Part shown: piece by piece, positions 1-64,000 of the stretch
How positions within the stretch are numbered: the first letter of the stretch is position 1
How the letters are laid out: the number at the start of each line of letters is the position of its first letter
The notes under the pieces: model-generated
The model's input: the letters and a program-made list of their open reading frames with translations, nothing else
Told to the model about the DNA's origin: nothing
Databases searched by the model: none
Program-made: the position numbers and the translations under genes
From: Cristatella mucedo
Lineage: Eukaryota > Bryozoa > Phylactolaemata > Cristatellidae
Direction of reading: 5' to 3'
DNA: 64,000 bases
NCBI GenBank assembly: GCA_009760855.2
Contig: WPIO01000009.1
Span: 7,721,001-7,785,000, forward strand

Positions 1-184
1 GTCCTGCAGCAGTTACCTTGATGTCAGCAGAAGCTGTCACAATCAGAATGGGGGTTGGGAGACTGCGCGGGTGCCCCTCAGACGCTTGCTCCATTCACGT
101 GACGTGTCCTTTGCGTGCATGTGTGCATCTGAAATTGTGCATATTATATAAATAACCAGTTACCACGCTTCCTTTTTCAGCCTG

Positions 185-252
185 TATGTAGAATGCCTAG
201 AAATAAATTTGGCTCTCTAGGGCTGCTAAATAAATGTTTCGTTATTATGATA
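185..252 (+). repeat. Decayed LINE B / SINE 3' tail
   Basis: The sequence resembles the recurrent 3' stem-loop tail seen at 16145, 37080, 45186 and 58935: a block like cctagaaa, then ttctct and agggct, then a short spacer and a TTATTA-like end. It is diverged and only the tail remains. Confidence 0.4.
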
Positions 253-636
253 AAACCTCTAGGAGTATGCGCCGGTTCTCTTGTAGTTTTCTGCGACTAT
301 CCCGCAGTCTTATCCTTGTAGCATCCGAGCAAGTGCACAAAGTATTACCACACCCTCACTCGCTTGCTGCCCCATCTGCCAGCTCAGCGTTCAGTCGTAC
401 GCATGCATGCACATGTTTCTGTATGCACACGCCTGCTTGTGTATGTGCCTGTGTGCGTGCCTGTGTGCCCCCTTTCTCTCTGACCCTTCCATACTCTCTA
501 CCCACTGTCGCTCTGGGCTTCGCCTCCGACAGGCTGGGCTACAAGCTCCTGGCGAAGCTTGTCTTGAGTTTTGATGTGTGCCACCGGGATGGAGCAAATC
601 CGTTGGCGTTAACCCTTGGCAAATCCGTTGGCGTCT

Positions 637-764
637 CTCTCCTCTCTCTCTCTTGCTCTCTCTCTCTCTCTCCTCTCTCTCTCCTCTCTTGTCTCTCTCT
701 CTCTCTCTCTTGCTCTCTCTCTCTCCTCTCCCCCCTCTCTCTCTCTCCTCTCTCTCTCCCTTTC
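637..764 (+). repeat. Imperfect (CT)n microsatellite
   Basis: A pyrimidine-only run of TCTC units with short CC interruptions, upstream of the first recognised MMS22L exon. The pyrimidine strand is the sense strand of the gene, as for the other CT arrays in its introns. Confidence 0.9.
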
Positions 765-921
765 CATCGGTCGATGCGTTTACGCTCGCATGCGTCGCCC
801 GAGCCCCCGGAAGCTTTTTTCGAGGAGCCGGCCCACTCTCTAGGTGACAGCCGCCGAGCGCTCGGCTCTGTGGGCGCTAGCGTCACTCTCGTGGTCGAAT
901 GTCGTTGCTCCCTGTTTGCAG

Positions 922-1042
922 CTTAGGCACCGAGAATGACGATGGCTACGCTCAGGCGGAGTGCGCAGCGGACCAGCTGACCGACCTGGTTGCACACGTG
1001 GTCAGCCAATATGTGGCGCTGGCCGACATGACGCCCGAGCAG
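922..1042 (+). CDS. MMS22L: MMS22L internal exon a (first in window)
   Basis: MMS22L works with TONSL in the nucleus to promote homologous recombination at stalled or broken replication forks. This exon follows a TTTGCAG acceptor and ends GAG CAG before GTGGTA. It enters with one base of a split codon and leaves in phase 0, giving 40 whole codons. The translated block QLTDLVAHVVSQYVAL matches in position and pattern the vertebrate segment containing CETLLCDLISLSLNRYD. Earlier exons, coding for the N-terminal region, lie outside the window. The splice sites are read by eye. Confidence 0.65.
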
Positions 1043-1353
1043 GTGGTACGCTCTCGTGACCCCTCGCGACCGCAGGCCGAGTATCCATCGAGTCTCTATC
1101 GTTTGTGCCCACCCCTCCCCTAAGTTGCTCCCCCCCCCCCCCCCCCCCCCCGTTGGTTGGTGCCTTTGCGGGTCGCATGCTGTCGACTCGTTCCCTGCGC
1201 TCCGTCAGCTGGTCGGTGGCGAGTGCCCTAGCAATGCGGCCCTAGCAATTCGCGCGCGCCGTCCATTCGAGCTCGACGATGCATGAATACGTGCGCATTT
1301 AGTCGTGGAACACTAATGAGCTGCGCTGAAATGTTTTTGCCGGAATGTTGCAG

Positions 1354-1434
1354 GCGCGCGAGCTGCAGCCCGCGTACGTGCACGCCTGTCTGTGTGTTCA
1401 CTGGGGTGCTGTGCGCACCTTGCACACTGTCTCA
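1354..1434 (+). CDS. MMS22L: MMS22L internal exon b (tentative)
   Basis: An 81-base stretch in phase 0 at both ends, with acceptor GTTGCAG and donor TCA|GTGAGG. It encodes 27 residues containing HACLCVHWGAV, similar to the vertebrate block around CLCIKELWVLL. It is short, and skipping it would also keep frame, so it could be alternative or spurious. Exact phase agreement with both neighbours is the main support. Confidence 0.5.
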
Positions 1435-1616
1435 GTGAGGTGGCCAGGTGAGAGGCTGCGGTCCTTTTTTGAAGGCGGTTTGGTTTCTTCCTTCCTTTTT
1501 TTTTGAAGTCGGCCCCAGTGTTCGGCCGGCATCTATCGCGGTTTGCATTCGTTCGCGCAGGGAAACGAGTCTTTGCACGACGAGCACTGCTGCTTCTGCC
1601 ACCCGACCGGAAACAG

Positions 1617-1757
1617 CTGGAGCCCGCTGCGGGCAGCCGGCGGGCCGCAGCCGACGTCACGGCCGTTGCAGGCAGCAACCTGCCCGCATTCGAGCAGCAC
1701 TCGCTCCTCGCTCTGTGGAATCTCGCCGCTCTTGCCAGGCTGCCGTTCAGCCGCGTC
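1617..1757 (+). CDS. MMS22L: MMS22L internal exon c
   Basis: A 141-base exon in phase 0 at both ends, with an acceptor ending GGAAACAG and a donor GTC|GTGAGT. It encodes 47 residues ending in a helical block with LLALWNLAALARL. Read across the following 8-kb intron into the next exon (FWPMLDRLCDLL), this reproduces the vertebrate pattern of an LWVLLIHLLD helix followed by FWNWLNKLL. The start is the least certain point, because a second acceptor-like site lies upstream in another frame. Confidence 0.55.
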
Positions 1758-4131
1758 GTGAGTGCCAGGCTGCCGGCGCGCCATGCTGCCGGCGCCCCTT
1801 TGACGGCGCCGGCTTGTCTGCGAAATTAATCCTGAACCGGTGTGATGCCGCGGTTCCATACCCCCCCCCATCCCCGCTTGTCAGCGAGCCGCCCGCTGCT
1901 TGGCTGAGCAGCAAGTGCAGACCGACCGGCTTCTCGTCCGCCTCTGCGGCGGGTGGCCAGTCGAGAGAGAGAGAGAGAGAGAGAGAGAGTGTGTGGCAGC
2001 GCTCGGTGCTGCTGCTGCTGCTCTCGACTTCAGCAGGCAGCGCCGTAGTGGGTTTTCAACTGCCGCCCCTCCCCTCTTGCGTGCAGCCTGTTGAACGTCG
2101 AGAAGCCAGTAGGGAGCCTGCGACTTTCACATCTAGATGGAAGAAACGGCTCCACGGAGGAAAGCCCTCCGTGGAGGCCTCCTTGTACGTAGGCTCTTTC
2201 TTTACCGTGCATGTTTTTTTTTAGCTTTTGTCAACGTTTCTGTCGGAGTTTCACTTATTGTATTATTACTAGTATACTTATTGTATTATTACTATTATTA
2301 TTACTATTTGTCACTTTGCTCTCTAAAATATTTGCCGTCGACCGACTCGTAGCAACTGCATAGGTGTTGGCATTGTGTATTCATGATGGTTAACACGTGG
2401 TTAGATTATGACTTTATTCCGCCAACATACAAGCGAGAGAGACAGAGACAGAGAGAGCAGGCCGAACGGCAGGCAGAGAAGACCTGCATCCGCCTAGCCC
2501 AAGTAGCAGGAGGGAAGTGTACTTTGTCTGCCAAAACAAGCCGGATGAGGGTTCGGCATCACTGACCTCGAGAGGGATTGGCCTCACAGCTGGCAAGCGA
2601 TTGGCTAGCCAGCGGTTGCTACAGAGGCACCACGGGAAACCTTCTGCATTGAAGCATGGGAAGTTTCTGCATTGAATTATCTCGAGCCAGTCTTTCTTTT
2701 TTCTTTATCTTCCTTCGCACGTGTCAGCCTTCCTTTCCCAATATCGGTGGCTGCAGTGTCGCGATAGCATGCCGACGCAGTGCTTCGGATTCTAGCTTAC
2801 AGCCGTGCTGGCTGTGGAATTCAGCGCCCCCTGTCGTCCGGATAGCGATAGCAAGTTCGGTCTAGTAGCTGTCACGCAATGTCAACTTCGGATTCGGGTC
2901 CACGCCGCCCAACAAGGCTCATTTGCCGAATTCCCAGCATGTTGCTATGGCCTCTCCATCCACATTCGAGCCCCCCCCCCCCCCCCGTAGTCCGTTTACT
3001 ACCATTTGCAGGCTAGGCAGGTCGCAGTGTGGAGTTGTCGCTACCCCTCATGCTTTCCAGTATGGCCGCATCAGGTACATCCGGCACGGCCATGTACTGA
3101 GCTGTCAGAAACGTCGGGCCAACGATCTGCTGTGCCTGTAGGAGCCAAACTCGTGACCGTCCATCGCCTGTTCGTTTTCTGAGCTGCTCACCCAAGGCGT
3201 AGCTGGGTGCTGGCAACGTTGGCTCTTGGGCAAACCTTGTCGATTATGCAGTAGGCATCGTTTGAGCTGCTACTTCGGTGGTCGTGACTTCTGGTGTCCT
3301 TCAATATTATTTGAATTTATTTCTTTATTATATTATATTTGACATTTAATGCTATATGTGTGTATGGATTTATTTATTTATTATTGAATAGCATGCCGAC
3401 AGAGTGAAGCTCATTAAACCCTAAAGCCACGGCATGAAACCCTACCTATCCCCCCCCCCCCCCGATTGGCATTGGTACGTCCCTCGTTTCCGTGCAAGCC
3501 CCGCTCACTGCTGTGGCCTGATGTGTCAGGAAAAGCCACCCGACCTCTATGTATGTCTCTCCGTCTCTCTCTCCCTCCCTCTCCCGTGTACTCCCTATTG
3601 CTTTGCAGGCTCGGAGCCATGCTTTCGGAAATGCAAGTCCATTCACGTGCAGCTGCGTGCGTGACCTGTGGGCTCGGCTGATCATGCTTCTGGAAAACAG
3701 GTCTGCCACATCCGACAGAGATGTAAGTAGCTCGTGTCAGACTCGTTTCAATGCGGTTTGATCTGCAGCTCACCGGTTTTTGCTGAGAAGCGCGCACTGA
3801 CTGCCTGTACAGCCCGACGGGCACTGCCTCGTGATTGGCTCGGGCACTTGCTGCTGCCGAGCCCACTCAGTGAAGGCAACTCCTGCGAAGCTGCAGCCTC
3901 GAATCCATTCTTTCGTCATAAAATATCCGGCTCATTACTCAATGCACAACTATTTTTGGGCAGTCCCACATTCATGTATTGAGGTTCGATGGCAGCACAC
4001 GCCCGTGTGCCCATGCACGCACAGTGCTGATCCAAAAATCCACGAACCCTTGTAATCAGTAATCGAGATGGTTTAGGAATATCTGACCAACAGAATTCTA
4101 TCGGAACATGGGACTCGCATGAGTTAGCTGA

Positions 4132-4230
4132 CAAGGGTCGGCAACCTGCGGCTCGCGAGCCGCACGCGGCGGCTCTTTCGATGTCAAGATGCGGCTCTCC
4201 AGTTCCATGTGCAAATATTAATAATTATAT
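4132..4230 (+). mobile_element. hAT-like transposon terminus
   Basis: The stretch begins CAAGGGTCGGCAACC and continues with the GC-rich palindromic motif GCGGCTCGCGAGCCGC. This is characteristic of one end of hAT superfamily elements in many animals. AT-rich sequence follows. I could not find the matching inverted terminus or an 8-bp target duplication, so length and completeness are unknown. Weak open frames to about 4790 might be transposase remnants but are too decayed to call. Confidence 0.5.
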
Positions 4231-4900
4231 TATTTTATTTTCAAAACTCATAAAAAATATTATACTGTAAAAAAATTTAAACAGGATAAAAACACTCAAC
4301 AGAGAACAGTGAGAATAGGTGGAGTAGAGAGTATACGGACAGCTGAGTTAGCACAATGAGTTCGCCAACTCTGCACACTACCGCCTAGGTTCGCTTACCC
4401 TATGCAAAGAGCACGTGAAATGAGCCTGTTTTTTGAAGTTTCTGGAGCAACTTCCAGCTTCCCACATAGTCACCGTTTTCGAAGAGTTTATTTCGCTGCA
4501 CCGTCAGAGCACTGCAAAATAAGATTTGCCAAATTGAATGTACCAAGTATTCTTCTCCCCAAAAATTCACCTCGGCAACTGCTTTGCGAATTTCCTATGT
4601 AATGATCAAGAGCTTGATCAAGAAGCTTGCTATTGCATGTGCAGTCGTATGCAGGACATGTTTCGAGACATGCAAGGAATCGATGACAAACTGCTCAGCA
4701 GCATTTTCTGATAAATAAAGAATTGAAGCTTTTTCAAACCTTTTCTTAGGTCTTGGCTTGGTCAATGTGACCAATACAGTGCTCAATTGAACTTTGGCCT
4801 TGTAATGTCGGTCACTTTTTAATGCGATTTTTACAAGTAAAAGGGCGTTTTCTATTTATAGATTGAGCCCACTTTCCTCTATGAGCACAGTGCCAAGAGC

Positions 4901-5044
4901 AGCTAATTCGGTACCGTTACATCGTTACCTTACGTCGTCGTTTGGCACAGAGCCAGCTCACTTCCTCCCTCTCGTCCCGCTATGAGCACTATGCACATTG
5001 CCGAAAGTGCACTGGCTCTATGAACAAACGACGGCGTATTAGCT
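4901..5044. repeat. Foldback (inverted-repeat) element, about 144 bp
   Basis: Outer arms AGCTAAT (4901) and ATTAGCT (ending 5044) are complementary. Longer imperfect inner arms also pair: 4930-4955 (around CGTCGTCGTTTG) with 5011-5039 (around CAAACGACGGCG). This is the layout of a small MITE or foldback element. No family is recognised and no target duplication was found. Confidence 0.45.
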
Positions 5045-5769
5045 GGATTTTTAGTGTCTCACATTGGTATTGATGCCAAAATTTATGTAGCAATTTTTAA
5101 CAAAACTCGATTTCTTTGCATAGTCAAAACCTTTGTCTGGACTATGCCTACACAGGGGCGATGCCGAATGTAGCAAACCTTGATGATTCCTGAACAATTA
5201 TCCTACATAGTTGTTGAGAGGAATACTTGGCACATCTACAAGTTCCTGCATGGCTATATTCTGATGGCACTATAAAAAACGATCACTTGAAACCGTAAAT
5301 GATTTTGAACCGGCTTGAAGCCACCAATTAAGTTTCATTGTGCCTGGTTTTTCAATTATTTGGTACAAATATGACTCTCACATTATTTTTTCCTTATGGT
5401 TGAATTGAAGATACTCGGATCACCTGTAGTAAGACCTCTGGCCTGTATTGTGCACGGAATCATACCACACGAAGTATACTAGAACAAAATAAGGACGAGT
5501 TCGCTGGAGCGAAAGAAAATCTGTCCTTAGCACGTGCATCTTTTGCTAAGACTTAAAAGATGCAAGGTCATAGCAGGTAGTGCCGGTTACTGGAAGAGAG
5601 CTCTAGGATTGCGGTACATACGAGCTGAAGGCTCAATCCAAGATGGCTAGATGCTGAGGAGTAGGTAGTGTGAGGGCATGCTGGCACATATTCGTTGTTG
5701 GATAATAGCACACAGTAAGGCACTCGACTACTTTTTTGAACGATTGAGGACAACCATCGGTCTGGCGAA

Positions 5770-6998
5770 CGAGGCACTGGCGTGATTCAAATCGTTCTTG
5801 TCCGGTCGTGTTCAATCTGTGTCACGTTGGGGTCGGGCCTCATCCACCCAACCAGTCATCTGTGAGTCCCACAAGAGTCCATCCTCGGTCAGTTGCTGTT
5901 CTCCATTTACACTCAACCCCTGGGAAAAGTGATTCGGGTCCATAGAATCGGCTATCACTTTTATGCTGACGATACTTAGCTGTTCTTGTCATTTAAACTG
6001 TCGAAATCTGCTGCAACGACTGATAAACTGAAGGTTTGCCTTGCAGATATTCGATCCTGGATGTTGGCAAATTCCTTTAAACTTAACGACGATAAAACAG
6101 AACTGCTACACACAGGACATTCCAAGCGTGTGGCTGGACTAGCAGGCTTTGCTCTTCTAATAGGTGATGCTTTGTTGTGCGACTATCACCGTGTGCTCGG
6201 AATTTAGGTGCAGTCTTCGACGGCTGCCTACATTTTGAAAGCTTTGTTAAGAAGACTGCTTCCACAGCTAGCCACCACGTCTGATCCATATTTAAGATTA
6301 GGAACTGTCTTCCATGGTGGCTTGCAAAAAATTTAACTAGCTCCCTGGTTCTGTCTCGGCTAGATGATTGCAGTTCCATCTTGGCTGGGCTACCCCGAAA
6401 AGAGCCACTAGGCATATGCAGCTGGTGATGAATTTGGCTGCAAGGCTAGTTAGCAAATCCGAGAAGTTCGACCACGTGTTTCACCTTTGCTGGAGGAGCT
6501 TCGATGGCTTCCGGTTGATCAGCGTGTATAGGGTAAAGTTCTTACGCTGACCCGCAAGGCCAAAGCCACGGCTTAGCTCCTGCAAACCTAGCTGAACTGC
6601 TGAACCAGTTTCAGCCTCCTCGGGTCCTCTATGGACAATACATTAGCTGTTCCATTCCTGTGCTTAAAGACCTTTGGCAAGAGAAGCTTTTGCTGTGCAG
6701 GTCCTAGACTGTGGAACTTAATTTTACAATTCTTACGAAATGACATCCACTCTCCTGCTGCCGACTACAGCACACCTTTTCCAGCAGTCCCGAGCTGCTA
6801 CTTCCGTGCTACTCACTACCTCCACTGCTCTCCTGACTCTGCTTCTCACTTTCTCGTTGTTGCATACGATGAAGTCAGTTGGCTACCAAGTGCCTACCGA
6901 AAGCTGCTTAGGCTTTTAGTGTGCTATAAAAAAATTCTCCTGCGTTAACACTCACTTGGTCCTAGTGGCTTAGTTGAGTTGCAGAGATACATACATGC
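5770..6998 (+). mobile_element. LINE family A copy, 5'-truncated and decayed
   Basis: This is a relic of the 3' half of a non-LTR retrotransposon ORF2. It matches the better copies at 13894-15118 and 22686-23655: the promoter-proximal part of the reverse transcriptase core near 5870-5990 (a decayed VPQGSxLG-like box and the FYADD active-site region), then the thumb region and the downstream SRLDYCNS-like, AGPRLWN and NCSPDSA-like blocks. Many frameshifts and stops are present. It ends near 6998 in the family's short ACATAC tail. It lies in an MMS22L intron in the sense direction. Confidence 0.8.
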
Positions 6999-7306
6999 AT
7001 GCAAAGGACGGGTGCAAGTCTGACCTGTATTGGGATTGACCTCACAGCAGGGCAATCAATTTGGTTGCCAGTGTTTGCTACAGGCACACTAGAGGTGCAG
7101 GGAGGTCGGATAGGTAGGCTGGTGCAAGTCAGTGAAGCGAGCTGAGAGCTATACTGGGGATCTTGATATCTTGAAATTGATTCTATGCTTGATAGGGAGC
7201 CAGTATTTTGGTTTCCATGATGCATGAATTTGTGGGTGAGTACTATGTATACATTGGTACATGTATGTCTATATATGTATATATGCATTATATATATATA
7301 TATGTT

Positions 7307-7307
<1 letters not shown>

Positions 7308-7363
<56 letters not shown>
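7308..7363 (+). repeat. (TG)n microsatellite
   Basis: A perfect TG array of about 28 units, just upstream of the R2-like retroelement relic. Confidence 0.95.
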
Positions 7364-7366
<3 letters not shown>

Positions 7367-8040
7367 TGTGTCGTTCCAGGCTTGGCAGTTCGTGCACCGA
7401 GCACGCCTGGACATACTGCCAGGAGCCGGGCATACCCTGGGACAGTTACCAGCTGCTGCCTATGCCACACCGAGGCAGAGACCGTTTGCCACGTGCTGAG
7501 CCACTTCCTGCCGATGCTGCACGCAATTACGGCCCGACACAACCTGGTTCTGGGTGGCCTAATCGGAGCTCTTCCGGCCACCTCGCTTAACTGCACGTCG
7601 GCAGGCCACGCCCTCCCGCTTGCGGGGGGGGGGGGGGGGGGGGGTCTGGCTCTCAAGCCGGACCTGATCATTGACAACGGCACTGATGTTGTAATTGTGG
7701 ATGTGGCAGTGCCATTCGACAGCAGCGAGGATGCTACGGTTGTGGCAGCCCGGAACAAGACCGATAAATATGCAGCCATCGGCCGGTCTTTCCTGACCCC
7801 TGACAACCGGTCGGCAGTGATGAGGCCCTTCGTGGTCGGGGCTCTCGGCATGTGGTGGCCAAACAATGAAGCTTGCCTGGCCGAACTGGGCATCCCACAT
7901 TCGGAAAGGACAACTTTAAGGTGCCGCTTTGTCTCCGACGCCATTATCGGCTCAAAAGCCGTGTGGTCCCTGTTCCTGAACCGGGAGGCCCGGGTATCAC
8001 ACTCGACCCCGACAGGACAGGGTGCTGCCGGCTATTGTAT
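7364..8040 (+). pseudogene. R2/NeSL-type non-LTR retrotransposon, C-terminal endonuclease relic
   Basis: The translation shows the C-terminal hallmarks of restriction-like-endonuclease LINEs. First comes a zinc-knuckle-like block, CCLCHTEAETVCHVLSHF. A PD...D core follows as PDLI then IVDVAVPF, then the conserved K..KY spacing (NKTDKYAAIG) and a PFVVGALGMWWPN block. The reverse transcriptase itself is missing. A frameshift near 7440 separates an upstream RARLDILPGAGH block from the zinc knuckle, and a run of 18 G at about 7626 may be another. Families of this kind cut DNA with this domain; this copy is dead by truncation. Confidence 0.8.
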
Positions 8041-8112
8041 ATATATTTATTAGTTAAAAATCTTTTTCTCGATAATACATATATGTATATACATTAAATA
8101 TATCTGTACACT

Positions 8113-8145
<33 letters not shown>

Positions 8146-8329
8146 ATATATTAGTGCCAGCCCAAACAATCTTCACACCCTGCATTTCAGCCAGGTAGGT
8201 AGATAGAACAAGATAAATAGCGAAAGCCAACAGTTGAAATAAACTGAAACATGCCGCAGTTAAAGCAGTTGGTTATGCACAAAATTGCAATGAAATCAAA
8301 TTAGTGGAGTGTTGCTCCTCCACGATTAT

Positions 8330-8800
8330 TATAATGGTGAAGAGCCTTCTGGGCATTGATCCCAACAATTTCTCACATACGTCAATGTGATGTTCTGCCA
8401 TTCCTTCTGCAGAAGTTCGAATAATTCATTACAATTTCGTGGAAAGATGACCTCTTCACATATTTTACGTTCCAACCCCTGCCACAGATGTTCAGTGGGG
8501 CCCGAATCAGGACTCTGATGGCCATTTCAAAATCCGGAAGCGATCGAAACCTTGCCGAATAGGGTTGTCAAAAAAGTCTTGTACTATGCCTGCTGTATGC
8601 TTCGGATCGGTGTCCTGTTGCCAAATTAAATCCAAACCATGTATGCTATGAGCTGACAGAATAGCAACATTCTTAACAATGTTCAAATAGCGTTCTGCAT
8701 TCGTTATATCTTGCACCCGGTGCGAGCTCCCTACACCAGCAATGCTATAGCAAACCCACACCATTACCCCACCACCACCGTATTTCACCATATGTGTCTG
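8330..8800 (-). pseudogene. Tc1-like transposase fragment
   Basis: On the minus strand a frame encodes VKYGGGGVMVWVCYS, then IWQQDTDPKHTA and a downstream ILKWPSES. These are the central catalytic block and the following QQDNDPKHT and WPSQSPDLNPIE blocks of Tc1/mariner transposases. The frame breaks at the WPSES position; in the next frame EHLWQGLERKI and the usual C-terminal helices continue to about 8340. It is a decayed piece of a cut-and-paste DNA transposon; inverted termini were not found. Confidence 0.85.
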
Positions 8801-8954
8801 CTCTTAAATCTTACTAGATGTGTATCCAGCTTTAACGATAGCGATTTTTAAAAGGTTGGTGAATTCAGGGCACTGTTACGTGATAAAGTGTATCATCACC
8901 ATATGCGAATAAGCTAAAACCCTAATCATTCGACAGACTTCCTTCCAGTACACG

Positions 8955-9035
8955 TTTAGTGCTCAGAAAGAGTATTAGTTCTCTTAGGGTCCTATACAAA
9001 TGTTTCATCATCATTATTATTATTTTTATTATTAA
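8955..9035 (+). repeat. LINE B / SINE-type 3' tail with ATT repeat
   Basis: A diverged copy of the recurrent tail: gctcagaaagag, then gttctcttaggg, tatacaaatg and a short ATT repeat. Only the tail is present. Confidence 0.5.
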
Positions 9036-9687
9036 TAATCATGTGACTATGTCATTTGGTTTCTCTCTTATGGCTGTACAAACCCTGCCTCTATGTTTTT
9101 TGAGCCTTACATGTAAGGGATAAAAGTTTTCAAAAGCTTGCATGTTACCAACGAGTTATTCTAGCCAATGACTGAAGCTTCCTCGATAGTTTAGCATCAA
9201 TCAGCTGACCAAACTAGCCTGGCTGCTCAGCTGACGAGCACTGTCTCATACAGAACTTCCTTGGGAATTCGCTGATCGCGCGTTTACATATAGAATAAAA
9301 AAATCCCCAGAACAGAGCCTCTGTATCGACTTCTGCATCGTGTGAGCACCACTCGACTGGGGCTAGTGGATTGCATTCCTGACTACTGTTTGCGTATTAC
9401 ACACTGTCTTCTCGTGGTGATCTCCTAGCGTAGGTAGTGAGTTGATACGCTTTTAACCACCTGTGGAGAGTTGAATAGAAAGAGCATCACCGATTTGTCA
9501 GCTTTTTTTCTTTACATCACTGCAATGTCGGAGCACTGATGTTGAACTTGAGAATTTTGCCATTTTGGTACACACCGTCTGCCTGAGGCGATGAAAGAAA
9601 GAGGGCATCTCCATCTCCGGGCAGGGACCGAAGCCTTGGGATGCTCGATCGCCCGTTCGATGGAGCTACGAGGCTTTTTGGTGCTAT

Positions 9688-9752
9688 TTATATTAATGTG
9701 TTTGTATAGCACTCCTAAGAGAAGTAAATCTCTTTTGCACTTCACACAGGCC
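9688..9752 (-). repeat. LINE/SINE 3' tail, antisense
   Basis: Contains tttgtatagcactcctaag followed by agaagtaaatctcttttgc, an antisense and diverged form of the common tail seen in the SINEs at 13325 and 47495. Confidence 0.5.
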
Positions 9753-9984
9753 GGATATGAAACATGTCAACTGCTTAGTGGTAATAACAAGCACAATTGC
9801 AGTAAGCGTGAGCATATGAGCAACTACACGCTTTATTTCCTGAGTAGCTGTCACGTGTCACGATAAAGTAGCTGTCACATGTCACGATGGGTTGTGATCG
9901 TATACTGTGTGATGCCTGTACATGCAGTGTTGTGCTCTGAAGCACACTGAACGGCTGCCTTGACTGAGCCCTTGTCGTTTGTAG

Positions 9985-10096
9985 CGGTTTTGGCCAATGC
10001 TAGACCGACTATGTGATCTTCTCATTCGTGACGGTGGTGCCGACTTGCCACAGCAGCAGCTGCAGCGGCTGCAGCCGCCGCCGCCTGGACCTCTAG
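9985..10096 (+). CDS. MMS22L: MMS22L internal exon d
   Basis: The acceptor is CGTTTGTAG and the donor CTCTAG|GTAGCC; the exon enters in phase 0 and leaves after one base of a codon. It encodes 37 codons starting RFWPMLDRLCDLLIR, which aligns with the vertebrate FWNWLNKLLKTLLEK helix. A Gln- and Pro-rich linker follows, longer than in vertebrates. The next exon supplies the missing two bases of the split codon, which supports both calls. Confidence 0.75.
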
Positions 10097-10189
10097 GTAG
10101 CCGCGGAATGCTCAGCTTGTGTCTGTCTTCTGCTCAGCTCTTTCTTTTCGCTCGTGCGCTGACTTTCGTCGTCACTCACGCCTTTGCAG

Positions 10190-10362
10190 ATTCTCGCACC
10201 GTCGTGCTGTCGCCGTCGGCCGCCGTGCGTCAGACGGGGGCCGCGTTCTACCTGTGGCTCGTGCGTCACGTGGCGCCGCTGTGTCTGGCAAGGCACGGCG
10301 GCGATGGACGACTCGATTCGACGCCTGGCCAGCCGTGCAAGCGACCCGCGGCAAAGTCGCCG
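10190..10362 (+). CDS. MMS22L: MMS22L internal exon e
   Basis: Bounded by CTTTGCAG and CCG|GTAGGA; it begins with two bases of a split codon and ends in phase 0. The block AAFYLWLVRHVAPLCLARHG matches vertebrate GFSWWIITHVASFYKFDRHG nearly residue for residue in hydrophobic pattern, including the shared HVA and RHG. Its C-terminal third is rich in Pro, Lys and Gly and is probably a loop. Confidence 0.8.
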
Positions 10363-10594
10363 GTAGGAGGCGCGTGCTGCCACGCTCTCAGGGGCGCATA
10401 CCGGTGCGCTCGGCTAGGGAGGGGCGGTTCTCTCTGATGAGAGCGTTCGGTGGCGGCTTGGCACCACCGGACTCGCGCATCCGGCTTTTACCGATGGCCT
10501 CGCCACACCGAAGCAGTAGCACCAACAGCGCTTCGCCGAGCTTGCGCAATTGCAGCCTCTGCCATCATTTCTCATTGCCGTCCTTTCCTTGCAG

Positions 10595-10651
10595 CGAGCC
10601 ACGAATAACTACGCCGTGCTCAAGAAAATCTTGGAGGAACTGCTCAAGCAG
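10595..10651 (+). CDS. MMS22L: MMS22L microexon f (57 bp)
   Basis: A 19-codon exon in phase 0 at both ends, between CTTGCAG and CAG|GTATGC. It encodes RATNNYAVLKKILEELLKQ, aligned with vertebrate NWNFVEELLKK. It is too short for a plain ORF scan, but the phases and motif order make it secure. Confidence 0.8.
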
Positions 10652-10681
10652 GTATGCAGAGACGCCGGCCAGCCATCTGCC

Positions 10682-10716
10682 GCCAAGTGTTGCTGTTCGC
10701 CAAGTGTTGCTGTTCG
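10682..10716 (+). repeat. 17-bp perfect tandem duplication
   Basis: The unit GCCAAGTGTTGCTGTTC occurs twice back to back in the intron just after microexon f. Confidence 0.85.
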
Positions 10717-10806
10717 CGTGTCGGTCCACGAACAGGCGCGCTTGCCACTCAGCAGCAGCAGCAGCAGCAGCAGCGTTGACTCGGTTGGTCCCTCGGTGCC
10801 CTTCAG

Positions 10807-10929
10807 GTGCCCGACGATGCCGCGTGTGCCAGTTACATGGAGTGCGCGCTGGTCCTGCATCGACTCTGGGGTGCCGAGAACGACTTTGGCACCCTGCACG
10901 TTCTGTGGAACCACTTCAGCAAGCATCTG
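10807..10929 (+). CDS. MMS22L: MMS22L internal exon g
   Basis: A 41-codon exon in phase 0 at both ends, between CCCTTCAG and CTG|GTAGGC. It carries ALVLHRLWG and VLWNHFSKHL, which align with vertebrate LTLCDFWE and ILWEYYSKNL. This is one of the clearest family signatures in the gene. A 121-bp CT array begins only 25 bp downstream of its donor. Confidence 0.88.
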
Positions 10930-10951
10930 GTAGGCGCGTATCGATCTCGTG

Positions 10952-11078
<127 letters not shown>

Positions 11079-11271
11079 CTTGTTCAAGGCTGGTCTGTGA
11101 ACCTCCATCCGTGCAGAGCTTGAAATTTGCATTCGCTCGAACGAACGAGAGACCGTTGGCCAGTCGCCTCCTTGCGCGCAACGCGACCATTTCACTATCC
11201 CTTCTCGCGTGGCCCCCCCCCCCCCGTGCCGCCGCCCGGGCCGGCTCTGCAGCAGCATTTCGATTTGACAG

Positions 11272-11498
11272 AATGCCTACGCAGTTCCGAAGACCAGCTC
11301 GGAGAGCTCATCGCTGGACTATGGCTTCTCCCCGGCTGAGCTGCTTCGCAGCTGCAGAAGCCTCGCGGAGGAGTGCGGCGGCGGCAGCGGCCACGAGCTT
11401 CGCCCCAAGCAGACCAGCTGGAACATGTTCCTTCGCCTGCTGTACGCCAACATGCAAGCCGCCAGTTTGTCGGGCGAATGGAAGAAGCTTTTTGCACG
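11272..11498 (+). CDS. MMS22L: MMS22L internal exon h
   Basis: The acceptor is GATTTGACAG. The exon enters in phase 0 and ends TTT GCA CG before GTGCGT, splitting an Arg codon. It begins NAYAVPK, aligned with NSSFSIS, and continues GFSPAELLRSC, WNMFLRLLYANMQAA and GEWKKLFAR, aligned with the vertebrate segment ending in WKQVKGRIYSKF. This frame has no ATG-initiated ORF, so the exon is easily missed. The next exon restores the Arg codon exactly. Confidence 0.85.
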
Positions 11499-11654
11499 GT
11501 GCGTTAAGCAGCGACCGCCATGCGGCTTGGGCGCGAGCGCTCGGGCGCCGAGCTGAACTCAGCGCTTCCCGCCCCTTCAGCCGGTCTTACTCACTGCTGC
11601 TGCTGCGCAACCTCGAAGCCGCCTGCTTGCGAAGTCGGCTCGTTGTGGCAGGAT

Positions 11655-11755
<101 letters not shown>

Positions 11756-11835
11756 GCCCTTCATCGGCCCGAGGCTGCCTGAAAGGCTTGCTGCTGCTGC
11801 CCCCTCAAGTTGCGAGTGGGGAAGTCTCGATTTTT

Positions 11836-11877
11836 GTAGCTTTTCTTTTGCTCAAGGTAGCTTTTCTTTTGCTCAAG
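11836..11877 (+). repeat. 21-bp perfect tandem duplication
   Basis: The unit beginning GTAGCTTTTC and ending GCTCAAG is present twice back to back. Confidence 0.9.
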
Positions 11878-11879
11878 GG

Positions 11880-12310
11880 CTACACGGTCGGCATGAAATT
11901 GTAGCATGAAGATTTTTCTGATGCGATCGCCGGCTCGCATTATGATCCGATGGCAGCTGTTATAAACCGTTAAAAGAACCAGACCAAACACAGAGCCCTG
12001 AGGTATCCCATACTTCAGTCGTTCATCGAAGGATCTTTTTCCGTTCACATCAATGCTCTGTAGTCCCGTTAAGATATGATCTGAGCCATTGAAATGCAGT
12101 GCCAGTGATGCTTAGGCAAGATGGGAGATGCTCAAAAAGGACTTGGTGATCGATAGTATCAAAAGCTGCGGAGAGATCGAGCAAAACAAGCAGAGATACT
12201 CTACCTGAGTCTGCATTCCTAAGAATGTTGTTCGTATATACAACCGAAGCAATGCTGCCTCTGTGGAGTGATTAGCTCTGAAAACAGATTGGAACTTACT
12301 AGCTAGGTGT
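11880..12310 (-). pseudogene. Non-LTR reverse transcriptase fragment (LINE B-like)
   Basis: On the minus strand three consecutive blocks belong to LINE reverse transcriptases: FRANHSTEAALLRL, LLDLSAAFDTIDHQVL (the DLSxAFDT box) and YGIPQGSVFG (the PQGS box). Frameshifts and stops occur between them. The YADD box is not intact. The fragment represents the middle of the enzyme; a relationship to LINE B, whose 3' part is found elsewhere, is plausible but unproven. Confidence 0.8.
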
Positions 12311-13324
12311 GAAGTGTCAAAATATATGAGTTCACCTTGAGAACCGATGACATAGAGTTAGCAGCAAGCAAGCTGTCAGGCTTAGACAAGTCGGCACAGT
12401 GTGCGGCGATGTTGCATCGCTTGACTCGTGCCGGCAGAAGGCTCGTTGGTGAGCAAGTTTTTGATCTCAACTCGTTCAAGTCGACCGGCTGCACTCGGCG
12501 GCTGGGTCAATGGTAAGCCGGGACGTAGCAAACGAGCCTGGCGCTGAACGTCGCAGTCGCGGCCAAAAGCTCGACTGCTGCCTCGATGCCGGCCCAGAAG
12601 CCCTCCGGCAACTGCATCAGTAAAACCTGTCGTTGCCACAGCGTATTTCTGCCAAGTCATCCCCGAATAATCAAGGACCAATCGTACACACGATTCTCCG
12701 CAAAGATTGAGAGAACAGCAGCTACGACTTCTTGCCCAACTTCTCGCGTCATTTCCGTAGGCGTGGCCAAGATTGTTCGTGGAAGCTAAGCCTTGCCTTT
12801 GCTTGACCACAGGCGTGTTCAGCTGAAAGTGGTCCAAGTAATGGCTCGCCCCGATGCAAGCCAGATGTTTTGTAGCTTATGCTATAATTTGTTTGCCGTG
12901 CTGTCCTTGTTATTAAAAATCCTCAGGCTTAATTTTTTCACCGCAGTCCTATAATTCCTATCAACAGTCTGGTACTACTGTGAGTGCACTATTATCAATG
13001 CATGAAACGACTAAACGTGAACACGTCAGCAGACATTTTTCCACCGACCACGCAGGACTTCGCTTAATCAAGCACGAATATTGGAAAGTGATGTAGCTGA
13101 CGATGGGGTCGTCCTGGCACAAAGTCCTGGGAAAAAGAAGGAAGGCCGCTAATCATTGACAGACAGCGTATATTCTTTTTGCTGTTAATTTTATATCTCT
13201 TTATGCTTGTCAACCCATCTAGTTTTGAATGTTGATACCTGAGACCAGCAACGGCTCCCGTAAGCACAGTTCCCTGACGTCACGCTCACGTTTTCCCCTT
13301 AATAAAAACAAGTATAATTCATTT
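12311..13324. other. MMS22L: Intron sequence, nothing recognised
   Basis: Part of the large MMS22L intron after exon h. The minus-strand frame at 12382-12837 has no recognisable motif, and no splice-compatible MMS22L exon is expected here because the flanking exons join directly in phase. Confidence 0.4.
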
Positions 13325-13440
13325 GCATTGCGCCCTAGGAGAACTTAATCTCTATTTAGGCGCTTCTCACGTGCTACGGAGCTCGAGCCCACGACCGTGG
13401 TTGGGTCGAGCACCTTTACCACTGGGCCAAACCAGGCACT
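13325..13440 (-). repeat. tRNA-type SINE family 1
   Basis: Read on the minus strand it contains an A-box-like TGGCCCAGTGGTAAAGGTGC, a B-box-like GTCGTGGGCTCGAGCTC and a 3' part with GCGCCTAAATAGAG, TTCTCCTAGGGCGC and CAAATG. The last part equals the stem-loop tail of the LINE B group. The same unit recurs at 47495 (-) and 53995 (+). Confidence 0.75.
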
Positions 13441-13655
13441 ACTACAGTGGTACTGCTATGACGAGCGTCATTTGACAGATATTATGAAAGATAATTGACT
13501 AATGTGGAAAATCCCCTCGGTCAAAGAGCATAGGCTGGGTAGTGGGATCTATGAAGTTATAGAGGTTTCGATCCATCCCTCCGCAGTCTGGCTGCTCTTG
13601 CACTCACGGGAGGGTGAGTGGCCAGTAGCAGCAGGGGGGGGGGAGGGCAGGTCAC

Positions 13656-13893
13656 TCGACTGCCTCTACAGCTAGCCATCACATCCGATCCCTATCCAAG
13701 ATTAGAAGCTGTCTCCCACAGTGGCTTGTAAAAAATTTAACTAGCTCTTTAGTTCTGTCTCGGCTTGATTATTGTAATTCCCTTTTGGCTGGGCTACCAA
13801 AGAAAGCTATTATGCCACTACAGCGGACTATGAATATGGCTGCAAGGCTGGTCTTCAAGTCCCAGCAGTTTGAGCACGTGTCTCCTTTGCTGT
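13656..13893 (+). mobile_element. LINE A copy, 5' segment of a split element
   Basis: Plus-strand LINE A sequence encoding SLVLSRLDYCNSLLAGLPKK and the following helix, stopping at CCTTTGCTG. The expected continuation reappears at about 15125 after the inverted element at 13894-15118. The poly-G and TCTACAGC region at 13634-13656 marks its truncated left edge. Confidence 0.8.
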
Positions 13894-15118
13894 ATCTCCG
13901 TCAGTAACTCCACAAAGTCATAAAGACCATGTGGGTGTTACGCAGGAGAGTTTTGTATAGTGCACTCACAGCCTAAGCGGCTTTCGGTACGCATTCGGTA
14001 ACCAACAGACTTCGTCTCACGCAACAAAGAGAAAGTGGGAAGCATAGCAGAGTCAGGAGAGCAGTTGAGGTAGTGAGTAGCATAGAAGTAGCAGTTCAGG
14101 ACCGCTGAAAAAGATGTGCCATAGTCGGCAGTTGGAGAGTAGTTGTCGTTGCGCAAGAATTGTAGAAGCGAGTTCCACAGTCTAGGACCTGCAGAGCTAA
14201 AGCTTCTGTCGCCAACTGTCTTTAAGCGGAGGAATGGGACAGCTAATTTACTGTCCACACAGGACCTGAGGGCGCGAACAGGCTGAAACTGATGCAGCAG
14301 TTCAGCCAGGTATGAAGGAGCCAAGCCGTGGCGGGCCTTGTGGGTCAGCGTAAGAACTTTGCTCTGTATCCTTTGCTCAACCGGCAACCATCCTAGCTCT
14401 TTCAGCAAAGGTGACACGTGCTCAAACCGCTGGGACTTGAAGACCAGCCTTGCAGCCATATTCATAGTCCGCTGTAGTGGCATAATAGCTTTCTTTGGTA
14501 GCCCAGCCAAAAGGGAATTACAATAATCAAGCCGAGACAGAACTAAAGAGCTAGTTAAATTTTTTACAAGCCACTGTGGGAGACAGCTTCTAATCTTGGA
14601 TAGGGATCGGATGTGATGGCTAGCTGTAGAGGCAGTCTTCTGAATGAAGCTTTTGAAATTGAGGCAGCTGTCGAACACGACACCTAGATTACGAGCACGT
14701 GGTGAAGGTCGCACAATAGCATCACCTATTAGAACAGCAAAGCCTTTTAGTCCAGCTACACGCTTAGGGTGTCCTATGAGAAGCAGTTCGGTTTTATCGT
14801 CATTTAATTTCAGGAAGTTTTCCTACATCCATGATCGAATATCGGCAAGGCAAGCATTCAGTTTCTCAGTTGCTGCAGCAGATTCCGACGGTTTAAATGA
14901 CAAATACAACTGAGTATCGTCAGCATAGAAGTGATATCCTATTCCATGGGCCTTAATCACTTTTCCCAGAGGTTGCGTATAAATGGAGAGCAGCAAGGGA
15001 CCAAGTACAGACCCTTGAGGGACTCCACAGGTGACCCTTCTCATGTGTGAGACCTGACCCCACACGACACGGATTGAACACGATCAGACAAGTATGATTT
15101 AAACCACGCCAGTGCTTC
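13894..15118 (-). mobile_element. LINE A copy with near-intact reverse transcriptase C-terminus
   Basis: The best-preserved LINE A copy, antisense to MMS22L. From its 5' end: SYLSDRVQS, a frameshift near 15060, then [20 protein letters not shown], the active-site [14 protein letters not shown], one in-frame TAG at 14823-14825, then NLGVVFDSCLNF, SRLDYCNSLLAGLP, LGWLPVEQRI, HGLAPSYLAELL, AGPRLWNSLLQFLRN and NCSPDSA, ending at TAA 13938. The element is 5'-truncated, lacks the endonuclease, and ends on its 3' side at TTACTGACGGAGATA. It is nested in a plus-strand copy of the same family. Confidence 0.88.
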
Positions 15119-15575
15119 GTCTGCCAGACAGAGCTAGGATGGTTGCCGGTTGAGCAAAGGATACAGAGCAAAGTTCTTACGCTGACCCACAAGGCCCGCC
15201 ACGGCTTGGCTCCTTCATACCTGGCTGAACTGCTGCATCAGTTTCAGCCTGTTCGCGCCCTCAGGTCCTGTGTGGACAGTAAATTAGCTGTCCCATTCCT
15301 CCGCTTTAAAGACAGTTGGCGACAGAAGCTTTAGCTCTGCAGGTCCTAGACTGTGGAACTCTGCTACTTCTATGCTACTCACTACCTCAACTGCTCTCCT
15401 AACTCTGCTATGCTTCCCACTTTCTCTTTGTTGCGTGAGACGAAGTCTGTTGGCTACCGAATGCGTACCGAAAGCCGCTTAGGCTGTGAGTGCACTATAC
15501 AAAACTCTCCTGCGTAACACCCACATGGTCTTTATGACTTTGTGGAGTTACTGACGGAGATACATGACATGACAT
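15119..15575 (+). mobile_element. LINE A copy, 3' segment of the split element
   Basis: Continues the plus-strand copy broken at 13893: LGWLPVEQRI-like sequence, HKARHGLAPSYLAELL, then an internal deletion near 15360, the CTATACAAAACTCTCC tail block and a terminal CATGACATGACATGAC repeat at about 15562-15578. Confidence 0.8.
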
Positions 15576-15723
15576 GACTCGGCTTGTGATGCCTCAGAGG
15601 AAGTGCTCAGCAATGCTTCTTGATCCGTCTTCCCTTGCTGGCTGGTATCTCCCTTCATTTTGGAGATGCAAAGGCTTCCTCTTTGCTGCAGTCGGCAAGC
15701 TTGAGCCTGCACAGGTGGGTCTT

Positions 15724-15728
<5 letters not shown>

Positions 15729-15804
<76 letters not shown>

Positions 15805-15885
15805 CACACACACACACCTACACACGCGCACACACACACACGCGCACACACACACACGTACACGTACACACACGTACACACACAT

Positions 15886-15918
<33 letters not shown>

Positions 15919-15950
15919 CGCATACACACACGCACGCACACACACACACC
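15729..15950 (+). repeat. (CA)n compound microsatellite
   Basis: About 220 bp of CA repeat with CACGTA and CGCA interruptions. It is the only intronic MMS22L dinucleotide array with CA rather than GT on the sense strand. Confidence 0.95.
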
Positions 15951-16144
15951 CTCAAGCTGGTGTGCTGTAAAGAAGATGGACCAAGGTGGCAGAGCATTGG
16001 CAAGCGAGTTTATACATGCTGACACTGTGCATGCTGCCACTAACCACACTCTCATGCTGACCCTGTGCATGCTGCCACTAACCATGTTATCCATGTTGTT
16101 TGTTTATCAAGCATGATCTTACTCACCATTAAATCGCATTTCCC

Positions 16145-16225
16145 TTTGCAGCAAATGTAAAGCGCCTAGAAAGAGATTGAGTTCTCTGAGGGCGCTTTAT
16201 CAAGTGCCATATTATTATTATAAGC
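16145..16225 (+). repeat. LINE B 3' tail
   Basis: A well-preserved tail: AAGCGCCTAGAAAGAGATTG, then AGTTCTCTGAGGGCGCTTTA, then TCAAGTGCC and a short ATT repeat. AGCGCC pairs with GGCGCT and AGAGA with TCTCT, giving a 3' stem-loop. The sequence before it (16010-16145) matches the LINE B 3' UTR with repeated GCATGCTGACCCTGTGCATG-like motifs. Confidence 0.8.
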
Positions 16226-16428
16226 CTGCTATTCTCTAGTTGCTTCTACCTGTATGGATTTGTTAGATAGTTCACTTGTTTCTTGTTTTGCTTGGGGAAA
16301 AACTGTTTGCCTTGTTTTATAATGAGCTGTGTGCAAAGCGTGCAATTAAATTCTCTTTAGCTGATTGCTATTGCTGTGCCCGGCTTGAATCATATCACGT
16401 GTGAGTTTGTGTGTCTGTGTACTTGTAG

Positions 16429-16540
16429 GCTATTCGTGCGTTTTAACATTCGAACCATTCAGAACCTGACGGAAGTGGGGTTGTACAACTTTGTGAAGCT
16501 CTGCATTATCATGTCACTGACGGGAGACGTTCAAGTCTCG
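16429..16540 (+). CDS. MMS22L: MMS22L internal exon i (TEVGL signature)
   Basis: The acceptor ACTTGTAG is followed by one base completing the Arg codon of exon h; the donor is TCG|GTGAGC in phase 0. It encodes FNIRTIQNLTEVGLYNFVKL, aligned with vertebrate FHQKRMQELTEVGLQNFFSL, including the shared LTEVGL and NF. This is the clearest identification of the gene as MMS22L. Confidence 0.92.
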
Positions 16541-16791
16541 GTGAGCCTCGACGCTGGTGCTGCTCGCTGTGACCCGGCTGCTCCCCCACCGATCGTACTG
16601 ACAATGTGCTGCTTCTGCTGGTGATTTTGCGGTTGCTGCTTCAGCTGATGCTGCGGCCGCTATCCCCGGCCGGGCCTTGCCGTCACTACCTCGGAGGTGG
16701 CAGTGCCAAAGTCTTTTGATCCCACCGTTGTTGCCTGCCGCATATGTATCTGCCCTCACTACTTCCCATGATCGTATTTGCAATGCTGCAG

Positions 16792-16964
16792 TCGGCAAAG
16801 ATGGTCGACCTGCTGAGCCGCATCGAGTCAAGCGGCACCAGCCACGAGTTCGGAGTCGCCGTTTGGTCGGGCACGTGCGCCGCCAGCATTCTCTGTCTGG
16901 AGCGCGGCTGCGACGTAGCCCCGCTTGCCGACGTGCTCGGCCCATGGCTGCACCATTACTGCAG
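16792..16964 (+). CDS. MMS22L: MMS22L internal exon j
   Basis: Phase 0 acceptor AATGCTGCAG and donor TGC AG|GTGAGA. It encodes SAKMVDLLSRIE, then AVWSGTCAASILCLERGCDV and a final LGPWLHHYC, aligned with vertebrate HVLDLLNFL, ALIWKGHMAFLLMYAQKNLD and the SCAFREK region. The helical repeat pattern is kept. The split Ser codon is completed by the next exon. Confidence 0.9.
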
Positions 16965-17046
16965 GTGAGAGGCGGCGGCGGCTGCTGCTGGCTCCCAGAC
17001 AGGTCGGCTGGCTCGTGCATGCGTGCATCGCACCCTGCACCACTGC

Positions 17047-17138
17047 CCACCGTCTCTCCCTCCCTCTCTCCCTGCCTCCCTACCACCGTCTCTCCCTCCC
17101 TCTCTCCCTGCCTCCCTACCACCGTCTCTCCCTCCCTC
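17047..17138 (+). repeat. 37-bp pyrimidine-rich tandem repeat (about 2.5 units)
   Basis: Units combine CCACCGTCTCTCCCTCCC with TCTCTCCCTGCCTCCCTA and lie in the intron just before exon k. They provide an extended polypyrimidine region about 90 bp upstream of the acceptor used at 17228. Confidence 0.85.
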
Positions 17139-17228
17139 AGTGCGACGATCGGCCTTCTGTCCGCTGTTGGCCCTGCTGTCCGAGGTTCCCGGCCAAACCG
17201 AACCAGCCGCTCGGCGCCGCTTTTACAG

Positions 17229-18104
17229 TGAGCTCAGACGAGCGAGCACGGCCGCCGCGTACGCCGAGGCCTGGGCGCCGCTGCCGTCGCTGCTCGCCAC
17301 CTACGAGGAGCTTCTGACCTCGGTCGACAACCTCGACCTGTCGCAGTGTCGCGCCCTGCAGGCCGAGAGCGTCGCCGACTTGCTGCAGGGCTGCAGGCGC
17401 GCCTCCGAGCTGGGCGCGGGCGGCCAGGTGGACTGCGCTCTTCGCTTCCTGTCCGTCCTGCTCGCTCGGGTTCGCCTTCATCACCGAAGAAGCGGCTGCT
17501 GCTGCCGCTGCTTTGGTTCGCAAGCCGTGGTCTCCGCCGACTCTGCCGGCAGAGTCGGCGGAGGAGGCGCGGCCGGGTCGCCGCCGGGCGGCGCCGCAGG
17601 ACCGGCTGCTCTGCAGGGCCACCTGTGGAAGCACGCGTATCCGTTTCTCGCGGACTTCTTCTTTGCCGGCGATCGGGCAGGGCTGGCAGACGTTGCCGTC
17701 GACCAGCTGGTCACCGGCGGGAACGCCTCGCCCGACGCTGCGGCCGCCGCTGCCGTGGGCTTTACCTACCTGGCCACGCTCTGCACGAACGAGCAGCAGA
17801 AAGACGACGACGGCGGCCGCGAGCTGGCCGCCGTCTTTGCCGACTTCTCGCGCTGGCGTCCCGATGGTGGCGGTGGCGCCACGCAAAACGGCTGCACGGC
17901 CGGTCACGCGGCTCTGCTGTACATAAGTCACGTGCTCACGGATTCGGAGCTGGTGGCGCAGCTGCAGCTGTGTAGCTTCTCCAGCAGGATCGGCGCACAG
18001 GCATTCCCACGGCGCGTCATGAGCGCGTGGATGATGGCGTGCGCCGAGCTGCCGAGCGACAGCAGCAGCAGCAGCGTCGTACCCGTCGTAGACGATCTGT
18101 TCAG
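17229..18104 (+). CDS. MMS22L: MMS22L large central exon k (876 bp)
   Basis: I chose the acceptor CTTTTACAG at 17228 because it alone restores the reading phase from exon j; the more obvious CCCTCAG at about 17139 does not. The exon encodes YAEAWAPLPSLLATYEELL, FLSVLLARVRLHHRR (vertebrate FLQAVLARIRSMHQQ), LQGHLWKHAYPFLADFF (ALWRHFFSFLK), YISHVLTDSELVAQL (YLSHVLQNSTLCEAL), SRIGAQAFPRRVMSAWMMAC (VSFQALTVRSWIRCVLQ) and ends in a split Arg codon before GTGCGA. A Gly/Ala/Ser-rich linker replaces a charged vertebrate linker and contains a 32-bp DNA palindrome. Confidence 0.92.
17532..17563. repeat. 32-bp perfect palindrome inside coding exon
   Basis: The half-site CTCCGCCGACTCTGCC at 17532-17547 is followed at once by its exact reverse complement at 17548-17563, with no spacer. 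It lies within MMS22L exon k and is translated in frame as part of the Ser/Ala/Gly-rich linker. Confidence 0.95.
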
Positions 18105-18276
18105 GTGCGAGCGGCGCTGCCGCTGCTGCCGGCGTCTTTCTGTCCTATCTTGAACGTCTCGCTTCAGCTTCGCTTTCCCTTCGCGCGTGCGCTCGACCGG
18201 GCGTCGGCAGCCCGAGATGCTGCGTCCGCTGTTCTCCCACTGTTGTAGCAGCCATTTTCTTTCTACTCCTCCGGCC

Positions 18277-18280
<4 letters not shown>

Positions 18281-18337
<57 letters not shown>
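18281..18337 (+). repeat. (CT)n microsatellite
   Basis: CT array in the MMS22L intron between exons k and l, followed directly by a GT array. Confidence 0.95.
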
Positions 18338-18338
<1 letters not shown>

Positions 18339-18345
18339 GCATGCG

Positions 18346-18440
<95 letters not shown>

Positions 18441-18450
18441 TGTGTGTGTT
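18346..18450 (+). repeat. (GT)n microsatellite
   Basis: About 105 bp of GT on the sense strand, ending roughly 80 bp before exon l. Confidence 0.97.
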
Positions 18451-18529
18451 GGCTCTGCGCCTGTACGTTTGCCCGGGGGGGGGCTGGCCAGTGCTGCCTC
18501 TGCTCATCTTTTCATGCCGTTTTCTTTAG

Positions 18530-18842
18530 AGAAATAAGATGCCAGACCTGGTTCGTTACGCTGTGGCAGCTCGACCCTCGTGCTGCCGACGGCTTGAGCC
18601 GCACCTACTCTGGCTCGCTGCTCGGGCTTCTCGGCGCCGCAGCGGCTGCGGATGCTGGCAGAAGCGGCGACGTGAAAGCGAGGACTTCACTCAGAGACAC
18701 GATGTGCGAGCTGTTGGAGGGCCTGCCTGCCGCCGTGGCGGGCGCCGTCCGAGATGGTGGCCAGTCTAGCAAGCAAATGGAAAGCATGTACTACTTCTGT
18801 GCTCATCTGGTGCAGCTGTGCGCACCGCTCATCTATGCAAAG
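18530..18842 (+). CDS. MMS22L: MMS22L internal exon l
   Basis: The acceptor TTTCTTTAG supplies the A that completes the Arg codon of exon k, giving DLFREIRCQTWFVTLWQL. The donor is AAG|GTACTC in phase 0. It covers the vertebrate MKQLVKLTRLL region, an Ala-rich middle, and MYYFCAHLVQLCAPLIYAK aligned with YLGEVLKYIKPYLGKK. The frame starting MPDLVRYAV is a shadow of this exon. Confidence 0.85.
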
Positions 18843-18933
18843 GTACTCGCTGCGCCTTTCTCTCGTTGTACTTTCCGGTTGTTCTTATTATTTGTTTACT
18901 GCGTACTCATCATTCCTCTTTTCCTCTACGGCC

Positions 18934-18936
<3 letters not shown>

Positions 18937-19003
<67 letters not shown>
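18937..19003 (+). repeat. (CT)n microsatellite
   Basis: CT array 94 bp after the donor of MMS22L exon l, pyrimidine on the sense strand. Confidence 0.96.
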
Positions 19004-19007
<4 letters not shown>

Positions 19008-19037
19008 TCTACTCATGCAAGCCACACGTGTCTGCAG

Positions 19038-19118
19038 GTTTTAGTGCATGCTGGTCCGTTGCCAGCCGGTGTGGGTGTACACACGCCTGGCAGCCCTATG
19101 GGGGCACCTGGAAGCACA
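19038..19118 (+). CDS. MMS22L: Possible MMS22L exon (uncertain frame)
   Basis: The vertebrate protein has about 30 residues between exons l and m that are otherwise missing. After TGTCTGCAG there is an open phase-0 stretch of 27 codons ending at a weak donor ACA|GTTAAG that keeps frame, but its sequence (HAGPLPAGVGVHTPGS) is not clearly MMS22L-like. A second reading from TTTTAG at 19044 gives VWVYTRLAALWGHLEAQ, more helix-like, but has no phase-compatible donor. The segment may be non-coding. Confidence 0.3.
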
Positions 19119-19825
19119 GTTAAGACCAATTAGCTCGACTAACATAGTTTGCAGGCATGGCCTTGAAGGCAGGATGTGCATTTTTCAGTTAAGAACGTTA
19201 TGACTGGCATTGAGCAAATGCTAAGCTTAATTACACCAAGAGTGAACTCTGTTGGCGGAATGGACTTTGCTCTGTTGTTGGGGACAACGTGGCAGCTGAT
19301 CTTCATCGCTTGGTATACAGAATGTTTTCTGCGACTCACTTCTTTGTAGCTTCCTTCAAGGACTCTTAAGACTTTCACAACCTTTTTTTGGGACTGGCAC
19401 TTGTAATCCACAAAGGAAATTTGCTGGAAACTGGCAATACGGTTTGGGAATGCTACTGATCATTTGTGACTGTCATGCTGACATTTAACGTTGGACTGGG
19501 TACCACTTTCTGCGTCGTTTCCAACATTCGGTAGGGTTAAGCGAATTAGGTTCATGGATCTCGGAGCTTGATGGATCGGCAGTCTCTTCCTTCTCGTGAC
19601 GATGCCTTCTTGCAATCGGTAATATTGGAGTACCAGACTCTATTATGAAGCCTTCCTACTCAACTCGACGAGGTTACTACATGGTGATGTTTCTTGCTGC
19701 CACCAAATTTTCTCCTTTTTTGACATAGAACTGCCTGTTTTTTTGGGGTATGCCAATGCAGCCTTGGTGAAGAACCCCTTTGTAATCGTCCGTTGAAAAT
19801 CTCCTGCTCATTCCTTCACATAATA

Positions 19826-20642
19826 ATAATAATAATAATGCACTTGATAAAAAAGAGCCCTCGGAGAACTCAATCTCTTTCTAGGCGCTTTACAATTGCT
19901 GCAAAGGGAAGTGCGATTGAATGATGAGTAATATCATGCTTGATAAACAAGAATAACATGGTTAGGGGTAACATGCACAGGGTCAGCATGCAAATGTGGT
20001 TAGTGGACAGCAAGCACAGTGTCAGCACGCATAAGCACATCAAGGACGAATCACAAGGACCCATTAAATGCTGTCCTAAATAGGTGTGTTTTTAAATTCT
20101 TTTTAAATGTGGTCAGGTCAGGGGATGTTCTGACGCAGGTCGGGAGGGAGTTCCAGGCTTTGAGGGCATACGAACTAAATGCACGGTCTCCAAAGGATTT
20201 AAGGTTTGTACGAGGTATTTGTAGACTGTTGGATTCCGAAAAGTGGGTGGTACGATGCTTGGCCTGATGGGGTAGTATATCTGAGAGATAGGCTGGAGCC
20301 ATAGAATGAACGGACCTAAAAGTGAGCGACAAAACTTTGAAGTCAATCCGTTGCTTGACTGGTAGCCAGTGCAGGTCGGCAAGAAGTGGAGTAATGTGGC
20401 AACTGCGCCGCTCACGACAGACAAGCCTAGCTGCAGAGTTTTGCACCAGCTGCAATCGCCTGATCGCACATGCTGGTAGGCCAGTAAGCAGTGAGTTGCA
20501 GAAGTCGAGACGGGATGTCACGAATGCATGGACAAACTTGGACGTGGTAACCTTATCTAAACAAGCCCGAATTTTAGCAATGTTATGAAGCTGAAAATAG
20601 GCAGATTTGACTGTGGAGCTGATATGGTCGTTTAACGAGAGG
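19826..20642 (-). mobile_element. LINE B 3' half, antisense
   Basis: On the minus strand an open frame (20051-20521) encodes MTSRLDFCNSLLTGLP, ITPLLADLHWLPVKQRIDFK, YALKAWNSLPTCVR and FKKNLKTHLF. This is the conserved C-terminal region of a second non-LTR family, distinct from LINE A. A 3' UTR follows, then the TTCTCCGAGGGC stem-loop tail and an ATT repeat at 19826. The 5' end is cut near 20642 where LINE A sequence begins. Confidence 0.88.
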
Positions 20643-20648
20643 TCACTT

Positions 20649-20932
20649 CAAGACCTTACACAACGACATCTACTCTCCAACTGCCGACTATGGCACATCT
20701 TTTTCAGCGGTCCTGAACTGCTACTTCTATGCTACTCACTACCTCAACTGCTCTCCTAACTCTGCTATGCTTCCCACTTTCTCTTTGTTGCGTGAGACGA
20801 AGTCTGTTGGGTACCGAATGCGTACCGAAAGCCGCTTAGGCTGTGAGTGCGCTATACAAAACTCTCCTGCGTAACACCCACATGGTCTTTATGACTATGT
20901 GGAGTTACTGAAGGAGATACATTACATTACAT
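20649..20932 (+). mobile_element. LINE A 3' fragment inserted into LINE B
   Basis: A short 5'-truncated copy starting in the RNDIYSPTADYGT-like block and ending TTACATTACATTACATT. AAGACCTT flanks it on both sides (20649-20656 and again after the tail near 20934), consistent with a target-site duplication. It sits next to antisense LINE B sequence. Confidence 0.75.
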
Positions 20933-21010
20933 TAAGACCTTGAAGTCGATCCGTTGCTTGACTGGTAGCCAGTGCATGTTGGCGAGAAGTGGTGTGATTT
21001 GGACATCAAT
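20933..21010 (-). mobile_element. LINE B short fragment
   Basis: The block AAGTCGATCCGTTGCTTGAC and the following CTGGTAGCCAGTGCA repeat the sequence at about 20340-20375, antisense, so this is a second partial LINE B copy or a duplicated piece. Confidence 0.65.
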
Positions 21011-21839
21011 GAAGTCTGCCAGCTATCCGACATCGGCTTCCGAAATTATTCTTATAAGTGAGGTTATCGCAGCATGAGATGGCAGTCGGCTAGTACACTC
21101 GGTTCCAGCCTGGCTTGTTGACCTTAAGGCCGACCACGACTAAATGAAAGTTGTTATGTAGCATTACTGATGACCACTCGCAGCTGATGCTGTTGTCTCA
21201 CCTGGCAGAAAAGTTGTAGAGGTCGTCTTTAGGTCTGCCCATGGCTAAGTTAATTTTTGTGGTACTGATTCATTTTAATTGCTGTTGGGAGCGGCATAGC
21301 CATTTTTCCAGCAAAATGATCAAGGATCAGATTGGTTTACGAAAAGCCCGAGTTTTATAATCGGAGCTTGTGACACTGAACTCATCTAGTACATGCATGA
21401 CTGCTGCGACCACGATGTTCGGTCCACCTTATTTTGCATGCCTGAAGCAGGCAGATTTTTGTAGTAGATCTGCAACTACAGTCTTTGCTTGAAGGAAGGA
21501 GATTGCGCACTTTTAGAACAAAAGAGGTTGCACACTTGTAGGCATAGCTTGGTACCGAGCACTTCTGTCGCGGGTTTGGCAAGCAACTAACCTAGCATGT
21601 TTCGTGTTGCTGTAGCTTCTACTCAAAACCAGTAGCACTCGAAATGAGGGCTTTCACACTTTTGCAAGTCCGGCCTCCGCTCAGCATGAGCAATCTTGTC
21701 AGCCCGACGGCTAGGCGGCGCCTTACGAGGAACTTGCAACCCAAAAGCACTTTGTCAGAGTCAAGCTAAATCACGCAAGGGTTAGAGCTGGATGTGCTCT
21801 GAGCAAGTGCGAATATGCTACAGCGAGTCCGTGTTCACC

Positions 21840-21964
21840 ATGTATGTATGTATGTATGTATGTATGTATGTATGTATGTATGTATGTATGTATGTATGTA
21901 TGTATGTATGTATGTATGTACGTACGTACGTACGTACGTACGTACGTACGTACGTACGTACATG
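21840..21964 (+). repeat. (TATG)n passing into (TACG)n
   Basis: About 20 TATG units are followed without a break by about 10 TACG units, then one TATG pair. The TACG part is self-complementary and has a CpG in every unit. Confidence 0.97.
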
Positions 21965-22006
21965 TATGTATGTTCAGGGCCGCAGTATGTATGTTCAGGG
22001 CCGCAG
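21965..22006 (+). repeat. 21-bp tandem duplication
   Basis: The unit GTATGTATGTTCAGGGCCGCA occurs twice, directly after the tetranucleotide array. Confidence 0.85.
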
Positions 22007-22156
22007 GGCCTCGCCCAACAGGTTCTGCTATTTCATTGTCTATGCTGTTTTGTAACTTGGCTGCTCCGATGTCTTTTATTGTTTCTTGTGAACGCATGCA
22101 TTCGCCAGTCCGATATTCCGGTGCCAATTCCAATTCTGGTGCCCATTTTTGTGCAG

Positions 22157-22311
22157 GGTCAGGTCGGGTGTCTGCTGACAGTCATTCTCGACCGACTGGT
22201 GCTGCCACGCGTCCTCTTCTCGTCCAAGAAGGCCTTGCCGCCAGCACGACTCGCTCTGATGAAAGACTATTTGCCTCTTTTTCTGTCAGGCCTCGCAAGT
22301 TTAGACTACAG
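22157..22311 (+). CDS. MMS22L: MMS22L internal exon m
   Basis: Phase 0 acceptor TTTTTGTGCAG and donor TAC AG|GTGAGC. It encodes CLLTVILDRLVLPRVLFSSK and LMKDYLPLFLSGL, aligned with vertebrate LLFRIIDCLLLPHAVL and IQKSLPLYLQGM. The preceding exon junction is the one uncertain link in the gene, because about 30 residues may be missing. Confidence 0.88.
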
Positions 22312-22685
22312 GTGAGCATGCTTACAACCGCTGGACTGACTAGGTAGACGCAGTGCAGCCGCCGCCTTTGCAGTGCCCCCATTTCAGTGGATTGCTGTCT
22401 GCCTTCGGCGCCTGTGGCCCAAGTTCAACCCCCGAGATGCACATCGTTTCTTTTTTGTAGTAGGAAACGGCAGTGAAACCCACGAGGGCTCGTCTCAAAC
22501 TGTGCAGGGGGGGTGGAGGCAAAGGGTAGGACCAGTTTTTAGCTGAGCGTTACTTGACTTTTTTCGCTGCTGGGCCTAACACTTAGGAGGAAGTTCTGTG
22601 CTGATGCTGCCAAACTGGGTGATCCTGGCATCTAGGGCAAGTAGGGGCAACTTGAGAGACTGCAGCAGCTGCTGCTAGGCCAAAA

Positions 22686-23655
22686 CAAACCGTCGGAATC
22701 TGCTGCAACAACTGAGAAACTGAATTTCCTGAAATTAAACGACTATAAAACAGAATTGCTGCTCATACGAAACCCTAAGCGTGTAGCTGGATTAGAAGGC
22801 TTTGCTCTTCTAATAGGTGATGCTGTTGTGCCACCATCACCATGTGCTCGAAATTTAGGTGTCGTTTTCGATAGCTGCCTAAATTTTTAAAGCTTCACTC
22901 AGAAGACTGCTTCTACAGCTAGCCATCATGTCCGATCCCTGCCTAAGATTAGGAGCTGTCTTCCACGATGGCTTACAAAAAATGTAAATAGCTCATTGGT
23001 TCCGTCTCGGCTTGATTATTGTAATTCCCTTTTGGCTGGGCTACCGAAAAAAGCAACTAGGTCACTGTAGATGGCTATGAATAAGGCTGCAATGCTAGTT
23101 TGCAAATCCCAGAGGTTTGACCGTGTGTCATCTTTGCTGATGGAGTCACGGTGGTCTTCGGTTGATCAACGGATATAGAGTGAAGTTCTTACAGTGACCC
23201 AAAAGGCCCGCCATGGCTTTGCTCCTCCATACCTAGCTGAACTACTGCACCAGTATCAGCCTCCTCGTGCCCTCAGGTCCACTATGATAAATAAATTAAC
23301 TGTCCCATTCCTCCACTTAAAGATCCTAGGTGACAGAAGCTTTTGCTCTGCAGGCCCCAGACTGTTGAACTCACTTCCACAATTCTTACGCAACAACATC
23401 TACTCTCCTGCTGCCGACTATGGCACATCTTTCCGAGCCATTCTGAGCGGCTACTTTCATGCTACTCGCTGCCTCAACTGCTCTCCTGACTCTGCTATGC
23501 TTCTCACTTTCTATTTGTTGCGTGAGATGAAGTCTGTTGGCTACCTAATGTGTACCGAAAGCCGCTTAGGCTGTGAGTGCGCTATACAAAACTCTCCTGT
23601 GTAACGCCCACATAGTCTCTGTGGAGTTACAGACGGAGATACATTGCATTGCAAG
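22686..23655 (+). mobile_element. LINE A copy, 5'-truncated
   Basis: Sense-oriented copy starting in the SESAATTEKLN-like block, with stops and frameshifts. It has an open C-terminal frame (23194-23604) carrying ARHGFAPPYLAELLHQYQPP, FCSAGPRLLNSLPQFLRNN, NCSPDSAMLL and LGCECAIQNSPV. It ends in GAGATACATTGCATTGCA. It lies in the intron just before exon n. Confidence 0.85.
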
Positions 23656-23725
23656 ACATCTTTTAATTTTGATTTGCATAATGCTGATCCTCCACTCAGT
23701 CTGTTGTCGCTGCTGTTTCTTACAG

Positions 23726-24037
23726 AAAGGATGCTTACGTTGGGCGAAAGACGCGGGACATAGTTTGGAACTATCTCCTGAAATTTGCTCCCTCCAAAAC
23801 CGAAGACTGGTCTTGTCACCCCCTGTTGGCAGTCCTGCAACCGACGCTTCTCTCTGAAGCTGCCAGCGCCCCAGCGACAGACGACACGGCGATTCGCACA
23901 TGTATTGTCGAGTCACTTGCCATGTACATTAGCGACAGCGATCCGTGCGACAACTATGCCGACGAAGCAAAAGCCACCGGCCTGAAATTCTTGACGGAGC
24001 TACTGAGCAGGACAAAGAATGGGAAATATTTGCTGAG
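23726..24037 (+). CDS. MMS22L: MMS22L internal exon n
   Basis: The acceptor TTTCTTACAG gives AG|A for an Arg, then KDAYVGRKTRDIVWNYLLKF, aligned with vertebrate NAYLNQLLGNVIEQYIGRFL. WSCHPLLAVL (LGQHPVLLALR), CIVESLAMYISDS (CIVQVIRKSYLEYK) and ATGLKFLTELLSRTKNGKYL (LASILAFILQLFKETNTDIY) follow. The donor is AG|GTAATA. Gene order and spacing within the exon follow the vertebrate protein closely. Confidence 0.92.
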
Positions 24038-26652
<2,615 letters not shown>

Positions 26653-26796
26653 GGATGCCTCGATCATTCTCGAGCTTCTGCTGCAGTGCAGTGCATTCAG
26701 CTCGGACGGCCAGCTGGCTGACCGATCGCTGGACGTTCTTCGGACTCTCCTGAAATGCTTGCGCGATCGCGTCGACGAGCCGATTTTGCTCTCCAG
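26653..26796 (+). CDS. MMS22L: MMS22L internal exon o
   Basis: The acceptor CACACGTGCAG adds a G to complete Arg, then DASIILELLLQCSAF and LDVLRTLLKCLRDRVDEPIL. This aligns with vertebrate DIYEVELLLPGIL and TENLQYMVKACQ. The donor is TCC AG|GTATTG. The exon leaves two bases of a codon, which the penultimate exon completes only from its second acceptor. Confidence 0.88.
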
Positions 26797-26978
26797 GTAT
26801 TGCAAGCTATGCGACGCTGCTGAGTGCCGCACGTCTATGGCCGCGCAAGCCGGACTACTTCCCTCGCCTGAGCATGGCTGGCAAGGAGGGTACTGCTTGC
26901 AATGCAAGCAAGCAGAACCAGTAGCCGGACCGGCTGCCCTCCTGTCGTAAACCGACCGCGACCGTGCTCTGCTGCCCG

Positions 26979-26980
<2 letters not shown>

Positions 26981-27066
<86 letters not shown>
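26981..27066 (+). repeat. (GT)n microsatellite
   Basis: GT array of about 85 bp, sense strand of MMS22L. Confidence 0.97.
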
Positions 27067-27068
<2 letters not shown>

Positions 27069-27805
27069 TCTTGTGCAGCTGGCTCGATTAGCGGTCTATT
27101 AGACTGCACTGATTAGACTTATTATAATGATTAGACGTATTATTAGACGTATTATTTTATTTTTATTTTATTATAATATTAGTATTATTATTATTAGAGT
27201 ATTGTTAGACGTATTAGACTGCACTGATTAGCAGTGTGCACCACTGCACATGGGCCGAGCACGTGGCCGAGCGAGGCGAGGTGGTGCTGGGCTGCAAAGT
27301 AGAGGCATTAAGATGGCGCAGCTTTTATGAGTGGGCTGCAAGCCAGAATCTCGGGTCTCTCCGCCGGCCAGCAGCTGAGAGATTTGCGGTGGCAGGTTTC
27401 GGGCTCCTGCAATGCGCTCTGAGGCCTCTTCCGGTGCCCAGTCGATTGGGTTTGACCTTTGCACTGCTCATTCGTGATTCCGGATGACAGCAGTACGTGT
27501 GTGCCCTGGTGACATTGGGTGCTAGGCCGTTTCGCCTTCCTGCAGCATTTCCTCCGTAAGCTTGGTGGCATGACATGTGATTTGAGAGCAGCTTAAATGC
27601 CGGAAATGGAGCCCGCCGTGTCCCGGTTTTGCTGTCGTGGTCGAGGGAGAATGTCGCGCCGCGCGCACAAAGACTGCCCAGCAGCAGCTCTGCAGGTCCT
27701 GAAATGCTCCACGCTAACGTATCGCAAGGAATATATTGATAGTTAAGATTCTAGATCGCAACCTCAAAATTTGTGTTAATGTCTTTTTTATGCATGTGTG
27801 TATAC

Positions 27806-27848
27806 TCTGTGTGTGTGTGTGTGTTTGTATATGTGTTTGTGTGTGTGC

Positions 27849-27930
<82 letters not shown>
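27806..27930 (+). repeat. (GT)n compound microsatellite
   Basis: GT array with TTTGTATATG and GCGT interruptions in its first third. Confidence 0.95.
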
Positions 27931-27931
<1 letters not shown>

Positions 27932-28239
27932 CGCGTGCATGCATAACAAATATATACTGTTTCTTGCTGCTCGTCCATGTTTGCATTTATGCAAATCTGC
28001 AATCTACTTTGAACTTCACCAACTTTATTAGCGCAAAACCTACTATACACGGTATACTTACAGCATAGTGGCTTGCACGGGCATTGATGCTGATTAACCA
28101 GTGTGTGCATTGCTTTAATGGCGCCACTACCTTCAATTTGTCCTTTGTACGAGAGGCATAGTCGCATCGTCTTGCCTGGAGGGTCATGATCGTTGCACAG
28201 AGAGACATGATTGCTGCATAAAGAGTCATCGAGAGGTAT

Positions 28240-28590
28240 GTTCGATTCCTCCGCTTAAAAAACCGTTGGCGACAGAAGCTTTAGCTCTGCAGGTCCTAGA
28301 CTGTGGAACTCGCTTCCACAATTCTTACGAAACGACAGCTACTCTCCTGCTGCCGACTATGGCTCATCTTTTTCAGCGGTCCTGAGCTGCTACTTCTAAG
28401 CTACTCACTACCTCAACAGCTCTCCTGACTCTGCTATGCTTCCCACTTTCTCTTTGTTTCGTGAGTCGAAGTCTGTTGGCGTACCGAAAGCCGGTTAGGC
28501 TGTGAGTGTGCTATACAAAACTGTCCTGCATAACAACCACATAGTCTTAATGGCTTTGTGAAGTTACAGAAGGAGATAAATTACATTATG
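28240..28590 (+). mobile_element. LINE A 3' fragment
   Basis: Sense fragment starting at CCTCCGCTTAAAAAACC and running through AGGTCCTAGACTGTGGAACT to the tail GGAGATAAATTACATTA. Internal stops and a deletion are present in the CTACCGAATGCGTACCG region. Confidence 0.8.
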
Positions 28591-28844
28591 ATCATGTTTT
28601 TATTATTATGAGTCAGGACAAGTAGTATCTGTGTCTTTTGAAATTATGATCTCATAGATTATTAGCCTGTGGACTCGGAGACCGAGAGTTTAGCTCGCAA
28701 GGACCACCTGACCTATTATTAGGCCTGTTGTCCTTAAAAAAAGAACAGACTACCCAGAATTCAACACCAACAAGGTAATCAGGGCCGTGGATTGGTAGAT
28801 GCTGTGCCCACAGTTAGTGTGCTAGCTTTTCATGTAAGGTAATG

Positions 28845-28925
28845 ACAACACATTTGTATAGCTTCCTCAGAAAACTCACTATTTTCCTAGGCACTTTACA
28901 TATGCTGTAAAGGAAGCATGATCTG
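28845..28925 (-). repeat. LINE B-type 3' tail, antisense, diverged
   Basis: Contains TTTGTATAGCTTCCTCAGAA and TTTTCCTAGGCACTTTACAT, an eroded antisense copy of the family tail. Confidence 0.55.
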
Positions 28926-29296
28926 GCACCGTCAGGTACCGAAGCAGTGCCCCTGATTGCACTTTCGGTTTGGGTTCTAGAAGTGGTGAGTGTTTTGCAG
29001 CTGCAGAGGTTCTGTTGGTGTCTTAATTTCATGCTTCCAACTTTTCTAGTAAACGAACTCTCAGCTGAATTGATGTTATTCGTCATATTTGTTGTGATCT
29101 TCACATACCCGATATCATGTATAGACTCACAAAATAACAAACCCCACCATCCACTGAAACTGGGCAATGTAGACACATTCTCAGCCTCTGTAGCAGGAAT
29201 CTGCTGTGCAAAGACTAGAAAGGCTGAAGTCATAGGACAATGCTTGCACTTGCTCATCTTGGCTTGCTCCCATCTTTCAGATCTTGGCACACGTTG

Positions 29297-29450
29297 AGCT
29301 GTGATGGCACACTAGGTAAGGCGGTTGCTTTTTGCGACCTCGGTCCCAAGGTCGTGTGTTCGAATCCTATAGTGGGCAATCTTGTATTGCCGCTGCAAGC
29401 GATGGTGATAGCTGTAAAGGCTCTCCTGTTGCTATACAAAAGAGGCTGCT
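29297..29450 (+). repeat. tRNA-type SINE family 2
   Basis: A-box-like sequence TAAGGCGGTTGC and a B-box-like GTGTTCGAATCC are followed by a body with TGTATTGCCGCTGCAAGCGA and AAGGCTCTCCTGTTGCTATA. The same body recurs at 33985-34090 and, without the head, at 46955-47040. The region ends in GAGGCTGCTAAGTCAGC. Confidence 0.7.
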
Positions 29451-29528
29451 AAGTCAGCTAGTATTTTTTAGGCTTTAGTTCATGGCTGTAGGTTACACTG
29501 TCTTTGTGCTTGTCAAGCAATTCAGACT

Positions 29529-29816
29529 GTGTGCATACATTATCTTACGTTTTCCGTGCTCTTCGAAACATACGAAACACCGGCGTTTCGGAATGAAAAG
29601 GAAGTGAAAATTCCGGCAGTGAAAATTCTAGCTGCTGCTCACATCCCCCCTCGGCTGACAAACGGTGCAGGCCGGCCTCAAGACTTGGCCATCACTAGCG
29701 ACTACGTTTTACCTTCGGTTTTGCACGAATTCCTAGGAAACGTCGATTCTTGGATTGCTTCGAAACATGTGGCCAGCCGTGTGCCCTTCTTATTTTCTAG
29801 CAGCAAAGTCGATTAA
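29529..29816 (+). CDS. Unassigned open frame, 95 codons
   Basis: A frame of moderate GC with a non-repetitive composition, containing PRLTNGAGRPQDLAITSDYV and LHEFLGNVDSW, ending TAA. It resembles neither MMS22L nor a repeat I know, and MMS22L reading phase does not need it. It might be a remnant of a mobile element or chance. No splice or promoter evidence supports expression. Confidence 0.2.
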   Translation: MCIHYLTFSVLFETYETPAFRNEKEVKIPAVKILAAAHIPPRLTNGAGRPQDLAITSDYVLPSVLHEFLGNVDSWIASKHVASRVPFLFSSSKVD

Positions 29817-30095
29817 GGTGCTATACTACGTCGGTCGGACATCCGGTTATGGTTGAGGCCCTTTTGAATCCAAGCGTACAGATCAGCACTATGTCGTTGC
29901 TGTTCCTACTGCAAGGAGCTGTGCCGTGTACCTTGCCTGAGCATGCACCTCTATGCTTATGCATCTGCGGTAGGGCGTTCGTTGACTAGTGGTGTGGAAT
30001 GGTCCCTGGTCTTTTTCGCTGCTCTTCGGTGTCGTCGAGCAGCCTCCCGATCATCCTGATGTGGATCATCATGCGGGACCCTTGGCATGAAGTGC

Positions 30096-30140
30096 CACCT
30101 CAGCTCCTGCTGCCAAGAGCCGGCAGCAGGAGCTGAGGTG
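30096..30140. repeat. Perfect 19-bp hairpin with 7-nt loop
   Basis: The arm CACCTCAGCTCCTGCTGCC (30096-30114) pairs fully with 30122-30140; the loop is AAGAGCC. It lies in an MMS22L intron and no T-run follows. Confidence 0.95.
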
Positions 30141-30269
30141 CACGCGCCTCTCTCCCCCTCCCCCTGCTGCTGCTGCAGGATATGCTGGTGTCTGTGACAT
30201 TGCTAGTCCGCTAATTGGCCGGCAGCGATCTAGTGCACGTGGCTTCAGTCTCTTTTTTTGCAGTTGAAT

Positions 30270-30385
30270 CGTTCAAGCGCTGTCCGTTTTCCTCCGCTTC
30301 TAGCTCTCTATCTGTCTGTCTGTCTCTCTGTCTGTCTGCCTGTCTGTCTGTAGGCGTTCTCCTCGATCAGCATTCCCTGGTCCAT
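30270..30385 (+). repeat. 115-bp direct repeat, copy 1
   Basis: Starts TTCAAGCGCTGTCCGTTT, contains CTCCGCTTCTAGCTCTC, a CTGT array and GGCGTTCTCCTCGATCA. It recurs at 31198-31322 with minor differences in the CTGT array. The two copies flank about 810 bp of AT-rich DNA. Confidence 0.9.
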
Positions 30386-30675
30386 CAATGAACACGTAAG
30401 TCAATCTGACGACTCCACGCTTTATAGCTGTCACGACCGTATAGAAGAATCCTATTATAACTATCTATGCCGGTATCTCCAAGCAGAAACAGCTCATCCT
30501 GGCCCTCCAAAGTGTGGTACAATTTGTTTAGTTCTGGCAGTTCTGCAGAATCGTTCGATGCTGGTGGAGCGATTGCATTTCGATTTCTAACTAGTTGGAT
30601 GATTTTTCGTGTAGCACCCTTATTTGGCATCTGCCTCATTGTCGCTTGATCAATACTCTGAATGATATTGTTCAC
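30385..30675 (-). pseudogene. Possible Mutator-like transposase N-terminal fragment
   Basis: A 96-codon minus-strand frame carries ATRKIIQLVRNRNAIAPP, a LPELNKLYHTL spacing and FLLGDTGIDSYNRILLYGR. This order (helical linker, then an LP helix, then F-L-D-G....RIL-FG) resembles the region between the FLYWCH zinc finger and the catalytic core of animal MULE transposases. The FLYWCH finger and catalytic core are absent. The surrounding DNA (30390-31190) is markedly AT-rich compared with the gene. Confidence 0.4.
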
Positions 30676-31197
30676 GATATGAGAAGGCTATTCCATTGTC
30701 TCTTGAGCTCGCATCTTGATTGAAGTCTTTTGCTTCCGTGCATATGAAGGCCACTTCCAGCAATTATGACGTTAAGACCGATACGAAGTCTGACGGAATC
30801 TATTGTTTCGATTATGGCATCTCCAGAACTTAACGTTACCATCCATTTTATGCTCAGTGGAATGTTAATAGAATACCATCATGCAACATTTGCTTTTACT
30901 TCTTCGCATCCGTGTATTTCATCCTGATGGTTTTCCTTCATACTTCTTATGTATTTGGTACCGTTGTAACATAAAATTATAAAACAATTCTTTTATAATG
31001 AATTAAAAATCAACAATACTTTTCGACCACAACTTCTTCGCGAAATAGCCTTGGTATATTCAAAATAATTATTTGAGTTGTTATATATATGCCTATTTTC
31101 TGGTTAAAGATCAATCATTTTTAATCTCTTTCATCGTTATCGTCACTGGTGCATGCTGGCATTATGAATTCAATACCAATCTCTTTTCGTCACGTCA

Positions 31198-31322
31198 ATT
31201 GTTCAAGCGCTGTCCGTTTCCTCCGCTTCTAGCTCTCTGTCTGTCTGTCTGTCTCTCTGTCTCTCTGTCTCTCTGTCTGTCTGTCTATAGGCGTTCTCCT
31301 CGATCACGTTTCAGCATTCCCT
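31198..31322 (+). repeat. 115-bp direct repeat, copy 2
   Basis: Second copy of the block at 30270, with the same start, the same GCGTTCTCCTCGATCA and CAGCATTCCCTG ends, and a slightly longer CTGT array. Confidence 0.9.
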
Positions 31323-31858
31323 GTTTGTGCACGCCTCGTTGCAGCGCGTGACTTGTATCTGCGGATGGATGCGTTCTCTGTCGCGGACCCACAGCTGTGT
31401 TAGCCTGTGTCTTACGTGACACCAGGGTCGAAATCCTTGAAATGCAGATTCCCCACCAAAAATGAAAGAGGCATGAGTTGAGTCGACAGCGCAACGCAGC
31501 CTTATCACCTACGCGATGCGGCCAAGTGACCCACGATGAAAATAAGAACTGCTCTATCCCTTTGCTTGAAGGCCTTCAAAAGTGTTTGCGTGCATGCGTG
31601 TCTGTGTGTGTGTGCGTGCGCATCCTCGTTTAACGGATGGGTAATTTCGTGTCAATTGCAATTCGCGAGGAGTGTGGCTTCGTGCCATTGCCTTCTGCTC
31701 CTTGAAGAGCATGCCAGGTACTGCAGTCGTGCCTGGGCGTGGCTCTGGCCTCCTGGTGGAGCCACCGGGTCGCGCAGGATCGTCCTCTGTACCGAGTAGA
31801 TGGCTGCTCTTCGCACACGCACCGGCGTTTGTCGATTGGCAGACTAAATGAAAGGCAC

Positions 31859-31861
<3 letters not shown>

Positions 31862-31933
<72 letters not shown>

Positions 31934-31956
31934 ACTCTCACTCTCTCTCTCTCCCT
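31862..31956 (+). repeat. (CT)n microsatellite
   Basis: CT array with CACTCACTCT interruptions near its end, on the MMS22L sense strand, about 460 bp before the penultimate exon. Confidence 0.96.
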
Positions 31957-32259
31957 CCCTCTCTTACACGCATCGTAAGAAATTGAGACATCTGCTCGCG
32001 GAAGCACCGCTCTCCAGCTTGTGCGTGTGCGCAGATGCACTCGAGCTCGACGAGTGAGAGCGCAGCCGTGGATTTTTCCTTTTTTGCTGGGGCTTTTTTG
32101 TCAGCGAACCTTGTCCCGTAAGACTACTGCCCGTGGGAAACTTCCGTCTGATCGGCGAGAGGCGCCGAGGCCATCCTATTGATAATTAATTAATCTGCTT
32201 CCGGAAAGATCGTTCTTTGGCTGCGTCCGGCGCGTGTACCTCGACAGCCGACGACGATT

Positions 32260-32295
32260 CGGCTCCGGCGGCCTCTCGAAAGGCTGCCGGAGCCG
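32260..32295. repeat. 15-bp hairpin with one wobble mismatch
   Basis: The arm CGGCTCCGGCGGCCT (32260-32274) pairs with AGGCTGCCGGAGCCG (32281-32295) across the 6-nt loop CTCGAA; one G:T pair. Confidence 0.85.
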
Positions 32296-32371
32296 AGCCC
32301 TTCGAAGACTGCTGCGCTGCTGCCCCAGGGCGCATCCTCGGTCCCTCCCCCACCCGCTTCATTTGCGCACA

Positions 32372-32429
32372 AGCTTTCATCCGACTTGCAGTGACCTTCC
32401 AGCTTTCATCCGACTTGCAGTGACCTTCC
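32372..32429 (+). repeat. 29-bp tandem duplication containing a splice acceptor
   Basis: The unit beginning AGCTTTCATC and ending CAGTGACCTTCC is present at 32372-32400 and 32401-32429. Each copy contains the acceptor CGACTTGCAG|TGACC. Only the second copy keeps the MMS22L reading frame. Confidence 0.95.
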
Positions 32430-32606
32430 AGCGCTGCTCAAGGGTTACTTGTCGTCGGCAATGACCGACGCAAACAGGGCTTCGACCATCTTCGGCGTTC
32501 TGCACAAGGTTTCGTCGCTCTGCGTGCCTCTCATGGCCAGCGCCTCGGGCGTGCTCGTCTCAGCCGTGGAAAAATTCGAGGCCGGCCGGCCGAACCCCGC
32601 GCTGAG
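32421..32606 (+). CDS. MMS22L: MMS22L penultimate exon p
   Basis: From the second TTGCAG the exon reads T to complete a Ser codon, then DLPALLKGYLSSAMTDANRA, TIFGVLHKVSSLCVPLM and SGVLVSAVEKFEAGRPN, ending in AG before GTGAGTG. This matches the vertebrate C-terminal helices around LTSVFRQFIQDYG, YQVYSILETVATLDQQVV and LISTLTQSLKDSEQKW. Using the upstream duplicated acceptor instead shifts the frame and soon meets a stop. Confidence 0.85.
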
Positions 32607-32964
32607 GTGAGTGCCGGCAGCAGCAGCAGCACGGCAGCGGCGGCTAGCTGACCGCGACGCTCTATTCGGACCTTGCGCGCTGCGCTGTGCTAGGAAGGAG
32701 GTCAAATCGGCGAGAAACGCCCGGTGCGCCCACTCTGGTCTGCCGCGGCTCGTCTGCTACTGCCCCACTTGTTGTGACGGCGCTCAAATTGAATCGGCGA
32801 TATACGCACGAGCTCATTTGTCTACCACGCCCTGCCCGCCTGGCTCTGTGTAGCACGGCTTCTGGTCGCGCTAGGAGAGCAGTCGCCAGTGACCTTGACA
32901 TTGGCTCTGGCGGCTCCCTGCTGACTGCAAGCGTGCAGCTGAAGGCGTGAATAAGCGCCTGCAG

Positions 32965-33103
32965 CTGCACTCGCGTCGTTTGCGGCTCTGAAGGCGAGAA
33001 GCTGCTGCGCAAGTTGCTGCCGCCAGCTCTCGGCGCTGGACTCCGGCGCTGGTCTCAGAGCTTTGCCAGCTCCGTGCTGTGCTCGGCAAGTGCTCCCACG
33101 TGA
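32965..33103 (+). CDS. MMS22L: MMS22L terminal exon q with stop
   Basis: The acceptor is GCGCCTGCAG; one base completes the Ser codon from exon p. Then CTRVVCGSEGEKLLRKLLPP leads through ALGAGLRRW to TGA at 33101-33103. GEKLLRKLL aligns with vertebrate YSKLLSHLGQMG near the C-terminus, and the tail has a similar length. A different acceptor 13 bp upstream (GTGCAG) reads a stop at once. No clear AATAAA signal was seen downstream. Confidence 0.65.
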
Positions 33104-33984
33104 CATCGGTGCTCCCACGTGAGCAGCCGACGACGTCGTCGAGCTCCTCTCGCTGGTTCCCTTCGCCCGCACGATCGCTGCTGCCCACGAGCCGGTGGCG
33201 ATCTCGGCTGTACACTTTTTTCTGTCTAAAAGTTTCTAAAAGTCTATAAGTTTCTCGTCGTGGTTAGCTATCCCGGGCTCTAAAATTCGTCGGGGTTTGT
33301 CGACAGCCGGCTGCCATCGCAGATTGTGTCCTTGCATTTCTCAGTTACCTGGTGACATAGTTTATCCAATCGGTTAGCTGTACGATAAAGTAAAAGGGAC
33401 CACTTAGCAGTGGGCAGGATTAGAGAGAGAGACAGACAGACAGAGGCAGAGAGTGAGACAGACAGGGAGAGACAGAGAGAGATAGAGAAAGAGATGGAGA
33501 CAGAGAGAGGTAGAGAGAGAGCAGGGAGTGCACTATTACTGTTATGGTGTACCCAGAACGGGTTCCTGAGCAGGAACTCCACGTGCTAGTTTGATTCTCG
33601 GACTCACTCACGTAGGCTCCTCCGGAGACAGCGACCATTCGTCGACACGCGTGCCCACGCGGCCTTGACCGAACTTGGCTGCATCTTGTTAGCACTGCTA
33701 CCGTGGCTGGCGACAGCAGGGTCAGCATCGGCCAGACGCAGCAAAGACTCGGCGACGACATGACCTTTAGAGAAGAGGACTCACCGGCAGCGCTGGCGCG
33801 GCCATGTCAGGGCTTCGAGAAAATAGCGCTGAGCGAGGCTCCGTCGTCGTGCCGACTCTGACGTTGGTGCGGTTGACTGGCTGCTTCGGAAACGTGTCGG
33901 GCAGTTCTGGCTAACAATGCATGGGCAACACTGAATAGGCAATCGCATCGCATCTGCATTCCGTGAGTAAGGCGCTCGCTCTGT

Positions 33985-34090
33985 ACGACCCGGGTCGTAG
34001 GTTCGAGTCGTGCAGAGCGAGCGATCCTGCATTGCCCACTGCAAGCGGTGGCGATGGCCACCAAGGCTCTTCTGCCTATGCAAACGTTCG
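33985..34090 (+). repeat. tRNA-type SINE family 2
   Basis: GTAAGGCGCTCGCTCTG followed by GGTCGTAGGTTCGAGTC looks like A- and B-box promoter elements. The body has CTGCATTGCCCACTGCAAGC and ACCAAGGCTCTTCTGCCTAT, matching the copy at 29297. Confidence 0.75.
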
Positions 34091-34299
34091 AAGCAGCTAA
34101 CCTTTAGCCTGTATGCCGGCAGCACGCCCATGACACCGTGTCCGTTTAATGTATTGTAGTGTATCTCTGCCTGTAACTCCTTCGACCGGTCTATGATTTC
34201 ATTTGTTTGTCTCCTGGGAGCCCGATTGATGGTTGCCAATACAGCTTAGCACTGTTACCATGGCGATCTGTCCAAGGTCGCCAAGCATGCCGATGCTCA

Positions 34300-34375
34300 G
34301 AATAATATTAATAAGGCACTTGATAAAGCGCCCTCAGAGAACTAAATCTCTTCCTAGGCGCTTTACATTTGGAAT
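34300..34375 (-). repeat. LINE B 3' tail, antisense
   Basis: AATAATATTAATAAGGCACT, then GATAAAGCGCCCTCAGAGAA and TCTTCCTAGGCGCTTTACAT: a clear antisense copy of the stem-loop tail with its ATT repeat. Confidence 0.85.
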
Positions 34376-34636
34376 GCTTCAGCAAATCCTCCACCTCAAG
34401 CTCTCTGCCAAGCACGGTCGCCCTCTACTTGCAATTGGCAATTAAATAGCTGCAGTATTTGCGACCTCGATTTCTGTCGCTCGTCAGCAGTTTTAGCCTC
34501 AGCTGGAGCCGAGCAAAATCGAGAGCGATACCTTAGCTTAGCAGCATCACCGTGGGGGACCGCCACTGCTGGCAGGCGCTCCTGACACACTCCGTGGGAC
34601 GATGCTGCTGCAACTGAGAGCACAGAGATTTCGCTT

Positions 34637-34638
<2 letters not shown>

Positions 34639-34722
<84 letters not shown>
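34639..34722 (+). repeat. (CA)n microsatellite
   Basis: About 84 bp perfect CA array in the intergenic region. Confidence 0.98.
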
Positions 34723-34725
<3 letters not shown>

Positions 34726-34856
34726 GAACGTGTACATTCATGCTAGTATTGAGCAATCCATACGATGCCGAATATACTTGAGCAGCAAGTAGCAAACCAA
34801 AGCTGAGGCTCGCCCAGCTCTCATGGCTGTTGCAGTTACCGTGACTGAATGAGTAT

Positions 34857-35072
34857 TACAAGTGCTCATTAGTTGTAATATAAATATTATATTATTATAA
34901 AGCTATATTATTATGTTAAAGCATTAATAATAACAATATGGTATAAGTAATACTATATATCATATTATAGTAATTATAATATAATATAATATAATATAAT
35001 GTTATATAATTATATTGTAATATATAAGTAATATAATATCGTATTATATAGTGGTATACTATTAATTTACAT
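34857..35072. repeat. AT-rich block of ATA/TAATAT repeats
   Basis: About 215 bp almost free of G and C, built from TAATATAATA-like units. A similar block lies at 43966-44205 in the Pax gene. Confidence 0.9.
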
Positions 35073-36009
35073 GTAAGTGCTCATTAATTCGAGTACTGGC
35101 GTGAGCTTGTAAAGAAGCGCCTAGAACGGGGATGGTTCTAGAATGTGGCAGCCACATGTGTCGACCGGTGGCGACTTTGTTGGTGGATGGCAGTGGCTGC
35201 AGTGTTGCAGCGCTGCCTTGTCGCTCGTGAAGGGCAGCAAACGAATCAAAGTCTGCAAGGGCATGTGCCACTTAGCTTGCCCTCTGCCCAATGTCGGATG
35301 TGTGGGCATTTGGAAACCTTGCCAGTTGATAAACCCGGAAGCTACTGCCATGATTGATATCCTCACCCGTTGTGAAAGTACTTTTCCACTCACTGTTAGT
35401 GAACGAATCGGTCCAAGTAAGCCGGATATCCGAGCGCTGCCACATCCGGCTCCGGTACATTTCGACCTCAGCCAAAATGGAGCAGCTGTTGCTCGTAGCC
35501 TTTGAATTGTGCATTCCTTAAACCGCAGGAAACCACCACTTGTAGGTTGCTCTGCAGTTGGGCCATGTAAACGTGGCATCTCTAGCGACCTATGGGTATG
35601 CATGCAAGTCTCTAGCTTGTTAATGTGGGCATGACGTGGGAATGGTGTGCTTGACCACCGGCCCACACTTCCGGCCGCTTCTTGCGGCTTCGTTGAGGCT
35701 CCTGAAAGGGCGACCACCAACCTTTGCTTAGAAATGGGCAGCTAGCAGCCACCGAGTGATTGCAGATCCTTAAAAGCAGCCATGGCACAGTGAGGAAGTC
35801 GCCGAGCGCAAGCCTTCACATACCGAGCACCACAGAGACGGAACAACAGATCTGGTCACAGATGCTTGATCCGGGGCCGGGTCCACTTCACGGCAGATTA
35901 CTGGGGTCGTGGTGTAGGGACCTCTGTAGAACACCAAGTTCGTGCTTTTTGATAACTATAAACGAAGAACATGCCTGGGTCGGCAGAAAATTAGATGTAC
36001 CGCCCTGAC

Positions 36010-36747
36010 TGCCTGTAGCTAACCGTAAAATTCAATGGTGATAAAGTCATGATTTGGGCCTGCTCCTTATTGTTCCGTGTCGGAGTTCTACATCGTTCAA
36101 AATGGGCTCTGCCAACATATATATACTGTTGAATCCGCACGAAATCTAGGTGTCATGTTCCAAAGTGACTTTTTGTTAGACGACCACATCAGCTCCACAA
36201 TCAAGACTGCCTACTTTTAGCTACATAACGTTGCTGAAATTCGGGCTTGTTTAGACAGGGATACTACTTATAAATGGGTCCATGCATTTGTGACATGACT
36301 TCTGTCTTGACTTCTGTAACTCACTTCTGGCCTACCCGTCTGTGCAATCAGGCGCTTACAGCTGGTGCAAAACTCTGCAGCTAGGCTTGTCTGTCGTGAG
36401 CGCCGCAGTTGCCACATCACGCCACTTCTCGCCGACCTGCACTGGCTACCAGTCAAGTAACACATTGACTTTTTAAGGTTTTTTTTACTCACTTTCAGGT
36501 CCCTTCATTCTTTGGCTCCAGCATACCTATCTGATCTATTGCCCTACCAAGCTAAGCATTGTAGCACCCGCTTTTTGTAATCCAACTGTTTACCTATAGC
36601 TCATACAAACCTCAAATCCTGTGGAGTCCGTGCCTTTAGTTCATATGCTCCCAAAGCTTGGAACTCACTCTCGACTTCCATCACGACATCCCCTGACTTG
36701 ACCACATTAAAAAAAATAAAAACGCATATTTATCACAGCATTTGGTG
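36010..36747 (+). mobile_element. LINE B copy, part left of SPIN-like insertion
   Basis: Decayed sense copy with ESARNLGVMF-like, DFCNSLLAYP, LVQNSAARLVC and ITPLLADLHWLPVK blocks and many stops. It ends in ATTTGGTG, the left target duplication of the hAT insertion. Confidence 0.8.
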
Positions 36748-36918
36748 CAGTGGTCCTCAACCTTCCTAATGCCGCGACCTTTTAATGCAGTTCATCATGT
36801 TGTGGCGACCCCCAACCATAAAATTATTGTGTGCAAAAAGTGGAGATGCGTATTTTCCGATGGTCTTAGGGGACCCCTGTGAAGGGGTCGGTCGACCCCC
36901 ACAGGTTGAGAACCGCTG
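36748..36918 (+). mobile_element. SPIN-like hAT miniature transposon, 171 bp
   Basis: The element starts CAGTGGTCCTCAACCTTCC and ends CACAGGTTGAGAACCGCTG, which are inverted termini. It is flanked by 8-bp duplications ATTTGGTG (36740-36747) and ATTTAGTG (36919-36926). Internal blocks TGCCGCGACCTTTTAATGCA, GACCCCCAACCATAAAATTA, TTTTCCGATGGTCTTAGG and GACCCCTGTGAAGGGGTCG closely match what I recall of SPIN, a hAT family known for horizontal transfer among animals. It has no transposase, so it was a non-autonomous copy. Confidence 0.88.
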
Positions 36919-36926
36919 ATTTAGTG

Positions 36927-37165
36927 GGTCCCTGTGATTCGTCCTTCACGTGCTTATACGTGCTGACACTATGCATGTAGCCACTATCCACATTTGCATA
37001 CTGACCCTGTGCATGTCACCCCTAACCATGTTATTCTTGTTTATCAAGCATGATATTACTCACCATTCAATTGCGCTTCCTTTGCAGCAAATATAAAGCT
37101 CCTAGAAAGAGATTGAGTTCTCTGAGGGTGCTTTATCAAGTGTGTTATTATTATTATTGTCATCA
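36927..37165 (+). mobile_element. LINE B copy, part right of SPIN-like insertion
   Basis: Continues the element at 36010: GGTCCCTGTGATTCGTCC, the repeated GCATGCTGACCCTGTGCATG-like 3' UTR, and the tail AAAGAGATTGAGTTCTCTGA followed by an ATT repeat ending near 37158. Confidence 0.85.
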
Positions 37166-38882
37166 TATTAACGGACATGAGGACCAGCACGCGTACACCG
37201 ATCGTGTGAAAAATGCTGGGATTCCAAGTACTTGAGCTCGTGTAGCGAACTCGTTGTATTTGGCAGCAGGACAATGACTCGGCGGGGTGCTGCTGCTGCA
37301 GCCCACGTTCGCCGATCAGATTAAGTGTCTTAAGGGTTTTTTGCTGAAGCAGCTGTCAGACCTGAGTTGGCCGAGTCAGTCACCGAGTTACCGAAATGCG
37401 TTGGAGTATCCTTGAGAGTAGAAGGTAGAAGCCGAGTTCCCTATTCTCTGTGACTGCCACGACTTCGGAAGAGCTGTTAAGTCGGCCGCAGCACTACCGG
37501 TCAATATTACACTGCAGACATGTCAGAAGTTGACAGAATCTGTGCCGCAGCAATAAGTGAGGTAATAGTAGACCAATGAGGTCCAACCTCATTAAATTAT
37601 TGGCCGTTATTAATATTTTTACTTATGCAAGACATTAAATATGTAAGTGGTATACTGTGCTCAGAAATCGTTGATATATTTTTCTCCGTGCTATGTTGAC
37701 AGCCATCTGCAGGCATTGTGTGAGCATCACCGTACTTATTGGAGCAAGACTTTTGTGAAGGATTGTGTGTGTGTGTTTTAGTGTCTTTAGCCATTTTTGT
37801 AAAGCACATTCCTCGCCATGATTGGGTTTCTGATCCGATTCATTCAGTTTGCACGAGAGCGCATCGCCCTGCGCCAAAGAGTGACGATCGTCAAAGTCAA
37901 AGAGTGAGGAAACTGTGTTCTGCCCGCTAGTAGCGCAACTATGTGTCCGGGCATGTAGCGGCAGATCACACGACTGTAAGCTTAGGAATTCCTCAGACAC
38001 ACGGTCATGCTTACTGCGAGGTTCGGACTCAATGCCATGCTGCCACCTGCAGCTCCCAAGGCACCGCGACGTAAAGACGATTAGCCCAGCTCGTTTAGCC
38101 TATTTTAATATAAAAAGCGATTCAGCTTCTACTCATCTGCCGACAGTGTGCTGCTTTCGCCCACGCACAAGCGATTGGAGATTGTCCCGGCACGCGACCT
38201 CGTGTGCCGGTCAGGCCCGGCCGCCGCCATCTTGGCTCGCACGTTGCGCTCATCGATGCACACCGGTAGCGTTCGTCTCCTTGCAGGCGGCAGTGCAAGC
38301 TGTTGCTCCAGTCCCTGGGCAGCCGGACCGCTGAGCAGTGCTTCGGCAGCGCTGCTGCTCTGGCCACAAGACCTTGAGCGGCAGCAGCGCTGCAAGCTTC
38401 GGCTGAGCTGCTGCTGTCTGGGCGACGCAGTCTGGCTGGGCGGCCGCCCACCGGTCGCTGTGAGCAATCGGCCGTCCTGACGTCAGACGTCGATCCGGCT
38501 TAGCCGAGATCGACTGCTGCACCGGTGACGACGAGGACGCGTGAGAGCTCGCGACCATAAGACAGAAAGAAAATTCGGCAAGCAAGCAGACGAGCGTTGC
38601 ATAACCGAAGTTGAGCATTTGGAATGCAGCGGCAGCTGCATTCCCGACGATTGTCTCGAGGCATCAGAACCGGGGCCGCGCCGCCGGCCCGCGACGGACG
38701 TCACACTCAACGCCTCCGGCGGGGTGCTGGCGAGGCGACATCCCGGTGCGGATCTCGGCCTTCGCCAGATTGTCGCCGCAAAGCCGGCGGTGCCGGCGGG
38801 AGGATGCATCCGGCCGATGCATCGGGCAGAGTCGCATCAGCGCCGAAGGCCACGCACGGCAGACGGCAGCCGGCGACCGACC
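37166..38882. other. Pax 3' flank
   Basis: From about 37166 to 38140 the sequence has moderate GC and nothing recognised. From 38140 GC content rises towards the Pax terminal exon, and part may be its 3' UTR. No minus-strand AATAAA was identified with confidence. Confidence 0.35.
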
Positions 38883-40766
38883 TCAGCCGAAAAAGTCCTG
38901 AGCCGCGTGCCTGGCTGCACGGGGCTGAACGCTTGCGGCAGCCACCGAGGAATCGCCGCTGGCGCGTCTGAGCTCGGTCGGCGGCGCCGCCGCGGCGGCT
39001 GACGTGCGTGCCAGGCCACTGCCGGCGGCAAGCACGTAGCTGCTGGCCAAGCTGTCGATCACCGAGCCGAGGCTGGCGTGGCCGCCTTCGGCCTGACAGC
39101 GGCCGCGCTGCTGCTGCCGCGTCTCTTGGTGGTCGACGCAGCCGGCCTGCTTCCAGGGCGCAGCGAGACGGACGCAGGCGCTGCTGGCGCCGCCGTCAGG
39201 AAGGCTTCGGTGCTTCGGCGATGGCTGCTGCACCTCGGGCAAGCTGCACGCCGGCCAAGCCAGTTTGTCTGCTCGCTGCTGCTGCTGCAAAATACATCCG
39301 TTGATGGTCAGACCCGTGCGGCTGCCGCCGTCAGCCTTGTCTTCTTGGTCGTCACGCCGGCGTTCGTGACCTCGGTTCGAGAACGGCTGCCGTAGGCACC
39401 CGAACGAATCACTTCGTTCGGCTTGCGAGGAGGAGTGCGCTGCGCTGCCCGGCTGCGCCTCGCTCGGCGAAGCTCGCCTCGCCACGTCGACCCCGAGCGC
39501 CGCGCAGCCTCGAGCGAGTATTTCCGCTGAGCCACCAGCGGCAGGCGCTTTGGCCGCCGGCACCGCTACAGCTGGTGGGCTCTTGCCGTGCGGGGATGGC
39601 AGCAGCTGCTGCCGCCCGAGGAACAAGCCCTCGTCCAGCAGGGCCCACGTGCTCAGACCGCGAGCATCGCGGCCCGAGTAGCTCAGCTCGTACTGCTCGC
39701 CCCTGACGACCAGCACGTGCCTCGCGTTGGCCGACAGGAGCCGGTCGTCCGGGACGCCGTTGCCGCCAGGACACGGCGAGCGAGCACGCGGGTCGGGCGA
39801 CGTGGGACGGCTCCTCTTTCGCATCGGCGCAGCCGCCGGCGAGCGGCGCCTGAGCAGCGGTGCCTCGGCAGCCGCCGCTGCGTGGCCGCTGCCATCGGCG
39901 GCGGCCATGCAGCCTTCGACTGCAGTATGGTCTGCCCCGCCGCTTCGAGCGATGGACAGATCTAGGGGCTGCCCGGCGGCAGCTGCAGCCGGGTGAGCAG
40001 CAGCGGTGGCTGCTGCCGCTGCCGGCCACTGCTGCATAGAAGCGGTCGTCGGAGTGGAAGGCAGGCGGTGATCGCTGCTCGATGCACCGCCGCCGGCGAG
40101 CGGCCACGGAAGTCGAGCGGCAGCCGAGCCGCTCGAGCTCTGGACGACCATCGTCTGCTCGCCTGGGGAGACATGCTGCTGCAGCTGCATCTCGATCGGT
40201 TCTCGCCTCTCGACTGGGCGACCGAGCGAGGCTCCGGCGGTGCTGCTGTCCGGCGGAAGCTGAGCGTCTGCATCGTTTCTTGCCGCGCTGCTGGGGCCAG
40301 CGCTCGGCGCCTCACGGCGCGAGACGTCGCCCTCGTCGTCGTCCTCGTCCTCGTCGCCCTCGTCCTGGTCGTCGTCGTCGTAGCTGTACGTCTCGTCCTG
40401 CGCACAAATGGTGCTTGCGCTGTCACCGGAATCGTAATCCGGAAGCCGAGCGAGCACGAGCGGCGGCGCCCGCTTGGTCGCCGCCGCAGCCGCCTCGAGA
40501 TGGCGTGCGTGCCTGCGCCCCGCTCTGCGTGCGCTCTGCTCGGCCATCGCTGAGGCCACGAGAGGCGGACGCCGAGGCCTATGGCGGCTGGACGGGAGAG
40601 AGCAGCGGGACATGCGCACGCGCCGAGCTGGCTGGCGTTTGTCCGAGTCGATGGGCGACGCCTGGCGTGCGAGCGGCCGTGCAGCCAGGCGCCGGCCGCT
40701 TCTTTCCGGCTGCTGACGACGGGCGGAACTGCTCGCTCGCCGGCGGAGCAGCTGGTTTGGACGCAC
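38883..40766 (-). CDS. Pax: Pax gene terminal exon with acidic tract and PLDLS motif
   Basis: A minus-strand frame of up to 627 codons without a stop, ending at TGA 38883-38885. The left boundary given is the limit of the frame; the true acceptor is unresolved. A phase-0 candidate is CCGTCGTCAG near 40725, and stronger-looking CCGTCCAG and GGCCTCAG sites nearby are out of phase. Features in order: basic segment; SGDSASTICAQDETYSY; an acidic tract of Asp/Glu; Ala/Gln-rich stretches; GQPLDLSIARS, a PxDLS motif of the kind bound by the CtBP corepressor; a basic MRKRSRPTSP; and HVLVVRGEQYELSYSGR. There is no homeodomain. Assignment to the Pax gene rests on strand, spacing and nuclear-factor composition. 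Confidence 0.6.
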   Translation of the reverse strand: MRPNQLLRRRASSSARRQQPERSGRRLAARPLARQASPIDSDKRQPARRVRMSRCSLPSSRHRPRRPPLVASAMAEQSARRAGRRHARHLEAAAAATKRAPPLVLARLPDYDSGDSASTICAQDETYSYDDDDQDEGDEDEDDDEGDVSRREAPSAGPSSAARNDADAQLPPDSSTAGASLGRPVERREPIEMQLQQHVSPGEQTMVVQSSSGSAAARLPWPLAGGGASSSDHRLPSTPTTASMQQWPAAAAATAAAHPAAAAAGQPLDLSIARSGGADHTAVEGCMAAADGSGHAAAAAEAPLLRRRSPAAAPMRKRSRPTSPDPRARSPCPGGNGVPDDRLLSANARHVLVVRGEQYELSYSGRDARGLSTWALLDEGLFLGRQQLLPSPHGKSPPAVAVPAAKAPAAGGSAEILARGCAALGVDVARRASPSEAQPGSAAHSSSQAERSDSFGCLRQPFSNRGHERRRDDQEDKADGGSRTGLTINGCILQQQQRADKLAWPACSLPEVQQPSPKHRSLPDGGASSACVRLAAPWKQAGCVDHQETRQQQRGRCQAEGGHASLGSVIDSLASSYVLAAGSGLARTSAAAAAPPTELRRASGDSSVAAASVQPRAARHAAQDFFG

Positions 40767-41397
40767 TCTGTGCGGCGGGTGGGTGACTGCCTATGCTCTG
40801 CTGTAGCTGCCGCGTGCAGGTGGTGCTTGCAGAACGTGCAGCGTTCGCGACCTCGAGCTTAGCTAAATGGCAAACCGTCGGGCTTTTTAATGACACCACG
40901 TGCCTTCAGTAATGAGGCCGAGTCAAAGCTGAGCCGGGAGATGGCGGCGAGTGCGAGTGCGGCAGCTCGATCGTGCGTTAGAACTCAGGAGCACGGATTA
41001 TACGCAGGCAAAGATACTGCCCAGCCTGCTACTGCCGCCGAGGATTGCCAAGCCGTGACCATCGCCTCGTGGCCGAAGCGCTGCGCGCGAGAGCCATGCC
41101 CCGCCCTAAATCACGGAAAGCAATGTTGTGTCACGCCCCCTCCATGACGATGGAGAGGCCACTAACCCATGTGCATTTCGGCTTCGGTCACGGCCGTGCC
41201 CTTCTATCTGCCCCTCCCCCTGCTGTCATGCTGTTAGCTGCGGCTTCTTGAATCAGAAGGGCTCGGCATGCGCAGCTCAGGACAGAGGAGTCCTGCACGC
41301 TCGGTCGGTCGACTGCAGCAGCAGTGTCAGCAGCAGCAGTGCTTTGCAAGTGCATGCGAGGCGCGAGACTCGTGCCCGAGTCGCTCACCTCGCTCAC

Positions 41398-41548
41398 CAG
41401 CACATTCAGCCGCGGCTTCACGTCGGACGAGCCGCTGGCCGGGCTGGCTCGATGACGCCGCCTGTGCGCCGCCCGATCTCGGATTATCCGGTTGATGGAG
41501 CTGATGCTCGGCACCGAGCGCTCGGTGCAGGCGCCTTCTCGGAGCAGC
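41398..41548 (-). CDS. Pax: Pax paired-domain exon: C-terminal RED helices
   Basis: After the minus-strand acceptor CCCTCTTTCCAG, one base completes a Lys codon, then LLREGACTERSVPSISSINR and IIRDRA. This is the last helix-turn-helix of the RED subdomain (family pattern LL.EG.C....PS.SSINR..R). A basic RRRH stretch and a Ser-rich linker follow. Two donors are possible: CTG|GTGAGC at 41398 or GAG|GTGAGC nine bases further on (41389); both are phase 0. An 18-bp perfect palindrome at 41511-41528 overlaps the ACTERSV codons. Confidence 0.9.
41511..41528. repeat. 18-bp perfect palindrome in Pax exon
   Basis: GCACCGAGCGCTCGGTGC is its own reverse complement. It lies within the coding sequence of the RED subdomain. 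Confidence 0.95.
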
Positions 41549-42694
41549 CTGGAAAGAGGGCGGCGCCGATCTTGATGGGGGCTGGCGAGCCGCGCGACAC
41601 GCGGCCAGCCGAGGCAGGGAGAGGAGCACGGCCTGCACCGCCTTCCATCCCATGAGGTGGGGAGCCAGCTACGGGTGCGCGGCACCGGTGCAGCGGCCTC
41701 GCGAGGCACTCTCTCTCGCTCTCTCTCTCTCGTTGGCGCTCTGGCGGTCGACAGCGAGGGCGCTCTCGCCGGTCGCCAGCCGGCGGGCCACGCTTGCGCC
41801 CGCTGCTGCCCGCTCGTGTGAGGCCACAGCTGCCTGCGGCAGAGGAGGCAGAAAAGATTATGGCATCATAAAAGGGAAGCAGCCGCAATGTAATTGGGAT
41901 AATCACCAGACGTCTGGGACAGGCATAATGGCCACGGCTGTTGCCAGGCAGTGGGAGGGATGTGGGGAGTGGCAAGCGATCGCTCGCTGGTACTCTGTCC
42001 AGAGCGCAGAGGCCAAGGAAGCCCGTGCAGGCAGCGGCGGCGGCAGTCAAAAGTCGCAGCTAGCAGAACTTGCGTGCGGACGGAGCTCACGAAGTTCTTC
42101 TTTCTGCTTGCTAGAATCGAAGAGATCGTTCTAGGGCGTGTCAGTTTCGGGTGCACCACCACTGCCACCACCACCACCACCAACCCCTCACTGTTACCAA
42201 AATCGTTCTACTGGCGATGCCCGAAAGCTGCTACGCTGAAATGGAATCCCTGTGACCTTTGCAAGCCTGCTGCCCTTAAATGAGCCGGGATCCTGACACC
42301 CTGGCTGAGGTGCCCGCTGACACTTGAATGGTTTAGCGATGGCAAAAGTTAAGAAAAAGACGGAGCTAGAGCCCGGGTCACGTGCACGGCACGCTAGTAC
42401 ACTCGCCATCCCGCCTGTGGGCCACTCGATCTTTTGTCAACGTCAAGTGACTTCCCTCTCGGAGCAGTCGGCCAGCAACCCGGGCCTTGTCAACGTCTGG
42501 CATTTTACAAAGGAAGAGCGAGGGGACCGGCAGGCTCGGCCACTGCGATGGGGAAGGAACTGGCAGCGGTATGTGCTTGTGGCACCACACGATGTGTGGC
42601 ACCACACATAGGTGCAAGACTGCCCGTCGGGCAGATCGTGCACACTTGCACGGTCAGGTCATATCGCACAGGTGGGAAGGGTAGTGAACTAGCG

Positions 42695-42830
42695 AGACGA
42701 GGCATCACAAATGCATAGACCAACGTAGATGCATCGCTGTCTGAGCGGCCCGAATTTTCGCAGAGTTTTGCAGCTGAAAGTAGGCAAGAGTTGACTGTGG
42801 AGCTACTGTGCTTGTAGAGTGAAAGGTCAA
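42695..42830 (-). mobile_element. LINE B fragment, antisense (sense to Pax)
   Basis: ACAAATGCATAGACCAACGT, GCCCGAATTTTCGCAGAGTT and TTGACTGTGGAGCTACTGTG match the LINE B copy at 20520-20640. The fragment is in the intron between the two RED exons. Confidence 0.7.
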
Positions 42831-42882
42831 TTTGGAGCAGGACGTCCTGATTGTCAATTTGGAGCAGGACGTCCTGATTGCG
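42829..42882 (+). repeat. 27-bp perfect tandem duplication
   Basis: The unit starting GTCAATTTGGAGC and ending GACGTCCTGATT occurs twice back to back in a Pax intron. Confidence 0.93.
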
Positions 42883-43164
42883 CGCAGCCGGCCGAGCCCA
42901 TTTTTAGGATAAGGTTTTCCTATTTTAAAGTAACACTCGGTTTGACCGTACCAGTTAGTTTTGTCATTCTATCTGAGCAGGTGCGCTGCCGTCCTAAGCG
43001 AATGTCAGCGATGCACGCAGCGAGTAAGTTGAGAGTGAGTTTGCCGCTCACAAAAGCGGGAAGACAGGATGGAGCTCTTGGTATCATCAGCCAGCGACGG
43101 TCAGCATTTCAACTCGTCCGGCTGCCTCGCCTGCTCGTTCGCGCTGCTCGGGCCCCCGGCTCAC

Positions 43165-43302
43165 TTTTGTCTTATCTCCCAGGCGAACATCTGCGGGCTG
43201 TCCTTCTTGTAGTCTCTGACTTTGGCGACGACGTCGGGCGTAGTGACCTTGGGTTTGCTGCCACCAATTTGGCCTGGGTTGATGCTGCCTGTCTTTCGAT
43301 AC
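43165..43302 (-). CDS. Pax: Pax paired-domain exon: linker and first RED helices
   Basis: No ATG-initiated frame marks this exon. On the minus strand, after TCACTCTGCAG, one base completes Arg, then [37 protein letters not shown] and MFAWEIRQ, ending AA|GTGAGC in a split Lys codon. The family hallmarks Y..TGSI.PG.IGGSKP, TP.VV..I..YK and FAWEIR are all present. Phases match the exons on both sides exactly (138 bp: 1 + 45 codons + 2). Lys at the family's usual Asp-Arg position after WEIR, and QMF for SIF, are distinctive. Confidence 0.95.
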
Positions 43303-43935
43303 CTGCAGAGTGAATGTCAAAAGTGGGCATGGCAACACAGGATGCCGAGTAGGTGTCACATCCATTATATGTGTGTGTGTGTGTGTGTGGGGGGGGAAGG
43401 GAGTGCATCAATTGGCATCACTTGACAAACGTGCACACTTTCAGTGTGCTCACAAAGGACAATTCACGCAGACAAAGCAAATACTGGGTGGCTCCCCCCC
43501 CCCCGTGGATTTTTGACCTCCTTGTAAGTTTCGTCAACTCAGGGAAGTCGTGATCTTCCGTTTGGCGCTTCAGGCCTTTTTCTCAGTTTCGAGTCTTCTG
43601 TCAGGACATCGGACTTTAGAAGTGTGGGCACTGGCCCAGGTAGCTGTTCTTTCTTATAGGCCAACGCCTGCCGAAAATTGCCCAGTGCCCTGCTCTGGGC
43701 TTCCCACCTTTAGGCATGGCGAGCGAGGCACGACCTTTTTAGCCCTCGCAGGCTCGGCAGCCTAGGCAAGGTCAAGGTTTGGCCCCTCAATTTTATTCCT
43801 AATGCGCCTTTGGTCGCCGTGGCTGCTGCACGCGGCAAGGAGCATGCGGCCCGCGAGAGCTCTGCAGCCGGCTGCTGCAGGCTGTAGAGCTGGCAGCTGG
43901 CGTGGGCAGCCTCGAGGCAGCAGCGGCGACGCAGA

Positions 43936-43960
43936 GGTCTCACCGGTTGAGTACTCACGC
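43936..43960 (-). repeat. Copy of the PAI exon 5' splice site
   Basis: On the minus strand ACTCAACCG|GTGAGAC repeats the donor junction of the PAI exon (ACTCAACCG|GTGAGGC at 44247) with one change. A nearby CAGCAGCGG is also repeated. The two copies flank the AT-rich block at 43966-44205. Confidence 0.85.
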
Positions 43961-43965
43961 TTGAT

Positions 43966-44205
43966 ATATACTGGATATTGTATAATATATAATACTATTA
44001 TTATATTAATAATTGTATTCCATTAATTACATATAAATTAATCTTATATAGTTATATTAGTAATTAATAATCGTGTAAATATAATATAATATAACTTATT
44101 ATTGTTGTATATTATTATATATTATAAGATATAATATTATATATTATATATTGTGTAATATTATATTAAATAATATCTAATATATAATACAATACTATAA
44201 TATAC
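43966..44205. repeat. AT-rich block in Pax intron
   Basis: About 240 bp of TATAATATTA-like sequence directly downstream of the PAI exon, inside an otherwise GC-rich gene, similar to the block at 34857. Confidence 0.9.
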
Positions 44206-44246
44206 ACGGTCGCCGGCTCACGCGGTTTCAGCAGCGGAGGCCTCAC

Positions 44247-44415
44247 CGGTTGAGTATCTTGCTGACACAGCCGTGCGACACCTGGAGCTGACGGCTGATC
44301 TCGCATGGCCGCACACCCTTGAGCGCCAGCTGCAGAATCTGCACTCTCAGCGTCTCGGGCAGGGGCCTGCCGTTGGTGAACGCCCTGCCGAACTGGTTCA
44401 CGTTCCTGCCGACGC
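44247..44415 (-). CDS. Pax: Pax paired-domain exon: PAI subdomain
   Basis: Pax proteins bind DNA through a paired domain and control development and cell fate. Here the minus-strand acceptor CCGTGTGTGCAG leads to GC (completing Gly from exon 1), then [40 protein letters not shown] and [15 protein letters not shown], with Arg split by [32 protein letters not shown] are diagnostic for Pax. VNQFGRAFT instead of the usual VNQLGGVFV, with the RYRKTGSI junction, recalls the lophotrochozoan Pax-beta family; a Pox-neuro-like or divergent Pax4/6 relationship is not excluded. Confidence 0.96.
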
Positions 44416-45185
44416 CTGCACACACGGGGCGGAAGCGGGCAGCGTCTGCGGCAGCGTCTCGACTCACGGCTTTTGACGTCACAAAAAGGCGCATGACACA
44501 AAAAAGGCGCTCGCGCATTCACACACTCACGAAGAGGAACCGAACAGGCTCGACGAGAAACCACTGATTGTCACGTGCCCCCTGCCCCCTCACGTGTCTC
44601 CTCCAGTCGCCTTGGCATCAATGCTGGCCAAAACAAAATGTAAAAAAACGAGGAAGGAGACTAGTGGGGAGTGCTTTCGCGAATAAAAGCCCAGTCACAA
44701 AGCGCCCCTGGCGCTGTTTTGGGCACCTTCCCTCCCTTGTGAGATCAAGCTCTTTCCGGGCACCTGGTCTGCCTTTCGGTCCTCTTATGTCACCATCTCC
44801 CTTAGCTCAGCAAGTCGGTGAGCCGGGAAACTTTGTGCTTTTGCTAAAAGATCAACCTTGATCAAGGAGCATTCGGAAGCAAGCTGCAATAGCACATGCA
44901 CAGCAAGGGAGCTCGTGATTTCTGGGCAGTGTGTAGGCTACAATACTAAGAAACTATTTCAACACCGACCGCCTGAAGCTCGCGAGTGGTGTGCTAGCTC
45001 TCGGCTGACAAATGATCGATACATCAGGGCCATAAGAATTGCTCCTAATGAAAAGTCTTGCTAAGGCACTTGAACGGACGACGGGTTTACAAGAATGGGA
45101 TTGTCATCTGTTTTGCTGAGGAAAGTTTTGCTTTGCTTTGTTTTGTTTGGCTTCCAAAAAGAAAAGCACAACCAGCAAATGTAAA

Positions 45186-45243
45186 GCGCCTAGAAAGTGT
45201 TCTCTGAGGGCGCTTTATCAAGTGCATTATTATTATTATTATT
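45186..45243 (+). repeat. LINE B 3' tail
   Basis: AAAGCGCCTAGAAAGTGTTC, TGAGGGCGCTTTATCAAGTG and an ATT repeat, about nine bases shorter than other copies because the GAGATTGA loop is deleted. Confidence 0.8.
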
Positions 45244-45308
45244 CTAACCAAAGCCTTAATCTCTAATTGGCTTGAGGTTACTGTGCCTTCTGGGCCATCG
45301 TCAGCCAG

Positions 45309-45360
45309 GACACTTCATTGCGGCCTCGATGAGTGACACTTCATTGCGGCCTCGATGAGT
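45309..45360 (+). repeat. 26-bp perfect tandem duplication
   Basis: The unit beginning GACACTTCATTGCGG and ending CTCGATGAGT occurs twice, in the large first intron of the Pax gene. Confidence 0.93.
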
Positions 45361-46679
45361 AGAGGACAGCTGGCATCGTCCCCCACGCCGCGCCCCCCAG
45401 AACAAGCGGTCCACCCGCTTCCCCGGAGTGCTTGCAGCGCATCCTGGAAGGAGCAGAAGTGCTGGGCGAGGGTTCGCTGCTCGCCGAGCAGACTTCGGGA
45501 CTCCCAGTCGGGGGGGGGGAGGCCACGTTCGTCACGTATAGTCGCAGGGGCCGACGAAGGTGCTTGCGTATTGCTCGTATGGCCGGCTGCGGTTTGCCCG
45601 GCAGCCCCACCCCACCCTGTCTACCGCCGCGGCTGCATATCGCGTGACGGCAACAAAGAGGAGCTCAGGGGACGATGAGCTCGGATCGATCGATCGACCG
45701 ATCGCAGGCTGAAGCGGAGAGCAGCGAGCGAGCGAGCTAGCGAGCGAGCGACGGCTCTTCGGGGAGAACTCGATCTGTAGGTTCGACCGTGGCTGCTGTG
45801 CAGCCTGCAGAGCGCCGCGCTGGCGTTTTTTTTTGTTGTTTTTTCCTCACCAACAACAGCAGTTTATTGTACGTACGATGCACGGAGCAGCACCGGCCTG
45901 CTGCATATAATCGAACTACGGACCCAAGTCACCGATCTACGCACGGATCTCGGTCGGCGCTGCTTCGATCCGGGCAGCTGGAAGTTTTCTGCTCAGTGGA
46001 TGAGGCGACTTCCCTACGATTCCTCGTCGACGAACGACGAGGCGGCGTTCGAGGGGCACTATTTAGTGAGAGCTCGAGCGGATCGCCAGCGCAGCGCTCT
46101 GCAGGCCGCACAGCAGCAGCAGCTGCCTGCAGAGCGCCGTGTTGGCGTGCAACTCCGAAATAGCTCACAGGCAACTTCGGTGTGCCGAATCAGGCACTCT
46201 CGTGCAGCTAATGCCTGCTCCTGCTGCTGCCTCTGTCATGCGCTTATCGGCCACTGCTACGCTCTGCTTGAACCGCTCACCGGCCAAGTGAGGCCCACCA
46301 AGCATCGTTGCTGGTCATCAGATCGAGCTCTCGTGAGCGCTCTCTCGTGTAGGGAGGGGGCCGTCAAGCCAGCCCAGCAGCCTGGCACACAAGCCCCACA
46401 ACTCGGCGGCTCTGCTCGAGCCGAGCGGCTGACCACGAGCTGCCTATGTTGCCGCTGCTGAGCACAGCTGCGATGCATCTAAACAGTCGGTAGAAACCCG
46501 GTCGGTATTGAGCCTAAAGAGGACAAGGTGCCTGCAAACCGAGCCGAAGGCAGCAGGCGCCAGGCCGAAGCCATACAGCAGGGTACACCTGCAGCTATCC
46601 TCGCCCTGCCGTTTCTAAGTTAATGCGCCCTGAGGCGATGAACTCGCCTTCTGAGCGACGCCGGCCGGCCGGCCGGCTC

Positions 46680-46729
46680 CCGCTGCCTGCTCGCCTGCCT
46701 GCCTGCCTGCCTGCCTGCCTCCCTGCCTA

Positions 46730-46761
<32 letters not shown>

Positions 46762-46763
46762 CC
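46680..46763 (+). repeat. (CTGC)n tetranucleotide array
   Basis: About 20 CTGC units with CTCC and CTAC variants. Confidence 0.95.
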
Positions 46764-46954
46764 GTTGCATTCTCGGTGCACGAGACCAGATCTAGTTCAC
46801 CAGCCAGCCCCAGTGCCACAGAACCAGCCCCGACGCCGGGGGTACGATGACGTTTGGCACGAGCGGAGTGGTGCTAGCAGCTAGCCACCGACCAGCCGAA
46901 GACCTTGATTTATAATAAGATTCGCCACGAATTGAACCAGTTTCTTGCTGCGAG

Positions 46955-47040
46955 TCCTGCTGCAGGCTGCAATACTGTGTTGCCCACTGCAAGCGGGAGC
47001 GAGCAGCCTCAGCGGCTCCTTTGCCCCTTATTATATAAAT
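46955..47040 (+). repeat. SINE family 2 body fragment
   Basis: GCAATACTGTGTTGCCCACT, GCAAGCGGGAGCGAGC and GCGGCTCCTTTGCCCCTTAT match the body of the family 2 SINEs at 29297 and 33985; the tRNA-like head is not clear. Confidence 0.6.
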
Positions 47041-47494
47041 GAGGCTGCTGCATCAGCCTTGACCTGTACATGTTGTATCTGCACTTCTGTACCCGGCCGC
47101 CGAGGGGCATTGCCGTCATTTTGATAATCGTTCCCCTCTCTGTGCTGCTGGTGCTGCACACTTAAATCAACCCGATTATGACTTGATTTTTTATTTTCGC
47201 ACTTCCTGAACGATAGGAACGGCTAGGAACTGATTATGCAATAATCCACGGCCAAGGCCTACAAGAAGAGAAGCCATCTAATAGGCTGTCAGTTGTGCTT
47301 CCGGAGTTTGGATTGCAGGCATTTAAGATGGTTTGAGCTCAGGACCATCGAGCCCTACGAGTTATTACTTGTCGGTGCCACTCTTGAACGCCTGTGTAAC
47401 CCTCAGTCACTGTCAAAAGGACTTCTCTAGGCCATGCATATGGACTTGTTAGGCTAAGGTATAGGCATCAACTTGTATATGTATATATATTTAT

Positions 47495-47625
47495 ATAATT
47501 CATTTATATAGCGCCCTAAGAGAACTTAATCACTATTCAGGCGCTTCACATGTGCCTCGGGGCTCGAGCCCGCAACCTCAGCCAGACCTTGGTCGGGGCG
47601 AGCACCTTAACCGCTAGCTACCGTG
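47495..47625 (-). repeat. tRNA-type SINE family 1
   Basis: On the minus strand: GGTTAAGGTGCTCGCCCCGA (A-box-like), GAGGTTGCGGGCTCGAGCCC (B-box-like), GCGCCTGAATAGTGATTAAG, TTCTCTTAGGGCGCTATATA and AATGAATTAT. It is the most complete copy of this family in the window. Confidence 0.82.
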
Positions 47626-48071
47626 TTCCGAAATTGTCGACATAAATGCTGCATCTGCAAGTCGCCAAGCCGAATATATTGCATGGCTCGATGCTCTGCC
47701 AGTATTCGTCGCGTGTTGCCTGAGACATGCACTTTTGCGAGCAACTGGTTTGCTGCCCGTGCGACATGTCACGACAATGATTCGGCTGCACCCCCTTCCC
47801 AGTTTGTAACAGCTGCGCACAACGGACCGTCAGCCTCTTTGAGGCTCTAATGAAATGAGGCTTATACTCCCATTTTGAGAGCCTTAAGTCGCACACTCTT
47901 GGACACAAACGGGCACGTGAGGACATTTGTGCACGTTTGCAGCAAAAGCCTGCAGCAGCAGCGAGGACAAACTGGTCCCTATGTGATCGGTTCTGGGCTG
48001 AATGCCCACCTAAGGCTGATTGGCCGTCTCGAGTGTCGGACCGAGAGCAGAGAGGGCTGCAGCACTGCACC

Positions 48072-48109
48072 CGCCCGGCCCCCTCCTCCCCTGAGGAGGG
48101 GGCCGGGCG
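48072..48109. repeat. Perfect 17-bp hairpin with 4-nt loop
   Basis: The arm CGCCCGGCCCCCTCCTC (48072-48088) pairs fully with 48093-48109; the loop is CCCT. It lies in the Pax first intron, about 330 bp from the exon 1 donor. Confidence 0.95.
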
Positions 48110-48436
48110 AGGGGGAGGGAGGCTGGGCGAGGGAAACCGGGAGGGCACCACACAGGAACCATCAAAGAGTCTCGTGGCTGCAACGGCCGGTCGTCAGCCA
48201 GCGCCGGGGCGACTCGCATATTCGCCTTGCCAGCCGCACAGGGGCGCCGACATTAAAAGTAGATGATTTCGGGGGCCTCATTTGTGCACGGCAGCTTAGG
48301 AGCTTTGGCTGCTATGCGGCAGCTGCAAGCCGCAGGCGATAAAGGTCGTCCGGAAGTGAGGAAGTGCAAGCGCCTTTCTGCCGAAGGCTAAGACTGCTGC
48401 TGCTGTGCTATGGGGGGAAGGAGGTAACAGCCCTAC

Positions 48437-48992
48437 CTGTCTGCCGCAGGCTTCTTAGGTCGTCGTTGTCGTCGACGTCGGCATCGTCGTAAAACACGTC
48501 GTCTGCTGCAGACATGGATCGCTCGTCCGCTTGGACCGCTGACGAGTTGGGATTGCCGGCCGCAAAGTCCGTGACCGAGAGGAGTGCCGACTGGTGCCGA
48601 GACTCGCCCGCTGCTACTGCCGAGGCGGCCGCCACCGCTGCTTCGTCAGCGGGCATCGGCGGCACGCCCACAAGACCGGCACCGCCACGCCGAGAGTACA
48701 TGTTGTACAGCATGTGGACGTAGGGCTGCGGCATGTTGGCCGCCATCATCAGTGAGTTGTACAGTGCCATGCCAACGCTGGCCTGCTGCAGCTGGTCCAG
48801 CGACCTCGGCGGAGCCGGCTGCGGGTCAGCGCCTCCTCCCAGGAGAGCGGCGGCCGCTGCTGCTGTATACGGATTCATAATGTCTGCTGCCACGACCCCG
48901 CGCGCCGTCAGCGGGTACAGCGCTCGGCCACAGGCATCGTAGGCCAGATCCTTGAGTTCCTCCTTAATTTTGCCGAAGTTTTCGTTAGTCAT
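48437..48992 (-). CDS. Pax: Pax exon 1: start codon and N-terminal region
   Basis: The minus-strand frame opens at ATG 48992 with MTNENFGKIKEELKDLAYDA and runs 185 codons to the donor ACAG|GTAGGG, leaving a G that the PAI exon completes to Gly. It contains an Ala-rich stretch, LDQLQQASVGMALYNSLMMA, YVHMLYNMYSRRG, an Ala/Glu-rich segment and the acidic VFYDDADVDDNDDLRSL just before the paired domain. Most Pax proteins start their paired domain within the first few dozen residues, so a 185-residue leader is long. An upstream coding exon cannot be excluded, but no earlier in-frame Met is evident. Confidence 0.8.
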
Positions 48993-49496
48993 GCCTTGTC
49001 GACTGCTGAATCAGTACAAACACAGCGGAGCGTACTGCAATGCGCAACAGCTGCAGACAACTGACACATAAGCAAGCTTGGCTTGCTGGCAGCTGCCATA
49101 GTCGTCTACGGCCAGGGCATGTGACTTTTGTGAGCCACGCCCATGGCCATGCCCTCGGCACAGTGGCAGAGCTAGCATCGCAGTACGCAGCCATGTGACA
49201 ACGAGACGGTTGCAGCTGCAGCAGTACCAAAGCGGCTACTACCGCTGCAGCATCGGGCTGCAGCTTCGACCGAGCGAAAAGAGAGGCCGCCAGAGGGCAG
49301 AGCGATTTCGCTTCCGCCCGCCCGAGGCAGCGCTGGGTAGCGGCGGCCGGGCAGCTGCCGACAGCAGGGTCCGCCGGATGGCCAACCGCAGCAGCCGCCA
49401 CCTCGGCTCGAGTGACTCGGGCGAAAGACTCGCGGCGAACCATCCATGCCCGCCTGCCCAGTGCCTGATTCGAATGGTACTGAGCATTGCGAATGA

Positions 49497-49531
49497 GAGA
49501 GGCATCGCCGCCGCCGCCGGCGATGCCTCTC
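49497..49531. repeat. Perfect 14-bp hairpin with 7-nt loop
   Basis: The arm GAGAGGCATCGCCG (49497-49510) pairs with 49518-49531; the loop is CCGCCGC. Confidence 0.93.
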
Positions 49532-49877
49532 GTCCCCTGTCCCGTGACAGCAGCTCTTACGCCGGCCGAGGCAGCTCGGGGCGCGCCCTCGTGCGAGGCA
49601 GCCGAGAAGAAGTGGAGCCGGGGCTGGAAGTCGCCGTGCCTGCCCATCGGGCATTCGTCCTGACCTCGTGAGGCAGCCAGCAGAAATGCCTTTTGAAAGC
49701 ACGTTGTGCCGGGTAGAGCAGGGCAGCGCCGACCCAGTCTCCCCACCTAATCAGTCAAGTTGCAGCGGCCGAGCGGCAGGGGGGAGCAGGCCAGCGAGGT
49801 AAGGTGCTCTGGCGGTAGCTCACCGATGCGGCTTTCCGTCTGCTCCCTCCTGATATCCCGTCTGTTCTGCTGCCCCG

Positions 49878-49880
<3 letters not shown>

Positions 49881-49912
<32 letters not shown>
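49881..49912 (+). repeat. (CTG)n trinucleotide array
   Basis: About 10 perfect CTG units upstream of Pax exon 1; on the Pax sense strand it reads CAG. Confidence 0.95.
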
Positions 49913-52111
49913 ACTGAAAGGAGCTGCTGCAGATGCAGCTGCCGCCAGCCCGTCGGAAGCCGGCTGCAATCGAAGGGCTGGCAGAGAGGGGGCAGTTGAG
50001 TGCTACACCGCATCCTCCTCCTCGCCACCGCCCCGCTGCCATCACTGCCACGGGGTCACTGGTGGTCAGGAAGTATCTCAGTTCGGCTAATTGACAGACC
50101 GCAGGAGGAGAGGAAGCAAGCGCTAGGTTGCTGAGATCACGACCCTCCCCGACGGAGCCCACCGAGAGAGCCGAGGCAGTCCAACAAAAGAGACGGTAAT
50201 AAATAGTGGGAGCTGCCAGCCACCGTCGCGGCGGTGGTGGCGGCGGCAGGCTTCGGTCACGATCCGATAAGACGTAACTGTGCCGAGCTGGCCAGCTGAG
50301 CCATACCCTCACGCCTAGCCCCTCTCCTCACCAGCACGGATGTTCGAGAACTTGTGCCCGTTGTCGACGCCCGAGTATTTAGGGCGTCCTTCGAACCGAC
50401 CGACGATCCCTGCCGACGGCGAGAGCGCCCTTCCTGTCGCTGTGGGTGGTAGTGCCTGGGCGGTGGCTCAAGGCAAACCCGACGACCCCCAAGCCTCCCC
50501 CCCCCCAGCGGGAGGCCTCACGCAGCCCGGGCTCCGGGGACCGGGCGGCGTCGGGGTTGGGCAACTAGGGTCGTTCCGTCTAGCGTCCCGCTGAGTGCAG
50601 TCAGATGCTAATGCAGCTGTGAGGTGAGGCCGCCGCCGCTGCTTCGCTCGACCTTTTCCTTCCTTTCGGCCTAGCCACCTGAAGCCGCCCGCCACCTGAA
50701 GCCGCCGAGTTCCGCCGAGTGAGTTCCGAGGAAATCTTCCGCGCTCGGGGCGCTGCTGCGTCGCTTCGTAGTCTGCAGCCGAGTTTTTCTGCGGCGGCGG
50801 CGGCGGTCAAGGATGCGCCGGCACGCGAGGCGCACGACGCACATCGAGGGCGGCGGAAGGAACCGGCGGAGAAGCCGACGAGGCGAGCGAGCCGCGCGAC
50901 CAGCTCAGCTGCCGATGCAGCAGCGACGACTGCTCGGCGGCCGGCGCACGGCGCCGCTCGGATGTAGCCGGACTAGCGCGAGTTCGCTACGGCCTCCCCC
51001 AAACCACCGGTCCCACCTACCACTAACCAGCCACCTACCGAGCCAGTGTCTCCATCCTCGCTCGCCTCTCCCCCCCCCCCCCCGCCGCCGCCGCTCCACT
51101 CTCTCGGGCGCCAGCATCCGAGCCTCCGGCGTGAAGGCAAGTGAAGCAGAGATCGGCTGGCGCTGCGAAGCGAGGGGTCCGCCGCGCGAGCCCTGCCTGC
51201 AGAGGACGGCTTGGATTGGTGGGGCTCTCGGCCCGCGCCTGCGCTCGCGGCGAGGCGGCGGCTCGGCCGCGCGGACCGGCGCCGCAGGCCGTCCTCTGGC
51301 TCCGCGAACTTCGGAAGGGAGGACGCACAGGCGAAAACGGTTGCGGCGGCCGGCGTGCATCGCAATTTCAGCGACCGTACCTGCACGACTCGATCGCCGA
51401 CGCTGTCGGCGACAGGAAGAGAGGGCGACGGTGCGCCCGACCCATCTGCCACCATCGCTTACGCGAGCTGACCGCAGGCACGCCGCCACCGCCCTCCCGC
51501 CAGCCCTCTTCCCTGCACTGCTGGCTGCGGCCGCTGGCGCCCGCGACTACTGCGGACGCGAGCACGATGCCTAATAAATGTGGCAGCAGCAGCAGCGACC
51601 TGCAGGTCGGAGTCACGTGCACCCGCCGCCGTCGCCTTCGCCGCAGCTGCGGCCGCTGCCGAGTGCTCTTGCCACACAGCTAACTGTTTACATAGAGCTA
51701 GCTGTCTCCCGATGCAGCCGCCGCCGCCGCCGCCGCTGCCGAGAGCCGCTTCTCATGCCCTTGTCTAGCCACCCGCTCCCGCTCTGCAGCGGCGTCGCCG
51801 CCCTCGCCACCGCCGCAGCCGCCACAGCAGCCGCGGCCGACCGAGCAACGCTCCGTGTCGTTACTAGGCGGCGACGGAAGCGCACCGAAACTCTGCGGCC
51901 GACTCTTCGGCGAACGAAAAGAGATACTACCGAGAAGCGATGCGCTCGCGCCGAGGCAATCCAATCGCAGCCGCCGCCGCCGCTAGCTCGGGCTCGAGAA
52001 CGCGAGAATAAAAGTTGCAGCGGAGGAGCGAGCGTCCGGGAACAGCGACAAGCGCTGTAGCTCCAGAGGCAAGCGGCCGCTCTGTCTCCCGGCGGCCTGT
52101 TTCGAGATGGC

Positions 52112-52180
52112 TCTGTCTCGAGGTGGCTCTCGGCGGCGATGGCTCTCGGCGGCGATGGCTCTCGGCGGCGCTGGCTCGCG
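52112..52180 (+). repeat. 18-bp GC-rich minisatellite
   Basis: Three to four units of GGCTCTCGGCGGCGAT, with the last units degenerating to GGCTCGCGGCGG. Confidence 0.85.
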
Positions 52181-53763
52181 GCGGCGGCGCTGGCGGAGAG
52201 GCGACGCTCCTTCTTACCTCGGCTCTCGTCTCGTCGGCGATGCCGCTGCGGCGGCGGTGGTGGGCTGGCGCCCGGTCGCGTCGATTCGGCTGACTGCGAC
52301 GAGCCGCTCTCCGTCAGTGAGGTCGGTTACGTCGTGGAGCGGCGACGGCTCTCGACGCCTGTCAAGTGTCATGTGGCGGTCCCGCGGCGTCGACGGCGGC
52401 TGCGTTGGCCGCGACGGCTGCAGCCAGCCGGAGCACGCTCGCGCGGCGCCGACACGCACGCGAGCGTTCGGACGCCCTGGGGCCGCGCGTCGGAGCGAGA
52501 TGCCAGTCAGATGTGCCGCAGTGAGCACCTCGGTGTGTCTGCCGCGGCAGCTACTTAGTAAACTTTCGACGCTTGAATAAGCACATCATTGCTCAAGCAT
52601 TTCTTATACCCGGAAGAGTTCACAGTTCAGGGGTGGCGCCATCGGTTCCAGCAATTAGCGCCGGCGCCTTCGCTGCGACTCGCCCACCAGTCTCGCTCTA
52701 CGTCCAATTTTTGAAGACTCGGTACTCGAGTCTTGTTTTTTGGAAACGCGGGGACTCGTCTACCCCGCCCCCACCCGAGCCGCGGGCTCGCCTCGACCCG
52801 AGCCCTCACCAGCCGTCGAGTGGTAGCCGCGGCGGTTCGCAGAGCCGGACCGGAGCACTGATCCGGAAAGTGGGATAATGATCGCATTGTGCTGCGGGGT
52901 AGGTAAGCACACTCCAAAATCCAGAGGGGCTAATGGGCTAATTATAAGAAACCGCTCGCATAAAAACGGGCAGATAGGTTTCTGAGGCAGACAGATAACC
53001 TCAGTCAGATAAACAGAGACAAAAGGACCCCGACGCAGCTAGCACCGAGGCGACGGAGCGGAAAGGGCGCGAAGGACGCGTCGCCGGCCCCGCGCGAGGC
53101 GTCCGCCGGCTGTCGGGCGCTGAGCGAGTGGGTGCGAGTGCAAAAACCTCGCCAGAAGTGGCAGTCAAGAGTCGCGGCGGCGGCGAGACGACCCGGGGCA
53201 GCGACCCGAGTCGTCGCTCGGCGACCTCGATCGCTCGGCTACCAGAGCTCGGCGGCGGCCTCCGCCAATGCCTGCCGAAGCCTCGTGCATCGGCCGCGCG
53301 GCTTTTCTCCGGCGGCAGCGGCCGCTGTGCGGACGGCTATCGCCCCGACGACGGAGCGGGACTGCCCGCCGCCGCCGCCGCGGCAGCCGGTCGCCAGCGA
53401 AGCGCAGCGGCCATTCAAGTCAGACAATGAGTGAGCAGCGCCGGCGGCGGCGGCGAGGCCATTGTGGCCGACCCTATCTCTAGACGGACCTCCCGCCGCC
53501 GACCTGTCATCTCCGACAGCAGTGCTCCGATGGCGGTCAAGAGCCAGGCCTCAGGGCGTCGCTAATGAGCTTCCGGCTCGACGACGTTCGACGCGATCGC
53601 TTCGCCCGCTAGCGTGCCTAGCAATGCTTACGTGCTGCTGCGATTTTGCCTCTCGGCATTGTCTAGCTAGCTCAGTAGTTGGTCGTATATCGGCCTTCAT
53701 CTCTCTGTATCACTTCCGTCTCAAGGCTTCCTCTCACTCATCGAGTCGTGACTCGGTGCTTGC

Positions 53764-53801
53764 CTCAAGGTGCTCAAGGTGCTTGTCTTAAGCACCTTGA
53801 G
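53764..53801. repeat. 12-bp hairpin next to a 9-bp tandem repeat
   Basis: The arm CTCAAGGTGCTT (53773-53784) pairs perfectly with AAGCACCTTGAG (53790-53801) over a GTCTT loop; CTCAAGGTG also occurs just upstream at 53764, forming a direct repeat. Confidence 0.9.
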
Positions 53802-53994
53802 GCACTCGTAACGATTTCGGCACTAGATCAAGACCGCTCGTTATTCGTTACTCGCACGATCTGTCTCTCTCTTTATTTATTTATATATATCTCTCGCGCT
53901 GCCTTGAGCGATCCTTACACGATCTCTCTCTACCACAGCCTCTGCCTGTGTGTGCTTGTTTGTTTTGCGTCATGAACTAAGATAATGTTCAGTG

Positions 53995-54095
53995 CCGCAC
54001 TGGTATGGCCCAGTGGTTAAGGTGCTCGCCCCGACCAAGGTCTTGCCGAGGTCATACGATCTCTCAGGGCGCTATACAAATGAATTATATATTCA
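53995..54095 (+). repeat. tRNA-type SINE family 1, internally deleted
   Basis: TGGCCCAGTGGTTAAGGTGC, TCGCCCCGACCAAGG and GCCGAGGTCATACGA are followed directly by TCTCAGGGCGCTATACAAAT. Most of the middle part is missing compared with the copy at 47495. Confidence 0.78.
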
Positions 54096-54458
54096 GTGCA
54101 GTTTGTGAAAACCCACTTATTGGCCTACCTCAATAGTGAGAGAGCAGCAATAAAACCCAGCAGCCTGGAGGCGATCGCTTTTGTCCTACTGAGGCAAAGA
54201 GAGCCGGCTCAGCAGGACAGACTTGCAACAGAAAGACCGAAGAAGTGTGCGAAGTGGCGGTGTCATGTCGGTTGGTCATGATGAACGCGGTGCCCGAGCT
54301 TGGACGCAGAATAAAAAAAACCAAAGGCTCTCACTGCGTTCCTGCTGCTTTGATAATTCAGCGAATTCAGCGTTTACCTGCTAAAGCATATGAGTGTGCG
54401 TGTCAAGGGGTGTGGCATGCCTAAGCCTCGTCTCTGCTCGCGGCATGCGTGTTCATTT

Positions 54459-54462
54459 GTGT

Positions 54463-54500
<38 letters not shown>
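54459..54500 (+). repeat. (GT)n microsatellite
   Basis: GT array of about 40 bp with a GAGT interruption, followed by GT-like sequence to about 54525. Confidence 0.93.
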
Positions 54501-54503
<3 letters not shown>

Positions 54504-55016
54504 CGCACGTGCGTGTGCGTGCATTGATGCTAGAGCTATGAACGCCCTGTACTTTATACATTTGTACTTGTACTCACACTTGTACCAGCTTCTGGACTTA
54601 AGGGCTTCTGGAATAATCAAATACTTGTCGAGCTGATGCAGACTCGGTGCATGCACGACAACTGACGAGTCCTAGTTGCTGCACCGTTAAACAGGCGTGC
54701 CAACGGTGGCACATCACGGCATCGCACATCGACAATGCCCACATTTTGATTAACAGTTCCACATCCTTAGCATAGCCACGAGGCAGCTAAGAGGCCACAC
54801 TAGTTCGTGGCTGGGTGCATTGAAGCAGGGTCAGGGGTCAGCGCCGGATGCGCCACTTGGATTGACCAGAAGGGGCGTGCCATGCAGCAGCTCCTGCATC
54901 TTTCTAATGATTGGCTTCCCAAAGGTCAAGGTCTGGTTCCTCTTCCTAATCCTTGATGAACCTATTGGGCGGGTGGTAGTTAAATGCATGCGAGCATTCG
55001 TGCTCGTCTGTATAAC

Positions 55017-55045
55017 AGTGTGCGAGTGTGTGTGTGCGTGCGTGC

Positions 55046-55100
<55 letters not shown>

Positions 55101-55115
55101 CGTGCTCGCATGTGT
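55017..55115 (+). repeat. (GT)n compound microsatellite
   Basis: GT array with GCGT interruptions at the left, perfect from about 55048. Confidence 0.95.
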
Positions 55116-55366
55116 AGGTGGGTGTCTATATAGGCACACGTGGGTTTGGTTTGCACCTTATGTACGGCCTACTGCCATCCTTCACCTTGCATTGCTTGCC
55201 CTGGGGGTGACTGCCACCTGTCACCGAGTCGCCTGCCGTCGACTTCAATAACTGCTTTCTGAGCTGGTCGAATATCGAACTCTTGCAGAGAGAGCTGTCA
55301 CAGAGCGAGCTGTCGCAGAGCAAACTGTCGCAGAGAGAGCTCACGCCACCGAGCCGTCTGGCGCTC

Positions 55367-55408
55367 GTCACCATCGTGCCAGCCTGAGGCGGCTGGCACG
55401 CTGGTGAC
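55367..55408. repeat. 18-bp hairpin with one mismatch
   Basis: GTCACCATCGTGCCAGCC (55367-55384) pairs with GGCTGGCACGCTGGTGAC (55391-55408) except one position; the loop is TGAGGC. Confidence 0.92.
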
Positions 55409-56261
55409 AAGCGCCGGCGAGCCACCTGCGAGGCGCTCCAGCAGCTGAGGCTCCCGCTCCGACGCGTCGCTCGCCTCATTGAACAAGTTGAGAAAGTGAG
55501 ACCGCTGATTAGCTCTAAGGCAACGATAGAAAAACAACAAGATACGCTGCGCCCGCCGAGGGCAGCTCGCGAGCGCCGAATGGGCGCCGCCACGCATGAG
55601 GGAGCGCGAAGATAAAGGCAGCTCCGGCACCATAATGAACCGAAAGGTGCGCTCGCGGCGGCGGCGCCGGTCGAGCGGAGCGCGTAGCTGACTCAGCCGC
55701 GGAGCGTGGAAAATAAGATTCCGACGCCGCCTCTCGGCCGCACAAAGATGATGCACGGTCGAGTAAAGGAAGCATTCGACGGCCGCGTCGGGCCGAATCG
55801 CGCGGCGCGGGTCGGCGCTGCGAGGCGCGCGGTCACCTGTGCACTCACAATGGCCCCGAGTCACGAGCCGCTGGAGCCAGACAAAGGTCGGCCGCCGCGG
55901 CGGCGCGGCTCAGCCAGCGCTCCGCTGGCCGCCAGGTGCTCGGCAGATGTTGCAGCCAGCGGCAACGCCTGCCAGCCCGCCTGCCCGCCCGCGCGGGCCG
56001 CCGCCGCCGGCTCGACGAGCGCGATCCGGGAGTGCCGGAATAAGAAAAGAGGTCACCCGTCGGCACCAGTGGCGGTGGCTGCGTCGATGGCTGTAGCGGC
56101 GGAGTCGGCGGCTGGCTTCGGGTGCGGGCTAACCAGCTGGAGAGCTCGCACCGCCCGCGAGAGCGCCCGACTCGATGGGGCACTGAGGTCAAAGTGAAGC
56201 GTCGGTCGCAACGGCAGTGTTTCGCCGAACAACCTGTGCGGTCGACAGACAGAGAGAGTGA

Positions 56262-56309
56262 GAGCGAGAAGGAGAGAGAGGGAGAGAGGGAGATAGGGAG
56301 GGAGGGAGG

Positions 56310-56399
<90 letters not shown>

Positions 56400-56481
56400 A
56401 AAGAGAGAGAGAGAGAGAGAGGGGGGAGAGAGAGAGAGGGGGAGAGAGAGAGGGGAGAGAGAGAGAGAGGGGGGAGGGAGA
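56262..56481 (+). repeat. (GA)n purine tract, about 220 bp
   Basis: An uninterrupted purine strand of GA and GGGGA units. The central 80 bp is pure GA. Confidence 0.97.
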
Positions 56482-57875
56482 GCGACCATCCAAATGACGT
56501 ATCGAGGACTCTCGAAGCGTTCGCTCTTACGGAGCAATTAGCTCGGAAATAGAGTAGAGTCCTGCTCCGTCGGCGGCGACCCGCACCGCTTCGCCTCTCC
56601 GTCGGCGCCCTGAGCCGCTCCGCTCGCTTGCTCGGCCAATCCGCGGGCAACTCTGTCTAGCTCTGCCCGAAAATGTGGACAGGCCGCCAGCCGCGAAGGC
56701 TGTGCATCTCCCGAGTGCAGGGCGACAGCGAGCGGTGCAGCGGCTGCAAGATCGGCACGCCCCTCGGCACGCCCCACTGCCTAGCGGCACATCCTCCGAC
56801 GCTGGAGCAGAGCGTGGTACTAAGCCAGCCGATACGCCGGATGCCGCCGCAGCCGTCACCGCCGGTCATCTCTTTCCTCAGCCTATGGACGGAACGGCGC
56901 TCCTACCCGAAACCCTTTCCCTCCCCCCGTACCGTCCGTGGCGCCCTACTAGGCACATCTTCTCCCACGACTTCACTTGCTTCCTACGAAGCGAGGCGAC
57001 GAGAGACCAATAGACGGCGACAGCGACAAAGGCTACGCCAGCACCGACCGCTGGTCGAGATGGCGGGAAAGCATGCCAGTACGCCAGCAAGATGCAGCCA
57101 TCGGAATTGTCCGATCTCTTCAAGGTCCGAGGCGAGCCGCCTCGAGCCCGGGGCAAACTGCTCGCCTCGCCCGAACTGGCGGCTAGAAGGCTCGCTCGGG
57201 GGAATCCGCTTCGGTGAGCGCTTGCTTTCGCTCCCAGGACCAAAGCTGCGGCTTTCGCCTCACGCCTCGCGACAGCGGGCGACGGTCGACTTCGAGTCGA
57301 GCCTCGAGCGGGTCAACGTCAACGTCCGGGAAGCCTTCCGAAGTGCAGCCCGCACCCGCTCGACTGCGGGGCAGCGGCGGCGGCGGTGGCCGGAGCTCGA
57401 GCGGCCTCCTAGTACTCGCCGGGCTCGACCTGAGAGGTGGGCTGTAGCGGGCCTCTGTACCTGCCAAGAGCCAGACCAACGTTTCGCCCCGCCCTGCCCC
57501 GCCCCCCGGTCTTGCTGAGGCGAGCGGTTTCGAATCGAGGCGAACCTATCGGAGAGAGCTCCGAGGTAGCGTCGTCGCTTTGCCAGAGCTTGCGCTTCGC
57601 TTTCAAGCGTCTGCCGAATAGTAAAAGTCGCCGAAAAGCTTCCAGGGACGTTAGCCGAGCGTCGACACTGAAGAAATAGCTCTCGCTAAAACAGAACCAA
57701 CTGAACTGCTCCCGATAGGAAGCGCTGGCTGGATGTGCCAGCAGGGACTCGGCACTCGTCATTGGCAGAGCTATTAACTGGCGAGACGATCGCCATAGCA
57801 CTCCCGGCGCTATTGGGTCCCGTCTGCATCCTTAATTTAAAATCCATCCAGGGGCAGGTTTCGCAGTGGTGCTAG

Positions 57876-57932
57876 TTCTCTCTGTCTCTCTGTCTCTCTG
57901 TCTCTCTGTCTCTCTGTCTCTCTGTCTCTCTG

Positions 57933-57988
<56 letters not shown>

Positions 57989-57998
57989 CTCCTCTCTC
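57876..57998 (+). repeat. (CTCTCTGT)n octamer passing into (CT)n
   Basis: About eight perfect units of TCTCTCTG followed by about 25 CT dinucleotides. Confidence 0.96.
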
Positions 57999-58934
57999 TC
58001 TCCCCCCGAATTCGTGGATACTAGCAACTATGGCTAGCCGAGGTTCTTCCGACATCTACATGCACAATCGCATGCAGCCGGGCCGCTGTACGGATTTATA
58101 AAGCGCTAAACCACCCGAGGGCAATAATCGTAGGGCGGCAGATTAACGACGAGGGTATGCCGCTCCATCGCCGGAAGCGGCACCGACGACAACCGAAACC
58201 GATGGCTGAAGTCCGCTCTCACCAATTTCGACCGGCACCAAACCTGCCTAAGGCGACTTTCGGTGAGCACAGGGCTGGCCCGGTCAAGCCAGTCCTGAAC
58301 GCTCTCTCCGTATTACACCCAACGAGCTCGATCTCGCTCGTCCTCTGCAGGCGGGACCAGCCCGTTCACACCGAGAGCTGGCGCTCAAGACCTGCGAGCT
58401 GGCTCTCTTACTGGGGGCGGGTCGCACGCCTAGTCTCGGGCCAGCGACTCGGAGCCATCCGCGTAGCTGGCGCCAGGCCAGCCCGCCCCCCCCCCCCCCC
58501 CCCCCGCAAAGCAGCAGCAGCAGCGCCCGTCTCGCTGCGCTCACGTCCGCTCTACAAACGATCGATCTTCGATCTCCAACTTCCGCTTCCGCTTGCTTAC
58601 CGACGGTGGTTGCTGCGGTTGCCTTCGAGCTTCGCCGTCTACGCTGCGGAGCTCACTTGCGCAGATGGTTTTATCTCTCGAAAAGAATCCGCCGTCCTAC
58701 TTCTCGTCGAGGCAGCTTCATTCCTGGCAAATTTCCCTAATGATCCCATGCTTTCCAGCGAGCGAACCGGCTCCCCCCCCCCCCCAGCTGCAGCCGCGCG
58801 GCCGCCGCCCCCCCCGCCCACTCGGCTACGCTTCGGTCTTGTGCAATGGCGTCGTTCGGCCTCCGCCGCCGATTCCGCAGAGAGTCGCGTCGATGTAGAA
58901 CGCGAGCGTGATGGTAAACTCGTCCTCGAAATAT

Positions 58935-59010
58935 CAAGTGCCTAGAAAGAGACTGGGTTCTCTGATGGCGCTACAACATATGTGTTACCATTATTATTAT
59001 TATTATTAAG
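58935..59010 (+). repeat. LINE B-type 3' tail
   Basis: AAGTGCCTAGAAAGAGACTG, GGTTCTCTGATGGCGCTACA and an ATT repeat. Only the tail is present. Confidence 0.8.
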
Positions 59011-59379
59011 CTTCGGACCAGCAGCAACAGCGGCAGATACTCATGCATAAGCACGCTCACGCACGAGCGCCTGCACGCCCTCTCGCGCGAGCGAACGCAT
59101 GTATTAGAATTTTCCCTCTCTGCGCTTTGGTCGAAATCATGAGCTGCCTGCGAGTTTGCTTCTTTTACCCACGACCGAGAGGACTCAATTCAACGTACTG
59201 TTGAGCGTGCACTCTTACCTTCCCTATCTCGCTGCTGCGACAGTCCTCTGGGGAAGGGCGCATTGTGCGGTTGCAGCTGCCAGTCAATTGAGCGGGGTGG
59301 CGGTGATCGATGCGGCGCTAGTCGGGGACAGATATTCTTTCGCTTTTTGAGTCTGACTCGAGTGCAAGGGAGAACAGAA

Positions 59380-59785
59380 GAAAGAGATGGAGTTTAACGG
59401 ACGGAGCAGCAGAGATAGACAGATAGTGAAAGAGACGGAGAGAGATGGAGGGGAGAGCATGAGAGAGAGAGAGAGAGGGGGAGAGAGGGGCAGATGGCGG
59501 GGAGAGTATGAGAGAGAAAGAGAGAGGGGGAGAGAGGGAGAGATGGTGGAAGAGGATGACAGGGAAAGAGAGAGAAGAGAGAGGGGGAGATGGCGAAGAG
59601 AGGATGAGAGAGAGAGAGAGGGAGAGAGTGGGAGATGGCGGGGAGATGATAAGAGAGAGAGAGAGGTGGAGAGAGGGGAAGATGGTGGGGAGAGGATGGG
59701 AGAGAGAGAGAGAGAGGGGGGGAGAGGGGAAGATGACGGGGAGAGGATGAGAGAGAAAGAAAGAGAGTGAGAGCATGAGAGATTT
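59380..59785 (+). repeat. Purine-rich minisatellite, about 400 bp
   Basis: Six or so imperfect units of about 60 bp, each a GAGAGAGA run followed by GGGGAGAGAGG, AGATGGCGGGGAGA and a GATGAGAGAG end. The purine bias is nearly complete over the whole stretch. Confidence 0.9.
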
Positions 59786-60214
59786 GAGTAGATTAGATAG
59801 ATTGACAGACAACAGGGAGCTGGCGAGACAGGTAGTTCCTCTACTTCTTTGCTGTCTCATCCTTTGCATCGCATCGTCGATCTGACCGAGAGGGCTGCCT
59901 TCAATGGCAAAAGAAACGTGTGCAACGAAATTCTGCATCTAGCACTTCTCGGGCACAGCCGCAGCCCCTTCGCAGGCCAGCCTGCGTTCGCCGCTGCCGC
60001 CGACGCACCTGCTCGCTCACATACGGTCAGCGTAGCAAGAGTGTCAATTTAGCTCTCAGCTCGGGCCCTTGCGAAACGCCCCCCCTCCCGCCGTGAGTTC
60101 CGCGGGTCTTGGTTCAAACTCGTTGCTGCCGAACGAGTTCAGCCGAGCGAAGGCAGCATTTCCCGGACGGGGCACGAGCCGCTGCGCTGGTTCCTGACCT
60201 AGCGAAACTTTTTG

Positions 60215-60322
60215 GGTTCGCTATGCAGAACTCTCCTGCGTAACGCCCACATAATCTATCGGAAATTCTGCCGCGTAAGGCCCACTTAGTCCGTGCGGCT
60301 TTGTAGAGTTGCAGACCGCCAT
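60215..60322 (+). repeat. LINE A 3' UTR fragment, partly duplicated
   Basis: TTCGCTATGCAGAACTCTCC, TGCGTAACGCCCACATAATC and TTTGTAGAGTTGCAGA match the LINE A tail. The CTGCGTAACGCCCAC motif occurs a second time as CCGCGTAAGGCCCAC, so the tail is internally repeated. Confidence 0.7.
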
Positions 60323-60488
60323 AGCCACTTGCCCGCCACGCTCTCGTCGGCTGCCTGCTGGCGTCTCGCGAGGCATCTCGTCTCGTATCGCGAGTTCTCG
60401 CGCTGCTTCAATCAGATCTTGCGCTTCTTTCCTACTCGTGGCGATCCTTTGCCTTGAGCCGTGGTCGCGACGGCCGGCGCAGGAGCTC

Positions 60489-60529
60489 CCGCCTGAGAGC
60501 TCGTGCCGCGAGTCCGAGCTCTCAGGCGG
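60489..60529. repeat. Perfect 15-bp hairpin with 11-nt loop
   Basis: CCGCCTGAGAGCTCG (60489-60503) pairs with CGAGCTCTCAGGCGG (60515-60529). Confidence 0.94.
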
Positions 60530-60821
60530 CTGCCTGCCCCACTCCTATTCCCGACGAACCGCGACTCGAGGCGGCGAGCTCGAGCGGTGGTCGGAGGCCG
60601 AAGCCGCGTGGACTCCCACTTTTAGGCGCCTAGTCCGCGAGACAAGCGCCGCCCTCGTCTCGGACTAGGACGACACCTCGTGGACGCTTGCTTCTCGGCG
60701 GCCTCGCTCGCTCCGACGCCGCCTCCCTCGGCGCGTCGCCTCTTTCGCCCCGGCGAGCTCTGTTGCCCATTCAAAAGCGGCGGCGGCAGCGGCGGCAGCC
60801 GCCGGCCAAGGCTCAGCCCCA

Positions 60822-60854
60822 GCAGGAGGGCGCCCGTCCTGAGCGCCCTCCTGC
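60822..60854. repeat. Perfect 12-bp hairpin with 9-nt loop
   Basis: GCAGGAGGGCGC (60822-60833) pairs with GCGCCCTCCTGC (60843-60854). Confidence 0.94.
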
Positions 60855-62668
60855 CCCTCGCTGCGTGGCGAGTGCTTTGCTCGAATCATTACTGGCTATT
60901 GATTAGAAAGGTGCGTCGTAGGAACACAGAAGGAGGCCACTGGTGCAGGTCGGTGGGCACGTAAGTGGTCAAATTAGTACGAACGATGCAGATGACTGCA
61001 AGACTGCCGCCGGGGCGACGCAGCGGGAGCGGGCCCACGCGTCGTCGCCGAGACGCACCGCCCGCCGCCGGCTCGCCGACGGAATATCGGGCGCCGGCTG
61101 TTGGCGGCAGCAGTGGCAGTGGCGGCCCAGTACGAGGCCGGCCGGCGGTCGCGAGATCGGCGAGCGGCCCAGTGCACTGCGCTGCTGCAATACAGCGTGC
61201 AGACAGTTCGGAGGAGGAGGCGGCGTTCGGAGGAGGGAGGGGGGCGAGGGGTTCGGAGGAGGGGGGAAGCTCCGCCTACCTACAGAACGCCGCGGCCGAG
61301 GCCGAAGCTACCCCAGCTGCTGGGCTTCTAGCGACACCAGCGAGCCGAAGACTTGGAGGTGCGCCCTTCGGTCGCGAGCTCCTGCACGACACGAATTCCG
61401 AAATCCGGCGGCGGCCGCGGCGGAGGCGGCAGGGGCGTAGAGGGAATGAGGTGGGCGGTTGGTTCTCTTTCCGGCGGCCGCCGAGCTCGGTCTCCCGCTA
61501 GCGGCCCCGCCCTCGGGCCGCTCCAGCAGCGACGACTAGCTCGGCACTAGGGGCAGCAGCAGCGGCAGCGACTCTTGCTGAAGCGGAAGTCGCTCTCGGC
61601 TGGGTCGCTACGCCGTCTCGCACCGGCTGCAGCGGAGGGCCGCCCCCCCCCCGGGGGAGCGAGCACGACGCGTGCTGCTCCTACAGCTTGGACTAATGTT
61701 TTCGGCCGTGCCCGGCGGCCGGCGGGCGAGGCGAGGCAGTCGACGGGCGAATGACTGGGAGAGACTAGCCAGTGCCCCGAGGGGCCTTCTTCGAGCGAGC
61801 GGAACGCGACAGCTGCGGCTGCTGAATCCAGCTCGGTCGAGAAAGCCGCCGCTGAGCCGCCGCCGGCCGAGGCAGGCGGCGGCGGAGGCGTCGTAGCCGA
61901 GCGTAGGCAGACCGCTTTCGGGCGGCCGATGCTGCACGTGACGAGCGCCGAAGAAGGAGCCAGTGGGGGCTTCGCCAGCTCGGCGTGCTGCGCCAGCACG
62001 GCGGTGGGCAGCAGCTGCGGTGCGATCGATGGCCGCATTAAGTCGACGATCGCTTCTGAAGCGGCACAGAGCGGCCTGTCTGTGTGACGGCGCTGCCGGC
62101 AGCGTAGGCATTCACCCCGGCCAGACGTGCTATCTCGGAGCTGGGAGGCCGAGGCAGATCTCGAGATTCTGTAACGATGCGACCCGGCACCACGACACCC
62201 CCTCATCGTCGAGGCTATCCGTCGGCTTTCCCCGCTCTGCCTTCCCCCCCCCCGGCGGTGGTGGCGGCGGCGACGCCGAAGGGCCTCGCTCAGCTTCGGT
62301 CCGAGCGAACCGCCAACGGCGTCGGCGGCGGCTTTGCTCGAGGAGCGAATCGCTTTCACTCGGTGCACAAGCGCCATTAGCGTGTAAATGGTTACACCCG
62401 ACTGTAAAATTCATTGCACACAGAATTGATTTCTCAACTGGAGCGTGAGCGGGCAATTAGAATTCAGCCGCACGTACATAACCAGAGCCGGCCCGAGCTG
62501 GCCTCGGAGCGAGAGAGCATTCCTCGGGCGTCGCGGCCCAACGGACGCAGGCTGAGGAGAGGCTGCGGCTGTAGGGCGGATGATAAGAAACATCACCTGG
62601 AACTGGAGTGACCTCGCCCGCTCGCGAGAAAGCGAGAGAGTGGGCGAGATTGAGTGGAAGAGAGAGAG

Positions 62669-62709
<41 letters not shown>

Positions 62710-63624
62710 GGCGGCAGAGCCTCGCTCCACTGTCGGTCGTCGCCGTCGTTAGCCGACCGCGTAATTACTTTACGCCTCCCTCGGCCGATTTCCTCTCGCC
62801 GACGGCGACTGCAGCGAATTTAGGACGCTTGGGCATTAATTCTCTGGCCACTGGGCGGCGAAGGCAGCGGAGGCGGCGGCGGCTAAGGCAGAGAAGTGGG
62901 TGCCCCACTCGAGCCGCGGGCGGGCGGGCGAGCGACAGAGTGACCGAGCTACAGGGCGACCTAGCTACACCCTCAGCCAGCCAGCTTGCGGACCACGGCC
63001 GCCGCCGCTGCCTTGCCGGGCGGCGAGGCCCGGGCGAATGATTTCGTGCTATCGGTAGCTCGCCACAGAACGAGAAAGCCGGCCGGTCGCCGCAGGCCCT
63101 GCCCAGCTGCTGCTGCTGCTGCCGTTCCTCGGCAGCACGCGCGGGCTTCGCCGCCGCCGCGGCGGCTGTGCTGATGAGGAATGCTCGCTTGCGCATGCCA
63201 GAGTCGGGCGGTCCATGCGAGACGACTGTTACCCGATTACGCACCGGAGGGGAACACGCCCAGAGAAGCCGCGCCGGGCAGCTGCTGCAGCACTTAGTCC
63301 GCCACTGATCTTCGGCGCCGCCATCTGCGCACGCTCGGCCGCCGCCGGGTACTCGTCGCCCTCGCGGCCAACGAGCGGGAACGCGGGCGAACGCAAGCGA
63401 GGACCCTCGCGTCCTCGGGCGTCGGCGCCAGGGCCGGCCGATGGAACGCGGGCGCGCCCGCTCATCACGCCACCTCGGTCGGTCGCAGCTGTCGGCAGCA
63501 CCTCGGTGGGGGCGCTCGCGCGCGTTCGTACGTGAGTGCGCTCGTTCGCACGGCGGCTGGGTATGGATAGCTGCCGAGCCGCGGGACGCTCGGTGGGAAA
63601 GCATCGCGGCGAGGGGGCTCGCAT

Positions 63625-63748
63625 CGAGGATCGAGACGAGTGGCGCTTCGGGGCGAGGATCGAGAGGAGGGGCGCTTCGGGGCGTGGATCGAGACGAGGG
63701 GCGCATCGCGAAGATCGAGACGAGGGGCGCTTCGGGGCGAGGGTCTCT
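63625..63748 (+). repeat. GC-rich minisatellite of about 30-bp units
   Basis: Four units built from GATCGAGACGAGGGGCGC and TTCGGGGCGAG, with small variations such as CATCGCGAA in the third. Confidence 0.88.
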
Positions 63749-64000
63749 CCCTGCCACTGCCTAATAGCGATCGATTATTCATTCTGAACGCGGCGGGCGG
63801 CGGCTGCGCACCGAGCGGCAAGCAGACCCGTGGTCAATGACCCCTTGCAATTAGAAATCTGGGAGCCTGGCGCCTCGAAGCGGCCCGGCCGGCGTCGTCC
63901 GACAGACGCCCAAGCTGCCCTGACTGGGCGAAGCCATCGCGCGTGCGCATTAGTAGTAGACGCGCGAGAGCCGGGGGGGGGGCGACGTCAGTCAGTTCGG

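Follow-up and report, generated by a model that had tools for sequence, protein, structure and literature searches.

A decayed SPIN-type miniature hAT element and its sister copies in an invertebrate genome, probably acquired horizontally

The 171-bp insertion at positions 36748-36918 of the window (the whole 64-kb stretch of DNA analysed, C687:7721001-7785000 of the host assembly) is read here, with a probability of about 0.88, as a dead, internally deleted and non-autonomous copy of SPIN (SPACE INVADERS), a hAT transposon of the Buster type, left by an ancient horizontal invasion whose derivatives were amplified and then decayed. The SPIN family is best known from mammals and reptiles, and its placement in the Buster group is our assumption. 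A decayed miniature copy is nothing unusual; what makes this one of interest is where it was found, in a new host for a known kind of element. Searches were performed on the host assembly of 572 Mb in 688 contigs. In the excerpted part of PMC4054807, turtle SPIN is filed under hAT-Charlie.

The insertion is real, with inverted ends and a target duplication, and is the single copy within the 64-kb window. Its parts and its surroundings are as follows.

36748 to 36918, plus strand: non-autonomous hAT (SPIN-type) insertion of 171 bp, in which 16 bp of the 187-bp family consensus are absent near the 3' end
36748 to 36763, plus strand: 5' terminal inverted repeat CAGTGGTCCTCAACCT, from inverted-repeat pairing
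36903 to 36918, plus strand: 3' terminal inverted repeat AGGTTGAGAACCGCTG, from inverted-repeat pairing
36740 to 36747, strandless: left target-site duplication ATTTGGTG, read directly and aligned with the empty paralogue
36919 to 36926, strandless: right target-site duplication ATTTAGTG, read directly, with the central TA kept
36857 to 36881, plus strand: 3' subterminal core (CCGATGGTCTTAGG...), 1 base off the consensus core and common to the 187-bp and longer families
36201 to 36743, plus strand: left half of the host repeat that the element interrupts ("LINE B" in the first-pass annotation), 81% identical to 20610-20066
36919 to 37158, plus strand: right part of the interrupted host repeat, 89% identical to 20069-19825
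20062 to 20069, minus strand: target left intact in the paralogous repeat, reading ATTTAATG on this strand, from the joined flanks aligned with the antisense copy

The terminal inverted repeats are 16 bp long; those of the window copy pair at 14 of 16 positions (88% complementary), those of the consensus at 15 of 16. The target duplication of 8 bp had been described in the first-pass annotation as exact; ATTTGGTG and ATTTAGTG differ at one base. That annotation also had the element interrupting a repeat, which held: the two flanks are the two halves of the repeat that lies antisense at 19825-20610. When the flanks of the element were joined and aligned to this antisense copy, the undisturbed target ATTTAATG was found, as had been proposed; the proposal that it displays the pre-insertion sequence did not stand, as 20062-20069 belongs to a paralogous copy of the repeat that differs from both duplications and is no orthologous pre-insertion locus. 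Folded as a single strand, the element was mildly better than its shuffles (z -1.99). The hallmarks of hAT elements named in PMC11008031 are target duplications of 8 bp and inverted repeats of 15 bp; the element has the 8-bp duplication, and its 16-bp repeats come near the 15 bp or so.

When the element was compared with the host genome, 41 matches were obtained, comprising the element itself, 39 copies at 85-91% identity and one at 77% (40 scored of 2061 candidates). The possibility raised earlier, that the host has no second copy, is refuted by these 40 other scored matches. The other matches were covered by 39 stretches, from each of which one copy was taken; one stretch (L026, G000:C676:2828074-2828474) contains a pair of oppositely oriented SPIN copies separated by about 90 bp, and one of the pair was used. 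The 3' ends of the 39 sister copies were set by an automatic rule that favours matching duplications, and under this rule 27 of 39 copies had duplications with at most 2 mismatches and 12 of 39 had 3 or more. Among those 27, the target followed the pattern nnnTAnnn, with T at the fourth position in 26/27 left and 26/27 right duplications and A at the fifth in 24/27 left and 25/27 right. We take this pattern to be a signature of Buster-group hAT elements. In the window copy, the right duplication fits it and the left one is without the A.

The window copy and 32 sisters gave a consensus of 187 bp; the other 7 of the 39 were dropped for duplications that differ at more than 3 positions. A 25-base consensus core of its 3' part yielded 1205 matches in the genome (595 + 610) at up to 3 mismatches, far beyond chance, as its reversed control had 0 + 0. 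If divergence is taken to be 5-9% throughout, this count implies a copy number of roughly 1250-1475, a lower bound because older and truncated copies escape the core search. Four single copies (L022, L025, L036 and L047) carry duplicated or rearranged GACCC-rich 3' subterminal blocks and are 190-227 bp long. The 3' subterminal loss of the window copy is common to L015 and came about perhaps by slippage between GACCC repeats.

The assignment to SPIN was approached with a provisional reference of the mouse type, 311 bases long, which we wrote out ourselves once the 187-bp consensus was known, so that only its interior is independent of the consensus. That its letters are those of SPIN is an assumption. 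A 93-base 5' stretch of this provisional reference, about 60 bases of which are interior that the window element lacks, matched the genome at 82-91% identity (40 scored of 188 candidates; best E 2e-29). Of the 40 loci listed, 25 were examined (L108-L132); the 311-base reference aligned over practically its whole length with 11 of these 25, at 79-87%, and with part of its length to the other 14. A longer sister family emerged, with a consensus of 321 bp built from 14 of the 25 loci and duplications with at most 2 mismatches in 9 of the 14 copies. This consensus differs from the provisional reference by 9 mismatches over 308 aligned bases and by gaps of 3, 6 and 7. Its first 81 and last 85 bases are those of the 187-bp consensus; compared with the provisional reference, the first 81 show a single mismatch and the last 85 none, although the ends of that reference were written with the 187-bp consensus already known. 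The provisional SPIN interior is present in a longer family with the same ends and absent from the window copy.

One anchor is independent of the provisional reference. The reverse primer for mouse Kcnq1ot1, as given in an excerpt of PMC6221546, shares 19 of its 20 bases with the 187-bp consensus. One 14-base word of the element occurs in PMC10570371. SPIN patterns gave 0 matches in the viral_contigs collection for four patterns and 0 in the genome_contigs collection for one of two, and the window element had no match among plasmids and phages. A 24-base SPIN pattern match in an Enterococcus contig of genome_contigs was judged to be chance, the remaining matches of that contig to the provisional SPIN reference being short and scattered.

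The likeness to SPIN would comprise the terminal repeats and subterminal blocks (by the provisional reference and the mouse primer), the interior of the longer sister (by the provisional reference), the 8-bp target duplications and the existence of short non-autonomous derivatives in high number. As to differences, the interior of the 187-bp derivative is not recognised from elsewhere; relative to the provisional reference, the 321-bp consensus is longer by 13 bases, which form a palindrome with the CCGATGGTCTTAGG block, and is without 3 others. Near its 3' end, the longer family carries an extra CCTAAGACCATCGG block, a palindrome with the CCGATGGTCTTAGG core, that is absent from the provisional reference. 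The first-pass annotation had called the element a SPIN-like hAT miniature transposon, and the nnnTAnnn target, the high copy number and the longer sister with the provisional SPIN interior all bear this out. Judged from the provisional reference and the single 20-base mouse primer anchor, membership in SPIN appears well supported. A SPIN derivative of about 640 bp lies at C442:8288881-8289522, and further derivatives therefore exist.

The alternative that fares best, although we consider it unlikely, is that the element is a vertically inherited miniature of another hAT family in the Buster/Charlie group that has SPIN-like short ends. Ends of the form CAG...GGTTCTCAACC are common to several hAT families, and the loci checked yielded no autonomous SPIN; against this, the longer sister follows the provisional SPIN interior throughout, beyond the ends, and 19 of 20 bases of the mouse primer block agree.

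Candidate transposases were sought in the genome by their domains. The hAT dimerisation domain PF05699 gave 138 matches and DUF4371 gave 46, of which 26 are interrupted by stops in the matched region. No SPIN ends were found at 30 of the 138 PF05699 loci or at 30 of the 46 DUF4371 loci, and 19 weaker PF05699 loci were likewise without them in their 3' flanks; the flanks examined were about 1.5 kb or less, so that some ends could be missed. An autonomous SPIN was not found at the transposase loci checked. Weak matches resembling SPIN ends at L096 (17 bases) and at L085 and L138 (3 mismatches in 15) were judged to be chance. Among the PF05699 loci, a very young hAT family (L048-L077, for example L053:22-1755) was observed, in which 29 other copies are about 99.0-99.9% identical to L053, as measured on the longest piece of each copy (1.3-2.2 kb). 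Many of its matches lie within open frames of about 640 aa, and the family looks autonomous. Its protein looks to us Ac/ZBED1-like. These features suggest recent or current activity of this family, unrelated to SPIN.

It is very improbable that the SPIN copies were mobilised by this abundant, young PF05699 family with its frames of about 640 aa, even though no other hAT transposase family among the loci examined looked clearly intact. No SPIN-like end was present at any of the 30 loci examined, and the protein is presumably of the Ac/ZBED1 kind. The copies of the young family are about 99-99.9% identical to L053, whereas SPIN copies are 5-9% off their consensus, and because these divergence levels differ, the two bursts differ in age.

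The host was assigned from the COX1 gene of the assembly, found on a 21,008-base contig. Read with the invertebrate mitochondrial code 5, the gene has an uninterrupted frame of 497 codons; the vertebrate code 2 breaks this frame. Its matched 447 codons hold 5 AGA and 3 AGG in frame. Because COX1 reads only under code 5 of the two codes, the host is an invertebrate and not a vertebrate. Its AAA codons fall at sites that we take to be lysine, an argument against the codes of flatworms and echinoderms, and the protein looks lophotrochozoan. A globin search of the 572 Mb found a single exon, distant from solved globins (best E 4e-6). A lamprey host, which base composition and the CA/CT arrays had suggested, is rejected on the mitochondrial code and this lone globin. 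The arthropod cuticle family PF00379 gave 0 candidates in the genome search, a weak result in that the controls were likewise without signal. COX1-like fragments outside the mitochondrial contig (G000:C166:4375626-4376390, C83:2826-3735, C549:2641741-2642010 and C299:634220-634540) are probably nuclear mitochondrial insertions. That the window is vertebrate DNA or contamination, with SPIN as an ordinary vertebrate resident, is hardly credible and for the assembly as a whole is refuted: the window is GC-rich with long CA and CT runs, but COX1 needs AGA/AGG as an amino acid at 8 codons and is broken under the vertebrate code, one divergent globin exon is all that 572 Mb hold, and SPIN copies are spread over many contigs up to 24.8 Mb long.

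To estimate age, distances to consensus were calculated for both families, in samples that are biased towards best-matching, well-preserved copies. For the 187-bp family (33 sequences), the mean K2P distance to the consensus was 0.060, or 0.052 without CpG sites, and the window copy stood at 0.061. The mean pairwise distance was 0.123 (528 pairs), about twice the distance to the consensus, as expected of a star-like burst from one source. The 14 copies of the longer family had a mean of 0.091, or 0.083 without CpG sites. Divergence from consensus is thus about 5-6% in the 187-bp family and 8-9% in the longer one. If substitutions are assumed to accumulate at 2e-9 per site per year, the two families together would span about 25-45 million years. 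This assumed-rate range overlaps with the age of mammalian SPIN in an excerpt of PMC5857283, which is 15-46 million years. Judged from its divergence, the SPIN family in this host is old rather than recent. The recent arrival suggested by the first-pass annotation is too strong a reading and weakly supported, because copies 5-9% from their consensus, even in samples biased towards the best matches, correspond to about 25-45 million years at the assumed rate.

For the SPIN reading, the following course is proposed. An ancestral SPIN would have entered the invertebrate lineage by horizontal transfer and would have given rise to at least two short derivatives, of 187 bp and about 320 bp. These derivatives would have been amplified in one burst to well over a thousand copies, and since the burst the copies would have decayed by about 5-9%; the copies and their divergence are observed. 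The retained terminal inverted repeats and subterminal blocks would have made the window element recognisable by SPIN transposase made elsewhere in the genome. We infer that this transposase, acting in trans, inserted the element into the older repeat copy at ATTTA(G/A)TG, and gap repair would have yielded the 8-bp duplication; insertion with duplication is itself observed.

The host probably gained the family tens of millions of years ago, with another animal as the donor. An ancestral sequence about 97% identical over its whole length to mammalian-type SPIN is, in an invertebrate, unexpected for neutral DNA under vertical descent, which argues for horizontal transfer as far as the mammalian letters, taken from the provisional reference and one 20-base primer, are right. 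Few invertebrate hosts of SPIN are known, and they include a pond snail and a planarian. A blood-feeding bug is a further host according to an excerpt of PMC11614815. Near-identity across distant hosts is the usual argument for SPIN transfer in the excerpted parts of PMC5857283, PMC11614815 and PMC5379729, and the transfer between animals described for SPIN in the first two would be a further likeness of the present family. Excerpts of PMC11614815 also hold that SPIN_NA_12_RP and SPIN_NA_13_RP of Rhodnius prolixus were acquired from vertebrates, and count fewer than 5 Rhodnius prolixus SPIN copies inside piRNA clusters, a figure that is not a genome count. These are SPIN derivatives in an invertebrate and are likened to the present family by description, not by sequence. 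The hAT transposon hAT-6_XT has spread horizontally among turtles, fishes and a frog (PMC11008031, in excerpt); it is another hAT family, again likened by description only. The words SPIN, hAT and lamprey are absent from the main text of Zhang 2020, and the passages of PMC5857283, PMC4054807, PMC5379729 and PMC7922186 make no mention of SPIN in lamprey.

We give about even odds to a wider claim, namely that SPIN invaded an invertebrate lineage not previously known as a carrier, from an ancestor about 97% identical to the mammalian type, as part of the same cross-phylum wave, and that this lineage may itself link invertebrate and vertebrate hosts or may have had parasites in common with such a link. 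With more than 1000 copies, two derivative families and an ancestor near the provisional mammalian type, the host provides a data point on a transposon crossing phyla. With dated relatives, the time and ecology of the cross-phylum transfer would become testable.

The rest of the window was also searched. Eighteen distinct open reading frames of the window gave only below-cut-off matches in Pfam (MMS22L_C, PDEase_II and AGTRAP), and the window gave 0 matches in Rfam, no tRNA and 0 matches in the PDB searches. An open frame at 7196-8053 has a CCLC...H...H motif and a PDLI...VDV stretch, with the below-cut-off PDEase_II match on the opposite strand; the frame presumably resembles the endonuclease end of R2-type non-LTR elements. 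Possible exons lie at 16969-19133, where the below-cut-off MMS22L_C match was obtained (E 0.007). Long CT and CA/TG runs, many of them perfect, were observed along with a 49-bp tandem array at 10955-11075, 11657-11752, 18347-18449, 25442-25546 and 59442-59773.
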